The notes beneath the pieces were generated by a model, which was not told where the DNA came from, did not search any database, and saw nothing but the letters and a program-made list of their open reading frames with translations. This document shows, piece by piece, positions 1 to 64,000 of a DNA stretch of 64,000 nucleotides. Numbering within the stretch: position 1 is the stretch's first letter; each line of letters opens with the position of its first letter. Origin of the DNA: Egibacter rhizosphaerae (GTDB taxonomy: Bacteria > Actinomycetota > Nitriliruptoria > Euzebyales > Egibacteraceae); assembly GCF_004322855.1 (NCBI RefSeq), contig NZ_CP036402.1, positions 3,038,001 through 3,102,000 of the forward strand, read 5' to 3'. The position numbers and the translations under genes were made by a program.

Positions 1-739
1 GGCCGAGCTCGACCCCACCCGGTCGCTCTCGGACCGCCAAGCGCGCGAGATCCTCGAGCAGGCGCAGTTCCCGGCGGAGGTGGTCGACGAGGCCGCGAGC
101 CTGCTGACCCGCCTCCACCAAGGCTTCGTCGCGAGCGACGCGACCCTGTTCGAGATCAACCCGCTGATCAAGACCACCGAGGGGCGCGTGATCGCGCTCG
201 ACTCGAAGGTGTCGATCGACGGGTCCGCGTTGTTCCGCCACCCCGAGCTCGAGGGCTGGGGCGACGTGGTCGGGGGCGACAGCCGTGAGGCGCAGGCGCA
301 GCAGAAGGGCCTGCAGTACGTCGAGCTCGACGGCGACATCGGGGTCATGGGCAACGGTGCGGGCCTCGTGATGGCGACCCTCGACGTCGTCAACGAGGCG
401 GGGGGGCACCCCGCGAACTTCCTCGACGCCGGCGGTGGCGCCTCCGCCGAATCCATGGCCACCGGCATCGCGTTCGTGCTCGAGAACCCCGAGGTGTCAG
501 CGATGCTCGTGAACATCTTCGGCGGCATCACCCGCTGCGACGACGTGGCCCATGGCGTGCTCGGGGCGATCGAGCAGATCGGCGGGCTCGACAAGAAGCT
601 CGTCGTCCGGCTCGACGGCACGAACGCCGACGCGGGTCGCGACATCCTCGAGCAGGCCGGCAACCCGAACCTCGTACCCGCCGAGAAGATGGACGACGCC
701 GCACAGAAGGTCGTCGAACTCGCCGGTGAGTCCCGCTAG
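1..739 (+). CDS. sucC: Succinyl-CoA ligase (ADP/GDP-forming) beta subunit, 3' part
   Basis: Beta chain of succinyl-CoA synthetase, the TCA-cycle step that couples succinyl-CoA cleavage to nucleoside triphosphate synthesis in the cytoplasm. The reading frame is open from base 2, so the N-terminal ATP-grasp part lies outside the window. The visible part contains the end of the ATP-grasp region (FEINPLIKT, ALDSKVSID) and the C-terminal CoA-ligase domain with GNGAGLVMATLD, NFLDAGGGA and NIFGGITRCD. It stops 35 bases before sucD on the same strand, the usual sucCD operon order. Identification is secure from these motifs and from the neighbour. Confidence 0.96.
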   Translation, partial: AELDPTRSLSDRQAREILEQAQFPAEVVDEAASLLTRLHQGFVASDATLFEINPLIKTTEGRVIALDSKVSIDGSALFRHPELEGWGDVVGGDSREAQAQQKGLQYVELDGDIGVMGNGAGLVMATLDVVNEAGGHPANFLDAGGGASAESMATGIAFVLENPEVSAMLVNIFGGITRCDDVAHGVLGAIEQIGGLDKKLVVRLDGTNADAGRDILEQAGNPNLVPAEKMDDAAQKVVELAGESR

Positions 740-774
740 GCGCCCGCCACACGCGCGCGAAGGAGAACACGACG

Positions 775-1692
775 TTGAGCATCCTGATCGACCAGCAGAC
801 GAAGGTCATCGTCCAGGGCACCGGAGCCCAGGGGACCTTCCACGCGCAGCGCAACCAGCGCTACGGCACGAACGTCGTCGGCGGTGTGCATCCCAAGAAG
901 GGCGGGCAGACGTGGGAGGAGCTCGGGCTCCCGCTGTTCCCCAACGTGGCGGAGGCCGTGGCCGAGACCGGGGCGAACACCTCGATGATCATGGTGCCGG
1001 CCCCGTTCACCAAGGACGCGATCCTCGAGGCACACGAGGCGGGCATCGAGACGATCGTGACGGTGACCGAGGGCATGCCGGTGCACGACATGGCGGTCGT
1101 GTACAACACGTTGTACCCGCGTCGCGACGACGGGACGTTCGCGAAGGAGGGACGGCCGGTCCTCATCGGGCCGAACTGCCCGGGGATCATCAGCCCCGGC
1201 AAGGCGAACGTCGGGATCATCCCCGGTGAGATCACCATGCCCGGCAACGTCGGACTGGTCTCGCGCTCGGGGACGCTGACGTACCAGATCATGCACGAGC
1301 TCGCGCTCGCGGGGATCGGGGTGTCGACCTGTGTCGGGATCGGGGGTGACCCGATCATCGGCAGCGACTTCCTCGACGTGATCGAGCGGTTCGCCGAGGA
1401 CGACGCCACGGAGGCGATCGTGTTCGTCGGCGAGATCGGTGGCACCGAGGAGCAGAAGGTCGGTCGCTGGATCGCCGACCACATCCCGCAAACGCCCGTC
1501 GTGGCCTACGTGGCCGGGTTCTCCGCGCCGCCGGGCAAGCAGATGGGCCACGCCGGAGCCATCGTGAAGGAAGGCGGCGAGGGCGGCGAGACGGCCGCGG
1601 AGAAGAAGGCCGACCTGGAGCAGCTCGGGATCTGGGTGGGTGGCAACCCGACCGAGACGGCGCAGAAGATGATCCAGGCGCTCGGCCGCTAG
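775..1692 (+). CDS. sucD: Succinyl-CoA ligase alpha subunit
   Basis: Alpha chain of succinyl-CoA synthetase; binds CoA and carries the phosphohistidine. The 305 aa length is normal for the family. An N-terminal Rossmann CoA-binding domain (VQGTGAQGTFHA near residue 15) is followed by the ligase domain, with the phospho-His motif GKQMGHAGAIV (His about 259) and GPNCPGIISPGKANVGI before it. The start is TTG, chosen because AGGAG at 761-765 lies nine bases upstream and the protein begins in the family-typical way (MSILIDQQTKVIVQG). It is co-directional with sucC and probably cotranscribed. It is followed convergently by a membrane-protein gene. Confidence 0.97.
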   Translation: MSILIDQQTKVIVQGTGAQGTFHAQRNQRYGTNVVGGVHPKKGGQTWEELGLPLFPNVAEAVAETGANTSMIMVPAPFTKDAILEAHEAGIETIVTVTEGMPVHDMAVVYNTLYPRRDDGTFAKEGRPVLIGPNCPGIISPGKANVGIIPGEITMPGNVGLVSRSGTLTYQIMHELALAGIGVSTCVGIGGDPIIGSDFLDVIERFAEDDATEAIVFVGEIGGTEEQKVGRWIADHIPQTPVVAYVAGFSAPPGKQMGHAGAIVKEGGEGGETAAEKKADLEQLGIWVGGNPTETAQKMIQALGR

Positions 1693-1699
1693 AGCCGGG

Positions 1700-1785
1700 C
1701 TCCGCGAGTGGTCCGAGGGTGGTCGTGAGTGGTCCGCGAGTCGTCGCGAGTGGCCTGCGGGTGGTCGCGAGTGGTCCGTGGGTCG
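1700..1785. repeat. Degenerate short tandem repeat between convergent genes
   Basis: The bases between the sucD stop and the end of the opposite-strand gene are made of imperfect copies of a unit near GCGAGTGGTCC, about four to five copies at 12-27 base spacing. No clear rho-independent terminator is visible. Similar short tandem units occur at two other gene ends in this window (53821-53875 and 54478-54530). Confidence 0.6.
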
Positions 1786-1790
1786 CCGGG

Positions 1791-2459
1791 TCAGCCCAGG
1801 ACGTACTGCCAGATCGCGAAGTAGTGGGCCGTGCTCGCGGCGATGACGAGCAGATGGAAGATCTCGTGGAAGCCGAGCCACGACGGGAACGGGTCGGGCC
1901 ACTTGAGGGCGTAGACGACCGCACCGAGCGTATAGAAGAAGCCGCCTAGGACGATGAGTCCCACGCCCTCCCACGGGAGGGCCTGCACGATCTGGCTCAT
2001 GGGGACCACCGCGAGCCAGCCCACGGCGATGTAACCGGCGGTGCTGAGCCAGCGGGGCGCGGTGAGGGGCGAGGCCGCGATGAGCGCCCCGATCCCGGCG
2101 ACCCCCCACGCGACGACGAGGCTCCACGTCCGCCAGCTGCCGTCGAGCGTGTGGAAGGCGACCGGCGTGAAGGAGCCGGCGATGAACAGCTGGATCATTG
2201 CACCGTCGAACCGTGCCAGCAGCGCCCGCACACGCTGGCTCCACGGGACGAGGTGGTAGAGGCTCGACACCGTGTAGAGGCCCACGAGGGTGCTGCCGAA
2301 CACGATGACCGTGGCCTGCGTGGCCAGCGCGTTCGCCGACTCCCAGAGCAGCCAGAAGCCCAGCACGGCCAGCGGAACCGCCAGCCCGTGGAAGGCGCCA
2401 CGGAGCCAGGGACGCCCGTCCGGACGAGCAGCGGTGGCGAGCGTGGCAGCAGTGGTCAT
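1791..2459 (-). CDS. Hemolysin III / PAQR-type seven-helix membrane protein
   Basis: Integral membrane protein of the hemolysin-III (YqfA/PAQR) family; family members are putative hydrolases or receptors of unclear bacterial function. The 222 aa product has about seven hydrophobic helices. The family's conserved polar motifs are visible: SSLYHL in helix 2 (Ser and His), FDGAMIQLFIAGSFTP (Asp) and the C-terminal GFHEIFHLLVIAASTAHYFAI with HxxxH-type metal ligands. The start at 2459 (MTTAATLATAARPDG) has an AGAGG about six bases upstream; an in-frame extension to 2582 looks non-coding. It is convergent with sucD and divergent from the repeat-rich region before purN. Family is certain, role unknown. 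Confidence 0.85.
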   Translation of the reverse strand: MTTAATLATAARPDGRPWLRGAFHGLAVPLAVLGFWLLWESANALATQATVIVFGSTLVGLYTVSSLYHLVPWSQRVRALLARFDGAMIQLFIAGSFTPVAFHTLDGSWRTWSLVVAWGVAGIGALIAASPLTAPRWLSTAGYIAVGWLAVVPMSQIVQALPWEGVGLIVLGGFFYTLGAVVYALKWPDPFPSWLGFHEIFHLLVIAASTAHYFAIWQYVLG

Positions 2460-3145
2460 GGAGGGCCTCTCGAGGGCCTGGTGCCCGGTTGGGACCAAGC
2501 GGACCGTAACACGTGCGGACCGTGTCGACCGACGCGCGGGGAGCTTGAGGCTCTCCGACGTGAGGCCCACCCCGGGCCACAAGGGTCCGGTTGGCTGCCC
2601 CGTTCAACGCGCGACGGCCTGGTGGTCTTCCCGCGGAGGCCTCTGGCCGTTATGCGGCCGCTCGCGTGTCCGTTCTGCGGCCGGTCGCGCGCCTTCCGGC
2701 GGTGGGGCGGCCCCGATCGTGCGTCCGACGCGCGGTGGGGTTGCCCGCGCATCCGCGGGTAACCGCACCGCGGTTCTTGGGTCGGCGGCGTTGGGGATCT
2801 GATGGGGGTACGCGTGCCCGCGGATGCGCGGGTAACCGCACGGCGGTTCGTGGGTCGGTGGCGTTGGGGATCTGATGCGGGTACGTGTGCTCGCGGATGC
2901 GCGAGTAACCGCACCGCGGTCCGGAGGCGGACTGGCGCGCGCGGCTGCGGATCCGCGGGCGTGTTGTCGGTGGCCCGCGTTGGCCCCACAGGGCTGGCCT
3001 CAGCGTCGGGTTGAGGGATCCGGACCCCGACAGGCATGATCGCGCCGCCACCCGGCGCCGCCGCCACCCGGGCGCCGCCGCGACCCGGTTGCACCGCCAC
3101 CCGGTTGCACCGCCCACCGCTGCCGCACGCCGAGGAGCGCGTCCC
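2460..3145. other. Gene-free divergent region containing 73-bp repeats
   Basis: This 686-base stretch separates the divergent hemolysin-III gene and purN. I see no credible gene: the reading frames crossing it are Arg/Pro-rich shadows. It holds the imperfect tandem repeats at 2737-2922 and, just before purN, a run of CCACCCGG/GTTGCACCG-type short repeats (about 3050-3115). Promoters for both flanking genes must lie here, but I cannot place them confidently. Confidence 0.6.
2737..2922. repeat. About 2.6 imperfect tandem copies of a 73-bp unit
   Basis: Copies begin near 2737 (partial), 2801 and 2874 (partial). Each carries a GCGCGGGTAACCGCAC-like core, then GGTTCGTGGGTCGGTGGCG and GTTGGGGATCTGATG. 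Within a unit, AACCGC and GCGGTT form a small inverted repeat around CACG-type spacers. The copies differ by a few substitutions, which indicates an older duplication than the perfect 46-bp and 61-bp arrays elsewhere in the window. Confidence 0.8.
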
Positions 3146-3739
3146 ATGTCCTCCCGCCTCGTCGTGCTGGCATCCGGTTCGGGCTCGAACCTGCAGGCCC
3201 TGCTCGATGCCCCGGATCTGGCCCCCGAGATCGCGCTCGTCGCCAGCGACCGCGCGGGGGCCACTGCGCTGGAGCGGGCCGCTCGCGCGGGCATCGCGAC
3301 GTCCTGTGTGCCCTTCCGTGGGAGCGAGGACCGCGACGCCTGGGCCGAGGAGCTCGGCGAGGCCGTCGCGGCGGCCGCCCCCGATCTCGTCGTCCTGGCC
3401 GGGTTCATGCGGGTGCTGCCGCCGCCCTTCGTGCGCCGCTGGCCGATGTTCAACGTGCACCCGTCGCTCCTGCCCGCCTTCCCGGGAGCCCGCGCGGTCG
3501 AGGCCGCGCTGGAGTGGGGGGTGAAGGTCTCCGGCGCGACGGTGCACTTCGTCGACGAGGAGGTCGACCACGGTCCGATCGTCGCCCAGGAGGCGGTGCC
3601 CGTCACTCCCGACGACGACGCGGCCAGCCTGCACGCACGCATCCAGACGGTCGAGCACCGTCTGCTCCCCGCAGCGGTCCGCCTCCACGCGGAGGGTCGG
3701 CTCCGATCGGAGGGCCGACGCGTGCACGTGGTGGACTGA
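3146..3739 (+). CDS. purN: Phosphoribosylglycinamide formyltransferase
   Basis: GART, the third step of de novo purine synthesis: transfers formyl from 10-formyl-THF to GAR in the cytoplasm. The 197 aa length is typical. The N-terminal LASGSGSNLQALLD loop binds the GAR phosphate. Catalytic residues are in NVHPSLLPAFPG (Asn and His) and HFVDEEVDHGPIV (Asp). The start at 3146 is set by GAGGAG at 3132-3137 and by the normal N-terminus MSSRLVVLASG; the longer frame to 3011 is Arg/Pro-rich and unlikely. purH follows 39 bases later on the same strand, so this is a purNH unit, and folD, which makes formyl-THF, lies 20 kb away in the same window. Confidence 0.96.
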   Translation: MSSRLVVLASGSGSNLQALLDAPDLAPEIALVASDRAGATALERAARAGIATSCVPFRGSEDRDAWAEELGEAVAAAAPDLVVLAGFMRVLPPPFVRRWPMFNVHPSLLPAFPGARAVEAALEWGVKVSGATVHFVDEEVDHGPIVAQEAVPVTPDDDAASLHARIQTVEHRLLPAAVRLHAEGRLRSEGRRVHVVD

Positions 3740-3778
3740 AGGACGTCCCCGCGCGTTCGTCCAGAGAGGAGCATCCGC

Positions 3779-5323
3779 ATGACCGACGTCCTCCCGGTCC
3801 GTCGCGCCCTGCTGTCGACGTACGACAAGACCGGTCTCGACGAGTTGGCGCAGGGACTCACGGAGCTCGGCGCGGGGCTCGTGTCGACGGGGTCGACCGC
3901 CCGAAGGCTGCGCGAGGCCGGCGTGCAGGTCACCGAGGTCGCCGAGGTCACCGGCTTCCCCGAGATTCTCGACGGGCGGGTCAAGACCCTGCACCCGGCG
4001 ATCCATGGGGGCCTGCTCGCGAACCGGGACGAGCCGGGGCACGGTGACGCCCTCGCGCGGCACGGCATCGCGACGATCGACCTGCTCGTCGTGAACCTCT
4101 ACCCGTTCGAGCAGGCGATCGCCGATCCCGCGACCGGCGACCGCGAGGCCGTCGAGATGATCGACATCGGCGGCCCGGCGATGGTGCGGGCCGCGGCGAA
4201 GAATCACCGGCACGTCGCGGTACTGACCGATCCCTCCGATTACGGACCGCTGCTGGAGGAGTTGCGACGGGACGGAGGGCTGACCGTCGCGCGCCGCCGG
4301 GAGCTCGCCGCGCGTGCGTTCGCGCACACGGCCCGCTACGACGCCGCCATCGCCGCATGGTTCGCCGGTACCGGGGAGTCCGAGGTGTTCCCGGAGACGT
4401 TCGCGACGTACACGCGGGCCGGGGAGCTGCGCTACGGCGAGAATCCCCATCAGCGGGCGGCCTACTACGTGGATGCGCAACCCTGGGGTGTCGGGTCGGC
4501 GGTGCAGCACCACGGCAAGGAGTTGTCGTACAACAACCTGCTCGACACCGACGCCGCGTGGCTCGCGGCGAGCGAGTTCAACGAGCCGTGCGTCGCGATC
4601 ATCAAGCACACCAACCCGGCGGGCCTCGCGGTGGCGGACACCCTGGCCGAGGCCTACCCGCCTGCCCTGGCGGGAGACCCGGTCAGCGCCTTCGGGGGGA
4701 TCGTCGCCTGCAACCGCACCGTCGACGGCGCCACCGCCGAGCGGATCGCCGAGGTGTTCACCGAGGTGGTCGTCGCGCCGGGGTACGAGCCGGAGGCGCT
4801 CGAGGTGCTCACGCAGAAGTCCGCGCTGCGGGTGCTCGAGATCGCTCGGCCCGAGGCGCCGCGGCGCGCCGCGACCCACCGGACCGTGAGCGGGGGACTG
4901 CTGGTGCAGGACCTCGACGATCCCGCCGAGGAGCCCGGTGCATGGAGCCAGGCGACCGACACGGCCCCGGACGAGGGCACGCGTCGGGACCTCGTCTTCG
5001 CGTGGCGCGCGGTCAAGCACGTCAAGTCGAACGCGATCGTCCTCGCCCGTGACGGCGCGATCGTCGGTGTCGGGGCGGGGCAGATGTCCCGGGTGGACAG
5101 CGTCCGGCTCGCCGTCGACAAGGCGGGGGAGCGGGCGCAGGGAGCGGTGCTCGCGAGCGACGCGTTCTTCCCGTTCAGCGACGGACCCGAGGCGGCCCTG
5201 GAGGCGGGGATCCGCGGCATCGTGCAGCCGGGGGGTTCCAAGCGCGACGCCGACACGGTCGCCGTCTGCGACGAGCACGCCGTGCCGATGCTGCTCACCG
5301 GGGTCCGCCACTTCCGGCACTGA
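3779..5323 (+). CDS. purH: Bifunctional AICAR transformylase / IMP cyclohydrolase
   Basis: Performs the last two steps of IMP synthesis. The 514 aa protein has an N-terminal MGS-like cyclohydrolase domain (LLSTYDKTGLDELA, VSTGSTARRLREAG, GRVKTLHPAIHGG) and a C-terminal AICAR transformylase domain (LRYGENPHQRAAYY, CVAIIKHTNPAG with the catalytic Lys-His pair, AFGGIVACN, KHVKSNAIVLARDG). A GAGAGGA SD at 3764-3770 precedes the ATG. It is downstream of purN and probably cotranscribed. A stem-loop lies about 75 bases after the stop. Confidence 0.98.
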   Translation: MTDVLPVRRALLSTYDKTGLDELAQGLTELGAGLVSTGSTARRLREAGVQVTEVAEVTGFPEILDGRVKTLHPAIHGGLLANRDEPGHGDALARHGIATIDLLVVNLYPFEQAIADPATGDREAVEMIDIGGPAMVRAAAKNHRHVAVLTDPSDYGPLLEELRRDGGLTVARRRELAARAFAHTARYDAAIAAWFAGTGESEVFPETFATYTRAGELRYGENPHQRAAYYVDAQPWGVGSAVQHHGKELSYNNLLDTDAAWLAASEFNEPCVAIIKHTNPAGLAVADTLAEAYPPALAGDPVSAFGGIVACNRTVDGATAERIAEVFTEVVVAPGYEPEALEVLTQKSALRVLEIARPEAPRRAATHRTVSGGLLVQDLDDPAEEPGAWSQATDTAPDEGTRRDLVFAWRAVKHVKSNAIVLARDGAIVGVGAGQMSRVDSVRLAVDKAGERAQGAVLASDAFFPFSDGPEAALEAGIRGIVQPGGSKRDADTVAVCDEHAVPMLLTGVRHFRH

Positions 5324-5396
5324 CGGATCAGGCTCGATCGTCGCGGTTGGCGGGCCCCCGGACTCACGCACGGTGCGCCGGGGAATGCTGTGTCGG

Positions 5397-5415
5397 CCGT
5401 CCCCGTTGGGGACGG
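5397..5415 (+). terminator. Stem-loop after purH
   Basis: CCGTCCCC and GGGGACGG form an 8-bp perfect stem around GTT, extendable past a two-base bulge by GG/CC. It lies between purH and the next gene on the same strand and has no T-run. It may terminate purNH or act as a leader hairpin for the downstream gene, whose start is only 27 bases away. Confidence 0.45.
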
Positions 5416-5441
5416 GGCCGCCGACGACTTGGAGCGCGACC

Positions 5442-5873
5442 GTGAGGACCCCGGACGAACCCACCGCCGTCGCTGATCGCATCCTCGACCGCTACCGGAC
5501 CTTCGCCGTGGTCGGTGCGTCGAACAGGCCGAACCGTCCCAGCCACGGGGTGATGGGCGTGCTCGAACGCCACGGGTACCACGTGATCCCGGTGACCCCG
5601 ACGGCGTCCGAGGTGCGCGGTCACCAGGCGTATCCCGCCCTCGCCTCGGTCCCGGAGCCCATCGACGTGGTCGACATCTTCCGCCGGTCGGACGCCGCGG
5701 GGGAGCACGTCGACGAGGCCGTCGCCGTGGGTGCGAGGGCCGTGTGGATGCAGCTGGGGGTGATCGACGAGGCCGCGGCACAGCGGGCACGAGACGCCGG
5801 ACTCGAGGTCGTGATGGATCGCTGCCCCGCGATCGAGCTGAGCCGGCGGGAGGGCGAGCGAGCCTCGGCCTGA
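5442..5873 (+). CDS. CoA-binding domain protein (YccU-like)
   Basis: A 143 aa stand-alone CoA-binding Rossmann protein of the YccU type; members are thought to bind CoA or acyl-CoA, with role otherwise undefined. FAVVGASNRPNRPSHGVMGVLERHGY is the nucleotide-binding turn; VIPVTPTASEVRGHQAYPAL, IDVVDIFRR and AVWMQLGVIDEAAAQRARDAGLEVVMDRCPAIE are typical of the family. The start is GTG at 5442, with GGAG at 5431-5434 seven bases upstream; a longer frame overlapping purH is rejected. It ends 198 bases before the convergent xylulokinase gene. Confidence 0.88.
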   Translation: MRTPDEPTAVADRILDRYRTFAVVGASNRPNRPSHGVMGVLERHGYHVIPVTPTASEVRGHQAYPALASVPEPIDVVDIFRRSDAAGEHVDEAVAVGARAVWMQLGVIDEAAAQRARDAGLEVVMDRCPAIELSRREGERASA

Positions 5874-6071
5874 GCGCGGGTCCTTCGCCGACGGGCCGAT
5901 CTACCGACGGGCTCGTTTCCGGTGAGGAGTACGGCGCGCGGCCCCGGACAAGGGAGCTCGTGGGCGTTGTTCCGCGAGGCCGGGGCCGATCACTATCCCG
6001 TCGGCGCGGACGGGACCCACGCCGCGGTCAGCCCGCGGGTGCCGTAGGGGGCTGCGGCGGCCGTTGGCCGC

Positions 6072-7508
6072 TCACCCGAACGGTTCCTCCAGCAGCGGCG
6101 CCGCCTTCGACACGACCGACCGCAGCCGTGCGAGCGCCTCCTCGTCGCGGGGCACCGCGGGGAGCTCATCCCCCGCGGCATGGTCCCAGTCGCGGGCGAC
6201 GTCGACGGGTTCGCGGCCGGTCAGCGCGGCCGCGGCCTGGGCGGCGGCCCCCAGCGCGACGTGCTCCTCGGTGGACGGCACGCGCAGGGCGCGGCCGGAG
6301 AGGGCCCGCACGATCGATCTCCAGGCCTCCCCGCGCGCCCCACCACCGACCAGGATCAGCGGGGCCGAGGGGTCGAGGCCGGAGCCGAGCGCGTCGAGCT
6401 CGTCGAGGCCCGCGAGGAGCGCCCCGGCGGCGCCCTCGTACGCGGCGCGCAGCACGGCCTCGGGCGGCGTGTCGTGCCGCAACCCCACGAGCGTGCCGGT
6501 CGCTCCGGGGTGGTTCGGGGTCCGCTCCCCGTCGAGGTAGGGCAGCAGGGTGACGTCCGTGCGGTCGGCGATCGCGTCCCGCTCGAGCCCGAGGAGAGCG
6601 GCGATCCGGTCGACCGCGAGGGTGCAGTTGAGCGTGCACGCGAGGGGCAGCCAGCGGCCGGTCGCGTCGGCGAACCCCGCGACGGTGCCGCTGGGGTCGA
6701 CGACGGGTTGCTCGCTGACGGCGTAGACCGTGCCGCTCGTGCCGAGGCTCATGACCGGAGTGCCGGGGGCGACGCCGAGCGCGAGTGCGGCGGCCATGTT
6801 GTCGCCGGTGCCGGCCCCGACCGGGATCCCGCGGGGCAGGCCGAACCGCTCGGCGCCCCGGTGATCGACCTCGCCGGCAGGGTCGGCCGGGCCGTGCACG
6901 GGAGGCAGCGCCGCGACGTCGAGCTCGAGCCGTTCGAGGAGCTCTTCGTCGTAGCTCTCGGAGTGACTCGACCACCAGCCTGTCCCGGACGCGTCGCCGC
7001 GGTCGGTCGTCGGCGATCCGACCAGCTGGCCGTTCAGCCAGTCGTGGGGCAGGCAGACCCCGCTGGCCGCGGCGGCGCGTGCGGGCTCGTGCTCCCGAAG
7101 CCACGCCCATTTCGTCGCGGTGATGGAGGCGACCGGCACGACGCCGACGCGCTCGGCCCACGCTCGCGCGCCCCCCAGGGCGACGGTGAGCCGCTCGGCC
7201 TGCGGGGCCGAGCGCGTGTCGTTCCACAAGAGGGCCGGCCGCAAGGGCTCGCCGTCGGCGTCGTGCACGACGAGGCCGTGCTGCTGACCCCCGACGGCGA
7301 TGGCGGCGAGCTCCCCGGCCCGTCCGGTCGCCCGCAGGGCGTGTCCCAGCGCCTCCCTCCAGACGCCGGGGTCGGTCTCGCGCGCCCCGTCCGTACCGGT
7401 CACCTCGTGTGGTGCGTCGCCCCGTGCGACGATGTGGCCGCCGTCGGCATCCACCACGACGACCTTGGTCGCCTGCGTCGAGCAGTCCGCGCCTGCGACG
7501 AGGGGCAT
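6072..7508 (-). CDS. xylB: Xylulokinase
   Basis: FGGY-family sugar kinase that phosphorylates D-xylulose to xylulose 5-phosphate for the pentose phosphate pathway. The 478 aa protein has the two-lobed FGGY fold: GADCSTQATKVVVVDADG near the N-terminus, GQQHGLVV and LLWNDTRS (substrate loop), GTGDNMAAALALG with the probable catalytic Asp, then the C-terminal LILVGGGARGEAWRSI. The xylulokinase assignment, rather than glycerol or ribulokinase, rests on the GQQHGLV/WNDTRS signature and on xylose isomerase 6 kb away. GGGAGGAGC precedes the ATG. A small GCGGCC-GTT-GGCCGC hairpin (6057-6071) abuts the stop. It is divergent from the aldose epimerase gene. Confidence 0.93.
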   Translation of the reverse strand: MPLVAGADCSTQATKVVVVDADGGHIVARGDAPHEVTGTDGARETDPGVWREALGHALRATGRAGELAAIAVGGQQHGLVVHDADGEPLRPALLWNDTRSAPQAERLTVALGGARAWAERVGVVPVASITATKWAWLREHEPARAAAASGVCLPHDWLNGQLVGSPTTDRGDASGTGWWSSHSESYDEELLERLELDVAALPPVHGPADPAGEVDHRGAERFGLPRGIPVGAGTGDNMAAALALGVAPGTPVMSLGTSGTVYAVSEQPVVDPSGTVAGFADATGRWLPLACTLNCTLAVDRIAALLGLERDAIADRTDVTLLPYLDGERTPNHPGATGTLVGLRHDTPPEAVLRAAYEGAAGALLAGLDELDALGSGLDPSAPLILVGGGARGEAWRSIVRALSGRALRVPSTEEHVALGAAAQAAAALTGREPVDVARDWDHAAGDELPAVPRDEEALARLRSVVSKAAPLLEEPFG

Positions 7509-7721
7509 CGTGTCGCTCCTCCCGTGGTGTCACCGGGGCCGCACGTCGGTCGTGTGGCGCGTGGGGCCGACTGCGCCGATCCGTCCGCCGGATCGGGCGG
7601 ATCGTCCGCCGGCACCTTAGCAGCCATTTGTTGACACGATCGACATATCGTGGGTCGGGTGCGAGAGTGTGCGGCTCGAACCGAGGGGCGGGAGGGGAGT
7701 GCCGATGCACCGGGTGGCGCT

Positions 7722-8609
7722 ATGAACGGGCCGGTCACGCTCGTGGCGGGCGAGGACCGTGTCACGATCGATCCCGCCGCGGGCGGGCGCCTGACCTCGT
7801 TCGTCGCGGGCGGGCGGGAGCGTCTGCTCACCGCACCGGGCGACCCGAGCGATGTCGATCAGCGCCGAAGTGGTTGGGGGTGCTTCCTCATGGCTCCCTG
7901 GGTCGGGCGCCTCGCGCAGGCACGGCTGCCGGACGGTCGGACGGTGCCCGCGACCTGCGGCGCCCACGCCATCCACGGCACCGCGCTCGACGTCCCGTGG
8001 TCGGTCACCGGGCCGGCCCCCGGACCAGCGCCCGAGCCCCCGACGTCGGCCCGGCTCACGTGCGAGCTGTCCGGCGGAGGGTGGCCGTGGAGCGCGTCGG
8101 TCGACGTGGAGGCCCGGATCCGGCCCGGCGAGCTCGAGCTCGTGGTCACCCTCACCGCCCACGAGGGCCCGATGCCCGCCGCGGTCGGCTGGCACCCGTG
8201 GTTCGCCCGGCCGAACACCGGCGACGTCGCCCTGGAGCTCGCGGCCGAACGTGTCCTCGTCACGGACGGCGAGCTGCTGCCCGACGGCACGGCCGCGCCG
8301 GCCGAGGGAGCGCTCGATCTGCGGGACGCGCCCCCGCTCGGCGCGCGGCGGCTCGACGACTGCTTCATCGACGTCGCCGAGCCCGCCCGCGTGCGCTGGC
8401 CGGATCTCGTCCTGGACCTCGCCATGGGCGCGGAGGTCTACGTCGTCCACACGCCAGCCCACGGGTTCTGCGTCGAGCCGCAGACCGCCTGGCCCGACGC
8501 CGCGAACCTCTCGGCCGCGGGTGTCCCGGGCACCGGCCACGCGCAGCTGGCGGCCGGCGAGCAGCTCACCACGACGACGCGTTGGGTGTGGCAGGAGGTC
8601 CCCGGGTAG
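7722..8609 (+). CDS. Aldose 1-epimerase family protein
   Basis: Galactose-mutarotase-like protein (295 aa) that would interconvert alpha and beta anomers of a sugar, here plausibly xylose or a xyloside product. The beta-sandwich fold shows in GGRLTSFVAGGRERLL, WGCFLMAPWVGRLAQARL, CGAHAIHGTALDVPW (active-site His), AVGWHPWFARP (second His) and a C-terminal CVEPQTAWPDAANL (catalytic Glu). I chose ATG at 7722; an in-frame GTG at 7650 would add 24 less typical residues, and the nearest SD-like run (GGAGG at 7691) is too far for either, so the start is uncertain. It is divergent from xylB and ends nine bases before the convergent ROK gene. Confidence 0.85.
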   Translation: MNGPVTLVAGEDRVTIDPAAGGRLTSFVAGGRERLLTAPGDPSDVDQRRSGWGCFLMAPWVGRLAQARLPDGRTVPATCGAHAIHGTALDVPWSVTGPAPGPAPEPPTSARLTCELSGGGWPWSASVDVEARIRPGELELVVTLTAHEGPMPAAVGWHPWFARPNTGDVALELAAERVLVTDGELLPDGTAAPAEGALDLRDAPPLGARRLDDCFIDVAEPARVRWPDLVLDLAMGAEVYVVHTPAHGFCVEPQTAWPDAANLSAAGVPGTGHAQLAAGEQLTTTTRWVWQEVPG

Positions 8610-8618
8610 CGACGCCGG

Positions 8619-9830
8619 TCACCGGTCCGGGTCGTCGATCAGCGCGCGCAGCAGGACACCGGCACCGCCCCGGACGGGCGCACCGCCGATGATCCGGGAG
8701 CGCAGGACCTCCACGGGTGCCCAATGCGCGGCCAACACGCGGTGTCGGATCTCGCGCGCGATCGGTTCGTGCAGCCACGGGTGCAGGGGGGTGAAGTACC
8801 CGCCCAGCACGACCACCGGGGCACCGATCAGGTTGATCGAGGACGCGAGCGCGATCCCGAGACGGCTGCCGATGTCCTCGAGCGCTGCCAGGATCCGGGC
8901 GTCGCCGTTCGTGGCGGCCGCGGCGATCTCCGGGACGGGGTGCACGGGCGCCGTGGGGGACGTGAGGCGCACGTCCCGTGGGCTGTACCCCGACTGCCGG
9001 AGCAGGGCCCGCAGCCCCGCGAACGTCTCCACGCATCCCCGGCTCCCGCAGGCGCAGGACGGCCCGTCGGGGGCGAGCGTCATGTGACCCAGCTCGCCGC
9101 CGAATCCGGTCCCGCCCCGGTACAGCTCGCCCCCGGTCACGAGTCCGGCCCCCACGCCCGCGTAGCCCGAGACGTAAACGAAGTCGGGCGTGTCACGGCC
9201 GGCGGACTCCCACCGCTCCGCGAGCGCCGCCAGGTTCGCCTCGTTCTCCAGTCGGACCTCGAGCGCACCCCCCAGGTGATCGCGCAGCAACCGGGCGACG
9301 GGCACGCGCCCCCACCGCAGGTTCGGCGCGACGATGAGCTCCCCCCGAGTGGGGTCGACGAGCCCGGGCAACCCGACCGTGACCCCGACGGGCCGCAGAC
9401 CACCGGCCCGCAGGCGCTCGAGGGGGCGCGAGACGAGGGCGCCGAGGGCCTCGATCGTCTCTCCGGGGTCCTCGCCCCGGTTCTCACGGCGGAGGAAACC
9501 CTCGTCCCGCACCCGGCCGAGCAGGTCGATCGCCGCGAACGACAGGTGATCCACGCTGACCTCGAGGCCGAGCGCCACGAACGTATCCCCGTCGAGTCCG
9601 ATCGCCCGGCCCGGGCGGCCCGCCCCGCGGGTGGGCCGCTCCCCGTTCTCGCGGACGAGGCCCCGCGCCAGCAGCTCGCCGACCAGGCTCGAGACCGTCG
9701 ACTTGTTGAGGGCGGTGGCGGCGACGATCTCCGCCCGGGAGACAGTGCCCCGGTCAGCGACGGTGCGCAGCACCAGGCCGAGGTTGTGCCGCCGCATGTT
9801 CCTGGGGCTGAGGGCGGTGGGGGGCGCCAT
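8619..9830 (-). CDS. ROK-family transcriptional repressor, XylR-like
   Basis: A 403 aa DNA-binding ROK protein, probably the xylose-responsive repressor of this locus. The N-terminal winged helix (NMRRHNLGLVLRTVADRG, TVSRAEIVAATALNKSTVSSLVGELLARGLV, about residues 10-65) is followed by a ROK sugar-binding domain with DGPSCACGSRGCVETFAG, the ROK zinc/Cys motif, and GGELGHMTL. The start at 9830 has GGGAGGAG about eight bases upstream; the longer frame up to 10097 is rejected. It is divergent from the sugar ABC operon, across a 393-base region holding a promoter overlapped by a palindrome, which is the natural place for its operator. Effector specificity is inferred from neighbours. Confidence 0.88.
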   Translation of the reverse strand: MAPPTALSPRNMRRHNLGLVLRTVADRGTVSRAEIVAATALNKSTVSSLVGELLARGLVRENGERPTRGAGRPGRAIGLDGDTFVALGLEVSVDHLSFAAIDLLGRVRDEGFLRRENRGEDPGETIEALGALVSRPLERLRAGGLRPVGVTVGLPGLVDPTRGELIVAPNLRWGRVPVARLLRDHLGGALEVRLENEANLAALAERWESAGRDTPDFVYVSGYAGVGAGLVTGGELYRGGTGFGGELGHMTLAPDGPSCACGSRGCVETFAGLRALLRQSGYSPRDVRLTSPTAPVHPVPEIAAAATNGDARILAALEDIGSRLGIALASSINLIGAPVVVLGGYFTPLHPWLHEPIAREIRHRVLAAHWAPVEVLRSRIIGGAPVRGGAGVLLRALIDDPDR

Positions 9831-10223
9831 GGTTCGCTCCTCCCACTCCTCGCCGACCGGGAACGTTCGCCGTCCACGTACCAATATACGGAAGAATCGG
9901 TCGCGGGCGGGGCGGTTGTCACGGACGGGTGTGATGAGCCGTGGACCTCCGACGATCGATCGCGGGGACGGTGCGACCACGGTTTCCCCGCGGCGTTCGG
10001 GCCCGCCGACGGCCGGATGGGGCGGCCGTGTCTGCCGCATGGTGGGGTGACGGCTGGTCGAGATCGCTCGGAATCGTGGGACCAAACGCCTTGACATCCT
10101 CGTAATGGGCTCGTAGCCTCCATATTAGTTGTCTGCAACTACATATTGTCGAGCAGGAGTCCGAGCAGGACCCCGAGCCAGTGAGGACGGGCTGGAGTCG
10201 GACTCGGGCATGGAGGGAATCGC
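9831..10223. other. Divergent control region of the xyloside locus
   Basis: This 393-base gene-free stretch lies between the repressor and the substrate-binding-protein gene. A TATATT element on the minus strand (9883-9888) may be the repressor's -10, with no good -35. The strong plus-strand promoter and palindrome at 10091-10146 are listed separately. The leader from about 10147 to 10210 carries short GAGCAGGA-type direct repeats and no gene. Confidence 0.6.
10091..10146 (+). promoter_or_regulatory. Promoter with overlapping palindromic operator, ABC operon
   Basis: TTGACA (10091-10096), a 17-base spacer and TAGCCT (10114-10119) form a good housekeeping-type promoter. Immediately downstream, at the expected transcription start, TAGTTG (10126-10131) and CAACTA (10136-10141) are perfect inverted arms around TCTG. 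They are flanked by ATAT on both sides (10122-10125 and 10143-10146). The position is ideal for steric repression, and the sequence resembles XylR/ROK operators with TTAGTT...AACTAA character. Binding by the adjacent ROK protein is inference. Confidence 0.75.
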
Positions 10224-11651
10224 ATGTCGATGCACATCCCCGCAATCCCGGCTAGGACCCCGCGCGTCCTGCTCTCCGTGCTGGCGGTGCTGGCGCTGCT
10301 CGTGGCGGCCTGCACCGGCGGCGTGGACGAGGAGGTCGCCGATGACGCCGGCGACGAGGAGCCGGACGCCGAGACCGATGACTCCGAAGACCCCGATGAG
10401 GCGGAGGACGCCGACGACGGCGAGCCCGACGAGGCCTCGGACGAGGAGGGCGAACTGTCGCTCTGGTACCTCGACGACCACGAGCCGCAGGTGGCCGATG
10501 CGGTCGAGCGGTTCAACGAGGAGTACCCGGACGTCGAGGTCGACGCACGCCCGGTGGAGAACGACCCGTACAAGACCGAGCTGCAGACCGCGATGGGTAC
10601 CGACGCGCAGCCCGACGTGTTCCACAACTGGACCGGCGGTGGCCTGGCGCAGTATGTGGACGCAGGGCTCGTCGAGCCGATGACCGACTACATGGAGGAG
10701 AACCCCGACTGGGCGGACGAGCTCGCCGACCCCGCGATCGACTCGGGCACGATCGACGGCGAGGTCTACGCGGCGCCGACCATCCTCGGCGCGGCGTACA
10801 TGTGGTACCGCACCGACATCTTCGACGAGCACGGCCTCGAGCCGCCCGAGACCTACGACGAGTTCCTCGAGATCATCGAGACCCTGCAGGACGAGGGGCT
10901 CGCGCCCATCTCCCTGGCGAACGGCCCGCAGTGGCCCGGCGCCTTCTGGTTCATCTACTTCTCCGCCCGTCACGGCGGCCCCGAGCCCTTCCTCGACGCC
11001 TTCAACCGCGAGGAGGGCGGCACGTTCGAGGACGAGTCGTTCGTCGAGGCGGGTGAGAGCCTCCAGGAGCTCGTCGAGATGGACGCCTTCGTCGAGGGCT
11101 TCAACGGGCTCGAGTACGACACGGGCGATTCCCGTGCCCCCCTCTACGCCGGCGATGCCGCCATGGAGCTCATGGGCGACTGGAACATGAACGCTATCCG
11201 GGACGAGGCGCCCGACATGGAGGACGACTTCGACTTCTTCGAGTTCCCGGCGATCGAGGACGGCACCGGTGAGCAGGACGTGCTCGTCGGTGGCGCGAAC
11301 GGCGCCTTCTCGGTGTCCGAAGCCGTGGACGATCCCGACCTCGCCTTCGAGTTGGTGCGGTACCTGAGCGACTCGCAGTCCGCGCAGATCGTGGTCGACG
11401 AGGCGCTCGGGACGCCGGCCAGGACCGACGGGGTCGAGATCGAGGACCCGGTCGTGCAACGCTTCGTCGACACCATCGATGGTGCCGACCACCTGCAGCA
11501 CTACTACGACCAGTTCCTGCCGCCGGACATGGCGGCCACGCACCTCGAGACCACGCAGCAGCTCTTCGGGCTCGACATCACGCCCGAGGAGGCTGCCGCG
11601 GAGATGGAGGCCGAGGCCGAGGCCGGCGGCCTGGAAGAGGAAGTGGAGTGA
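10224..11651 (+). CDS. Sugar ABC transporter substrate-binding lipoprotein
   Basis: Extracellular solute-binding protein family 1 (CUT1 class), 475 aa, probably binding xylose oligosaccharides or xylosides. The lipoprotein signal peptide ends in LLVAAC (Cys30). It is followed by an unusually acidic 45-residue linker made almost only of Asp/Glu/Ala/Pro, then the binding domain from about residue 76 (LSLWYLDDHEPQVADAVERFN, TDAQPDVFHNWTGG, GAAYMWYRTDIFDEHG, GDWNMNAI). The ATG at 10224 has GGAGGG six bases upstream. It is the first gene of an ABC operon: two permeases follow, separated from it by a perfect 18-bp hairpin. No ATPase gene is present, as is common for CUT1 systems that share an MsiK-type ATPase. 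Confidence 0.92.
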   Translation: MSMHIPAIPARTPRVLLSVLAVLALLVAACTGGVDEEVADDAGDEEPDAETDDSEDPDEAEDADDGEPDEASDEEGELSLWYLDDHEPQVADAVERFNEEYPDVEVDARPVENDPYKTELQTAMGTDAQPDVFHNWTGGGLAQYVDAGLVEPMTDYMEENPDWADELADPAIDSGTIDGEVYAAPTILGAAYMWYRTDIFDEHGLEPPETYDEFLEIIETLQDEGLAPISLANGPQWPGAFWFIYFSARHGGPEPFLDAFNREEGGTFEDESFVEAGESLQELVEMDAFVEGFNGLEYDTGDSRAPLYAGDAAMELMGDWNMNAIRDEAPDMEDDFDFFEFPAIEDGTGEQDVLVGGANGAFSVSEAVDDPDLAFELVRYLSDSQSAQIVVDEALGTPARTDGVEIEDPVVQRFVDTIDGADHLQHYYDQFLPPDMAATHLETTQQLFGLDITPEEAAAEMEAEAEAGGLEEEVE

Positions 11652-11713
11652 CCCTCATCCGCCCGGCGCTGGTCGTGCCGGGTGGGTCCTGATCGACACT
11701 GCCCGTCGGAAGT

Positions 11714-11752
11714 CCACGTGGTGGGGACGCGGAGCGCGTCCCCACCACGTGG
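11714..11752 (+). terminator. Perfect 18-bp hairpin between lipoprotein and permease genes
   Basis: The arms at 11714-11731 (CCACGTGGTGGGGACGCG) and 11735-11752 are exact reverse complements around a GAG loop. There is no T-run. It lies 62 bases after the binding-protein stop and 15 bases before the permease start. Such hairpins typically protect the upstream mRNA or partly terminate transcription, giving excess binding protein over permease. Its mechanism here is inferred. Confidence 0.7.
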
Positions 11753-11767
11753 GTCGGGAGCGAGGCG

Positions 11768-12790
11768 ATGAGCGAACCACGACCGCAGGGCCCGGAGGTG
11801 GTCGCGGCCCCTTCGGGCCAGCGCGGTGCCACGGCACAGGAGCCGCATGTGGCCGCGCAGCCGACCCGCGGCGCGGCGGAGGTCGAGTCGGGTGAGGCTG
11901 GTCACCGGCGCGGCAAGCTGAGCGAACGCGACGGGCCGGCGATCATCATGTTCCTGGCTCCGGCCGCGCTGGTCTACGTGGTCTTCGTGGTCTGGCCGAT
12001 CCTCAATTCCTTCTACTTCAGCACGCTCGAGTGGGACGGGATCAGCGAACCGGTCTTCGTCGGTCTCCAGAACTTCCGGGAGATCATCGGTGACTCGGTG
12101 GCGTGGCTCTCGCTGCGGAACAACATCGTCGTCGTGCTCGCGTCGCTGGCGTTCCAGCTCCCCATCGGCTTGGCGCTGGCCCTGCTGCTGATCAGTCCGA
12201 TCCGCGGTACGCGGGTGTTGCGCACGGTGTTCTTCCTGCCGCTGCTCATGTCGACCGTCGCCATCGGGATCCTGTGGTCGACGATGTACAACCCGACTTT
12301 CGGGGTGGTGAACCGAGCGCTCGAGGCCGTCGGCCTCGGCGCGCTGACCCAGCCGTGGCTGGGTCAGCCGAGCACCGCGTTGCCCGCCCTCATCGTCGTC
12401 ATCTGTTGGCAGTTCATTCCGTTCTACATGATCCTCTACCGCGCGGGACTCACGGCGATCCCCGAGGAGGTGAACGAGGCCGCGGCGGTGGACGGGGCCA
12501 AGCCCTGGTCGCGGATCCGCTACGTGACTCTGCCGCTGCTCAAGGGGACGACCCGCACGGCGGTCCTGCTGGCGGTGATCGGCTCCCTCAAGTACTTCGA
12601 CCTGATCTACATCATGACCGGTGGCGGGCCGGGCCGGGCCACCGAGGTCCTCGCCACCTACATGTACGGTCAGGCCTTCACCCGCGGGAACATGGGCTAC
12701 GGCAGCGCGATCGCGGTGGTGCTGTTCGTGCTGGCGATGGTGGCCACGTTGCTGGTGCTGCACCAGACCCGCCAGGTCGAGGAGGACTAG
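11768..12790 (+). CDS. Sugar ABC transporter permease 1 (MalF/UgpA-like)
   Basis: Inner-membrane subunit of the CUT1 importer, 340 aa. A hydrophilic N-terminal extension of about 50 residues precedes six predicted helices starting at AIIMFLAPAALVYVVFVVWPI. The cytoplasmic EAA loop that contacts the ATPase is visible as NEAAAVDGAKPWSRIRYVTLPLL. A GGGPGRATEVLATYMY segment before the last helix is typical of MalF homologues. The second permease starts four bases after its stop. The long disordered N-terminus is unusual but has a GGAGCGAGG-like SD just upstream of the ATG. Confidence 0.92.
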   Translation: MSEPRPQGPEVVAAPSGQRGATAQEPHVAAQPTRGAAEVESGEAGHRRGKLSERDGPAIIMFLAPAALVYVVFVVWPILNSFYFSTLEWDGISEPVFVGLQNFREIIGDSVAWLSLRNNIVVVLASLAFQLPIGLALALLLISPIRGTRVLRTVFFLPLLMSTVAIGILWSTMYNPTFGVVNRALEAVGLGALTQPWLGQPSTALPALIVVICWQFIPFYMILYRAGLTAIPEEVNEAAAVDGAKPWSRIRYVTLPLLKGTTRTAVLLAVIGSLKYFDLIYIMTGGGPGRATEVLATYMYGQAFTRGNMGYGSAIAVVLFVLAMVATLLVLHQTRQVEED

Positions 12791-12794
12791 GGCG

Positions 12795-13619
12795 ATGGTC
12801 AAGCGGCACCTGATCCGGTTCGCGCCCCTCTACCTGCTGGCGGCGATCGCGACGCTGTTCGCGCTCTACCCCTTCCTGTTCATGATCCAGACGGCCCTGC
12901 GCACGCAGGGGGAGTTCCTGCAGGGGCCGTTGGGCCTGCCCCTGCCCCCGACGTTCGAGAACCTCGAGTTCGTCCTGTCGGCGCAGTTCCTGCGGTACTT
13001 CCTGAACAGCATCGTGGTCTCGACGATCTCGGTGGGCGCGGCGACGCTGTTCGGCGCGATGGCGGCCTACCCCCTCGCGCTCATGAAGTTCCGGTCCAAT
13101 CGCGTGATCTACGTGGCGTTCATCGCCGGCCTCATGATCCCGATCCACGCGATCATCATCCCGGTGTTCGTTCTCACCCTGCAGATCGGGCTCTACGACT
13201 CGATCTGGGCGCTCGTCGGCCCGTACATCGGGTTCAGCCTGCCGATCACGGTCCTGATCCTGACCGAGTTCTTCCGCGGCCTGCCCCGGGAGATCCTCGA
13301 GGCGGCCAGCGTCGACGGGGCCGGCCACTTCCGCCGGTTCTGGAGCGTGCTGCTGCCCCTGGCCAAGCCCGCCGTCGCGACCGTGTCGATCTACAACCTG
13401 ATCTTCATCTGGAACGAGTTCATCTTCGCGTTGACCCTCACGTCGTCGAGGAGCAACGCGACGCTGCCGGTGGGGCTCCGAGAGCTGTTCGGCCAGTTCG
13501 GTGTCAACGTGCCCGCCGTCATGATGGCCCTCACCGCAGCCAGCCTCCCCGTGCTGATCTTCTACTTCTTCGCGCAGGACCGCGTGATGCAAGGGCTCAC
13601 GGCCGGCGCGGTCAAGTAG
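12795..13619 (+). CDS. Sugar ABC transporter permease 2 (MalG/UgpE-like)
   Basis: Second transmembrane subunit, 274 aa, with six predicted helices. The EAA motif is LEAASVDGAGHFRRFWSVLLPLAKP. IIIPVFVLTLQIGLYDSIWALVGPYIGFSLPITVLIL and YNLIFIWNEFIFALTL are characteristic of MalG-type permeases. The ATG at 12795 is four bases after the first permease's stop and its SD (GGAGG at 12781) lies inside the end of that gene, so translation is probably coupled. The longer frame from 12621 overlaps the first permease and is rejected. Confidence 0.93.
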   Translation: MVKRHLIRFAPLYLLAAIATLFALYPFLFMIQTALRTQGEFLQGPLGLPLPPTFENLEFVLSAQFLRYFLNSIVVSTISVGAATLFGAMAAYPLALMKFRSNRVIYVAFIAGLMIPIHAIIIPVFVLTLQIGLYDSIWALVGPYIGFSLPITVLILTEFFRGLPREILEAASVDGAGHFRRFWSVLLPLAKPAVATVSIYNLIFIWNEFIFALTLTSSRSNATLPVGLRELFGQFGVNVPAVMMALTAASLPVLIFYFFAQDRVMQGLTAGAVK

Positions 13620-13670
13620 CCCCGATGCCACGAGACCGCGCCGCTGCGCGCCCCCGACAAGGAGTGCTCC

Positions 13671-14858
13671 ATGCCCGTTGAACCGTCCCCCGAGAACAAG
13701 TTCAGCTTCGGTCTGTGGACCGTCGGGTGGCAGGCCCGTGACCCCTTCGGCGAGCCGACCCGAGCTGCCCTCGACCCCGTCGAGACCGTGCACCGGCTGG
13801 CGGAGATCGGAGCGTGGGGGGTGACCTTCCACGACGACGATCTGGTGCCCTTCGCCTCGGACGAGGCGGAACGCGAACGCCACGTGAAGCGCTTCCGGGA
13901 GGCCCTCGAGGAGACCGGGCTCGTCGTGCCGATGGCGACGACCAACCTCTTCGGTCACCCCGTCTTCAAGGACGGCGCGCTCACCAGCAACGACCGCTCG
14001 GTGCGCCGGTTCGCCCTGCGCAAGGTCATGCGCAACCTCGACCTCGCCGCGGAGCTGGGGGCCTCCACCTACGTGTTCTGGGGCGGCCGCGAGGGCTCGG
14101 AGATCGATGCGGCCAAGGATTCCTACGCCGCGCTCGAGCGGTACCGCGAGGGGATCGACACGCTCGCGCAGTACGTGACCGAGCGGGGCCACGGCCTGCG
14201 GTTCGCGCTGGAGCCCAAGCCCAACGAGCCGCGCGGTGACCTCCTGCTGCCGACGGTCGGGCACATGCTCGCGTTCATCTCCACGCTCGACCACGCCGAC
14301 ATGGTCGGCGTGAACCCCGAGGTGGGGCACGAGCAGATGGCCAACCTGAACGTGGTGCACGGCGTCGCGCAGGCCCTGTGGCAGGGCAAGCTGTTCCACA
14401 TCGACCTGAACGGCCAGCACGGGCCGAAGTTCGACCAGGACCTCGTGTTCGGGCACGGCGACGTGCAGAGCGCGTTCTACCTCGTCGACCTGCTCGAGCA
14501 CGGACCGCTGGGCGGAGGGCCCACCTACGACGGCCCGCGCCATTTCGACTTCAAGCCGCTGCGCACCGAGGATCCTCGTGCGGTGTGGGCCTCGGCGGCG
14601 TCGAACATGCGCACCTACCTGCTGCTGAAGGAGCGGGCGGCGGCGTTCCGGGCCGACCCCGAGGTGCAGCAGCTGCTCGCGAGCGGCAAGGTCACCGAGC
14701 TCGCCACGCCGACGTTGGCGCCCGGCGAGACCCCCGAGGAGTTGCTGGGGGACACCTCGGCGTTCGAGCGTTTCGACGCCGACGGGGTCGGTGCCCGCGG
14801 TTACGGGTTCGTGGAGCTCGACCAGCTCGCGCTCGAGCACCTGCTCGGGGCCCGATGA
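13671..14858 (+). CDS. xylA: Xylose isomerase, actinobacterial class I
   Basis: Interconverts D-xylose and D-xylulose using two divalent metals. The 395 aa protein matches the Streptomyces enzyme position by position: catalytic His54 and Asp57 (HDDD), the metal ligands Glu181, Glu217, Asp245, Asp255, Asp257 and Asp287, plus Lys183 and His220, all fall at the reference numbers. Other signatures are [18 protein letters not shown] and [15 protein letters not shown] at 13659-13664 gives ideal spacing to the ATG. It follows the permease genes in the same operon, so imported sugar is isomerised here and phosphorylated by the xylulokinase encoded upstream. Confidence 0.98.
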
Positions 14859-14898
14859 CCCTCGTCCGTGGGCCCTACACGTGGGCCGAGGAGACGCG

Positions 14899-17286
14899 AT
14901 GACCAGCACCCATGAGGCGGGCCTCCCGCCCTACGCCGACGCGTCGACACCCGTGGCGCAGCGGGTGGACGACCTGCTCGCGCGGATGACGCGGGAGGAG
15001 AAGCTCGCGCAGCTCGGCAGCGCCTGGGCGTTCGAGCTGCTGCGGGAGGGCGAGTTCGCCCCCGACCGCGCCGGTGAGCTGCTCGGGCACGGCCTCGGTC
15101 AGGTGACGAGGATCTCGGGCGCCACGAACGCGGGTGCCCGCGAGGCGGCGGGGCTCGCCAACCGGATCCAGCGCCACCTCGTCGAGGAGACCCGGCTGGG
15201 GATCCCCGCGATCGTGCACGAGGAGAACTGCTCGGGGCTCATGGCACGGGAGTCGACGATGTTCCCGCAGGCCATCGGGGTCGCGAGCACCTGGGATCCC
15301 GGGCTGAACGAGCGCATCGCCGGCGTGATCCGCGAGCAGATGCGGGCCGTCGGGGCCCATCAGGGGCTGTCGCCGGTCCTCGACGTGTGCCGGGACGCTC
15401 GGTGGGGGCGTCTCGAGGAGACCTACGGCGAGGACCCGCATCTCGTCGCGCGCATGGGCGTGGCCTTCGTCCGCGGTCTCCAGGAAGGGTCACCCGGCGC
15501 CGGGGACCAGCGCGCGCACACCGGCGAGGGCGTGGTCGCCACCGGCAAGCACTTCGTCGGCTACGGGGCGTCCGAGGGCGGCATGAACTGGGCGCCCGCG
15601 CACATCCCCGCGCGCGAGCTGCGCGAGATCCATCTCCACCCGTTCGAGGCGGCCGTCCGCGAGGGCGGACTCCGATCGATCATGAACGCCTACCACGAGC
15701 TCGACGGGATACCGTGCGGCGCGAGCCGCGAGCTGCTCACCGACGTCCTGCGTGGCCAGTGGGGGTTCGACGGCACCGTCGTGGCCGACTACTTCTCGGT
15801 CGACCAGCTCGCCCACTATCATCGTCTGGCCGCCGACAAGTCCGAGGCGGCGGCGATGGCGCTCCGCGCGGGCATCGACGTCGAGCTGCCCAGCACCGAC
15901 TGTTACGCGACCCCTCTGGCCGAAGCGCTCGATCGACACCGGGTGGACGCGGCCCACGTCGACGCGGCGGTCGCCCGGGTCCTGCGCCAGAAGTTCGAGC
16001 TGGGCCTGTTCGAGCGACCGTACGTCGACGTGGACGCGGCACCGACGGCGATGAACGCCGCGCCGCACCAGTCGCTCGCGCTGGAGACGGCACGCCGCAG
16101 CCTCGTGCTGCTCAAGAACGACGGCGACCTGTTGCCGCTCCCCGACACGCACCGGACGGTCGCGGTGATCGGGCCGAACGCGGACGCCGCCCGGCACCTG
16201 CTGGGGGACTACACCTACCCGGCGCACATCGAGACACTGCTCGAGACCCGGGAGGATGGTGCGTTCGGGGTCACGCTGCCCGACGACCATCAGGTCGAGG
16301 CGTCGGTCGGCGACGTACCCACCGTCCTCGACGAGCTACGAGCCCGGCTCGGCGAGCGCGTGCGGCACGCCCGTGGCTGCGACGTGAACACCAGCGACAC
16401 GAGCGGGATCGCGGAAGCAGCGGCGCTCGCCGCCCAGTCGGACGTCGTGGTCCTGGTCGTCGGCGACAAGTCGGGTCTGACCGACGGCTGCACGAGCGGC
16501 GAGGCCCGCGACCGCGCCTCGCTGGACCTGCCCGGTGCGCAGGAGGCGCTCGCGCGCGAGGTCGTGGCCACGGGCACCCCCGTGGTCGTGGTGCTCGTTG
16601 CGGGCCGGCCCTGCGGCAGCCCGTGGCTGCACGAACAGTGCGCCGCGGTGCTGATGGCGTGGCTGCCCGGCCAAGCCGGCGGACGGGCCATCGCCGAGAC
16701 CCTGACCGGTGCGGTCAACCCGAGCGGCAAGCTGCCGGTCTCGTATCCGGAGACCGTCGGACAGGTCCCGGTCTTCTACAACCACAAGGTCTCCGGCGGG
16801 CGGTCGCACTGGAAGGGGGACTACGTAGATGCCCCGAGCCGTCCGCGTTATCCGTTCGGCCACGGGTTGACGTACACCTCGTTCGTCGTCGAGGCCACGC
16901 GGATCGCCGAGGCCACCCTGCCCACGGACGGCACGGCGACGATCGAGGTCACGGTCGCCAACCGTGGTGCGCTTGCCGGGGAGGACGTCGTGCAGCTCTA
17001 CGTACGCGATCCGGCGGCGAGCGTCACTCGGCCGGTGCGCGAGCTGAAGGCGTTCGCCCGCGTGGAGGCGGCGCCGGGGGAGACCCGGCGGATCGCGTTC
17101 GGCTTGCCGGGTGCGCTGCTTGGGTTCCACGGCGAGGATCTCGGCTACGTGGTCGAACCCGGCGAGGTGGAGGTCTCCGTCGGGCTCTCGTCCGCGGATC
17201 GGGTGCCCGCGGGGACCCTCACGCTCGTGGCCGGGGAGGAGGCGGAGCCCGCCAAGGTGTTCGCGGGGACGGTGACGCTCGACTGA
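14899..17286 (+). CDS. Glycoside hydrolase family 3, probable beta-xylosidase
   Basis: A 795 aa GH3 enzyme with an N-terminal (beta/alpha)8 barrel (TREEKLAQLGS, KHFVGYGASEGGMNWAPAHI), a catalytic nucleophile Asp near residue 297 in TVVADYFSVDQL, an alpha/beta sandwich domain (LLKNDGDLLPLP, TVAVIGPNAD) and a C-terminal fibronectin-III-like domain (FGHGLTYTSF, GEDVVQLYVRD). There is no signal peptide, so it should act in the cytoplasm on imported oligosaccharides, consistent with the upstream permeases. GH3 also includes beta-glucosidases; xylosidase is inferred from xylA in the same operon. The start at 14899 (MTSTHEAG) follows GAGGAG; the extension from 14791 overlaps xylA. Confidence 0.88.
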   Translation: MTSTHEAGLPPYADASTPVAQRVDDLLARMTREEKLAQLGSAWAFELLREGEFAPDRAGELLGHGLGQVTRISGATNAGAREAAGLANRIQRHLVEETRLGIPAIVHEENCSGLMARESTMFPQAIGVASTWDPGLNERIAGVIREQMRAVGAHQGLSPVLDVCRDARWGRLEETYGEDPHLVARMGVAFVRGLQEGSPGAGDQRAHTGEGVVATGKHFVGYGASEGGMNWAPAHIPARELREIHLHPFEAAVREGGLRSIMNAYHELDGIPCGASRELLTDVLRGQWGFDGTVVADYFSVDQLAHYHRLAADKSEAAAMALRAGIDVELPSTDCYATPLAEALDRHRVDAAHVDAAVARVLRQKFELGLFERPYVDVDAAPTAMNAAPHQSLALETARRSLVLLKNDGDLLPLPDTHRTVAVIGPNADAARHLLGDYTYPAHIETLLETREDGAFGVTLPDDHQVEASVGDVPTVLDELRARLGERVRHARGCDVNTSDTSGIAEAAALAAQSDVVVLVVGDKSGLTDGCTSGEARDRASLDLPGAQEALAREVVATGTPVVVVLVAGRPCGSPWLHEQCAAVLMAWLPGQAGGRAIAETLTGAVNPSGKLPVSYPETVGQVPVFYNHKVSGGRSHWKGDYVDAPSRPRYPFGHGLTYTSFVVEATRIAEATLPTDGTATIEVTVANRGALAGEDVVQLYVRDPAASVTRPVRELKAFARVEAAPGETRRIAFGLPGALLGFHGEDLGYVVEPGEVEVSVGLSSADRVPAGTLTLVAGEEAEPAKVFAGTVTLD

Positions 17287-17369
17287 GCCCGAGCAGGTGC
17301 CCGTGCGGCGTCCGTGCCTGCCGATTGGCACGGTCACGTACGCTGACCGCAACCGCAGGATCGGAGGCC

Positions 17370-18578
17370 GTGCTGTCCGGTGAGCAGCCCCACCCGCCCC
17401 GGGGGGGTCGTCGCGCGAGCGCCCGCACCGTGCTCGAGCAGGTGCACCTGGCCGGGCCTCTGTCGCGTGCCGAGCTGACCCGCCTCACCGGACTCAACCG
17501 CAGCACGGTCAAGGGCATCGTCGACGAGCTCGGCGCGGAGGGGCTCGTCATGGAGGGGGCCGCGGAGCCGCGCAAGACCCCGGGCCGTCCCTCCCGGGTC
17601 GTGCGCGTCTGCTCGGAGCGGCTCGCGGTGCTCGCCGTCGAGATCGCCGTCGACTTCGTGGCGGTCGCCACTGTCGGCCTCGGCGGCACCGTGCATCGCC
17701 AGGCCCGCGTGAGCCGCTCCCGGGAGCACCTGGACGTCGAGTCGACCAGGTCGGCGGTCCGCGAACTCGCCGCCTCCGTGATCGACGCACGAGTGCCGAT
17801 CATGGGTGCCGGGGTGGCGGTGGTCGGCATCGTGCGTCGTGGCGACGGCGTCGTGCGCCTCGCCCCCAACCTCGGGTGGCGGGACGTGGAGCTCGCGTCC
17901 CTGACGCGCGGGACACTGGCGGCGCTGGGTGTCGACTGCCCGGTCTGGGTCGGCAACGAGGCCGACTTCGGTGCCCTGGCCGAGCACCGGCGCGGCGCGG
18001 CGCGCGCCCACGCGAACATGGTGTACCTGTCGGGGGAGGTCGGCATCGGCGGCGGGCTCATCGTCGACGGACAGCCGCTGGTGGGCGCCGCGGGCTATGG
18101 CGGCGAGATCGGCCACATCCCCGTCAACCCGGACGGGCGGACGTGCGGCTGCGGCGGCCAGGGCTGCTGGGAGACAGAAGCCGGCAAGGCCGCGCTGCTG
18201 CGCCATGCCGGGCAGCCCGCCGAGGACCCGCACGGCGACGCCGTGGAGCGGGTGATGGCTGCGGCCGCCGCGGGCGACGAGGCCGCGACAGCGGCGGTGG
18301 ATGCCGTCGGCGCGTGGCTCGGCATCGGGCTCGCGGGGCTGGTCAACATCCTGAACCCGGAGCTGATCGTTCTCGGCGGCATGTACGGGCGCACGCTGCC
18401 GGCGATGCGGCAACCTATCCGTGAGCGCATGACCCGCCACACGATCGGTCCGACGGCGGAGGGGACCGCCATCGTCGCCGCGTCGCTCGGGCTCGACGCC
18501 CCCCTTCTGGGCGCCGCCGAGTTCGCGCTCGAGCCGGTTCTCGACGGCGCGCGCCCGGTGCCCCTCGTGGACGCCTAG
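17370..18578 (+). CDS. Second ROK-family transcriptional regulator
   Basis: A 402 aa ROK regulator at the 3' end of the xyloside operon. The helix-turn-helix is [35 protein letters not shown]. The ROK domain shows [32 protein letters not shown] and the metal motif [19 protein letters not shown]. The start is uncertain: GTG at 17370 has GGAGG only two bases upstream; GTG 17430 and TTG 17325 are in-frame alternatives. A TACGCT -10-like element at 17339 suggests its own promoter. The stop codon TAG is formed exactly at the IS630 insertion point; the pre-insertion sequence would also have ended in TAG, so the protein is unchanged. It may sense a different sugar from the first ROK. Confidence 0.85.
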
Positions 18579-19666
18579 TGTCCTGAGTCGGAGATTCGTT
18601 GGCAATATTCGGAGAGGGCGTGGAGGATCTCGTCGGCGGTCTTGTGCCACGCGTACGGGCGGGGGTTCTCGTTCCACGTGGCGATCCAGTCGCGGATGTC
18701 GGATTCGAGGGCTTGCACGGAGGTGTGGGTGCTGCGCTGCAGCAGTTTGGTGGTCAGCTCGGCGAACCAGCGCTCGACCAGGTTGAGCCAGCTGGCGCCG
18801 GTGGGCGTGAAGTGCAGGTGGAAGCGCGGGTGGCGCAGCAGCCAGCGTTGGATCTCTGGGGTCTTGTGGGTGGCGTAGTTGTCCAGCACCAGGTGCACGT
18901 CGAGGTGGTCGGGCACCTCGGCGTCGATCTGGTTGAGGAACTTCTTGAACTCGGCGGCGCGGTGGCGGCGGCGGTGCTGGCCGATGACCTGCCCGGTGGC
19001 CAGGTCCAGGGCGGCGAACAGGCTGGTGGTGCCGTGGCGGACGTAGTCGTGGGTGGCCCGCTGGGGGGTGCCCGGCAGCAGCGGGAACACCGGCTGGGTG
19101 CGGTCGATCGCCTGGGTCTGGGACTTCTCGTCCACGCACAGCACGACCGCGCGCTCGGGCGGGTCCAGGTAGAGCCCGACGATGTCTCTGACCTTGTCGA
19201 TGAAGTCGGGGTCGGTGGAGACCTTGAACGTCTCGGTCAGGTGCGGCTTGAGGCCGAACGCGCGCCAGATGCGGCTGACTGCCGTCTGCGACATGCCCGC
19301 CGCGGCGGCCATCGACCGGGTCGACCAGTGCGTGGCATCCGGCGGGGTCTCCTCCAGGGTCCTGGTCACCACCCGCTCGACGTCGGCGTCGGTGATCTGG
19401 CGGGGCGCGCCCGGCCGCGGCGCATCCGCCAACGCCTCCACCCCGCCAGCGACGAACCGTCGCCGCCACTTGCCCACCGTCGCCTCGCTGACGCCCAGCT
19501 CGGCGGCGACCTCCCGGTTCGACGCCCCCCTCGCGCACGCCAGCACGATCCGCGAGCGCTGCGCCAACCGCTGCGACGTCTTGGGACGGCGCGCCCACCG
19601 CTCGAGCGTCGCCCGGTCCTCATCGGACAGCTCCAACGTGGCCTTTGGCCTGCCACGAGCCGCCAT
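18575..19666 (-). CDS. IS630-family DDE transposase
   Basis: Catalyses cut-and-paste transposition of the surrounding element. The 363 aa protein has an N-terminal helix-turn-helix ([43 protein letters not shown]) followed by a DDE domain with all three acidic residues visible: [21 protein letters not shown] and [17 protein letters not shown] chose ATG 19666 ([11 protein letters not shown]), which has GAGAGGA upstream; a frame from 19711 would start in the terminal repeat. The stop codon is completed by the flanking target bases (CTA read from the minus strand as TAG). The intact frame suggests a recent, possibly active element. Confidence 0.95.
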
Positions 19667-19735
19667 CGCCCATCCTCTCATCGGAGGAAGGGATCGTACC
19701 ACATTATGCAACGAACTTACGATTCAGGACACTAG
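18575..19735 (-). mobile_element. IS630-family insertion sequence, intact
   Basis: The element runs from 18578 to 19732 (1155 bp) and is flanked by TA on both sides (18576-18577 and 19733-19734), the TA target duplication typical of IS630/Tc1-mariner elements. Terminal inverted repeats start GTGTCCTGA and are imperfect beyond about ten bases (GTCGGAGATTCGTTG on the left, ATCGTAAGTTCGTTG on the right). The single transposase gene is full length. The target was CTAG, the stop region of the ROK gene. Confidence 0.93.
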
Positions 19736-19802
19736 CACGGGGTGGCCCGTGGTCGGCCGTGCCGCGCCGGGCGGCGGGCCGGTTCGTCGTCCGCCCCCGG
19801 CG

Positions 19803-21122
19803 CTACGCCGACTGCATGTGGCCCGGAACGCGCAGCACACGGGGGGTGAAGGGGGAGGGCACCTCGCCGGTGAGCGCGTAGCGGTACAGCGAGGCCGCGA
19901 GCGCGCTCCCCGCGACGGCGGCCAGCAGTTGGATCGCCACGAGGCCGACCAGCAGCAGCACGAGTCCGATCAGCGGCTGCACCGTCGCGATCAGGACCGT
20001 CGTCAGCACGGTCACGAAGGCCAGTACCGTGACGAGGAGGCCGAGCCCGAACCCGCTGACGAGCGAGCGGCTCCACACGCGCCCGATCAGCCAACGTGAG
20101 CGTCGGATCGCCTCGCGCACCGGGATGCCCTCCACGGCGATCATCGGGACGACGAGCACCGTCAGCGTGTGCCAGGCCAGCTTGCCGGCGAACCCGACGG
20201 TGCGGTTCACGCGTTCGCTGACCATGTCGAGCACGAAGCCGACTGCGGCGTCCACGAGTGCCCACCGGGCCAGCGGGCCGAGGTGGCGCACGACCTGCCG
20301 GACGGCACGGGACAGGTCCACCGGACGGCCGTCGAAGCGGTCGGTGAAGGCAACCACCAGCACGGCTTGGGCGAGGATCGCGAGCAGGTAGCTCACGACG
20401 AAGAGGATCAGGTAGGCCACCCGCTCCGCGAGGTCGAGGTGCTCCCAGCTCGCGGGGTCGAGCAGCGCGAGCACCTCGACCCCGGCGATCGCCGCGATCG
20501 AGAGCGCGAGGAGCGCGCTGACCACCACGGTCACCGCCGGCACGAGCATGAGCTGCGGGTGCCGGGTGGCGAGGCGGAAGGACAGCAGCGCCAACTGCAG
20601 GCCGCTCGCGAAGCTCGACGCGATCCAGCCGAGGAACCCTCCGGCCGGTGCCCGGCCGACCCCGATGGCCCCCGGGACGCCCGGGTGGGGCAGCCCGGTG
20701 TCGGCGTTGCGGACACCCGAGCGATCGCGTTCGAGGCCAGCCTGGATGGCCATCATCCCGGTCGCGTGCACGCCACAGCCCTCGCACCGTTGCGCGCTCA
20801 CCAGGTTGCGGCGCCCGCAGGCCGAGCAGAGCCATTCGTTGCGGACCTGCTCGAAGGCCTGCTCGCTCGTCGGGATCGCCGACCCCGGGCTGGATGTCGC
20901 CTCCCGAGGCGAGGCCGGCCAGGGGTCCTGCCGGGATGCCGTTGCCGTCGGCTCGGAGGGCTCGGGCTCGCTCCCCGGTAGCCCGGCGAGGAGCGCCTCG
21001 GGGTCCGGCGCGCTGCGTTCGGGCCCCGGCGGCTCGGGAAGCCGGGCGTGACAGAGGGAGCACCAGGTCGCGCCGGGCCCGTTCCGCGCGCCGCAGGCGC
21101 CGCAGCGGTGCTCGCTGGTCAC
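19803..21122 (-). CDS. Zinc-ribbon multi-pass membrane protein (DUF6159-like)
   Basis: A 439 aa membrane protein with no known activity. It has two predicted zinc ribbons at the N-terminus: CGACGARNGPGATWCSLC (residues about 7-24) and CSACGRRNLVSAQRCEGC (about 99-116), joined by an Ala/Pro/Ser-rich linker. From residue about 150 there are five to six hydrophobic segments, with the conserved LATRHPQLMLVPAVTVVVSAL and MIAVEGIPVREAIRRSRWLIGRVW typical of this group. The start is GTG 21122 with AGGAGGGG upstream. It is isolated between the IS630 element and the 46-bp repeat region. The zinc ribbons suggest a cytoplasmic protein-protein interface; function is unknown. Confidence 0.75.
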   Translation of the reverse strand: MTSEHRCGACGARNGPGATWCSLCHARLPEPPGPERSAPDPEALLAGLPGSEPEPSEPTATASRQDPWPASPREATSSPGSAIPTSEQAFEQVRNEWLCSACGRRNLVSAQRCEGCGVHATGMMAIQAGLERDRSGVRNADTGLPHPGVPGAIGVGRAPAGGFLGWIASSFASGLQLALLSFRLATRHPQLMLVPAVTVVVSALLALSIAAIAGVEVLALLDPASWEHLDLAERVAYLILFVVSYLLAILAQAVLVVAFTDRFDGRPVDLSRAVRQVVRHLGPLARWALVDAAVGFVLDMVSERVNRTVGFAGKLAWHTLTVLVVPMIAVEGIPVREAIRRSRWLIGRVWSRSLVSGFGLGLLVTVLAFVTVLTTVLIATVQPLIGLVLLLVGLVAIQLLAAVAGSALAASLYRYALTGEVPSPFTPRVLRVPGHMQSA

Positions 21123-21176
21123 CTTCCCCTCCTCGCCGGTCGTGACAGGGATCGGTGCGCGGCGGGATGAGCTTTA

Positions 21177-21370
21177 GCGCGCGGACGTCTGCGCTGGCCA
21201 CGCGCCTGCGGTCCCGCTCGCCGCGCGCGGACGTCTGCGCTGGCCACGCGCCTGCGGTCCCGCTCGTCGCGCGCGGACGTCTGCCCTGGTCACGCGCCTG
21301 CGGTCCCGCTCGTCGCGCGCGGACGTCTGCCCTGGTCACGCGCCTGCGGTCCCGCTCGTCGCGCGCGGAG
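21177..21370. repeat. Four 46-bp tandem repeats plus partial fifth
   Basis: Units start at 21177, 21223, 21269 and 21315, with ten bases of a fifth at 21361. Each reads from GCGCGCGGACGTCTG through CACGCGCCTGCGGTCCCG to CTCGTC. Units differ at only a few positions: units 1 and 2 have GCGCTGGCCA where units 3 and 4 have CCCTGGTCA, so the array grew by duplication of neighbouring pairs. Confidence 0.92.
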
Positions 21371-21454
21371 ACCCGACGCGCCACATGTCCACCGGATGGG
21401 GCAGCGCCTCGTCGGTGGGGTGTGGGCATCTCCACCCTCCGCCGCCTGCGGTCT

Positions 21455-21490
21455 CGTCCACACCGCTGCGATGCCGCGGCGGTGTGGACG
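21455..21490. repeat. 12-bp perfect inverted repeat
   Basis: CGTCCACACCGC (21455-21466) and GCGGTGTGGACG (21479-21490) are exact reverse complements around a 12-base GC-rich loop. It lies in gene-free DNA, remote from both flanking starts. It could be a protein-binding palindrome or a structured RNA element; nothing decides between them. Confidence 0.7.
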
Positions 21491-21850
21491 TTTGCGCTAC
21501 GAACGACTCACGGTCCTGTCCACACGCGGCGAAAGGATCGGGCCCGACATGCGCTCAACGGACTGTTCGATGCTGTCGGCCTGCGGTTCCGTCCACACCC
21601 CAGCCGCGGTAGCTGCCCCCGGGACGCCCAGCCGCCCCTCCGTGGGTGGAACGCGAGGGTGCCGACGGGGCCGAGCGTGTTCGTGGATATCGAGCGCTGC
21701 GGCTGCGGGCCCGGGGCCTCCTCGCCTGCACGTGTCGGACGAGGGGGCCGGGCTGCATGGCCGGGACGCTCGCTGCGGTGGCGCCACAGTCCGATCATGG
21801 TGGGGACCAGTTCCCGGTACCCGTCGAACGACGCGGGGTGAGGAGGTCCC

Positions 21851-22426
21851 ATGGCCGCCCAGGAACCGGCGAGCCGCCAGCCCGCCACCGGGGAACGGGG
21901 TGTGCCCGGCGAGTCCGGCGAGTCCGGCGAGTCCGGCGAGTTCGGCGAGTTCGGCGAGTTCGGCGGGTCCGGCGAGTTCGGAGAGTCCCGCGGGTCCGGC
22001 GGGTTCGGAGAGTCCGGAGAGTCCGGCGAGTCCGGTGCGCCTGGCGAGCCCGGCGGGTCCGGTGCGCCTGGCGAGCCCGGCCCCGAGGCCGCCACGTTCC
22101 CCGGAGGGGGCGTGGTGGTCGGTGTCGTGGCCGGGGCCGCCGTCGCGCTGGTCGGTTGGCTCGCGCTCACCCCGCCCGAGTACTCGGAGCCGTTGCCCGC
22201 GCCGCAGGCCGAGGAGGGGCCCGTCCCGCAACCGGCGCCCGGCCAGCCTCCCGGCGAAGCGCCGGGCCAGCCTCCCGGCGAAGCGCCGGGCCAGTCTCCC
22301 GGCGAAGCGCCGGGCCAGTCTCCCGGCGAAGCGCCGGGCCAGTCTCCCGGCGAAGCGCCGGACCAGCCTGTGCCTCCCGAGGAGCTCGATCCCGAGGAGC
22401 TCGATCCCGGCGACCTCGAGCCGTGA
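21851..22426 (+). CDS. Collagen-like single-pass membrane protein with Pro-rich tail
   Basis: A 191 aa protein of unknown function. Residues 14-77 are Gly-X-Y triplets: Gly occupies every third position (21 of 22), broken only by Arg47, with GES, GEF and GEP triplets dominating. One transmembrane helix follows (about 86-106, VVVGVVAGAAVALVGWLAL). The outer part contains five 8-residue repeats of the form GQ(P/S)PGEAP (about 131-170) and ends in EELDPEELDPGD. AGGAGG lies five bases before the ATG. It stops about 70 bases before a membrane-anchored Ser/Thr kinase gene on the same strand, suggesting a functional pair. Collagen folding is possible but not shown; the repeats would also fit a disordered spacer. 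Confidence 0.72.
   Translation: MAAQEPASRQPATGERGVPGESGESGESGEFGEFGEFGGSGEFGESRGSGGFGESGESGESGAPGEPGGSGAPGEPGPEAATFPGGGVVVGVVAGAAVALVGWLALTPPEYSEPLPAPQAEEGPVPQPAPGQPPGEAPGQPPGEAPGQSPGEAPGQSPGEAPGQSPGEAPDQPVPPEELDPEELDPGDLEP
22241..22360. repeat. Five 24-bp coding repeats, each a hairpin
   Basis: Units start at 22241, 22265, 22289, 22313 and 22337 inside the collagen-like gene and encode the GQ(P/S)PGEAP octapeptide. Each contains CCCGGC-GAAGC-GCCGGG, so the mRNA would form a row of small stem-loops. The first two units have CCTCCC where the last three have TCTCCC. Confidence 0.9.
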
Positions 22427-22495
22427 GCGTCGATCGGCCGTGCGGACGGGCCGGGATCGCCCGTCCGGCGCGTCTTGGATGGCATCCTCACGCGC

Positions 22496-24010
22496 GTGAG
22501 TGCTGACCCGACCGCCGTGCAGCAGCCGCAGGCGCGCCCGCGGGTGGTCGCCGGCCTGCGGCTGGTCGAGATGGTCGGCAGCGGTGGTGAGGGCGAGGTC
22601 TGGGACGCGCGCGACGAACGCGGGCAGCGGCGCGCCCTCAAGCTCGTGCGACCGGAGGTGCTCCCCGCCCCCGAGGAGCTGGGACGCCGCGGTGACTGGC
22701 TGACCCGGATCGACCACCCCGCCCTGGTGCGGGTGCACCGCACGGGGCGGCTCACCGGCTCGACCCTCGAGGGGTGGGGGTTCGTCGAAATGGACTTCGT
22801 CGCCGGGGAGCCCCTCGGCGCCGCACCCGCCGACCCGTACGCCCTGCGCCGGCTGCGCCCGCTCGCGGAGGCCCTCGACCTCCTGCACGCGGGACGGTGG
22901 TCCGAGGGTGTGCCGCTGGTGCACCGTGACGTGAAGCCCGCGAACCTGATCGAGCAGGACGACGGGCGGGTCGTGCTCGTGGACGTGTCCACGCTGCGTG
23001 GGCTCGACACGCGCGAGGCGACACGCGTCGGCACGCCGCTCTTCGCGGCTCCCGAGGTGATGACCGGGCACGCCGGCCCGCCCGCGGACGTCTACTCGTT
23101 CGCCGCGACGATCATCGCGCTGGTGAGCGGTGCCCGCGGCGCCCAGCTCGCCGACCTGCTCGCCGACCCCGGGCGTCTGGACCTCCCCCCGACGGTCGCA
23201 CAGGCGCTGCATCCGGACCCGGCACAGCGGCCGGGCTCGTGCGCGGCGGTGCTCGAGGCCGGGACGACCATCGCCGGCCCGAGGGGGCAGGAACCCCAGC
23301 AGCTGCGTCTCACCCCGCCCCCGACGGCGCGCTGGTTCCTCGTGCTGGCGCTGCTCGCGGGCCTCGTGATCGTCGCACCGATCGAGCCGTTCGAGCTGCC
23401 CGAGCCCGGGATCTATGCCGGCGTGGTCCTGCTCCACGTGCTGTTCAGCCGGCTCGCGGGCGCCCCCTGGCTGCTGACGCTCGTGCCGCCGGCCGCGTGG
23501 GCATGGCCCCTCGGGGCGCGCGCCGCGCCGCCGGGGCGAGCGCGCGCGTGGACCCGGGTGACGTTGCTCGGGGTGGTGACGACGGGGCTCGCGCTCATGG
23601 CGCCGCTCGTGGGGACCGCGGCGGTGAACGTCGGGCGCGACCTCGTCGAGGAGTTCGCCCCCCTGTTGGCGTCCGCGCTCGACGTGATCGCCGACGGGCT
23701 CGCCGCGCTCGGCGTGGACGAGCTCGCGGCCGGTGCGGCCGGGGCGGGCACGGTGCTGTTCGTGGCCGCGTTGACGGTCGCGGCCGGCCGCGCGCGCCGC
23801 CTCGCGGGAGTGCTCCTGCGCTGGCTCCTGCTGCCGGCGTGGGTCCTCGGCCTGCTGGTCGCGCTGGTCGGCTCGGTGCTGGGGCTGCTCGTGAGCCGCG
23901 TCGCCGTCGAGCGTCTGGCGACCGGCGCGGTGGTCAGCGCGGCCGCGTTCGTCGGCGGGTGGGGCAGTGGGCGCCGCCCGTTGGAGCACCGCGCGGACCC
24001 GCGGCTCTGA
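22496..24010 (+). CDS. Membrane-anchored serine/threonine protein kinase
   Basis: A 504 aa Hanks-type kinase followed by several transmembrane helices. Counting from GTG 22496: the glycine loop GSGGEGEVW is at about 28-36, the ATP Lys at 49 (ALKLV), and the catalytic loop HRDVKPAN has Asp 145 and Asn 150. The DFG position reads DVS (Asp 163 retained), with APE at about 185-187 and DVYSF in helix F. The kinase domain is short (about 265 residues). From about residue 283 there are six or so hydrophobic helices and no extracellular sensor domain. TTG 22475 is an alternative start; neither has a good SD. It follows the collagen-like gene, a possible partner or substrate. Confidence 0.85.
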   Translation: MSADPTAVQQPQARPRVVAGLRLVEMVGSGGEGEVWDARDERGQRRALKLVRPEVLPAPEELGRRGDWLTRIDHPALVRVHRTGRLTGSTLEGWGFVEMDFVAGEPLGAAPADPYALRRLRPLAEALDLLHAGRWSEGVPLVHRDVKPANLIEQDDGRVVLVDVSTLRGLDTREATRVGTPLFAAPEVMTGHAGPPADVYSFAATIIALVSGARGAQLADLLADPGRLDLPPTVAQALHPDPAQRPGSCAAVLEAGTTIAGPRGQEPQQLRLTPPPTARWFLVLALLAGLVIVAPIEPFELPEPGIYAGVVLLHVLFSRLAGAPWLLTLVPPAAWAWPLGARAAPPGRARAWTRVTLLGVVTTGLALMAPLVGTAAVNVGRDLVEEFAPLLASALDVIADGLAALGVDELAAGAAGAGTVLFVAALTVAAGRARRLAGVLLRWLLLPAWVLGLLVALVGSVLGLLVSRVAVERLATGAVVSAAAFVGGWGSGRRPLEHRADPRL

Positions 24011-24080
24011 TCGGCGGGTGTGCACGTCCGGCAGGGAGTCGACGAACGCTGCACGCGGCGGCGACCGTCAGGCATCATGC

Positions 24081-24106
24081 CCGGGCCGCCGTGTCCGGCG
24101 GCCCGG
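24081..24106 (+). terminator. 10-bp perfect stem-loop before folD
   Basis: CCGGGCCGCC (24081-24090) pairs with GGCGGCCCGG (24097-24106) around GTGTCC. It lies 70 bases after the kinase stop and 30 bases before folD, so it may terminate the kinase transcript or sit in the folD leader. No T-run follows. Confidence 0.5.
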
Positions 24107-24135
24107 AACCGAGGTCTGCGGGACAGGAGTGCGTG

Positions 24136-25023
24136 ATGGGGGCGACGACGATCGACGGCAAGGCCACCGCTGCGGCCGAGCGGGAGCGGATCGCGACCGA
24201 GGTCACGGCGCTGGGCGAGCACGGGATTGTCCCCGGGCTGGCGGCCGTGCTGGTGGGCGACGACCCCGCGAGCGAGGTCTACGTCCGACAGAAGGAGCGG
24301 ATGTGCGAGCGGGTCGGGATGCGCTCACTGGGCGAGCGCCTCGATGCCGAGGTCAGCCAGTCCGAGCTCCTGGAGGTCGTCGACCGCCTGAACGCCGACC
24401 CGGCGGTGAGCGGGATCATCGTCCAGATGCCGCTGCCCGATCACCTCGACGAGGTGGAGGCCCAGGAGCGCACCGACCCCACCAAGGACGTCGACGGGCT
24501 GCACCCCGAGAACGCGGGGCGGCTCATGCGGGGCGATCCCCGGTTCGTCCCGGCCACACCGCTGGGCTGCGCCGTGCTGCTCGCGACCTACGAGATCGCG
24601 GTGTCGGGCGCGAACATCGTGGTCCTCGGCCGCAGTCAGCTCGTCGGCCGTCCCCTGGCGACGCTGCTGTCGGCCAAGCCCTCGCCGGGCGGCCCGGTGG
24701 GCAACGCCACGGTGACCGTGTGTCACACCCGCACCCGTGACCTCGCGGCGCACACGCGAGCCGCCGACGTCATCGTCGTCGCCGCCGGGGTGGCCGGCGC
24801 TCTCACCGCGGACATGGTGAGTCCTGGCGCCACGGTGATCGATGTCGGGATCCATCGGGCGGAGGACGGCTCGCTCCACGGGGACGTGACCGACCCGACG
24901 GTGGAGGAGGTCGCGGGCGCGCTGACGCCGGTGCCGGGCGGCGTGGGGCCGATGACGGTCACGATGCTGCTCGAGAACACGGTGCGCGCAGCCCGCATCC
25001 AGGCCGGCCTGCCCGCGGTCTGA
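24136..25023 (+). CDS. folD: Methylene-THF dehydrogenase / methenyl-THF cyclohydrolase
   Basis: Bifunctional one-carbon enzyme (295 aa) that makes 10-formyl-THF, the donor used by the purN and purH products. The N-terminal catalytic domain has YVRQKERMCERVGM (catalytic Lys within the YxxxK motif) and GIIVQMPLPDHLD. DPTKDVDGLHPEN and FVPATPLGCAVLL line the folate site. The NAD(P) domain has VVLGRSQLVGRPLATLL and ends TPVPGGVGPMTVTMLLENT. ATG 24136 is preferred: AGGAG at 24125-24129 is six bases away, and the GTG just before it would be too close. The bases CKP-type insertion SAKPSPGGPVGN after the Rossmann loop is slightly long for the family. Confidence 0.97.
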   Translation: MGATTIDGKATAAAERERIATEVTALGEHGIVPGLAAVLVGDDPASEVYVRQKERMCERVGMRSLGERLDAEVSQSELLEVVDRLNADPAVSGIIVQMPLPDHLDEVEAQERTDPTKDVDGLHPENAGRLMRGDPRFVPATPLGCAVLLATYEIAVSGANIVVLGRSQLVGRPLATLLSAKPSPGGPVGNATVTVCHTRTRDLAAHTRAADVIVVAAGVAGALTADMVSPGATVIDVGIHRAEDGSLHGDVTDPTVEEVAGALTPVPGGVGPMTVTMLLENTVRAARIQAGLPAV

Positions 25024-25053
25024 GCCCCGACCCGGCGGTGTGGGCTCCCCCCG

Positions 25054-26160
25054 CTACGCGCGAGTGAGAGCGAACCCCTCGATCGGGACCCGCGGCGCTT
25101 CGCCCACCGCGAGATCGCCGGCGATCGCACCGACCAGCGGGCCGACGGTGAGGCCGCGCGGACCGAGCCCGGTGGCGACGACCACGTTCTCGGCGCCGGG
25201 CACGGGCCCGAGCAGCGGGCGCCCGTCGGAGCTCATCGGTCGGAACCCGACCCGGGTCTGGGCGACCGTCGCCTCGCCGAGGTCGGGCGCGACCTCGACC
25301 GCCCGCTCGAGGATCTGGGAGAGCCCCGCCACCGTCACGCGGTGGTCGAAGCCGGTCCCGTCCTCGCGGGTCGCGCCGGCGACCACCCGGGGACCGCCGA
25401 AGCCCAGCAGGTAGTGCCGCGCGAACGCGTGCACGACCGGCCACGGTGCGGTGTCGGCGCCCGGCAGCTCGAGGTGCACGATCTGTCCCCGCTGGGCGGT
25501 CACGGGGAGGTCGATCCCGGCGGGGGCGCACACCGGCGGCGTCCAGGCGCCGGCGGCGACGACGACCGCGTCCGCCTCCAGCGCGACGCCCTCCACGCGC
25601 ACCCCCTCGATGCGCTCGCCACTCGAGTCGAGCTCGGCGCTGCCGTGGCGCAACTCCGCGCCGCGCCGCTGCGCCGCCGATCGCAGGGTCGCGCAGGCCT
25701 GCCGTCCGTCGATGCGCCCCGCCCCCGTGTGGTGGAGGCCGACGAGGTCACGGCGCGCCGGCGGGAACGCCCGGCCCAACTCGGCGGGGTCGAGCAGGGC
25801 GACGTCGCCGATCTCGGGCGCGTCGTCCCGTCTCGCACGCAGTGTGGCCTCCTGGTGCGCGAGCTCCCCCGGGTCGCGGGCGAGCGCGATGCCGCCCACC
25901 ACCCGGAACCCGAGGTCCCCGTCGCCGTCATCGGCGAGGGTTGCGGCGAGCTCCCGATAGTGTCGCGCGCTCTCGCGTCCGAGGGTGTAGGCCTCGAGGT
26001 CGTGCTCGTCGCGGCTCCACGGGCTCACGATGCCCGCCCCGGCGGCGGTCGCCTGGCCCGTGTCCGCGCGGTCGACGAGTGTGACCGTCACGTTGCGGAC
26101 CGCGAGGTGGTAGGCCGCGCTCGCGCCGACGATGCCTCCGCCCACGACGATCACGTGCAT
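25054..26160 (-). CDS. FAD-dependent oxidoreductase, DAO (glycine oxidase/D-amino acid) family
   Basis: A 368 aa DAO-superfamily flavoenzyme that would oxidise an amine or D-amino acid. The FAD Rossmann motif opens the protein (VIVVGGGIVGASAAYHLA). AAGAGIVSPWSR is the second FAD contact, VVVAAGAWTPP the central GAWT motif, and VGFRPMSSDGRPLLGPVPGAENVVVATGLGPRGLTVGPLVG the C-terminal FAD/substrate region of DadA- and ThiO-like enzymes. Substrate cannot be told from sequence. It is convergent with folD and divergent from mdh. Confidence 0.85.
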   Translation of the reverse strand: MHVIVVGGGIVGASAAYHLAVRNVTVTLVDRADTGQATAAGAGIVSPWSRDEHDLEAYTLGRESARHYRELAATLADDGDGDLGFRVVGGIALARDPGELAHQEATLRARRDDAPEIGDVALLDPAELGRAFPPARRDLVGLHHTGAGRIDGRQACATLRSAAQRRGAELRHGSAELDSSGERIEGVRVEGVALEADAVVVAAGAWTPPVCAPAGIDLPVTAQRGQIVHLELPGADTAPWPVVHAFARHYLLGFGGPRVVAGATREDGTGFDHRVTVAGLSQILERAVEVAPDLGEATVAQTRVGFRPMSSDGRPLLGPVPGAENVVVATGLGPRGLTVGPLVGAIAGDLAVGEAPRVPIEGFALTRA

Positions 26161-26296
26161 GCGTCACCCCTCTTGCCTCGTGTCCGGACGCCTTGCCCAC
26201 CGCCCGCAGCCTATGGCGCCCACCCGTGGCGCGGAACCGTGGTGCGCGGGATAGGCTGCCGCCACCGGGCAGACATCCGCCGAGAGGAGCACGACC

Positions 26297-27226
26297 GTGA
26301 AGATCAGCGTCATCGGCGCGGGTAAGTACGGCTCCACCCTGGTCGACAAGGTCGCGCGCATGAACTTCGCCGACCGGGTCGTGATGCTCGACATCGTCGA
26401 GGGGCTGCCCCAGGGCCTCGCGCTCGACATGAACCAGAGCCGGCCCATCGAGGGCTTCGAGACCGAGATCGTCGGCACGAACACCTACGACGCGACCGCC
26501 GGGTCCGACGTCGTGGTCGTCACGGCGGGCAAGCCTCGCAAGCCGGGCATGAGCCGGATGGACCTCATCAACGACAACGCGCAGATCGTCGGCACCGTCG
26601 CGCGCGAGATCGCCGCCAGCTCCCCCGAGGCGGTCGTCATCGTGGTCTCGAACCCGCTGGACGAGATGACGGCGTTATTCCAGCGCGTGTCGGGTCTGCC
26701 GACGCAGCGGGTGGTCGGCCAGGCGGGCATGCTCGACACCGCCCGGTTCCAGGACAAGACGGCGGCCGCGGTCGGCACGAAGCCCACGGCCGTCGAGGCG
26801 ATGACGCTGGGCAGCCACGGGGACACCATGGTCCCGGTGCCTTCCCGCGTGCGCGTCGACGGCAAGCTGTTGGCCGACGTGCTCGATCAGGGCACGATCG
26901 ACGACATCGTCGAGCAGACCCGCGGAGGTGGCGCCGAGGTGGTCGCGCTGCTCAAGGAGGGCAGCGCGTACTTCGCCCCCGCGAGCGCCGCTGCCCGGAT
27001 GGTGCAGGCCATCGCCGGCGACGAGGGCGCGATGATGCCGGCGTGTGCCTGGGTCACCGGCGAGTTCGGGATCAGCGACGTCTACCTGGGTGTCCCGGTG
27101 CGGCTCGACCGCCGTGGCGTGGGCGAGATCGTCGAGATCGACCTCACCGACGACGAACTCGCCGACCTGCGCCGGGCGGCCGAGGCGGTCCGCGACAAGC
27201 AGTCCGACATCGACGGTCTGGTGTGA
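26297..27226 (+). CDS. mdh: Malate dehydrogenase, LDH-like type
   Basis: Interconverts malate and oxaloacetate with NAD in the TCA cycle. The 309 aa protein belongs to the LDH-like tetrameric group. VIGAGKYGSTL is the NAD loop and the catalytic His is in TLGSHGDTMVPVPSR. The substrate loop AGKPRKPGMSRMDL carries Arg where lactate dehydrogenases have Gln, supporting malate. The first loop has GKYG, where GNVG or GFVG is usual. The GTG start has GAGAGGA nine bases upstream, and TAGGCT at 26252-26257 looks like an actinobacterial -10. It is divergent from the DAO-family gene. Confidence 0.95.
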   Translation: MKISVIGAGKYGSTLVDKVARMNFADRVVMLDIVEGLPQGLALDMNQSRPIEGFETEIVGTNTYDATAGSDVVVVTAGKPRKPGMSRMDLINDNAQIVGTVAREIAASSPEAVVIVVSNPLDEMTALFQRVSGLPTQRVVGQAGMLDTARFQDKTAAAVGTKPTAVEAMTLGSHGDTMVPVPSRVRVDGKLLADVLDQGTIDDIVEQTRGGGAEVVALLKEGSAYFAPASAAARMVQAIAGDEGAMMPACAWVTGEFGISDVYLGVPVRLDRRGVGEIVEIDLTDDELADLRRAAEAVRDKQSDIDGLV

Positions 27227-27359
27227 CGGGGGTCGGGGGACCTTCGTCGCCGGTGCCCGGTGCCGACGACCGTGTGGGCCGCACACCGGTGGGGCAGGCT
27301 TCGGCGCCCAGGCAGGACGCTAGGCTCGCGGCAGCGGGCAACCCAACGAGGAGGGCGCC

Positions 27360-27641
27360 ATGACGCGTGAGCGACCGGGAGCACCCGAGGACCGTTCCCG
27401 TCGGCGCGTACGGGGCGGCAACGCCGCTGCGCGTGCGCGCAGCCGGATCCGTGCGGCGCCCGACAGCGTGCTCAGCGAGGAGGAGCTGCGCGCCCTCGCC
27501 GACGAGGGGCTCGACGCCGAGGAGCTCCGTCGGGCCGCCCGCGACGTGCCCGAGCAGCCGGAGGCGAGCGTCCACGACCGCGACACCCCCCGCGACCAGC
27601 TCGAGAGCCTCGTCCGCGACGAGGAGTACGGCGACACCTAG
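27360..27641 (+). CDS. Small highly charged hypothetical protein
   Basis: A 93 aa soluble protein of no recognised family. The N-terminal third is Arg-rich (DRSRRRVRGGNAAARARSRIR), the middle is acidic and helical (LSEEELRALADEGLDAEELRRAARDVPEQ), and it ends in a charged tail. GAGGAGG just upstream of the ATG and a TAGGCT -10-like element at 27321 support a real gene. Its stop codon shares the palindromic CTAG (27638-27641) with the stop of the opposite-strand response regulator. Basic-then-acidic composition suggests a nucleic-acid or protein-binding role, but this is a guess. Confidence 0.65.
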   Translation: MTRERPGAPEDRSRRRVRGGNAAARARSRIRAAPDSVLSEEELRALADEGLDAEELRRAARDVPEQPEASVHDRDTPRDQLESLVRDEEYGDT

Positions 27642-28536
27642 ATGCCGAGCAGGCGCCGCAGGTCGCGCGCCTGCCGCCGGGACACGTCGACGCGGCTGCC
27701 GTCCCCGAGCACGAGCACGAGCGCGCCCTGGTAGTCGCTCATCAGCTCGCGGACGTAGTCGAGGTTCACGAGGTAGGAACGGTGGGTCCGGAAGAAGCGG
27801 GGCCCGAGGCGGCGCTCGAGCTCGGACAGCGTGAACGTCACCAGGACCCGCTCCTCGCGGAGTTTCAACGCGCTGTACCCGCGTGCGGCCTCCGCGTAGA
27901 CGATCTCGCGCGGATCGACGAGGACCGTCCGGTCGCCCCGTTGCACCGGGATCCGCGGAGGTCCCTGCCGACGCGTTCGCTCCTTGGCGGCCTCCCCCGT
28001 CGGGGATCCCGCGTCGGCCGATCGTCCGGGCTCCCGGGTGGGCGGTTCCTTTCCGGTCTCCTCCGTCCCCGATCCCGCCTCGGGTGCGCCTTCCTGTGGG
28101 GGCGATGACGAGGGCGCGAGACGCGGTTCCTCGTCGTCGCTGTGCCCGAGCGCCCGGTCGAGCGCGCGACGAAGACGCTCGGCGTCGAACGGCTTCACGA
28201 GGTAGTCGGCGGCGGCCAGGTCGAACGCCTCGACCGCGTGGTCGCCATAGGCGGTGGTGAAGATCACCGCCGGCCGTTGGGGTGCCTGCCGCAACGCTCG
28301 GGCGACGTCGAGGCCGGTGCCCCCGGGCATGCGGATGTCGAGCAGCACGACGTCGTAGTCGAGGCTCTCCAGCAGGGTCAGCGCCTCCTCCCCGTTGGTC
28401 GCCTCGCCGACGACCTGCACGTCGTCGAAGCCGTCGAGGAGGAAGCGCAGCTCCTCACGTGCGGGCGCCTCGTCGTCCACGATCAGGCACCTCGCGCGAC
28501 GGGCGCGGCGGGGGGCGTCGGAGGGGCTCATCGCGC

Positions 28537-28540
<4 letters not shown>
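27638..28540 (-). CDS. LytTR-family response regulator
   Basis: Cytoplasmic transcription factor of a LytS/LytR-type two-component system, 300 aa. Receiver domain residues 17-135: acidic pocket VDDE, phosphoacceptor Asp68 in VLLDIRMPGG, and TTAYGD and LVKPFD with the conserved Thr and Lys. A Gly/Pro/Glu-rich linker (about 135-195) joins it to a C-terminal LytTR DNA-binding domain (IVYAEAARGYSALKL, FFRTHRSYLVNLDYVREL). Its ATG overlaps the kinase stop by four bases (ATGA), so the two are translationally coupled. Two symporter pairs and acs lie within 10 kb, suggesting control of acetate or short-chain acid uptake; that is inference from context. Confidence 0.93.
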
Positions 28541-29844
<1,304 letters not shown>

Positions 29845-29922
29845 TGGTGCACCATCCTCGTGTCGGTGGTCATGGGACTGCCGATGCACCCCGGGTGCCT
29901 GCCGGACCACCGCCTGGGCCGC

Positions 29923-29939
29923 TGGCCCTTCGAGGGCCA
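29923..29939. repeat. 7-bp palindromic stem upstream of the kinase gene
   Basis: TGGCCCT and AGGGCCA flank TCG. A second small stem, GCACC-CCG-GGTGC, lies at 29886-29898, and a near copy of it at 30041-30054 is just before the transposase gene. These may be part of the IS110 left end or of its target; see findings. Confidence 0.5.
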
Positions 29940-29985
29940 CGATGAGTTTCGCGGGGTCCGGCGGCCCGGGACGTGCCAAGCGGCT

Positions 29986-31330
29986 ACAGGGCTGAGCGCC
30001 GCAGAGCGCCGATCAGTGAGCGACCGACGAGCACGTCCCAGCACCACCGGGTGCCTACCAGCTGGGCGAACAGCCAGGAGGCACACATGCAGCATGACAC
30101 GACCACGTCCACCGGAGGAGTCGACTGGGCGACCGACACCAACGAGCAGTGCGTCATCGCCGCTGACGGCGCGGTGCTGCTGCGCGCGAACACCACCCAT
30201 GACGCTGCCGGGATCCGCCGGCTGGTCAGCGCCTTCCTCGAGCACGGGGTCGACCGGGTCGCGATCGAACGGCCCGACGGGCCGGTCGTCGAGGCGCTGA
30301 TCGCCGCCGGAGTCGAGGTTGTCGTCGTGACGCCGCGGCAGGTGAAGAACTTGCGGGACCGCTACGGCGCCGCGGGCAACAAGGACGACCGCTTCGACGC
30401 CTACGTCCTCGCCGATGTGCTGCGCACCGACAGCCACCGGCTCGTCTGCCTGACCCCCGACAGCGCGCAGACCCTCGCGCTGCGCTCGGCCGTGCGCGCC
30501 CGCACCGACCTGGTCGAAGCGCGGGTGGCGATCTGCAACCAGCTGCGCGCTCACCTGCGCACGGTGTTCCCCGCCGCCGTCGGCCTGTTCGCTGACCTCG
30601 ACTCGGCCGTGAGCCTGGCGTTTTTGTCCCGCTTCCCCAACGTCGACAAGGCCGCGTGGTTGTCTCACAAGCGGCTGGGCTCGTGGCTGGCCAAGCACGG
30701 CTACAGCGGGCGCACCCCCACCCAGACGCTGCTCGACCGGCTCGACGCCGGCCCCGAAGGGCTCACCGGCCAGGTGGCCGCTGCCGCAGCCCACACCACC
30801 CTCGCCTACGTCAAAACCCTGCAGGCGCTGCGCACACAGATCAGCGCGCTCGAGACCCAGATCCGCGAGCAGCTCGCCGGCCACCCCGACGCGGCGATCT
30901 TCACGAGCCTGCCCCGCTCGGGGCAGGTCCGCGCCGCCAAGCTGCTGGTCGAGATCGGCGACGCCCGCGGCCGCTTCCCCACCGACGCGTCGCTGGCCGC
31001 GCTCGCCGGCGCCGCACCCTCCACCCGACAGTCCGGACGCCACCACGTCGTGTCGTTCCGCTGGGCCTGCGACCACAAGCTCCGCGACGCCGTCACCGAC
31101 TTCGCCGCCGACAGCCGCCACGCCAGCCCCTGGGCCGCCGCCATCTACGACCGCCACCGCGCCGCCGGCAAGACCCACCAACACGCCACCCGCATCCTCG
31201 CCCGCGCCTGGCTGCGCATCATCTGGCGCTGCTGGCAAGACCACACCGCCTACGACCCCACCCGACACGGCGGCAACCAACCGTTCCTGCCCCCCAGCCA
31301 AGAACTTCCAGCGGTAGCTTGACACAGGGC
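29986..31330 (+). mobile_element. IS110-family insertion sequence (approximate ends)
   Basis: An element of about 1.34 kb carrying one DEDD transposase. The ends have no inverted repeats, as expected for IS110. The best candidate boundaries are two copies of ACAGGGC, at 29986-29992 and 31324-31330, which would be the duplicated core. TTGACA at 31319-31324 sits exactly at the right end, as expected for IS110 circles that rebuild a promoter at the joined ends. The noncoding left end (29993-30086) is short. IS110 elements encode a bridge RNA in such a region; I can see stems but cannot prove it. Confidence 0.72.
30087..31322 (+). CDS. IS110-family RNA-guided transposase/recombinase
   Basis: A 411 aa recombinase. 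The RuvC-like DEDD residues are visible: GVDWATD (Asp13), AIERPDG (Glu61) and KDDRFDAYVLAD (Asp101/Asp104). The C-terminal domain has a Lys/Arg-rich LPRSGQVRAAKLLVEIGD and the catalytic serine region AALAGAAPSTRQSGRHH. A coiled segment (LQALRTQISALETQIREQL) joins them. AGGAGG at 30076-30081 precedes the ATG. The frame is full length and undamaged. The stop lies only a few bases before the right end of the element and 11 bases before the convergent symporter's stop. Confidence 0.95.
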   Translation: MQHDTTTSTGGVDWATDTNEQCVIAADGAVLLRANTTHDAAGIRRLVSAFLEHGVDRVAIERPDGPVVEALIAAGVEVVVVTPRQVKNLRDRYGAAGNKDDRFDAYVLADVLRTDSHRLVCLTPDSAQTLALRSAVRARTDLVEARVAICNQLRAHLRTVFPAAVGLFADLDSAVSLAFLSRFPNVDKAAWLSHKRLGSWLAKHGYSGRTPTQTLLDRLDAGPEGLTGQVAAAAAHTTLAYVKTLQALRTQISALETQIREQLAGHPDAAIFTSLPRSGQVRAAKLLVEIGDARGRFPTDASLAALAGAAPSTRQSGRHHVVSFRWACDHKLRDAVTDFAADSRHASPWAAAIYDRHRAAGKTHQHATRILARAWLRIIWRCWQDHTAYDPTRHGGNQPFLPPSQELPAVA

Positions 31331-31333
31331 ATC

Positions 31334-33124
31334 TCATCGGCGCCCGTTCCTCGGCGTTCGTGGTTCGTCCGGATCGGCCAGCCCGCGGATCGTGAGCTCG
31401 GCCAGCCGCTCGGCCTGCCGGTCGGCAGCGGTCCCGTGCATCCGGACCCAGGTGCGGTCGAGGTCGACCGGGGTCGGGGTGACCTTCGACACCACGACCG
31501 TCACGAGCATCGCGGCGGGAGCCCCCAGCACGGCCGGTGCGAGCAGGACCCCCGCGACGTCGCCCTCGCCGGCCACGCCGACGACGCCGGCGAGGAAGGC
31601 GCCGATCGCGACCACGCTGCCGGTGACCATGCCCGCGACGGCTCCAGCGGCGGTGGTGCGGCGCCACCAGATCGCGAGGAGGAGCACCGGGGTGAGGGCG
31701 CTGCCGGCCAGCGTGAACGCCCAGGTCACCATCGTCGCGACGAGCGAGGGGAACAGGCCCGACAGCTCGGCGGGGCGCAGCGTGACGGCCACCGCGGCGC
31801 CGATCGCCGCGACGACGACCACCGCGCCCCGACCGGCGCGCATCGCCTGGCGCTGGGTCGCGCGCGGGTTGAGGTGGCGCTCGTAGACGTCGTGGCCCCA
31901 CGAGGCGGCCCCGGCGAGCAGCAGTCCGGCGATGGTCGACATCACCGCGACGAGTGCGGCGGCCGCGAGGACGCCGAGCCCCGCGCCTCCCGCGGCCAGC
32001 CGCCCGAGCGCGAGGAGCGCGTGTTCGGGCACCCGTAGCACGCCGTCGACGGTGAGCTCGGCCAGCCACGGAGTACCGTCGGCGGCATCGGCGATCGCCG
32101 CGCGCGCCGCGACGCCGAGCAGGACCGCGAGCGCGTAGAACAAGCCGGCCGCGCCGAGCACCCAGACGGTGGTGAGGCGCGCGGCACGCCCCGTCGGGCT
32201 CGTGAAGAACCGGTTCATCACGTGCGGCAGGCCGGCGGTGCCGAGGATGAGCGTGATGACCAGGGCCAGCTGGCTCGCCGGCCCGTAGCGCGCGCCCGGC
32301 TGGTCGAAGCGCGCCGCGCCACCGTCGATGCGGTCGGGCACCGCTCGCAGCTCCCAGCCCTGGCGTCCCTCCACCGCGCCGCCGGCAGTGGCCCCGGCCT
32401 CCTCCCCGCTGCCGTCCTCGACCGGTACCGGGTTCGCGAGCGGGGTCTCCGAGACCTCCGCGACCGCGTCCGGGTAGCTGAAGCCGTCCGCCACCGTCAC
32501 GCCCGTCAACCACAGCAGCACGAGCAGCAGGAAGGCGAACTGCACCGCCTGCGTCCACGTGGCCCCACGCATGCCCCCGAGACCCACGAGCGCGGTGATG
32601 GCGGCGGTCGAGACGAGCACGCCGGTCACGTACGGCGAGAGCCCTCCGATCCCGGCGCCGACGAGCAGCTCCCAGGTGATCCCGCTGGCCACCGCCTGCG
32701 GCACGAGGTAGCTCACGATGACGAGCTGGACGACGAGCACCGCGGCCAGGCGCACCCGTTCGCTCCCGAGCCGGCGGCCCAGGAAGTCGGGCAGGCTGAA
32801 CTCGCCGAAGCGGCGCAGCGGCGCGGCGACGAAGAGGACGACCGGCACGAACCCGGCCGCGAACCCGGTCGCGTACCAGATCCCGTCGAGGCCCGCCGCG
32901 TAGACGGCGGCGGCGACGCCGAGGAACGACGCCGCGCTGAAGTAGTCCCCGCAGATCGCGCTCGCGTTGGTGGCGACGCCGACGCGCTGGCCCGCGAGGT
33001 AGAAGTCGAGGGTGGAGGCCCGACGCGGGCGGGCGGCGACGGCGAGGAGCACCGCGACCATGAGCGCCAGCGCGAGCGTCGCCATCCCGCTCGCGGTGAC
33101 GGGCGCGGTGGCCGCGGCGATCAT
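31334..33124 (-). CDS. Sodium/solute symporter, ActP-like (acetate)
   Basis: A 596 aa SSS-family transporter with about 13 helices, probably importing acetate or a related monocarboxylate with Na+ or H+. FYLAGQRVGVATNASAICGDYFSAASFLGVAAAVY near the N-terminus, [61 protein letters not shown] and ATMVTWAFTLAGSALTPVLLLAIWWRRTT are the ActP/SSS signatures. A hydrophilic loop (about 225-280) is longer than usual. The start overlaps the stop of the upstream DUF485-like gene by four bases. An IS110 element now lies 3' of it, separating it from the LytS/LytR genes. Confidence 0.9.
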   Translation of the reverse strand: MIAAATAPVTASGMATLALALMVAVLLAVAARPRRASTLDFYLAGQRVGVATNASAICGDYFSAASFLGVAAAVYAAGLDGIWYATGFAAGFVPVVLFVAAPLRRFGEFSLPDFLGRRLGSERVRLAAVLVVQLVIVSYLVPQAVASGITWELLVGAGIGGLSPYVTGVLVSTAAITALVGLGGMRGATWTQAVQFAFLLLVLLWLTGVTVADGFSYPDAVAEVSETPLANPVPVEDGSGEEAGATAGGAVEGRQGWELRAVPDRIDGGAARFDQPGARYGPASQLALVITLILGTAGLPHVMNRFFTSPTGRAARLTTVWVLGAAGLFYALAVLLGVAARAAIADAADGTPWLAELTVDGVLRVPEHALLALGRLAAGGAGLGVLAAAALVAVMSTIAGLLLAGAASWGHDVYERHLNPRATQRQAMRAGRGAVVVVAAIGAAVAVTLRPAELSGLFPSLVATMVTWAFTLAGSALTPVLLLAIWWRRTTAAGAVAGMVTGSVVAIGAFLAGVVGVAGEGDVAGVLLAPAVLGAPAAMLVTVVVSKVTPTPVDLDRTWVRMHGTAADRQAERLAELTIRGLADPDEPRTPRNGRR

Positions 33125-33630
33125 CGTTCGACTCCCGCCCGCGTTGCCGCGTCGCGTTCCGGCGCCGGGGGCTCGCCGGCGTCCCGGGCCGCCGTGGGAT
33201 CACCGTCCGACCGTTCGGGCGCGACGCCCCCGAGCGGGGCTTCCTCGTCCTCCTCGGGATCGGGGGCGATGCCACCGCCGAGCATGCGGTCCTCGACGGT
33301 ACTCGCGAGCGTGGCGGCGGCGGCCGCGATCAGGAAGAAGACGACGTACAGCCCCACCGCGGCCATGAGGAAGTGCGGGCTGAACCCCTCGACGAGGCTG
33401 CTCTCGACCCACCAGTCGACCGTGAGCCCGAGCGCGGGCACGGCCAGCGTGAGCACCACGAACACGGTCCCGTAGCCGATGGCGATGCGCCGCTGGGTGC
33501 GGAAGGCGGCGTCGACCTCGGCCGGCGTGTCGTGGTCGGCCGAGAAGGGCTCTTCCGAGCCGGAGTCCGAGTGCAGCGGAGGGTCGCCGCTGGGCACGCG
33601 AGCGGTCGGCTCCAGAGGGTCGTGTGCCAC
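33121..33630 (-). CDS. DUF485-like small membrane subunit paired with symporter
   Basis: A 169 aa two-helix membrane protein that typically accompanies ActP-type symporters. After a 45-residue polar N-terminus, RTQRRIAIGYGTVFVVLTLAVPALGL and FLMAAVGLYVVFFLIAAAAATLAS are the two helices; a charged 50-residue C-terminal tail follows. The start is GTG 33630 without a clear SD, so a shorter form is possible. Its last four bases overlap the symporter start (ATGA), a strong operon sign. Function is presumed assistance to the transporter. Confidence 0.75.
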   Translation of the reverse strand: MAHDPLEPTARVPSGDPPLHSDSGSEEPFSADHDTPAEVDAAFRTQRRIAIGYGTVFVVLTLAVPALGLTVDWWVESSLVEGFSPHFLMAAVGLYVVFFLIAAAAATLASTVEDRMLGGGIAPDPEEDEEAPLGGVAPERSDGDPTAARDAGEPPAPERDAATRAGVER

Positions 33631-33654
33631 GGGCTGCACCGTACGCGCTCGCGT

Positions 33655-33683
33655 GGGCGGGCAACAGGGGTTGTTGCCGCCCT
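33655..33683. repeat. Imperfect hairpin upstream of the DUF485-symporter pair
   Basis: GGGCGG-GCAACA and TGTTGC-CGCCC form a stem with one bulge around GGGGT. It lies 25-53 bases upstream of the GTG of the DUF485-like gene, so it may be a regulatory site or leader hairpin of the transporter genes, or a terminator for the membrane-protein gene ending at 33817. Confidence 0.45.
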
Positions 33684-33816
33684 GCGGGCATCCGCCGGGG
33701 TGATGCGGGTGGCGCGGTCCACCTCCCGCCGGCTCATGCTCGCGCAGGCGAACGTCCGCGCCCCAGATGTGCGGCTGGGTCGGGGCGCGGCGCGGACGCA
33801 CCATGGGCTCCCCGGG

Positions 33817-34251
33817 TCAGCGTGGTCCGGCGGTGTCGCGCCGCATGCGGTGGGCGGCGAGCGCGGCGCCGAGCCCTCCGACGAAGACCAGCACCATGCC
33901 ACCCCCGGGCAGCCACCCCTGCGCGCCAACGAGCCCGTAGGTGTGGGCGACCTGCCAGAGCGGCAGTCCCACGCCGATGCCCGCGGCCGCGATGGCGTGC
34001 GCCAGCGCGAGGCCGCGACGACGCAGCAGCGCTCCGCAGACGGCCAGCATGGCGCCGGCGAGCGTGGCGAGACCCGGTCCCGCGATCGCGTTGAAACTGC
34101 CCAACGCGGTCTCCAACCAGGGCAGGAAGGAGCCGAACGCGATCGGGACCGCCGCGATGAGGAGCAGGAGCTGGCCACCTCCGAGCCAGGGCCAGCGGGC
34201 TCGCTTGGCCGACGATTGTTGCGGCGGGGTGACGTCGGTTCCCTCGCTCAT
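33817..34251 (-). CDS. Hypothetical four-helix membrane protein
   Basis: A 144 aa protein not assigned to a named family. After a 20-residue polar start (MSEGTDVTPPQQSSAKRAR) it has about four hydrophobic segments (LLLLIAAVPIAFGSFLPWLETA, GLATLAGAMLAVCGALL, LAHAIAAAGIGVGLPLWQVAHTYGL, GGGMVLVFVGGLGAALAAHRM). The FGSFLPWLE turn between helices is typical of small uncharacterised actinobacterial membrane proteins. I chose ATG 34251; an extension to 34287 is possible, and the SD is weak. It is upstream of and co-directional with the DUF485-like gene, and divergent from the second symporter pair. Confidence 0.6.
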   Translation of the reverse strand: MSEGTDVTPPQQSSAKRARWPWLGGGQLLLLIAAVPIAFGSFLPWLETALGSFNAIAGPGLATLAGAMLAVCGALLRRRGLALAHAIAAAGIGVGLPLWQVAHTYGLVGAQGWLPGGGMVLVFVGGLGAALAAHRMRRDTAGPR

Positions 34252-34341
34252 GGGCAGGGACCGTACGGCAGGGGACGCGGGAGCCAACCGTCTCGGTCCA
34301 CGAGCGGACGGCAGCGGCCCCCGAGCGGTTCGATCGACGCC

Positions 34342-34376
34342 GCGAGCGGCGAGCCCGGTGGGGCTCGACCGCTCGC
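34342..34376. promoter_or_regulatory. Two-step palindrome upstream of second symporter operon
   Basis: GCGAGCGG (34342-34349) pairs with CCGCTCGC (34369-34376), and inside it GAGCCC (34351-34356) pairs with GGGCTC (34361-34366) around GGTG. It lies about 160 bases before the DUF4212 gene, in a 286-base divergent region. The promoter of the operon is not evident. It could be an operator or a leader hairpin. Confidence 0.45.
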
Positions 34377-34537
34377 CTCCGGGAGCCGACCGCTGGGAGC
34401 GGTTTCGTTCCCGTTAAGCAGGCAGCTCCTTGTCGCGCGCGCCGACCCCGGATCGGCTGGGGTCTGCCCGCGCCCGGGGTCCTCGATGGCGCCGCGCGGG
34501 TCGCCGCCGAGGTGTCAGGCGATCGAGAGGAGCTGCT

Positions 34538-34893
<356 letters not shown>

Positions 34894-34897
<4 letters not shown>

Positions 34898-36573
34898 CGG
34901 CCATTCAGCTCTGGACCCTGATCTTCGTCGTCGCGAGCTTCGCCACCTACATCGGCATCGCATGGCGCAGCCGGGTCAAGGAGACCGGCGGCTTCTACGT
35001 CGCGAGCCAGGGCGTGCCGACCGTCGCCAACGGTGCCGCCGTGGCCGCGGACTGGATGAGCGCGGCCTCGTTCATCTCGATGGCGGGGCTGATCGCGTTC
35101 CTCGGTTACGACGGCGCGATCTACCTGATGGGGTGGACCGGCGGCTACGTTCTGCTCGCGCTGCTCCTGGCCCCGTACCTGCGCAAGTGGGGCAAGTACA
35201 CCGTCCCGGAGTTCGTCGGCGACCGGTTCAGCGAGACCGTGCGCACGATCTCCGCCGGGGCGGCGATCATCGTGTCGTTCACCTACGTCGTGGGGCAGAT
35301 GCGCGGTGGCGGGATCGTGTTCAGCCGCTTCCTGGACCTCTCGATCGAGGGCGGGGTGCTCGTCGCCGCGGCGATCATCTTCACCTACGCGGTCCTCGGC
35401 GGGATGAAGGGCATCACCTACACCCAGGTCGCCCAGTACACCGTGCTGATCATCGCGTACCTCATCCCGGCGGCCGCGATCGCCCAGATCTTCACCGGCG
35501 TCCCGATCCCCCAGGTCACCTTCGGGCAGGTCCTCGGTGAGCTGAACCAGCTCTCGATCGAGTTCGGGCTCGAGAGCTACACCGAGCCCTTCACGGCCCG
35601 CCCGCAGCTCGACGTCTTCCTCGTCGTGTTGTCGTTGATGGTCGGTACCGCGGGACTGCCGCACGTCATCATCCGCTTCTACACGACGCGGACGGTGCGC
35701 GGGGCACGGTACTCCGCGTTCTGGGCGCTGTTCTTCATCGCCCTGCTCTACACCGCCGCGCCGGCGGTGGGCGCGTTCGCGAAGTACAACATCCTCGACG
35801 GCGTCGGCGGCCAGGCGCCCGACGAGCTGCCCACCTGGGTGGAGTCCTGGGAAGGCACCGGCCTGATCGAGGTCGACGAGGGGGCCGACACCGTCGAGTC
35901 CATCAGCAACGATCCCGCCGACGAGCCCGACCTGTTCGTCGACAACGACATCCTCGTGCTCGCCAACCCGGAGATCGCCGGCCTGCCGGCGCCGGTGGTG
36001 GGGCTCGTCGCGGCCGGTGGAATGGCGGCGGCGATGTCGACGGCCGCCGGTCTCCTGCTCGTCATCAGCTCCTCGGTCTCGCACGACTTCTACTTCCGGC
36101 GCATCAAGCGGGGTGAGGCGAGCGAGCGCGAGAAGTTGCTGGTCGGCCGGATCGCGATGGCTGGTGCGGTGCTCATCTCGATCCTGGGAGGCATCAACCC
36201 ACCGGCGTTCGTGGCCCAGGTCGTGGCGTTCGCGTTCGGGTTGGCCGCGGCGAGCTTCTTCCCTGCGATCGTGATGGGCATCTTCTGGAAACGCTGCAAC
36301 GCCCAGGGAGCGGCCGCCGGCATGCTCGCCGGGCTCGCGTTCACGATCGCCTACATGCTCTACACGCTGGAGGTGTTCGGGCTCCAGGCGAACCCGCACG
36401 TGCTCGGCGTCAGTCCCGAGGGGATCGGCGCGATCGGTGCGCTGGTGAACTTCGTCGTGGCAATCATCGTCTCGAAGCGCACCGCGCCCCCGAGCGCGGA
36501 GCTCATGCGGATGGTCGACGGCATCCGTTACCCCGCCGAGCGGCGGCGCACCCCGACGAGGTCGTCCGGCTAG
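34894..36573 (+). CDS. Sodium/solute symporter, VC2705 subfamily
   Basis: A 559 aa SSS transporter, probably for acetate or another short-chain acid. About 13 helices; [83 protein letters not shown] and [28 protein letters not shown] mark the subfamily. An inserted acidic loop after YNILDGVGG (about 305-350) is typical of this group. It is directly upstream of acetyl-CoA synthetase on the same strand, separated by a 20-bp hairpin, which supports acetate as substrate. It is a different subfamily from the ActP-like gene 2 kb away, so the two are not a recent duplication. Confidence 0.92.
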
Positions 36574-36593
36574 CCCGGGGGTCCCACCGTCGC

Positions 36594-36642
36594 CCCTCGT
36601 CGTGGGCCCGCAGGTTCTCTACCCTGCGGGCCCCGACGAGGG
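36594..36642 (+). terminator. Long 20-bp hairpin between symporter and acs
   Basis: The left arm (36594-36614) and right arm (36623-36642) pair over 20 bp with a single bulged T at the left, around a TTCTCTAC loop. The inner half is GGGCCCGCAGG with CCTGCGGGCCC. No T-run follows. It lies 20 bases after the symporter stop and 100 bases before acs, so it may be a terminator or a partial block that sets the symporter-to-acs ratio. Confidence 0.7.
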
Positions 36643-36742
36643 ATCGGGCGCGCCGCCGGTCGGTCCTGTGCCACCGTCGGGCGCGCGAGCGGAAGAATCC
36701 ACGCAGTACAAGAGCCGACGCGGACACCAAGGAGCCCGAGCC

Positions 36743-38695
<1,953 letters not shown>

Positions 38696-38717
38696 CGCGC
38701 GACCTTTCCCCCGGGTG

Positions 38718-39374
38718 CTACCCGCCGCGGACGAGGGCGTCGAGGGCGTCGTCGATCGGGGTCTCGCCGCCGACCACCTCGAACACGTGGCCCGCGGTGC
38801 GCGGCTCGTCGAGGCAGGCCACGACCACCTCGGCGACATCGGCCCGCGGGATCGCGCCCCGCTCGACGTGGCGGTCCAGCGTGACCAACCCTGTCGCGGG
38901 CTCGTCGGTGAGCCGCCCGGGCCGGACCACGGTCCACTCCAGGTCGCTGGCCATCAGTTCCTCGTCGGCCCGGGCCTTCGCGCGCAGGTAGACGCTGAAG
39001 ACTTCATCGTCGCCCGGAGGGTCGTCGGTCCCCATCGCGCTGATCATCACGTACCGGTCGACGGGTGCCTCACCCGCGGCCTCGAGCAGCGCGGCGGCCC
39101 CGCCGTAGTCCACGGTCTCCTTGCGGGCGGCGCCGCTGCCGGGACCCGCACCGGCCGCGAACACCACCGCGTGGGCACCGCGCACGTGCTCCACCAGTGC
39201 GTCCACCGGGTCGTGCTCGACGTCGTGCGTGACCGGATCCGCGCCGTCCGCGCGCACGTCCTCGTGGTGGTCGGTGTTGCGGACGAGTCCGCGAACCCGG
39301 TCGCCGCGACGGGCGAGCCGCTGGGTGAGGTGTCGGGCGATCTGTCCATGGGCGCCGAGCACGGCGACGTCCAT
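38718..39374 (-). CDS. NAD(P)-binding SDR-like protein (NAD(P)H-binding domain)
   Basis: A 218 aa atypical short-chain dehydrogenase-like protein of the NmrA/YwnB group. It begins with the Rossmann loop MDVAVLGAHGQIARHL and has LVRNTDHHEDVRADGADPVTHDV, VVFAAGAGPGSGAARKETVDYGGAAALLEAA, DRYVMISAMGTDDP and EWTVVRPGRLTDEP. These proteins act as redox sensors or epimerase-like enzymes; the substrate is not predictable. The start at 39374 has GAGAGGGGA upstream; a longer frame overlaps the neighbouring promoter region. It is convergent with acs and divergent from the first CWB2 gene. Confidence 0.85.
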   Translation of the reverse strand: MDVAVLGAHGQIARHLTQRLARRGDRVRGLVRNTDHHEDVRADGADPVTHDVEHDPVDALVEHVRGAHAVVFAAGAGPGSGAARKETVDYGGAAALLEAAGEAPVDRYVMISAMGTDDPPGDDEVFSVYLRAKARADEELMASDLEWTVVRPGRLTDEPATGLVTLDRHVERGAIPRADVAEVVVACLDEPRTAGHVFEVVGGETPIDDALDALVRGG

Positions 39375-39640
39375 CGCGGGTCCCCTCTCGATGTGCGACC
39401 GCGGCGTTCGGGCTGACCCTTCCCGCAGCGGTGGCGCGGCAGACCCGGTGGAGACCTCGAGTACGGGTGACGCCCACACCGGTCTCCCGGTTCTGTCCCG
39501 CCTGCGACCCCGCACGGTCGGATCGTCCTGCGAGTGGTCCTTACCCTGCCCTCCGTCGACCCGTGGGCGCTGTGTGTGCTGGTGGGGCCTGCCGATCGAC
39601 GTGGCACGTGTCCGCATGCACACAACGGAAGGGAAGCTCG

Positions 39641-42088
39641 ATGCCCCGTCACCCACGGCGCGCCCTGCGGCGAGCACTGCTGCTCGCTGCGGCCTTCGCC
39701 ACCACGCTCGTGATCGCGCTCCCGGTGAGCGCACAGGGCGGTGAGAGCGCCTGGCCATCGTTCGACGCCGACTCGGGTCAGACCCGCCAGGCGGGCGAGT
39801 CGGGCCCTGTCGACCCCGGGCTCGACTGGTTCGTCGACCTCGGTGACGTGGCGACCGACGACGCGCCGGAGGGGTACACCGCCGGCCCCAACCCTGCGGG
39901 CGCCCGGATGCCGATCGTCGCGGGCGACGGCACCCTCCTGATGCGGGCCGTTAACAACGAGACCGGCGGCGACCGCGAGCTCATCGGGATCGATCCCGAC
40001 GAGGGCGACGTGCTGTGGGAGATCACCGACGTCTGGAGCAACTTCCGGGGCTGCGAGCCGGCGGTCGACTCGCAGGGGCGCGTCTGGACCGAGAACTACG
40101 GCGAGGCCGAGCAGCACGTCGTCTCCGCTCACGACGTCGCCGACGGCAGCGAGCTCACCCGTGTCGAGGCGGTACCGGAGTGCGCCGACGCGCCACTGCT
40201 GCTCGGTGGGGCGGGTGCCGACGAGCGGCTCGTGCTCTTCGGCAACGACGAGGAGCCCGGCGACCTAACGGCCATCGACGTGTCGGGTGACGACGCACAG
40301 GTCGCCTGGTCCGTCGGGACGGACGGCCTCGACCTCGACGTGGACCAGGTGCTCGGTGCGACGGGCGTGCTGACCGACGACTCGCTCATCTTCGCGGGGC
40401 GCACGGGTGAGGCCGTCGTGCTCGTGGAGCTCGCGCTCAGCGACGGCGAGGAACAGGCCCGTGCGGAGATCGAGGCGCCCGAGCCCGAGGACCGCGACGA
40501 GCCGATCGACGTGGCCGACTACGACGAGTTCGAGTGGCTGCTCGCCGACGATCTCCTCGTCGTTACCCCCCGTGGTGGCAGCCTCGCCGAGGGCCGAAGC
40601 GAGATCATCGGCCACCTGCTCGCCTACGACGTGAGCAACGGCCTGCCCGACGAGCCGACCTGGGACCGACCCGAGCCCGACGAGTCGATGTACCGCGATC
40701 TCGTCCTGGGCGACGGGGTGGCGCTCACGAGCACGAGCGGCTCGGGCTCGGTCTTCGCCGTGTCGCTCGAGGACGGCTCGGACGCCTTCAACCCCGATCT
40801 CGCGCGGCTGGACGCCGACGCAGGTCTCACCGACGCCGACGGTGCGGCCTTCGCCCGCCGCCGTGAGAGCGGCGGGACGGGGTGGTTGTTGACCTCCACC
40901 GGGCCGCAGGGCGACGAGCGCTGGACGATCGACGCCGATCGGGTCCGGGAGGTCGTCGTCGACGAGGTGGACGGTTTCGACGATGCCGACGACATCGACT
41001 ACGGCCACGGCAACCTGTCGCTCGGCCCGATCGACAACGACGGGACGCTCTACGCGATGAGCCGCCGGAGCGGCGGGCTCCTCGCGATCGACGGCTCCGG
41101 GGGCCTCGCCGAGGAGCCGCCCGAGGACGACGACGAGGACCAGATCGGGGGCGCGGACCGGTACGACACCGCGGACCAGCTGGCCGAGGAGTTCGACGCC
41201 GCCGAGACGGTGGTCATCGCCCGCGGTGACGACTTCCCCGATGCGCTGGCGGGCTCACCGCTGGCGTCGTACCTCGACGCGCCCATCCTCCTGAGCCGTC
41301 CCGGTGGGCTCAGCGATGGCACGCTCGCGCAGATCGACCGCCTAGGCGCCGATGAGGCGCGCCTGCTCGGCGGTGAGGCGGCTCTGTCGGCGGAGGTGGA
41401 GGCTCAGCTCGGGGCCGCGGGACTCTCGGTCGAGCGCTACGACGGGGCGAACCGGTGGGACACCGCGGCGCTGATCGCCGAGGACCTGCCCGTCGACGAC
41501 GCCGCGTTCGTCGCGCGGGGCATCGACCCCGATGACCCCACCAGCGGGTGGGAGGACGCCGTCGCGGTGTCCGCCCTGGCGGCGTTCACCGAGGCGCCGA
41601 TCCTGCTGACCGCGACCGACGCGCTGCCGGGCGACACCGCGGACGCGCTGCAGGGCCGGGCGGATGTGGACATCGTTGGCGGCAGTGCCGTGGTCTCGTC
41701 GAGTGTGGAGTCCGAGATCGACGACCTCGTCAGCGGGGATCCCGGCCGGTTGGCCGGCGCGGACCGGTGGGCGACCTCGGGAGGGATCGCCGACGCGTCG
41801 GTGAACGCCGGCATGGACCCGTCCACGGTGTGGCTCGCGACGGGGCTCAACTTCCCCGACTCGTTGGCGGCGGCACCGGTGGTCGGTGCCACCTCGGCGG
41901 AGCTCGCCGGTCGGTCCGGCGGCGTGTTGTTGCTCGTCAACGGCGATGACCTGTCCCGCTCGCCAGCCAGCGAGCAGTGGTTGCAGGCCAACGCGGGTGG
42001 CATCGATCGCGTTCGCGCAGTGGGCGGCACCGCGGTGGTGAGCCCCGAGGCGCTGGACGGCGCGCGGGACGCCGCCGGCGTCGAGTAG
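39641..42088 (+). CDS. Secreted beta-propeller protein with C-terminal CWB2 repeats
   Basis: An 815 aa exported protein. The signal peptide (MPRHPRRALRRALLLAAAFATTL... ending PVSAQG) is followed by a PQQ-like beta-propeller region (residues about 30-490: GDGTLLMRAVNN, LIGIDPDEGDVLWEITDVW, DGTLYAMSRRSGGLLAIDG). Three cell-wall-binding 2 repeats then begin at IGGADRYDTADQL (about 503), YDGANRWDTAALI and LAGADRWATSGGI. CWB2 domains anchor proteins to the cell surface. The whole protein is strongly acidic. GGAAGGGAAG precedes the ATG; the frame from 39431 is rejected. A strong stem-loop follows. Its neighbour has the same modules in the opposite order. Confidence 0.87.
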   Translation: MPRHPRRALRRALLLAAAFATTLVIALPVSAQGGESAWPSFDADSGQTRQAGESGPVDPGLDWFVDLGDVATDDAPEGYTAGPNPAGARMPIVAGDGTLLMRAVNNETGGDRELIGIDPDEGDVLWEITDVWSNFRGCEPAVDSQGRVWTENYGEAEQHVVSAHDVADGSELTRVEAVPECADAPLLLGGAGADERLVLFGNDEEPGDLTAIDVSGDDAQVAWSVGTDGLDLDVDQVLGATGVLTDDSLIFAGRTGEAVVLVELALSDGEEQARAEIEAPEPEDRDEPIDVADYDEFEWLLADDLLVVTPRGGSLAEGRSEIIGHLLAYDVSNGLPDEPTWDRPEPDESMYRDLVLGDGVALTSTSGSGSVFAVSLEDGSDAFNPDLARLDADAGLTDADGAAFARRRESGGTGWLLTSTGPQGDERWTIDADRVREVVVDEVDGFDDADDIDYGHGNLSLGPIDNDGTLYAMSRRSGGLLAIDGSGGLAEEPPEDDDEDQIGGADRYDTADQLAEEFDAAETVVIARGDDFPDALAGSPLASYLDAPILLSRPGGLSDGTLAQIDRLGADEARLLGGEAALSAEVEAQLGAAGLSVERYDGANRWDTAALIAEDLPVDDAAFVARGIDPDDPTSGWEDAVAVSALAAFTEAPILLTATDALPGDTADALQGRADVDIVGGSAVVSSSVESEIDDLVSGDPGRLAGADRWATSGGIADASVNAGMDPSTVWLATGLNFPDSLAAAPVVGATSAELAGRSGGVLLLVNGDDLSRSPASEQWLQANAGGIDRVRAVGGTAVVSPEALDGARDAAGVE

Positions 42089-42103
42089 CGCAACCTCGCA
42101 GGA

Positions 42104-42139
42104 ACGAGCGGGCGGCACCCTCGGGTGCCGCCCGCTCGT
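42104..42139 (+). terminator. Strong stem-loop terminator after first CWB2 gene
   Basis: The arms ACGAGCGGGCGGCACCC (42104-42120) and its exact complement (42123-42139) form a stem of at least 16 bp closed by a CTCG loop, starting 15 bases after the stop codon. There is no T-run, as is common in GC-rich actinobacteria. Confidence 0.75.
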
Positions 42140-42518
42140 CGGTGGGGCCGCGGGCGCCGGAATCGCGACCGCGACTCCCCCGACGGGACACGCCGGCGGG
42201 GTGGCGTGGCGGCCGAGTCGAGCCTCCCGGGAGCCGCGGGGCGCTTGGTCGGAACGGAGTCTCCCGCTCGTGTCCCACCCGGGAGCATGTTCTGTTCCGA
42301 CTTTCCGGCACGGGCGGGTTACGTTCCGTTGGCTGCTCGCGATAGGCGGACGCGATCGACGTGTCCGACTCGGCGGTTCGCCGGAGATGCCACGCCGTAA
42401 GCCGCGGGTCGCTCGGGATCTCGGAAGGCCTCGGGAATCGATGTTCGGCGCGGTGAGCGTATGCGGGTCTGGCGAGTGCATGCGGGTCAGGTGTGGTCAG
42501 CAGGAAGGGAGATTGCAG
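42140..42518. other. Upstream region of second CWB2 gene
   Basis: About 380 bases without a gene. It contains the promoter and leader of the second CWB2 gene. Some of it is locally less GC-rich (GAGCATGTTCTGTTCCGACT; GGGTTACGTTCCGTTGGCTG near 42315). Near 42470-42500 there are GCATGCGGGTC and GTATGCGGGTC direct repeats. I could not assign a -35/-10 pair or a riboswitch. Confidence 0.4.
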
Positions 42519-45200
42519 ATGGTCGCGAGGTTGAGGTTAGGCAATCCGGTAACCATGCCACGAAGTTTCTTCGTGCTGGCGGGGTTGGTGCTGTTGTTGG
42601 GATTGGTGGCCGTGCCCGCCCACGCCGACGACGGTGACGCGGCTCGCAGCTCGGGCGCGGACCGCTTCGAAACGGCCGCGCAGGTGTCGAGTGACGTCTT
42701 CGATCCGGGTGAGGTCGATCGCGCCTACCTGGCCACTGGCTTCGAGTTCGCGGACGCCTTGACCGCGGGTGGGCCCGCGGCCGTGGACGGCTCTCCGGTG
42801 TTGCTGACCCGGGAGGACCGGTTGCCGCAGGCGACCGCGGACGAGCTGGATCGGCTCGGCGTCGACGAGCTCGTCGCGGTCGGCGGGAGCGCGGCGATCG
42901 ACGACGCGGTCCTGGACGAGGCGGAGCAGCATGTGGGCAGCGTGTCGCGCGTGTGGGGCCAGAACCGGTACGAGACGGCCTCCGAGCTCGCCACCCAGCT
43001 CTTCGACGCGGACGACGTGGACGCCGTGTACGTGGCTTACGGTGAGGACTTCGCCGACGCGCTGTCGGCGGTGACCGCCGCGGCCCGCTTCGACGCCCCC
43101 TTGCTGTTGACCGGCCAGGCCTCCCTGCCGGCGACCTCCTCCGACGCCCTCGACCAGCTCGATCCCGATCGGGTCGTGCTCGCCGGCGGCACCGCGGTCA
43201 TCGACCAAGGGGTCGAGGCGGAGCTGGAGGAGATGGGCATCGAGGTCGACCGCCAGTCGGGCGCCAACCGGTTCCAGACCGCCGCGACGCTCGCGAGGGA
43301 GCACTTCCTCGGCGCCCGGGAGATCGTGTTGGCCAACGGCCTGGACTTCCCGGACGCGATCCCCGGTGCCGCCGCGGCCGCACGCCTCGGCTCGCCGCTG
43401 TTGCTGGTCACCCAGAACGACCTGCCTGCGGTGACGTCGTCGACGATCCAGGACCTCAACCCGCGGCAGGTGCGCGTCATCGGCGGGAGCGCGGTCGTGT
43501 CCCCGGACGTGGCGCACGACGCCGGCGCCGTCGAGCGCACCGCCCTTGCCCCAGGCGAGGTCCCCGACTTCGCGTTCCTGCGGTTCGACTCGAGCGCGAG
43601 CCCGACGATCCGCAGCGCCGCGGTCGGCACGTTCGACGGTTCGGTCGAGGAACTCAGCAACTCGCATCCCGAGGAGCAGCACTCCCCGAGCGCGTTCTCG
43701 CCGGACGGCGAGTGGTTGCTGTACCGCAGGGCCGCCGAACCCGGCGTGGCTGAGGAGGACGTCGAGGAGCAGGTCCGCCTCGTGTCCGTCGAGGAGGGCT
43801 CGGCGTCGACCCGCATCCTCTCCGACGGGGACGAGCGGGACTGCAGCCTGAGCAACCTGCACTTCGACCCCACCGGTGAGCAGGTCGCGTTCGTCTGCGA
43901 GGACGCTGCCGACGACGACGCCGAGTCGATCGGCATCAGCGATCTCGACGGGGACACGACCTGGATCGACGACGCGGCCTTCCAGCAGGTGCGCATCGGT
44001 GAGGGCGGCGAGCTGTTCGTCGTGCGGGACGCAGGTGACGGCGAGGAGCTGCGCGAGCGCGACCTGACCAGCCCCGAGGCCGAGGGTGACCTGATCCACA
44101 GCGTTGACGAGGGCACGCTGCAGAACCTGCAGGTGTCCGACGACGGGTCGCAGATCGCCATGACGCACGTGCGCGGTGACAGCACCACGCGCGGCGACGA
44201 TGCCTCGATCCTGGTGATCGACCTCGACACGGGGAGCGTCACCGAGCTGCTGGCCGACGCCGACGGCGACGCGGCGATGGACGAGCACCAGCTGCGTGAC
44301 TGGCACCCCGACGGTGACCAGGTGCTGGTGGCCACCGGTGGGTACGACGGCAGCGGCGAGTCGACGCTGCGGCTGGTCAGCATCGCTGACGACACCGACC
44401 AGACGATCGTCGCCGAGCCCCGCCATCTTGATGAGGACACCATCAACCGCGCCGAGGTCAGCCCCGACGGCGGCTTCGTGTTCTACAGCAACCCCAACCG
44501 CTCGGGCAGCGTCTTCAATCGGCCCTCGGTGTGGCTGTACGACCTCGAGTCGGAGCAGCGCACCACCGTCGACCTGCCCAGCGGGTTCGGTGGGCCCGGC
44601 CTGCCGCTGCTCAACCCGGCGGCCTTTGCCGATGGTGGCCCGAACATCGCCACCTCGAGCGAGTGCTTCGAGACCGACACCGGCACCACGTTCGACGGCT
44701 CCAACCAGGCGGTCGACGAGCCGCGCGCGGACGTCGTCGAGGTTTGCGTCGAGTACGGGGCGGACGAGGTCGAGATCAGCACGCAGGTGGATGAGCCCAC
44801 GGATCCGCTGTCGGACGCCGGCTGGGCCCAGGCCCCGGACGACTCGGACGCGCCGTGGACGTCGGTCGTGCACGACCTGAACGTGACCGGCGAGGAGTTC
44901 GGACCGACCAACTACTCGGTGACGTACCGTCTCATCGAGTTCGAGGGGACCGAGCGGCTCGACGTCCGCGTCGACAACCACGACGAGAACATCGCGGAGT
45001 GGTGCACCGACGACAGTGACGGGAGCTACGAGGACGGCTGGTACGTCGTGACCCTCGGCACCGACGAGTGCTTCGACGAGCCGGACAGCATAGGGGTCAG
45101 TACCCTGATGACCTACCGCACGGGCCCGAGCGCCGATGCGTTCGCCAGGGACCGGCATCCCGGTCAGGACGGCTTCTTCGACGCGGTCGCCGCTCCCTGA
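42519..45200 (+). CDS. Secreted protein with N-terminal CWB2 repeats and TolB-like propeller
   Basis: An 893 aa exported protein. After a signal peptide (cleavage near VPAHA|DDG, about residue 37), three CWB2 repeats occupy residues about 40-340, starting at SSGADRFETAAQV, WGQNRYETASELA and QSGANRFQTAATLA; IGGSAVV-type ends are visible. A PD40/TolB-like propeller follows (FSPDGEWLLYRR, FDPTGEQVAFVCED, VSDDGSQIAMTHV, WHPDGDQVLVATGG, VSPDGGFVFYSNPNR). A C-terminal domain of about 150 residues contains two Cys pairs (SSECFETD/VEVCVEYG and AEWCTDD/TDECFDEP). The ATG at 42519 has AGGAAGGGAG upstream. It is highly acidic. Anchoring to the envelope with an outward propeller is inferred. Confidence 0.87.
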   Translation: MVARLRLGNPVTMPRSFFVLAGLVLLLGLVAVPAHADDGDAARSSGADRFETAAQVSSDVFDPGEVDRAYLATGFEFADALTAGGPAAVDGSPVLLTREDRLPQATADELDRLGVDELVAVGGSAAIDDAVLDEAEQHVGSVSRVWGQNRYETASELATQLFDADDVDAVYVAYGEDFADALSAVTAAARFDAPLLLTGQASLPATSSDALDQLDPDRVVLAGGTAVIDQGVEAELEEMGIEVDRQSGANRFQTAATLAREHFLGAREIVLANGLDFPDAIPGAAAAARLGSPLLLVTQNDLPAVTSSTIQDLNPRQVRVIGGSAVVSPDVAHDAGAVERTALAPGEVPDFAFLRFDSSASPTIRSAAVGTFDGSVEELSNSHPEEQHSPSAFSPDGEWLLYRRAAEPGVAEEDVEEQVRLVSVEEGSASTRILSDGDERDCSLSNLHFDPTGEQVAFVCEDAADDDAESIGISDLDGDTTWIDDAAFQQVRIGEGGELFVVRDAGDGEELRERDLTSPEAEGDLIHSVDEGTLQNLQVSDDGSQIAMTHVRGDSTTRGDDASILVIDLDTGSVTELLADADGDAAMDEHQLRDWHPDGDQVLVATGGYDGSGESTLRLVSIADDTDQTIVAEPRHLDEDTINRAEVSPDGGFVFYSNPNRSGSVFNRPSVWLYDLESEQRTTVDLPSGFGGPGLPLLNPAAFADGGPNIATSSECFETDTGTTFDGSNQAVDEPRADVVEVCVEYGADEVEISTQVDEPTDPLSDAGWAQAPDDSDAPWTSVVHDLNVTGEEFGPTNYSVTYRLIEFEGTERLDVRVDNHDENIAEWCTDDSDGSYEDGWYVVTLGTDECFDEPDSIGVSTLMTYRTGPSADAFARDRHPGQDGFFDAVAAP

Positions 45201-45226
45201 TCGGCCACGCTCGACCAGCGCAGGCG

Positions 45227-45256
45227 AACGGGGCGCCCTGAACGGGGCGCCCCGTT
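45227..45256 (+). terminator. Terminator after second CWB2 gene
   Basis: AACGGGGCGCCC (45227-45238) and GGGCGCCCCGTT (45245-45256) form a 12-bp perfect stem around TGAACG, followed by TTCGCT. It lies 27 bases after the stop codon and could act on both this gene and the convergent HAD gene. Confidence 0.75.
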
Positions 45257-45331
45257 TCGCTGTCAGCGTCCCGAGCCTCCGACGTGGCTCTCGGGCCCCG
45301 GTGCGCCCGGTGCGGTGCGCCGAGTCGGCGC

Positions 45332-46195
45332 TCAGCAGGCCCCGCTGTCGAGCAACTCGGCGAGCGAGCTGACCACGTGATCGGCGTCGTCGGGGCCCGC
45401 GACGCCGAGAGGGTCCACGGCGATGGTCACGCACCCGCGGGCGCGCGCCGGCGCGATGTCGTTGCGCAGGTTGTCGCCGACGACGGCGACCCGCTCGGGG
45501 GGATAGTCGGTGAGCAGCCGGTCGAGCACCTTGTCGAGGCCCTCGGGTTTGCCCGCGCCGAAGTGGACCTCGTCGAACGCGTCGCCGATCCCGAGCCGCT
45601 CGAGCAGAGGCGCTGCCAGCTCGTCCGGCGTGTTGCTCAGGAGGACGCGGTACGTCCCCGGCGGGAGCGAGTCGGCGACCCGTCGGGCCAGCGCCTGTCC
45701 GGGAAGGTCCACGGAAGGGTCGACCATGTTGGCCCGGACCCGTCGGAAGGCCTCGGCCTCCGACGCGCGCGAGATGCCGGCGCGGCGGATCGCCGCACGC
45801 GCGATCTGCCAGCCGTCGCCCAGGTAGACGAAGTCCTCGGGGGGCGGCGCGGAGGGACGTGGCTCGCCCTCCCACGTCGCGACCTCCTCCGGGGCGTTCA
45901 GTCCCCCAGGCCGCACCTCGTCGCGGGCGTCGTCGTAGAGCGCGCCCAGCGGCACGGAGTGCTCGCCGGCGAGGATCGTTCGGGCGTCGTCGGCCGCACG
46001 GGCCCCGGCCTCGCCCGCGACCTCGACCAAGCAGTCGAGATGGGTCTCCAGGAACCCCTCGTCCTCGTGCAGCGTCCCGTCGAGGTCGAGGACCAGGGCC
46101 GTGATGCCGTCGGGCCATCCCCTGCCGGTCGTCGCTCGATCGTGGTCCTGGGTCACCGGTCGCACCACCTTCGCTCGCCTGTTGGGGGACGCCAC
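45332..46195 (-). CDS. HAD-superfamily hydrolase
   Basis: A 287 aa haloacid-dehalogenase-type phosphatase. Motif I is LVLDLDGTLHEDEG (nucleophile Asp plus acid Asp), motif II LLSNTPDELAAPLL (Ser/Thr), the motif III Lys is in GAGKPEGLDKVL, and motif IV is VAVVGDNLRNDIAPA. The cap is a C1 helical insertion (about 50-180), as in phosphoglycolate phosphatase or YjjG-like enzymes. The substrate is unclear. The start is GTG 46195 by frame length; an internal start near VVRPVTQ is possible, since the first 25 residues are not conserved-looking. It is convergent with the second CWB2 gene and divergent from trpS. Confidence 0.82.
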   Translation of the reverse strand: MASPNRRAKVVRPVTQDHDRATTGRGWPDGITALVLDLDGTLHEDEGFLETHLDCLVEVAGEAGARAADDARTILAGEHSVPLGALYDDARDEVRPGGLNAPEEVATWEGEPRPSAPPPEDFVYLGDGWQIARAAIRRAGISRASEAEAFRRVRANMVDPSVDLPGQALARRVADSLPPGTYRVLLSNTPDELAAPLLERLGIGDAFDEVHFGAGKPEGLDKVLDRLLTDYPPERVAVVGDNLRNDIAPARARGCVTIAVDPLGVAGPDDADHVVSSLAELLDSGAC

Positions 46196-46253
46196 AGGTT
46201 AGTGGCAGCGTGAACGCTCCAGTGCCGCGGGAGGGGTTGTGCACATGGGCGGA

Positions 46254-46317
46254 TTGACACCCGTGCGTGGCCGGTTTACGAGGGCGGACTGACACTCGTG
46301 CACGGCCGGCTTACGAT
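46254..46317 (+). promoter_or_regulatory. Tandemly duplicated promoter for trpS
   Basis: A 35-bp unit is repeated: copy 1 has TTGACA (46254-46259), a 17-base spacer and TACGAG (46277-46282); copy 2 has CTGACA (46289-46294), a 17-base spacer and TACGAT (46312-46317). The spacers differ at only three positions (CCGTGCGTGGCCGG versus TCGTGCACGGCCGG). Both point towards trpS, whose start is 75 bases further on. Copy 1 has the better -35, copy 2 the better -10. Confidence 0.75.
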
Positions 46318-46391
46318 GCGGTGAGGTGCACGGTCGGCGGGCACGGTGGCGCCACCCGCCTCGACAGGCAGCCCAACGGAGGAGCAGCGCG

Positions 46392-47416
46392 GTGGCCAGG
46401 GTGTTCAGCGGGGTGAAGCCGTCCGGTAACCCGCACGTGGGCAACTTCTTCGGGGCGTTCACGCGCTGGGCTGAGCTCCAGCAGCCCGGCCACTTCTACT
46501 GCGTGGTGGACCTGCACGCGATGACGGTGCCCCACGACCCGGCGGAGCTGCGTGAGCAGACGGTCGACCTCGCGTCCTGGCTGCTTGCGTCCGGCCTCGA
46601 CCCGGACACCGTGACCCTGTTCGTCCAGTCGCAGGTGCGCGAGCACTCGGAGCTGGCCTGGATCCTCGACTGCGTCGCCACGATGGGCGAGCTGCAGCGC
46701 ATGGTCCAGTTCAAGGAGAAGGCAGCGGGCCAGCGCGACAGCGTCTCGGTCGGGCTGTTCAACTACCCGGTCCTGCAGGCCGCGGACATCATCCTCTACC
46801 AGGCTGACGAGGTGCCGGTCGGCGAGGACCAACGCCAGCACATCGAGCTGTCGCGCGACATCGCGCACCGCTTCAACCACCGGTTCGGCGACACGTTCCG
46901 GTTGCCGACGGCGACGCTGCCGACCAGCGGCGCCCGGGTGATGGACCTGCAGCACCCGGACCAGAAGATGTCGAAGTCCGAGGAGAGCCCGCAGGGCACG
47001 ATCGACCTCGCCGACGACGCCGACACGACGCGCAAGAAGTTGATGCGCGCGGTCACCGACTCCGGTAGCGAGATTCGGGCGAGCGCCGACAAGCCGGGGA
47101 TCGGCAACCTCCTCGAGCTGCTGTCCGCGGCGACGGGGCGGACGATCCCCGAGCTCGAGGACGAGTTCGCCGGGAAGGGGTACGGCGACTTCAAGAAGGC
47201 GGTGGCCGAGGCGGTGATCGAGCGGCTCGCTCCGGTGCGGGCCCGCTACGCCGAGTTGCGCGCGGACCCGGCCGCGGTGCACGCCGAGCTGGGCAAGGGA
47301 GCCGACCGCGCCCGCGAGATCGCCGCCGCCACCATGGCCGACGTGCGCGAGAAGGTGGGGCTGTTCGGGGCCGAGCGCGTGCGGGGGGCGGCCGATCCGG
47401 CGGAGGCGTCGCCGGC

Positions 47417-47420
<4 letters not shown>
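46392..47420 (+). CDS. trpS: Tryptophanyl-tRNA synthetase
   Basis: Class I synthetase charging tRNA-Trp, 342 aa. SGVKPSGNPHVGNFFGA contains the HIGH-type motif (HVGN), YCVVDLHAMT and FNYPVLQAADIILYQADEVPVGEDQRQHIELSRDIA line the Trp pocket, and QKMSKSEESPQGTI is the KMSKS loop. The C-terminal helical anticodon domain has KPGIGNLLELLSA and FKKAVAEAVIERLAPVRARYAEL. The start is GTG 46392, set by GGAGGAG at 46378-46384. The promoter is duplicated upstream. The stop overlaps the ABC-F start (GTGA), and orn is coupled the same way, forming trpS-abcF-orn. SGVKPSGNPH in place of SGIQPTG is an unusual but family-compatible variant. Confidence 0.95.
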
Positions 47421-49392
<1,972 letters not shown>

Positions 49393-49396
<4 letters not shown>

Positions 49397-50016
49397 GCAC
49401 CGAATTGGAGCGACCGCTCGTCTGGGTCGACCTCGAGATGACCGGCCTGGACCCCGAGCGCGACGTGATCGTGGAGGTCGCGGTGATCGTGACCGACGGC
49501 GCGCTCGAGACGACCGTCGAGGGGCCCGACCTCGTCATCGGCCAGCCCGACGAGAAGCTCGATCAGATGGTCGAGGTCGTGCGGGACATGCACGAGAAGA
49601 GCGGGCTCACCGAGGCGATCCGCCGGAGCGAGGTCACCGTCACCGACGCCGAGCGTCAGGTGCTCTCGTTCATCGCCGAGCACGTGCCCGATCAGCTGGT
49701 GGCGCCGCTGGCCGGGAACTCGGTCCACGCGGACCGGATGTTCCTGCGGGCGTACATGCCGCAGGTGGAGTCGCACCTGCACTACCGCAACGTGGACGTG
49801 TCGACGATCAAGGAGCTCGCGAAGCGGTGGCGCCCCGACGCCGTCGCCTCCGCGCCGACCAAGGACGGGGGGCACCGGGCGCTGGCCGACATCCGCGAGT
49901 CGATCGCCGAGCTGCGGCACTACCGCGACGCGATCTTCGGCCCCCCGTCGGACAACGGGGGGACGCCGGGCGCGGCGCCTGACGCCGAGGACGCCGGACC
50001 GGTCCACGAGGCGTAG
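49393..50016 (+). CDS. orn: Oligoribonuclease
   Basis: DEDDh 3'-5' exonuclease that degrades di- to pentaribonucleotides, finishing RNA decay and pGpG turnover. 207 aa. Acidic residues are in VWVDLEMTGLDPERD (ExoI), LAGNSVHADRMFLRAYMPQ (ExoII) and GGHRALADIRESIAELRHYR (ExoIII, His then Asp). The start overlaps the ABC-F stop (ATGA), so it is translationally coupled. The C-terminal 25 residues (PPSDNGGTPGAAPDAEDAG) extend beyond the usual family end and look disordered. It is convergent with the MFS gene after ten bases. Confidence 0.96.
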
Positions 50017-50026
50017 TCGCTCGGGA

Positions 50027-51433
50027 TCACGACCGGCTCGAGCGTTCGGGATCCCGGATCGCGCACCAGGCGACGACGGCCGCGGCCGCGCACAGGCCGG
50101 CAGCCGCGAGCATCGCGCGCCCGAAGCCCTCGGCGAGCCCCTCCAGCCCGTCGCCGCTGATCCCGCCCGCGAGCGGCAGCAACGCGACAGCGAGCAGCCC
50201 CGCCGTTCGGGCCACCGCGTTGTTCACGCCGGACGCCGTCCCGGCGAGCGTGTCGGGAGCGGCGGTGAGCACCGTCGTGGTCAGGGGCGCGACGACCGTG
50301 GCGAGGCCGACGCCGAACGTGAGCACGCCGGGGAACACCCCGCCGAGGTAGCCCACGTCGGCCTCGATCCGGGTCAGCAGCGCCAGGCCTCCTCCCGCCG
50401 TCAGGGAACCGACCGTGAGCAGCCACCGCGGGCCCACGCGGCCGACGAGCTCGCCCATGCGCGGCGAGAGCAGCACGAGCATCACGGTGATCGGCACGAG
50501 CGCCGCGCCCGCGGACAGCGCCGACCAGCCCAGCGTCGCCTGCAGATGCACCGCGACGAGGAAGGTCGCGCCGGTCAGGGCGGCGTACACGAGCAGGGTG
50601 ACGACGTTCGCGGCCACGAACGACCGTGACCGGAACAGCGTCGGTGGCAGCATCGGCTGGGCCACGCGCCGCTCGACGACGACCAGCGCGCCGAGCGCCG
50701 CGAGTCCTGCCAGACCGAGCCCCGCGACGAGTGGCTGCCCCCACCCGCGGGCGGGGCCCTCGATGAGCGCGTAGACGATCCCCCCGAGGGCCGCGACCGC
50801 CAGGAGCGAGCCGGCGACGTCCAGCCGTGCCCGTTGGGGATCGCGGGTCTCGGGCACGTGCCGCGCCGCCCACAGGGCGAGGAGCGCGCCCGGGACGTTC
50901 AACAGGAAGATCCAGCGCCACGTCGCGGTGTCCACGAGCAGGCCGCCGAGCAGGGGACCGGCGGCGGTCGAGACGCCGGACAGGCCCGTCCAGGTGCCGA
51001 TGGCCCGGCCGCGCTGTGCGGGGCCGAACGCGGCCGACACGATCGCGAGGCTGCCGGGCACGAGCAGCGCTGCTCCCAGGCCCTGCAGCGCGCGGGCGGC
51101 GACGAGCGCGCTCGCCGTCGGCGCGAGGCCGCAGGCCCGCGAGGCGATGGTGAACCACCAGAGCCCGACGACGAACACGCGCTTGCGGCCGAACCGGTCG
51201 CCGAGCGCGCCGCCGAGCAGGAGCAGCGCCGACAGGGCGAGCAGGTAGGCGTCGACGGTCCACTGCAGCCCCGCGAACCCCGCGTCGAGGTCCCGGTCGA
51301 TCGCTGGCAGGGCCACGTTGACCGTGGTCGCGTCGAGGAAGGCGAGGCCGCTCGCGAGGATCGTCGTCGCGAGCACCCACCGGCCCGCCGCGGTGCCGAG
51401 CCGGACCGGCCCGGCGCCGAGCGCATCGTCCAT
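50027..51433 (-). CDS. MFS transporter, DHA2 (EmrB/QacA) drug exporter family
   Basis: A 468 aa integral membrane protein with 14 predicted helices, likely a proton-driven exporter of hydrophobic compounds. FLDATTVNVALPAIDRDL is motif D1, GDRFGRKRVFVVGL motif A, and VPGSLAIVSAAF followed by GTWTGLSGVSTAAGPLLGGLLV motif C, the antiporter motif. FRSRSFVAANVVTLLVYAALTGATFLVAVHLQ is typical of the second half. Substrate is unknown. It is tail-to-tail with orn and six bases downstream of the gdh stop on the same strand, so it may be cotranscribed with gdh. Confidence 0.88.
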   Translation of the reverse strand: MDDALGAGPVRLGTAAGRWVLATTILASGLAFLDATTVNVALPAIDRDLDAGFAGLQWTVDAYLLALSALLLLGGALGDRFGRKRVFVVGLWWFTIASRACGLAPTASALVAARALQGLGAALLVPGSLAIVSAAFGPAQRGRAIGTWTGLSGVSTAAGPLLGGLLVDTATWRWIFLLNVPGALLALWAARHVPETRDPQRARLDVAGSLLAVAALGGIVYALIEGPARGWGQPLVAGLGLAGLAALGALVVVERRVAQPMLPPTLFRSRSFVAANVVTLLVYAALTGATFLVAVHLQATLGWSALSAGAALVPITVMLVLLSPRMGELVGRVGPRWLLTVGSLTAGGGLALLTRIEADVGYLGGVFPGVLTFGVGLATVVAPLTTTVLTAAPDTLAGTASGVNNAVARTAGLLAVALLPLAGGISGDGLEGLAEGFGRAMLAAAGLCAAAAVVAWCAIRDPERSSRS

Positions 51434-51439
51434 ACCGGG

Positions 51440-52708
51440 CTACAGGTACCCGCGCAGATCGGCCGCCCGTGCCACCCGCTCGACGCCGACCGCGAAGGCC
51501 GCGCGGCGCAGTCCGATCCTCGCCTCCTCGCCGTCCCTCGCGGCGGCGTAGTCGCGCAGGGTCTCGTAGGCCCGGCGCATGCGCTTGCGCAGCTCACCGT
51601 TCACCCGGTCGAGATCCCAGTGGAACATCTGGATGTTCTGCGTCCACTCGAAGTACGACACGGTCACGCCTCCGGCGTTGGCGAGGACGTCCGGCAGGAC
51701 CGTGACGCCGCGGTCGTGGAGGACCTCGTCGGCCGCCGGGGTCACCGGGTGGTTCGCCGCCTCCACGATCAGGTCGGCCCGGACGTCGTCCACGTTGTCC
51801 TTGGTGATGACGCCGCCGAGCGCCGCGGGGATGAGCACGTCGACGTCGAGCGTGAGCAACTCGCCGCCCTCGAGGGCCTCCGTGTCGGGACAGCCGGCGA
51901 CCGTGCCGGCCTCCTCCAGGTGCGCGTCGACGGCGTCGAGGTCGAGGCCGCGCGGATCGCGGATGCCGCCCCCGACGTCGCTGACGGCGACGACGCGGTA
52001 GCCCTGCTCGACCGCGCAACGGGCGGCCCACGATCCCACGTTGCCGTATCCCTGCACCGCGACGGTGAGGTCCTCGGGGTGGCGGCCGGCGTCCTTGACG
52101 GCCTCGTCGAGCACCACGATGCAGCCTCGACCGGTCGCGGCGTCGCGGCCGACCGAGCCGCCGAGCTCGACCGGCTTGCCGGTGACGATCGCGGGATCGT
52201 GGCCGTACTTCTGTCCCCAGGCGTCCATCATCCACGCCATCGTCTGAGCACCCGTGCCCATGTCGGGCGCCATGATGTCGCGGTGCGTGCCCATGATGTA
52301 GCTGACCTGCGACATGTACCGGCGGGTCAGTGCCTGGAGCTCCGGGCGGTTGAGCCCGCCCGGATCGACCTGCACGCCCCCCTTCGCCCCCCCGAACGGC
52401 AGGTCGAGGATCGCGGTCTTCCAGGTCATGAGCGACGCGAGCGCGCGCACCTCGTCGATGTCGGCGTGCGGGTGGTAGCGGACCCCTCCCTTGTAGGGAC
52501 CGCGGGCGCCGTTGTGCTGGACCCGGTACCCGTACACGACCTCCTTGGACCCGTCCGCCCGCGCGATCGGGACCTGGACGCGGATCTCGCGGTACGTGCC
52601 GCTCAGGATGTCGCGGGTCGTGTCGCTGATGCCGGTCTCGTCGGCCGCCTGGTGGAAGAAGTGGGTCACCGCCTCGAACGGCGTCATCCCGTCCTGGACC
52701 TCGGCCAT
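51440..52708 (-). CDS. gdhA: Glutamate dehydrogenase family (Glu/Leu/Phe/Val type)
   Basis: A 422 aa oxidoreductase that interconverts glutamate and 2-oxoglutarate with ammonia. RVQHNGARGPYKGGVRYHPHADIDEVRALA holds the substrate Lys, WKTAILDLPFGGAKGGVQVDP the catalytic Lys, and VAVQGYGNVGSWAARCAVEQGYRVVAVSDVGGGI the NAD(P) loop. VDVLIPAALGGVIT, EAANHPVTPAADEVL and VLPDVLANAGGVTVSYFEW are standard. The length and motifs fit the hexameric GdhA/RocG group better than leucine dehydrogenase (about 360 aa). AGGAGGGG precedes the ATG. It may share a transcript with the MFS gene. Confidence 0.93.
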   Translation of the reverse strand: MAEVQDGMTPFEAVTHFFHQAADETGISDTTRDILSGTYREIRVQVPIARADGSKEVVYGYRVQHNGARGPYKGGVRYHPHADIDEVRALASLMTWKTAILDLPFGGAKGGVQVDPGGLNRPELQALTRRYMSQVSYIMGTHRDIMAPDMGTGAQTMAWMMDAWGQKYGHDPAIVTGKPVELGGSVGRDAATGRGCIVVLDEAVKDAGRHPEDLTVAVQGYGNVGSWAARCAVEQGYRVVAVSDVGGGIRDPRGLDLDAVDAHLEEAGTVAGCPDTEALEGGELLTLDVDVLIPAALGGVITKDNVDDVRADLIVEAANHPVTPAADEVLHDRGVTVLPDVLANAGGVTVSYFEWTQNIQMFHWDLDRVNGELRKRMRRAYETLRDYAAARDGEEARIGLRRAAFAVGVERVARAADLRGYL

Positions 52709-53010
52709 GGCTCGCCCCTCCTCGCGCGCTCCGTGCGGCGCACGCTAGCGGTCCGCGCGCGGTGAGGACACACCCGGCCCGAACGGGCCGGTGCCTGCGG
52801 CCCGAACCGGGAGGCCCGCACGCGCGGACATCCGGCGGAATGCGCGGCACGGCGTGCGGCGCTACCTCCGGGGTGCCCGCACGCGCGGACATCCGGCGGA
52901 ATGCGCGGCACGGCGTGCGGCGCTACCTCCGGGGTGCCCGCACGCGCGGACATCCGTCACCGGCTGCTGGGCACCGGGCAATCCGGCGTCGGGGGTGCGA
53001 GAGTGGGGGC
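52709..53010. other. Gene-free divergent region with hairpin and 61-bp repeats
   Basis: These 302 bases lie between the divergent gdh and SGNH hydrolase genes. They hold a CCGGCCCG/CGGGCCGG palindrome (52774-52791) and the 61-bp tandem repeats. Translated frames through the repeats are repetitive Arg/Ala/Pro shadows. No clear promoter was found. Confidence 0.6.
52815..52956. repeat. Two perfect 61-bp tandem repeats plus a partial third
   Basis: Units at 52815-52875 and 52876-52936 appear identical, followed by the first 20 bases of a third (52937-52956). Each runs from CCCGCACGCGCGGACATCCG through GCGGAATGCGCGGCACGG to CTACCTCCGGGGTG. Perfect identity points to a recent duplication. Confidence 0.95.
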
Positions 53011-53820
53011 GTGCGCCGATTCGTCGTGGTCCTGCTGCTCCTCTTCGCCGGCGGCCTCACCGCGGCCGCGATAGCGGGCCCGGAATCGGTGCGCGAGGCC
53101 GTCGCCAGCGCGCAGGCCCTGCTCGGCGACGAGGAGGCCGGCGGGGACGACCCGGGCGAGCCCGAAGGCGAGCCGCTGGACTACGTCGCGCTGGGCGATT
53201 CGCTGGCGGCCGGGTTCGCGGCACCCAGCGGGTACCCGGAACATTTGGCGCAGCGCCTCGAGGAATCCACCGGTCGGCCGGTCGAGGTCGAGGTCGCGGC
53301 GCAGATCGGTTGGACGACCCGAAGGCTGCGCGACGCCGTCGATGAGCGGGCCCCGCTGCGCGAGGCGCTGGCGGACGCCGACTTGGTGACCGTGAGCGTC
53401 GGCAGCAACGACCTCTTTCGCGCGGCCTTCGAGCTCGGGGAGACGTGCGCCGAGCCCGCGTGCGCTCGCCCGCCGATCGAGCGGTTCCACGAGCGGTGGG
53501 AGGACCTGCTCGCGGAGATCGATGCGCACACCGACGCCAGGGTCGTCGTCACCGACTTCTACGACCCGTTCGCGGGCCGCCGGGGCGAGGACGAGCTCAC
53601 GAGCCTCGGCCGCGAGCTGCGGGCCGAGGCCAACCGGGGGCTGCGCGCCGCCGCGGAGCAGCGCGGGTTCGTGATCGCGCCCGTGGAGCAGGCCTTCCAT
53701 GGGGCGGACGGGACCGAGGATCCCCGTGACCGCGACCTCATCGCCTTCGACGGCATCCATCCCAACCGCGCGGGGCAGGAACGCATCGCCGACGCGGTCG
53801 AGGCCGCCCTGCAGCGTTGA
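53011..53820 (+). CDS. SGNH/GDSL-family hydrolase, exported or membrane-anchored
   Basis: A 269 aa esterase-like protein. An N-terminal hydrophobic segment (RRFVVVLLLLFAGGLTAAAIAG) serves as signal or anchor, followed by an acidic linker (DEEAGGDDPGEPEGEP) and an SGNH domain: block I YVALGDSLAAGF (Ser nucleophile), block II Gly in IGWTTRRLRD, block III VSVGSNDLFR (Asn), block V DGIHPNRAGQ (Asp-His). GETCAEPACARPP has a possible disulphide pair. The start is GTG 53011; the frame to 52762 reads through the repeats and is rejected. Substrate is unknown; envelope lipids or acetylated polysaccharides (e.g. acetyl-xylan) are possible. Confidence 0.82.
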   Translation: MRRFVVVLLLLFAGGLTAAAIAGPESVREAVASAQALLGDEEAGGDDPGEPEGEPLDYVALGDSLAAGFAAPSGYPEHLAQRLEESTGRPVEVEVAAQIGWTTRRLRDAVDERAPLREALADADLVTVSVGSNDLFRAAFELGETCAEPACARPPIERFHERWEDLLAEIDAHTDARVVVTDFYDPFAGRRGEDELTSLGRELRAEANRGLRAAAEQRGFVIAPVEQAFHGADGTEDPRDRDLIAFDGIHPNRAGQERIADAVEAALQR

Positions 53821-53875
53821 GCGCGCAGTGGTCGGGAGACGCGTGGTCGGGAGACGCGGTGGTCGGGAGACGCTA
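53821..53875. repeat. Three short tandem repeats between convergent genes
   Basis: GTGGTCGGGAGACGC-like units repeat three times at 15-17 base spacing between the SGNH gene and the end of cysC. They replace any recognisable terminator here. Confidence 0.75.
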
Positions 53876-54439
53876 GCGGGCCGCTGCCTGCAGGAGCCCG
53901 CGCCGGGCGAGCTCCTCGACGAGGCGGTCCACGCAGTCGGCCGCCTCCGACCGATCGGTGCGCAGATGGACATCGGGGGCACGGGGAGGCTCGTAGGGGT
54001 CGCTCACCCCGGTGAACCCGTCGAGCTCCCCCGCGAACGCCTTCTCGTAGAGGCCCTTGACGTCGCGAGCGGCGCAGACCTCCAGGGGCGCGTCGACGAA
54101 CACCTCGACGAACGCCGGCGCCATCGCCCGCACCTCCGCGCGCGTCGCCGCGTACGGGCTGATCGCGGCGGTGATGACCGTGACGCCGTGCTTGGCGAGC
54201 AGCGACGCGACGTAGCCGATGCGTCGCACGTTGGTGTCGCGGTCCTCGCGGCTGAACCCCAGCCCGGCGGTGAGGAACCGGCGCACCTCGTCGCCGTCGA
54301 GCACCTCCACCGGGTGCGCGCGGTGGCGGAGCTCGGCGGCGAGGAGCTCGGCCACGGTCGACTTGCCGGCCCCCGACAGCCCGGTGAGCCAGACCACCGC
54401 GCCGTGGGTGCCACAGGGCACGTCGTGCGGGGTCGTCAT
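53873..54439 (-). CDS. cysC: Adenylylsulfate (APS) kinase
   Basis: Phosphorylates APS to PAPS in sulfate assimilation or sulfonation; 188 aa, the usual stand-alone length. [22 protein letters not shown] is the P-loop. [80 protein letters not shown] and [11 protein letters not shown] are APS-kinase signatures. ATG 54439 is chosen over an in-frame TTG two codons upstream. No sulfurylase (cysD/N or sat) gene is next to it; the closest upstream gene is sdhB, 90 bases away on the same strand, so it might be read through from the sdh operon. Confidence 0.93.
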
Positions 54440-54477
54440 GGGCAACGGCCTCGGGTCGGCGCGGCCCGGTCGGGGCC

Positions 54478-54530
54478 TTGGCTGGGGCTTTGCTCGGGGC
54501 TTTGATCGGGGCTCTGGTCGGGGCCTTGGC
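54478..54530. repeat. Short tandem repeat after sdhB
   Basis: Units near GGGGCTTTG(A/C)TC repeat four times at about 18-base spacing between the sdhB stop and cysC. It may replace a terminator. Confidence 0.7.
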
Positions 54531-55283
54531 TCAGCTCGCGCGCATCTGCTTGAACGAGGCCTTGCGGTAGTCCTTGTTCAGCCACGCGATGAAGTCGATC
54601 GAGATGTCCTTCGGGCACGCGTCCTGGCACTCGCCGTGGTTGGTGCAGGAGCCGAAGTACTCCTCCATCACCTCGACCATGTTCACGACGCGCTCGTAGC
54701 GCTCGGGCTGGCCCTGTGGCAGCAGGTTGAGGTGGGAGACCTTCGCCGCGGTGAACAGCTGCGCGGCACCGTTGGGGCACGCGGCAACGCAGGCGCCGCA
54801 GCCGATGCACTGCGCGGCCTCGAAGGCGGTGTCGGCGATCGGCTTGTCGACCGGCGTGAGGTTCGCCTCCGGCGCCGAGCCCGTCGGCACGGTGATGTAG
54901 CCGCCCGCGGCGATGATCTCGTCGAACGCGGTGCGGTCGACGATCAGATCCTTCTGGATCGGGAAGCCGGCGGCACGCCACGGTTCGATCGTGATCGTGT
55001 CGCCGTCCGAGTAGTTGAACATGTGGACCTGGCAGACGGACGCGTTCTCGACCGGCCCGTGGGCCTCGCCGTCGACCATCACACCACAGGTACCGCAGAT
55101 GCCCTCCCGGCAGTCCGAGTCGAAGGCGATCGGCTCGATGCCCTCCTCGGTCAGTTGCTCGTTGACGAGGTCGAGCATCTCGAGGAACGAGGCGTGCTCG
55201 TCGATGCCCTTCGCCTGGTAGGTCTCGAAGCGTCCCTCGGCCTCCGGGCCGGGCTGGCGCCACACCTTGAGCGTCAGGTCCAT
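54531..55283 (-). CDS. sdhB: Succinate dehydrogenase iron-sulfur subunit
   Basis: Electron-transfer subunit of complex II, 250 aa. The N-terminal ferredoxin domain has [16 protein letters not shown] and the later Cys in ENASVCQVH for the [2Fe-2S] cluster. The C-terminal part has [18 protein letters not shown] and [12 protein letters not shown] for the 4Fe-4S and 3Fe-4S clusters. [19 protein letters not shown] is typical of the actinobacterial, B. subtilis-like class. The start at 55283 ([12 protein letters not shown]) follows sdhA by 70 bases on the same strand; the longer frame overlapping sdhA is rejected. Gene order is sdhC-sdhA-sdhB. Confidence 0.96.
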
Positions 55284-55353
55284 CGCGTGCGGTCCTTTCG
55301 GCTGCCCGACGCCTGCCCCCTCGGGTGTGGGCACGGGCCGTCGGCGTCCTCGG

Positions 55354-57288
<1,935 letters not shown>

Positions 57289-57321
57289 GTGTCGGCTCCT
57301 TGCTCGGCTCGTCGCGGCCGG

Positions 57322-58053
57322 CTAACCCACGATCCCGAGCTGGACGGCGATCGGGAACGAGAGGTTGCCGGCGGCGACCACGACCGCGAACGCGACCGCG
57401 AAGTAGCGGCGCCAGTGGTTGAAGCGGCGTTGGTTCCAGCCCATCGTCTGGAACAGGCTCCAGACCCCATGGTAGAGGTGGAACGCGAGGGCCAGGTTCG
57501 CGACGACGTAGATCGCGGCGATCCACCAGACGCTGAAGCTCGTGACGATGTTGCCGTACACGTCGGCGTGGTCGAAGTCCGGGTTCGTGGCGCCGAAGGT
57601 GAGGTCGGCCAGGTGGAAGAGCACGAACAGGCCGACGATCACGCCGCTCCAACGCATCGTGCGCGACGCGAAGTCGGCGGCGTTGTAGTCGCGCTTGCTC
57701 TGGTACTTCGTCCCGCGCGCCCGCCGGTTGCGCAGCGTGAGCACGGCGGCGGCGTGGATGTGGATCGCGAACGCGGCGATCAGGACGATGCGCACTCCCC
57801 AGAGAGCCGCGCCCTCGGGCAGGGCCGGGTAGGCGATCTCGCGCAGCCACGCGGCGTAGTCGTTCAGGGGCTGTGCGCCCTCGAAGAGCTTGAGGTTGCC
57901 GACCATGTGGGCGAAGACGTACGCCATGAGCACGATGCCGGTGATCGCCATCGCGTACTTCTTTCCGAGCGACGAGGCATAGAACTCCGCGATCCAGGGG
58001 CGCCGACGGTTCCGGGAAGCCGTGGATGTTGCGCCGGTCTGGGTCGCCGCCAT
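57322..58053 (-). CDS. sdhC: Succinate dehydrogenase cytochrome b subunit
   Basis: Membrane anchor of complex II, 243 aa, with five predicted helices, matching the cytochrome b558 type that replaces SdhC plus SdhD. Haem-ligand histidines are in AYVFAHMVGNLKLF, IHIHAAAVLTLRNRRA, VLFHLADLTFG and AFHLYHGVWSLFQTMGWNQRR. The first gene of the sdhCAB operon, 33 bases upstream of sdhA. The ATG at 58053 is followed by a 25-residue polar N-terminus. It is divergent from the mutase gene. Confidence 0.94.
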   Translation of the reverse strand: MAATQTGATSTASRNRRRPWIAEFYASSLGKKYAMAITGIVLMAYVFAHMVGNLKLFEGAQPLNDYAAWLREIAYPALPEGAALWGVRIVLIAAFAIHIHAAAVLTLRNRRARGTKYQSKRDYNAADFASRTMRWSGVIVGLFVLFHLADLTFGATNPDFDHADVYGNIVTSFSVWWIAAIYVVANLALAFHLYHGVWSLFQTMGWNQRRFNHWRRYFAVAFAVVVAAGNLSFPIAVQLGIVG

Positions 58054-58264
58054 CTTCCGTGCTCCTCGCTCGTCGCGGTTCCCGCCGAGCCGCTGCGGTC
58101 GCGGGCCACGCGCCGTGAGCGTATCAGCGCCCTATGATCGCGACCCAACGAGGTGGTGGGGGCGTGCATGGTCTCGACGGGCCGATCGCTTGGGTGGGTA
58201 GCCTCCGCTCACGCCCTCTCCGAGCCGGGAGGCCCCCGCAGCTCGGCGCGACGAGGAGGCAGCG

Positions 58265-59863
<1,599 letters not shown>

Positions 59864-59930
59864 CGCGAGCGCCGTCGCCTGTCTGGGCGGGATCGTGTGC
59901 GGAGGTGAGCACGAGTCCGCCCGGGTGCGA

Positions 59931-61295
59931 TCAGTGGGCGCGCAGCACGGCCGGGTTCAGCACCCCGGTCGGATCAAGGGCCCCGCGCAGCGCCGCCATC
60001 GTCGCGAGGTCGGTGTCGTCGCGGACCCGGCCGAGCCAGCCCGCCTTCGCCACGCCGATCCCGTGCTCGGCGCTGATCGAACCATCGCGAGCGACCACGA
60101 GTTCCAGGACGGTGTCCTCGAGCCGCTCGGCGGGCACGAGCGCGTCCCGCAGGAGGTTCACGTGCACGTTGCCGTCGCCCACGTGCCCGAACGTGTAGGC
60201 CCGCACCGACTCCGGCAGGTGGTCCTCAAGGCCCTCGACGAACCCCGCGAGCTCACGGGGCGGCAGCGTCACGTCCAGCTTCACGGGCACGCCGCGAGCC
60301 TCGAGCCCTTCGGTGATGTGCTCCCGGTAGGCCCACAAGCGAGCGCGGTCGCGGGCGTCCGTGCCCACCGCGACCTCGCCGACGTCCAGGTCGTCCGCGG
60401 CGCGCTCGACGACTGCGGCCAGCTCGTCGGTCGGTTCCTCCGGCCCCGCGACCTCGAGCAGCAGCGCGCAACCGGGGGTGGCCTCGAACGGTGGTGGCAG
60501 GCCCGCGGTCTCGATCACGAGCTCCAGGGCTTCGGCCGACACGGCCTCCGCCGCGACGAGCCCCCGCACCTCCCGGCGGGCGCGGGCCGTGAGCTCCACG
60601 GCCGCGCGCCACCCGTCGAGCGCGCAGAGCGCCACGACCCGGTGGGCGGGCTCGTCGACGAGGCGCAGCGTCACCCCGGTGATGACCGCCAGGGTGCCCT
60701 CGCTGCCGGCGAAGAGCCCGGGCAGGTCGTAGCCGACGTTGTCCTTCTCGAGGCCCCCGAGCCGTCGCAGCACCCGCCCGTCGGCGAGCACGGCCTCCAC
60801 TCCGCGGACCTGCGCGCGCATCATGCCGTGGGCGAGGACGTGGACGCCTCCCGCGTTCGTGGCGACCATCCCTCCGAGGGTGGCCTGCGAACGCGCGGCG
60901 AGATCGACCCCGACCGCGAGGCCGTGCGGGCGGACGTGCGCCTGGACGGCCGCGAGCGTCGCCCCCGCGCCGACCGTCACTGTGCGGTCGAGCGGCTGCA
61001 CGGTGCCGAGGCGGTCGAGCCGGCGCAGTGACAACACCGCTTCGTGCTCGTGCGGGACGCTGCCGCCCACCAGGCCCGTGTTGCCGCCCTGGGGGACGAC
61101 CGGAACCCCCGCGTCCGAGCAGGCCCGCACCGCGTGCGCGACCTCGTCGGTCGTGCCCGGCCGGATCACGAGTCGGGGGGTGCGCTCCCAGCGGCCGGTC
61201 CAGTCGCTGCCGTAGGGCGCGGTCAGCTGCGGGTCGTCGAGGACGTGGGCCTCGCCCACGAGCGCGCGCAGCTCGGCGGTCAGTGCGTCCGTCAC
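59931..61295 (-). CDS. FAD-linked oxidase, GlcD / D-lactate dehydrogenase type
   Basis: A 454 aa VAO-family flavoprotein that probably oxidises a 2-hydroxy acid such as glycolate or D-lactate. The FAD-binding PCMH domain shows PRLVIRPGTTDEVAHAVRACSDAGVPVVPQGGNTGLVGGSVP, VTVGAGATLAAVQAHV and GGMVATNAGGVHVLAHGMM. The C-terminal cap has YTFGHVGDGNVHVNLL and GSISAEHGIGVAKAGWL, the conserved His and Glu motifs of GlcD. No GlcE/GlcF partner is adjacent, so it may be the single-subunit type. The start is GTG 61295 (VTDALTAELRALVG); the frame to 61469 overlaps the divergent LpdA gene and is rejected. Confidence 0.9.
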   Translation of the reverse strand: MTDALTAELRALVGEAHVLDDPQLTAPYGSDWTGRWERTPRLVIRPGTTDEVAHAVRACSDAGVPVVPQGGNTGLVGGSVPHEHEAVLSLRRLDRLGTVQPLDRTVTVGAGATLAAVQAHVRPHGLAVGVDLAARSQATLGGMVATNAGGVHVLAHGMMRAQVRGVEAVLADGRVLRRLGGLEKDNVGYDLPGLFAGSEGTLAVITGVTLRLVDEPAHRVVALCALDGWRAAVELTARARREVRGLVAAEAVSAEALELVIETAGLPPPFEATPGCALLLEVAGPEEPTDELAAVVERAADDLDVGEVAVGTDARDRARLWAYREHITEGLEARGVPVKLDVTLPPRELAGFVEGLEDHLPESVRAYTFGHVGDGNVHVNLLRDALVPAERLEDTVLELVVARDGSISAEHGIGVAKAGWLGRVRDDTDLATMAALRGALDPTGVLNPAVLRAH

Positions 61296-61452
61296 GCGAG
61301 CAAGGCTAGGGCTCCGCCGATGGGCTCGTAGCCGCGGACCGTCCCGTCTCCTACGCTGCGGGAGGCCGGCAGACCTGCCGGCGACCTGCCCACAGCCGAC
61401 AGCCGCCGTACGGGCGGGACGACGAGGCCGCCGGGCGAGACAAGGACGGCGC

Positions 61453-62841
61453 ATGCGAATCGTGATCATCGGGGGTGGGCCAGGGGGTTACGAGGCCGCG
61501 CTCGTCGCCGCCGAGCACGGCGCGGACGTCACCCTGATCTCGCGCGAGGGTCTCGGCGGCAACAGCGTCCTGTGGGACTGCGTGCCGTCGAAGGCGTTGA
61601 TCGTCTCCGCCGAGGCGATGGGCTGGATGCAGTCGGCCAAGCGGCTCGGGGTGCGGCTCGAGGGCGGCCACGACCTCGCGACCCGGACCGAGATCGACAT
61701 GAACGCGGTGATGGACCGTGTTCAGGGGCTCGCGTTCAACCAGTCCGCGGACATCAGCAAGAAGGTCGGCCGCACCGGAGTCGAGATCATCGAGGCGGAG
61801 GCGCGGCTCCTCGACCCGCAGACGGTCGAGGTGGAGCACCGCGGGGGGCGTTCCTATCGCGTGTCGGCCGACATCGTCCTGATCGCCACCGGGTCGAACC
61901 CGCGCACGCTCCCGGGGTGCGAGCCCGACGGGGACCGGGTCTTCACCTCCCGTGAGCTCTACGATCTGCGGGAGCTGCCCGAGCGGTTGATCGTCATCGG
62001 GTCCGGGGCCACCGGAGCGGAGTACGCGCACGCGTTCGCCCGTTTCGGCAGCGAGGTGCACCTGATCTCGAGCCGCGACCAGATCCTTCCCTCCGAGGAT
62101 CCGGACGCCGCGGCCGTGATCGAGGACAGCTTCGAGCGCTGGGGCATGGTCATCCACCGCCGGAAGCGCGCCGCGGACATCGAGCGGGGCGCCGACGGGG
62201 TGCGGGTCGAGACCACCGAGGGCGAGTGGGTGGAGGGGACCCACGCCTTGTTCTGCATCGGGCAGATCCCGGCCTCGGGCGGGCTCGGCCTCGCCGCGGC
62301 CGGTGTCCACGTCACCGACCGCGACGCCATCCCGGTCGACGGGGTGAGCCGAACGAACGTGCCGACGGTCTACGCGGCGGGCGACGTGACCGGCTCGATG
62401 ATGCTGGCCTCCACCGCCGCGATGCAGGGCCGCAACGCGATGTGGCACGCGCTCGGGCAGGCGGTGACACCGTTCCGTGACGACGCGGTGGCCAAATGCA
62501 TCTTCACCGAACCCGAGGTGGCGACCGTCGGGATGACCGCCGAGGACATCGCCCAGTCGCAGGTCCCCGTCCGCACGGTCTCGTTGCCGATCGCGCGCAA
62601 CCCGCGGGCCAAGATGCGGGAGCTCAGCGAGGGTTTCATCAAGCTGCACGCGATGGCCGGCAGCGGCCTCGTGCTCGGCGGAGCCGTCGTCTCGGCCCAG
62701 GCGAGCGACCTGATCGCCCCGGTCAGCGTCGCGGTGCACAACCGCTTGTCAGTACAACAGCTGGCCTACGCGTTCACGGTCTATCCCTCGATCTCCGGCT
62801 CGCTGCAGGAGGCCGCGCGGCAGCTGATGGACCGCGCGTAG
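61453..62841 (+). CDS. lpdA: LpdA-type NAD(P)H dehydrogenase (quinone), flavoprotein disulfide reductase family
   Basis: A 462 aa FAD/NAD enzyme of the pyridine-nucleotide-disulfide oxidoreductase family. It begins with IVIIGGGPGGYEAALVA (FAD loop), has a second Rossmann motif VIGSGATGAEYAHAFARFG and YAAGDVTGSMMLASTAAMQGRNA. The redox-active CxxxxC is incomplete: NSVLWDCVPSK keeps Cys43 but has Ser38. The C-terminal His-Glu dyad (HPT.SE) reads YPSISGS. The same two changes mark mycobacterial LpdA (Rv3303c), an NAD(P)H:quinone reductase rather than a lipoamide dehydrogenase, so I assign that function. AAGGA precedes ATG 61453; TACGCT at 61352 may be its -10. A TTGTCAGTAC operator-like half-site lies inside its 3' end. 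Confidence 0.88.
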   Translation: MRIVIIGGGPGGYEAALVAAEHGADVTLISREGLGGNSVLWDCVPSKALIVSAEAMGWMQSAKRLGVRLEGGHDLATRTEIDMNAVMDRVQGLAFNQSADISKKVGRTGVEIIEAEARLLDPQTVEVEHRGGRSYRVSADIVLIATGSNPRTLPGCEPDGDRVFTSRELYDLRELPERLIVIGSGATGAEYAHAFARFGSEVHLISSRDQILPSEDPDAAAVIEDSFERWGMVIHRRKRAADIERGADGVRVETTEGEWVEGTHALFCIGQIPASGGLGLAAAGVHVTDRDAIPVDGVSRTNVPTVYAAGDVTGSMMLASTAAMQGRNAMWHALGQAVTPFRDDAVAKCIFTEPEVATVGMTAEDIAQSQVPVRTVSLPIARNPRAKMRELSEGFIKLHAMAGSGLVLGGAVVSAQASDLIAPVSVAVHNRLSVQQLAYAFTVYPSISGSLQEAARQLMDRA

Positions 62842-62930
62842 GCGCGCTGATACCGCGCTATCGCGGGAATCGCGCCGAGCCGTCATGGGCGCGTGAAACG
62901 CTCGAAATCGCCCCTTGACCGCCCTGGGAG

Positions 62931-62962
62931 GTACTGACACGCTCTTGTCAGTACAGGATAAC
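62931..62962 (+). promoter_or_regulatory. 9-bp palindromic operator overlapping an SDR promoter
   Basis: GTACTGACA (62931-62939) and TGTCAGTAC (62946-62954) are perfect inverted arms around CGCTCT. CTGACA within the left arm (62934-62939), a 17-base spacer and GATAAC (62957-62962) form a reasonable promoter, so a bound repressor would cover the -35 and spacer. A matching half-site, TTGTCAGTAC, lies at 62746-62755 inside the end of the LpdA-type gene. The cognate regulator is not in the window. Confidence 0.72.
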
Positions 62963-63063
62963 AGGATGTCCGGTCGAGCTGTTCGGTCGAGGCCCCGCTG
63001 CGGGCCACGACCGCGGACCCGGGCCGAAGCCGATCCCGACCGGACCACGTCAGGGAGTCGAGG

Positions 63064-63810
63064 GTGCGCACGGTCATCGTGACGGGAGCGACGCGGGGCA
63101 TCGGGAGCGCGACGGCGCTCGAGCTCGCCCGGCGGGGATGGTGGGTGCTCGCCACGGGGCGCGATGCCGAGGAGGGTGCCGACGTCGAGAAGTGGATGCA
63201 GGACGTCGGGACGGGTCGGTTCGTGGCCGTCGATCTGCTCGAGGAACGGGCACCGGAGCAGGTGACGGCGGCGGCGCTCGAGGCCACAGGACGGATCGAC
63301 GGGCTGGTCAACAACGCGGGGGTCATCCATCCCGCACCGCTGGACGAGCTCGACATGGATGTCTACGACCGCCTCATGCGGCTCAACGTGCGGGCCGCCG
63401 TCGCGCTCGGCAAGGAGGTGGTCCCGCCGATGCGCCGACAGGGCGGGGGAGCCATCGTGAACGTCTCGAGCGAGGCCGGGCTCGTCGGCTTCCCCGGACA
63501 GGTCGCCTACAACATCTCGAAGGCGGCGCTGGTGATGCTCACGAAGTCGATCGCGGCGGACTACGCCTCGGACGGCATCCGCGCACTGACCGTGGCCCCG
63601 GGGACCACGCGGACGCCGCTGGTGGACGCTCTTATCGCGAACGCGCCCGATCCCGGTGAACAGGAGGCGGCGCTCACTCGCATCCGGCCCCAGCAGCGGC
63701 TCGGGACGCCCGAAGAGGTAGCGGCCGTCATCGCGTTCGCGATGAGCGACGACGCCGCGTTCATGACCGGCACGGAGCTGGTCTGCGACGGCGGCAAGAC
63801 GGCGGTGTAG
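63064..63810 (+). CDS. Short-chain dehydrogenase/reductase (FabG-like)
   Basis: A 248 aa classical SDR. VTGATRGIGSATALELARRGW is the TGxxxGxG cofactor loop, LVNNAGVIHPAPLDELD the NNAG motif, IVNVSSEAGLVGFPGQVAYNISKAALVMLTKSIA holds the catalytic Ser, Tyr (YNISK) and Lys, and the C-terminus is typical (FMTGTELVCDGGKTAV). The start is GTG 63064 with AGGGAG upstream. Substrate cannot be predicted; the catabolic-type operator upstream suggests an inducible pathway rather than fatty-acid synthesis. The next gene begins 26 bases downstream and is probably in the same operon. Confidence 0.92.
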   Translation: MRTVIVTGATRGIGSATALELARRGWWVLATGRDAEEGADVEKWMQDVGTGRFVAVDLLEERAPEQVTAAALEATGRIDGLVNNAGVIHPAPLDELDMDVYDRLMRLNVRAAVALGKEVVPPMRRQGGGAIVNVSSEAGLVGFPGQVAYNISKAALVMLTKSIAADYASDGIRALTVAPGTTRTPLVDALIANAPDPGEQEAALTRIRPQQRLGTPEEVAAVIAFAMSDDAAFMTGTELVCDGGKTAV

Positions 63811-63836
63811 CGAAACAGCGGCTGGAGGGAAGGCAC

Positions 63837-64000
63837 ATGCGGTTCACCGTCTTCGAGAAGCGCGGCGACGAGGTCGGCGCGCGGGTGGTCGAGAAGCCCG
63901 AGTTCGAACCGTTCACGCACTTCGACGGCGCGCCGCTGCGCGCGGTCCAACGGGCGGACGTCACCAGTGCGCCCGGGGTCCGCACCGAGATGGTGCACAT
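63837..64000 (+). CDS. Unidentified gene, 5' fragment only
   Basis: The window ends 54 codons into this frame. It starts at ATG 63837 with GGAGGGAAGG a few bases upstream and reads MRFTVFEKRGDEVGARVVEK, then a segment with PFTHFDGAPLRAVQRADVTSAPGVRTEMVH. It follows the SDR by 26 bases on the same strand, so it is probably in the same regulated operon. A beta-rich, cupin-like start is conceivable, but I do not recognise the family. Confidence 0.6.
   Translation, partial: MRFTVFEKRGDEVGARVVEKPEFEPFTHFDGAPLRAVQRADVTSAPGVRTEMVH

What the first reader, a model, noticed from the sequence alone, without database searches (positions are those of the whole stretch)
29880..30086. Possible bridge-RNA region at the left end of the IS110 element
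IS110 recombinases use a bridge RNA transcribed from a noncoding end. The sequence before this transposase has repeated small stems: GCACC-CCG-GGTGC at 29886 and a near copy GCACC-ACCG-GGTGC at 30041, each followed by CCT(G/A)CC, plus TGGCCCT-TCG-AGGGCCA at 29923. A near-repeat inside versus outside the presumed left boundary could be a guide and its matching target. The noncoding left end would be only about 95 bases if the ACAGGGC boundary is right, short for a bridge RNA, so the boundary may lie further left.
Basis: partly seen in the sequence, partly recalled or inferred. Interest (0 to 1): 0.55.

Follow-up and report, generated by a model that had tools for sequence, protein, structure and literature searches.

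The report
Guide RNA of an operon-inserting transposon
The stretch encodes a predicted guide RNA that steers a small jumping gene (IS110 family) into the exact spot where one gene ends and the next begins, and the element's reverse strand appears to be kept free of stop signals so that the interrupted operon can still be translated across it.

Summary
The bridge-RNA reading holds, but its details change. A second copy in the same genome shows that the element runs from the core CT at 29840 to the core CT at 31333, so its noncoding left end is about 245 nt, not 95. That end folds as a bridge RNA (5' stem-loop, target loop, donor loop). In 44 related elements 34 pairs were tested and 20 have compensatory changes. 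The guides match target and donor position by position: right-target positions 44/44, 40/44 and 42/44, against 18.5-24.0 expected. The GCACC near-repeats are hairpins, not guide and target.

The target is an ATGA stop/start overlap between a symporter gene and a histidine-kinase gene. In 26 of 33 non-redundant relatives aimed at RTGAG, the antisense frame opened by the host's own start codon stays open through the whole element (about 1.5 kb) and ends in a TGA overlapping a new GTG start for the downstream gene. Stop codons there are depleted (8 against about 47 expected). The precedent is IS900's hed. I read it as an RNA-guided element that inserts as a translatable cistron. Expression is untested.

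The parts
29840..29841 (+). left core dinucleotide CT (left target - core - right donor junction: GGTGCCG-CT-CACTGG)
   Evidence: junction comparison with copy 2 and 44 relatives; L056 sits in a tandem repeat whose intact units read GGGCGG-CTCA-CGCC
29842..30086 (+). noncoding left end (LE), about 245 nt
   Evidence: between core and transposase ATG
29850..29855 (+). -10-like hexamer CACCAT; pairs with the right-end TTGACA only when the ends are joined in the circle
   Evidence: exact TTGACA in 42 of 44; -10-like hexamer 17 or 18 nt downstream, taken as best of four spacings
29862..29885 (+). bridge RNA 5' stem-loop (10-bp stem)
   Evidence: equivalent stems with different sequence in most relatives
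29899..29964 (+). target-binding loop (TBL)
   Evidence: covarying stem, helix 2: 11 of 14 pairs with double-sided changes
29917..29923 (+). left target guide GGCCGCT (matches left target GCCG + core CT)
29940..29946 (+). right target guide CGATGAG (reverse complement of CT-CATCG)
   Evidence: register test r1 44/44, r2 40/44, r3 42/44
29947..29948 (+). TBL handshake guide position (TT); window d7 is T, so this copy is one of the 2 of 44 exceptions
   Evidence: d7 42/44
29968..30039 (+). donor-binding loop (DBL)
   Evidence: helix 4: 6 of 7 pairs with double-sided changes
   Evidence: C/T position covaries with right end 44/44, expected 28.5
30014..30020 (+). right donor guide CAGTGAG (reverse complement of CT-CACTG of LE)
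30087..31322 (+). IS110 transposase, 411 aa; D13, E61, D101, D104, S316 aligned with IS621 D11, E60, D102, D105, S241
31319..31324 (+). TTGACA -35 box at the right end
31324..31332 (+). left donor ACAGGGC + AT at the right end
31333..31334 (+). right core dinucleotide CT, followed by right target CATCGGCG
29841..31337 (-). hed-like antisense ORF (498 aa + stop): starts at the host ATG, ends in TGA overlapping the GTG at the left junction
28537..29844 (-). downstream host gene: sensor histidine kinase, now starting at GTG supplied by the element end
31334..33124 (-). upstream host gene: sodium:solute symporter, own TGA stop kept at the right junction

Best explanation
29862 to about 30039 encodes the bridge RNA of an IS110-group insertion sequence (29840-31334). 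Its target-binding loop carries GCCGCT and CGATGAG, which pair with the two halves of the target GCCG-CT-CATCG. Its donor-binding loop carries ACAGGGCT and CAGTGAG, which pair with the joined ends of the element. The RNA would be transcribed in the circular form, from a promoter made by the right-end TTGACA and a left-end -10. Shown here in silico: ends, fold, covariation of fold, guide-target and guide-donor matching, handshake pairing, promoter parts, catalytic residues. Inferred: transcription, binding, recombination. The target read by this RNA is a stop/start overlap (ATGAGCGG) of two co-oriented host genes. The antisense strand of the element is kept open in the frame of the host start codon and ends in a TGA that overlaps a new GTG start, so both overlaps persist after insertion. 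Inferred: ribosomes coming from the upstream gene can translate across the element and re-initiate on the downstream gene.
For: Second copy and remnant fix the ends. Fold covariation in 44 relatives. Annotation-free permutation test: right target z = 9.0, 0 of 20,000; left target z = 4.4, 1 of 20,000; wrong-strand controls and the control 20 bp further out null. Register test: r1 44/44, r2 40/44, r3 42/44, donor d7 42/44, left-donor C/T 44/44, left target t7 35/44 and t5 21/44. TTGACA 42 of 44. PDB relatives IS621 and ISCro4. Antisense ORF: length 2 mod 3 in 28 of 33; full hed reading in 26 of 33; 8 antisense-stop codons in 30 transposases against 46.9 expected from host usage and 36 in 10 of the CTCAG-type; left end open in the hed frame 29 of 33 against 3 and 2 of 33 in the other frames. 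New elements from other genomes: 3 of 3 RTGAG-type with both junctions fit (L129, L150, L151). Symporter/kinase junction without the element in relatives: 11 of 17 have an NTGA overlap in the kinase frame.
Against: No RNA or recombination data. The window copy itself breaks the handshake pair at d7 (2 of 44 exceptions). DBL-handshake covariation at t7 and t6 is not significant (2210 and 12099 of 20,000 shuffles). Left-target positions t3-t0 are not significant, nor are right-target r4 and r5. The left-donor match over 10 nt, tested as a block, is not significant because that region hardly varies. Elements are related, so permutations overstate independence; in disjoint nearest-neighbour pairs the two usually change together but not always (L088/L041: guide differs, target does not; L052/L051: the reverse). 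The hed product has no Pfam match, no PDB relative and no predicted fold (mean pLDDT 34). Not every insertion lies between two convincing genes: both flanks pass in 9 of 33, neither in 4 of 33, many flanks are short or unclear. Rfam has no matching family.
Confidence: 0.9

Rival explanations
1. The stems are a transcription terminator or a riboregulator of the transposase gene, not a bridge RNA.
For: Hairpins lie just upstream of the transposase; the hairpin at 30041 is close to its ribosome-binding region.
Against: Two internal loops matching target and donor on opposite strands, covarying with DNA outside the RNA, are not expected of a terminator or leader; no matching Rfam family.
Confidence: 0.03
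2. One reading: the GCACC near-repeats inside and outside a boundary at ACAGGGC are guide and target.
For: The two near-repeats exist.
Against: Copy 2 carries both inside the element; the covarying guides lie elsewhere.
Confidence: 0.01
3. The open antisense frame is a by-product of GC-rich codon usage and carries no meaning.
For: In codon register, antisense stops arise only from TTA, CTA and TCA, rare in GC-rich genes; the hed product shows no predicted fold.
Against: Host usage predicts 46.9 such codons in 30 transposases, 8 seen; CTCAG-type relatives have 3.6 per gene against 0.27; the noncoding left end is open in that frame only (29 of 33 against 5 of 66); left ends of 15 different lengths share one residue mod 3.
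Confidence: 0.12
4. Hed is a real folded antisense protein with its own function, and the target site was chosen to express it (the view in the title of the 1997 IS900 paper).
For: Conserved full-length frame (26 sequences in A3); title of Doran 1997 in the reference lists seen.
Against: No Pfam hit, no PDB relative, mean pLDDT 34; its conservation follows that of the overlapping transposase. The model used only 26 sequences of an overlapping frame, so it is weak evidence.
Confidence: 0.15

Closest known systems
IS621 bridge RNA (IS110 group; PMC11208160, PMC11208158)
   Same: DEDD recombinase with the same catalytic residues; bridge RNA in the left end with 5' stem-loop, TBL, DBL; CT core; left guides read like the top strand, right guides are its reverse complement; handshake base after the right target guide pairs with the donor base before the core; promoter split over the joined ends.
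   Different: Target is a gene-junction sequence RTGAG; the left donor guide seems to stop 1-2 nt before the core instead of including it; extra GCACC hairpins; antisense reading frame kept open.
IS900 and its hed gene (Mycobacterium avium subsp. paratuberculosis; PMC8141618, Doran 1997 by title)
   Same: IS110-family element of about 1.45 kb with an antisense ORF spanning the element without its own start or ribosome-binding site, aimed at translation-initiation sequences, rarely disrupting genes.
   Different: Reported IS900 motif CATGNNNNNNTCTCCTT differs from CCG-CT-CATCG; the passages I saw do not link it to a bridge RNA or to a re-created stop/start overlap.
IS1111 group / seekRNA elements (PMC11187229)
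   Same: Same transposase superfamily and RNA-guided target choice.
   Different: Guide RNA lies in the right end there (PMC11208160, section 12); here the right end is only 13 nt from stop codon to core and the left end about 245 nt.
ISCro4 recombinase (PDB 9t56)
   Same: Homologous recombinase domain by profile search.
   Different: Only the protein was compared.

Membership tests
IS110 family, IS110 group | DEDD (RuvC-like) plus Transposase_20 domains | tested here: met
   PF01548 E 3.9e-33, PF02371 E 2.5e-14; catalytic residues aligned to IS621
IS110 family, IS110 group | left noncoding end longer than right | tested here: met
   247 against 13 nt, core to gene
IS110 family, IS110 group | bridge RNA in the left end with 5' stem-loop, TBL and DBL | tested here: met
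IS110 family, IS110 group | guides complementary to target on opposite strands | tested here: met
IS110 family, IS110 group | guides complementary to donor, core included in all four pairings | tested here: inconclusive
   right donor guide CAGTG-AG includes the core; left donor guide ACAGGGCT ends 1-2 nt before the core CT
IS110 family, IS110 group | CT core shared by both junctions | tested here: met
   with a junction search motif that itself contains CTCA; the own-genome remnant reads GTCA at its right end and relative L154 appears to use GT
IS110 family, IS110 group | promoter formed on circularisation | tested here: met
   TTGACA 42 of 44, -10-like hexamer at 17 or 18 nt; sequence only
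IS110 family, IS110 group | circular intermediate, RNA expression, RNA-protein binding | not testable with these tools
   needs experiment
IS1111 group | guide RNA in a long right end | tested here: not met
   right end 13 nt; RNA in left end
IS1111 group | subterminal inverted repeats of 7-17 bp | not tested
   no dedicated search was made
IS900-type hed element | antisense ORF spanning the element, start supplied by host | tested here: met
IS900-type hed element | target CATGNNNNNNTCTCCTT | tested here: not met
   window target GCCG-CT-CATCG

The most novel reading that the evidence does not exclude
A lineage of RNA-guided transposons in actinobacteria is built as an operon adaptor. Its guide RNA aims at the RTGA overlap where translation passes from one gene to the next. 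Its reverse strand is selected to be a stop-free cistron, and its ends rebuild an RTGA overlap on each side, with a Shine-Dalgarno-like sequence before the new GTG, so the operon stays translated and insertion costs little. The same operon transcript is antisense to the transposase and the bridge RNA, which would couple host expression to repression of the element.
Probability: 0.5. Interest if true: 0.78.

Novelty: new variant of a known kind. Interest (0 to 1): 0.64.

Why it matters
It gives an actinobacterial lineage of bridge RNAs with guides, donor, handshake positions and targets worked out from sequence, useful as natural alternatives to IS621 in GC-rich hosts. It also offers an explanation for the antisense hed gene described in IS900: an open frame may be the price of inserting at translationally coupled junctions without silencing the downstream gene. 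That makes a testable link between how an RNA guide evolves and how harmful an insertion is.

Tried and rejected
Rejected: ACAGGGC as the left boundary (copy 2). Core CA in an early reading of the two copies (note): dropped because the relatives' right ends read GGGCTA/GGGCTT/GGGCAA before CTCA and L056 sits in a tandem repeat that fixes CTCA as the shared stretch. A reading in which the two bases before CTCA belong to the target: dropped in favour of handshake pairing, which PMC11208158 describes for the same position. Folding energy as evidence: weak. Rfam: no match at gathering or at E <= 1. Block test of the left donor: not significant. DBL handshake covariation: not significant. Hed as a folded protein: no support. 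Searches around other genomes for more copies gave few new elements. Junctions were found by motifs containing CTCACTG and GA[CT]A[CT]AGGGC..CTCA. Of 78 elements given to (76 loci, the window, copy 2), 72 had the donor-loop motif, 67 a left and 57 a right junction. 50 had both with enough flank, 6 were dropped as redundant (C2, L020, L056, L058, L059, L085), 44 remained. Four of the 80 loci (L061, L071, L079, L095) were not in that script; L061 and L071 were looked at later. One search left out L075, L091 and L093. The guide parser misread L017 (it took a motif in the left guide; its right guide is CGATGAG). In some searches most of the further loci examined lacked recognised junctions; L127 and L132 turned out to be copies of L017 and L069 and were not counted as new.

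Full report
What was checked. The protein after them is an IS110 recombinase (PF01548 and PF02371) related by profile to the solved IS621 and ISCro4 recombinases. From the printed alignment, D13, E61, D101, D104 and S316 fall on IS621 D11, E60, D102, D105 and S241 (the chain numbering carries an offset of two).

Where the element ends. The genome holds a second copy (G000:C1:1276654-1278163, minus) that is alike from 29833 to 31342 with six differences, and an internally deleted remnant (G000:C1:534495-534813). Outside that block the flanks are unrelated. Left junctions read GCCG-CTCA-CTGG, right junctions ACAGGGC-AT-CTCA-TCG. In relative L056 the element lies in a tandem repeat whose other units read GGGCGG-CTCA-CGCC, so the shared stretch is CTCA and the core, by analogy with IS621, its CT. 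The element is therefore 29840-31334, with a left end of about 245 nt.

The RNA. One scan of genome contigs gave 80 relatives. Seventy-eight elements (76 of these loci, the window and copy 2) were examined; 44 non-redundant ones with both junctions were aligned. RNAalifold finds two long stems with internal loops; 20 of 34 pairs have double-sided changes, 96.6% of cells pair, 0 of 500 shuffles reach any measure, and slid partners pair 32-40%. A 5' stem-loop precedes them at 29862-29885 and forms with other sequences in most relatives. This is the order described for the IS621 bridge RNA (PMC11208160, outline, abstract, sections 6 and 12 and found passages read; PMC11208158, passages read).

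The guides. Without using any annotation of guides, each target half was compared with each element's loop: cognate pairs match better than shuffled pairs for the right target (z = 9.0, 0 of 20,000) and the left target (z = 4.4, 1 of 20,000), while wrong-strand controls and a control 20 bp further out do not (44 and 52 elements). With the register fixed by the alignment, the right target guide pairs with target positions r1 44/44, r2 40/44 and r3 42/44 (expected 19.2, 18.5, 24.0), the base after it pairs with donor d7 in 42/44 (expected 24.2; the window is one exception), and a C/T position of the left donor guide follows the right end in 44/44 (expected 28.5). Left target t7 and t5 are significant, t6 and t4 more weakly, t3-t0 not; right-target r4 and r5 and the DBL handshake are not. 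In disjoint nearest-neighbour pairs guide and target mostly change together, with exceptions. In the window the target guides are GCCGCT (ending at 29923) and CGATGAG (29940-29946); the donor guides are ACAGGGCT (29986) and CAGTGAG (30014). The base at 29919, one of six differences between the two copies, lies in the left target guide.

Expression signals. TTGACA ends at the A of the right-end ACAGGGC in 42 of 44; joined to the left end, a -10-like hexamer follows 17 or 18 nt later. This is the split promoter reported for IS621. It predicts a start near 29862 and an RNA of about 178 nt; neither has been measured.

What the target is. Read on the minus strand, the inferred empty site is CGCCGATGAGCGGCACC: the symporter's TGA overlaps the kinase's ATG. 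In relatives without the element, 17 symporter/kinase junctions could be examined and 11 have an NTGA overlap in the kinase frame. After insertion the symporter keeps its stop at 31334 and the kinase starts at a GTG (29844) made by the element's end. Over the 33 RTGAG-type elements, both flanks pass a simple gene test in 9, neither in 4, and the rest are mixed, unclear or too short, so the gene-junction target is a tendency, not a rule.

The antisense frame. The host start codon kept at the right junction opens a minus-strand frame. In 26 of 33 non-redundant RTGAG-type elements this frame runs through the whole element and ends in a TGA overlapping the GTG at the left junction. Lengths are 2 mod 3 in 28 of 33 (binomial p about 1.5e-9, ignoring relatedness), and 29 of 33 left ends, of 15 different lengths, share one residue mod 3. 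The noncoding left end is open in that frame in 29 of 33, in the other two frames in 3 and 2 of 33. Codons that would be antisense stops number 8 in 30 transposases; host genes predict 46.9; ten CTCAG-type relatives, which lack the start-codon target, carry 36. The host rate rests on 18 flanking genes. The left end also offers a Shine-Dalgarno-like sequence before the GTG in the RTGAG-type (mean duplex energy -8.25 against -1.03 kcal/mol in the CTCAG-type). Three new RTGAG-type elements with both junctions from other genomes or contigs (L129, L150, L151) all fit; the CTCAG-type L155 does not. The CTCAG-type is mostly one clade, so that contrast counts as few independent events. The hed product shows no family, no PDB relative and no predicted fold, which favours a readable linker over a functional protein, weakly.

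Known and not known. Bridge RNAs in IS110 left ends are known (PMC11208160; PMC11187229, abstract in the listing and one passage seen). An antisense ORF without its own start, and a taste for initiation signals, are known for IS900 (PMC8141618 passages; Doran 1997 seen only as a title). PMC2775157 and PMC12500396 were looked at by passages and added nothing decisive. I found no paper joining the two: searches, in an open-access library only. The window's element is a new member of the IS110 group; the lineage's operon-fitting architecture is the variant.

Noticed in passing
L063, L069, L073, L076, L078, L081-L083, L085: A sister subgroup has targets of the form ..TGA-NC-CT-CAGCC, often with a TGA on each strand: its guides look aimed at convergent gene ends rather than start codons, and its antisense frame is full of stops.
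   Followed up: partly
L015:4501-4815 (G000:C1:534495-534813): A third, internally deleted copy of the element in the same genome keeps both ends at an ATGAGCGG-like site (right end GTCA instead of CTCA).
   Followed up: partly
L152, L153, L154 (IMG/VR contigs): More distant relatives (47-49% identity) carry a similar left end; L154 seems to use a GT core and a right guide GCATGAC for target GTCATGAC, and all three transposases have no antisense-stop codon.
   Followed up: partly
L029, L038, L093: The first part of the left end (LE start plus 5' stem-loop) appears duplicated in tandem in these elements.
   Followed up: no
window 29919: The two full copies in this genome differ by C/T inside the left target guide, so one may be drifting in target specificity.
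   Followed up: no
L056:2650-2760: The element is inserted in a short tandem repeat, giving a natural view of the empty site.
   Followed up: partly
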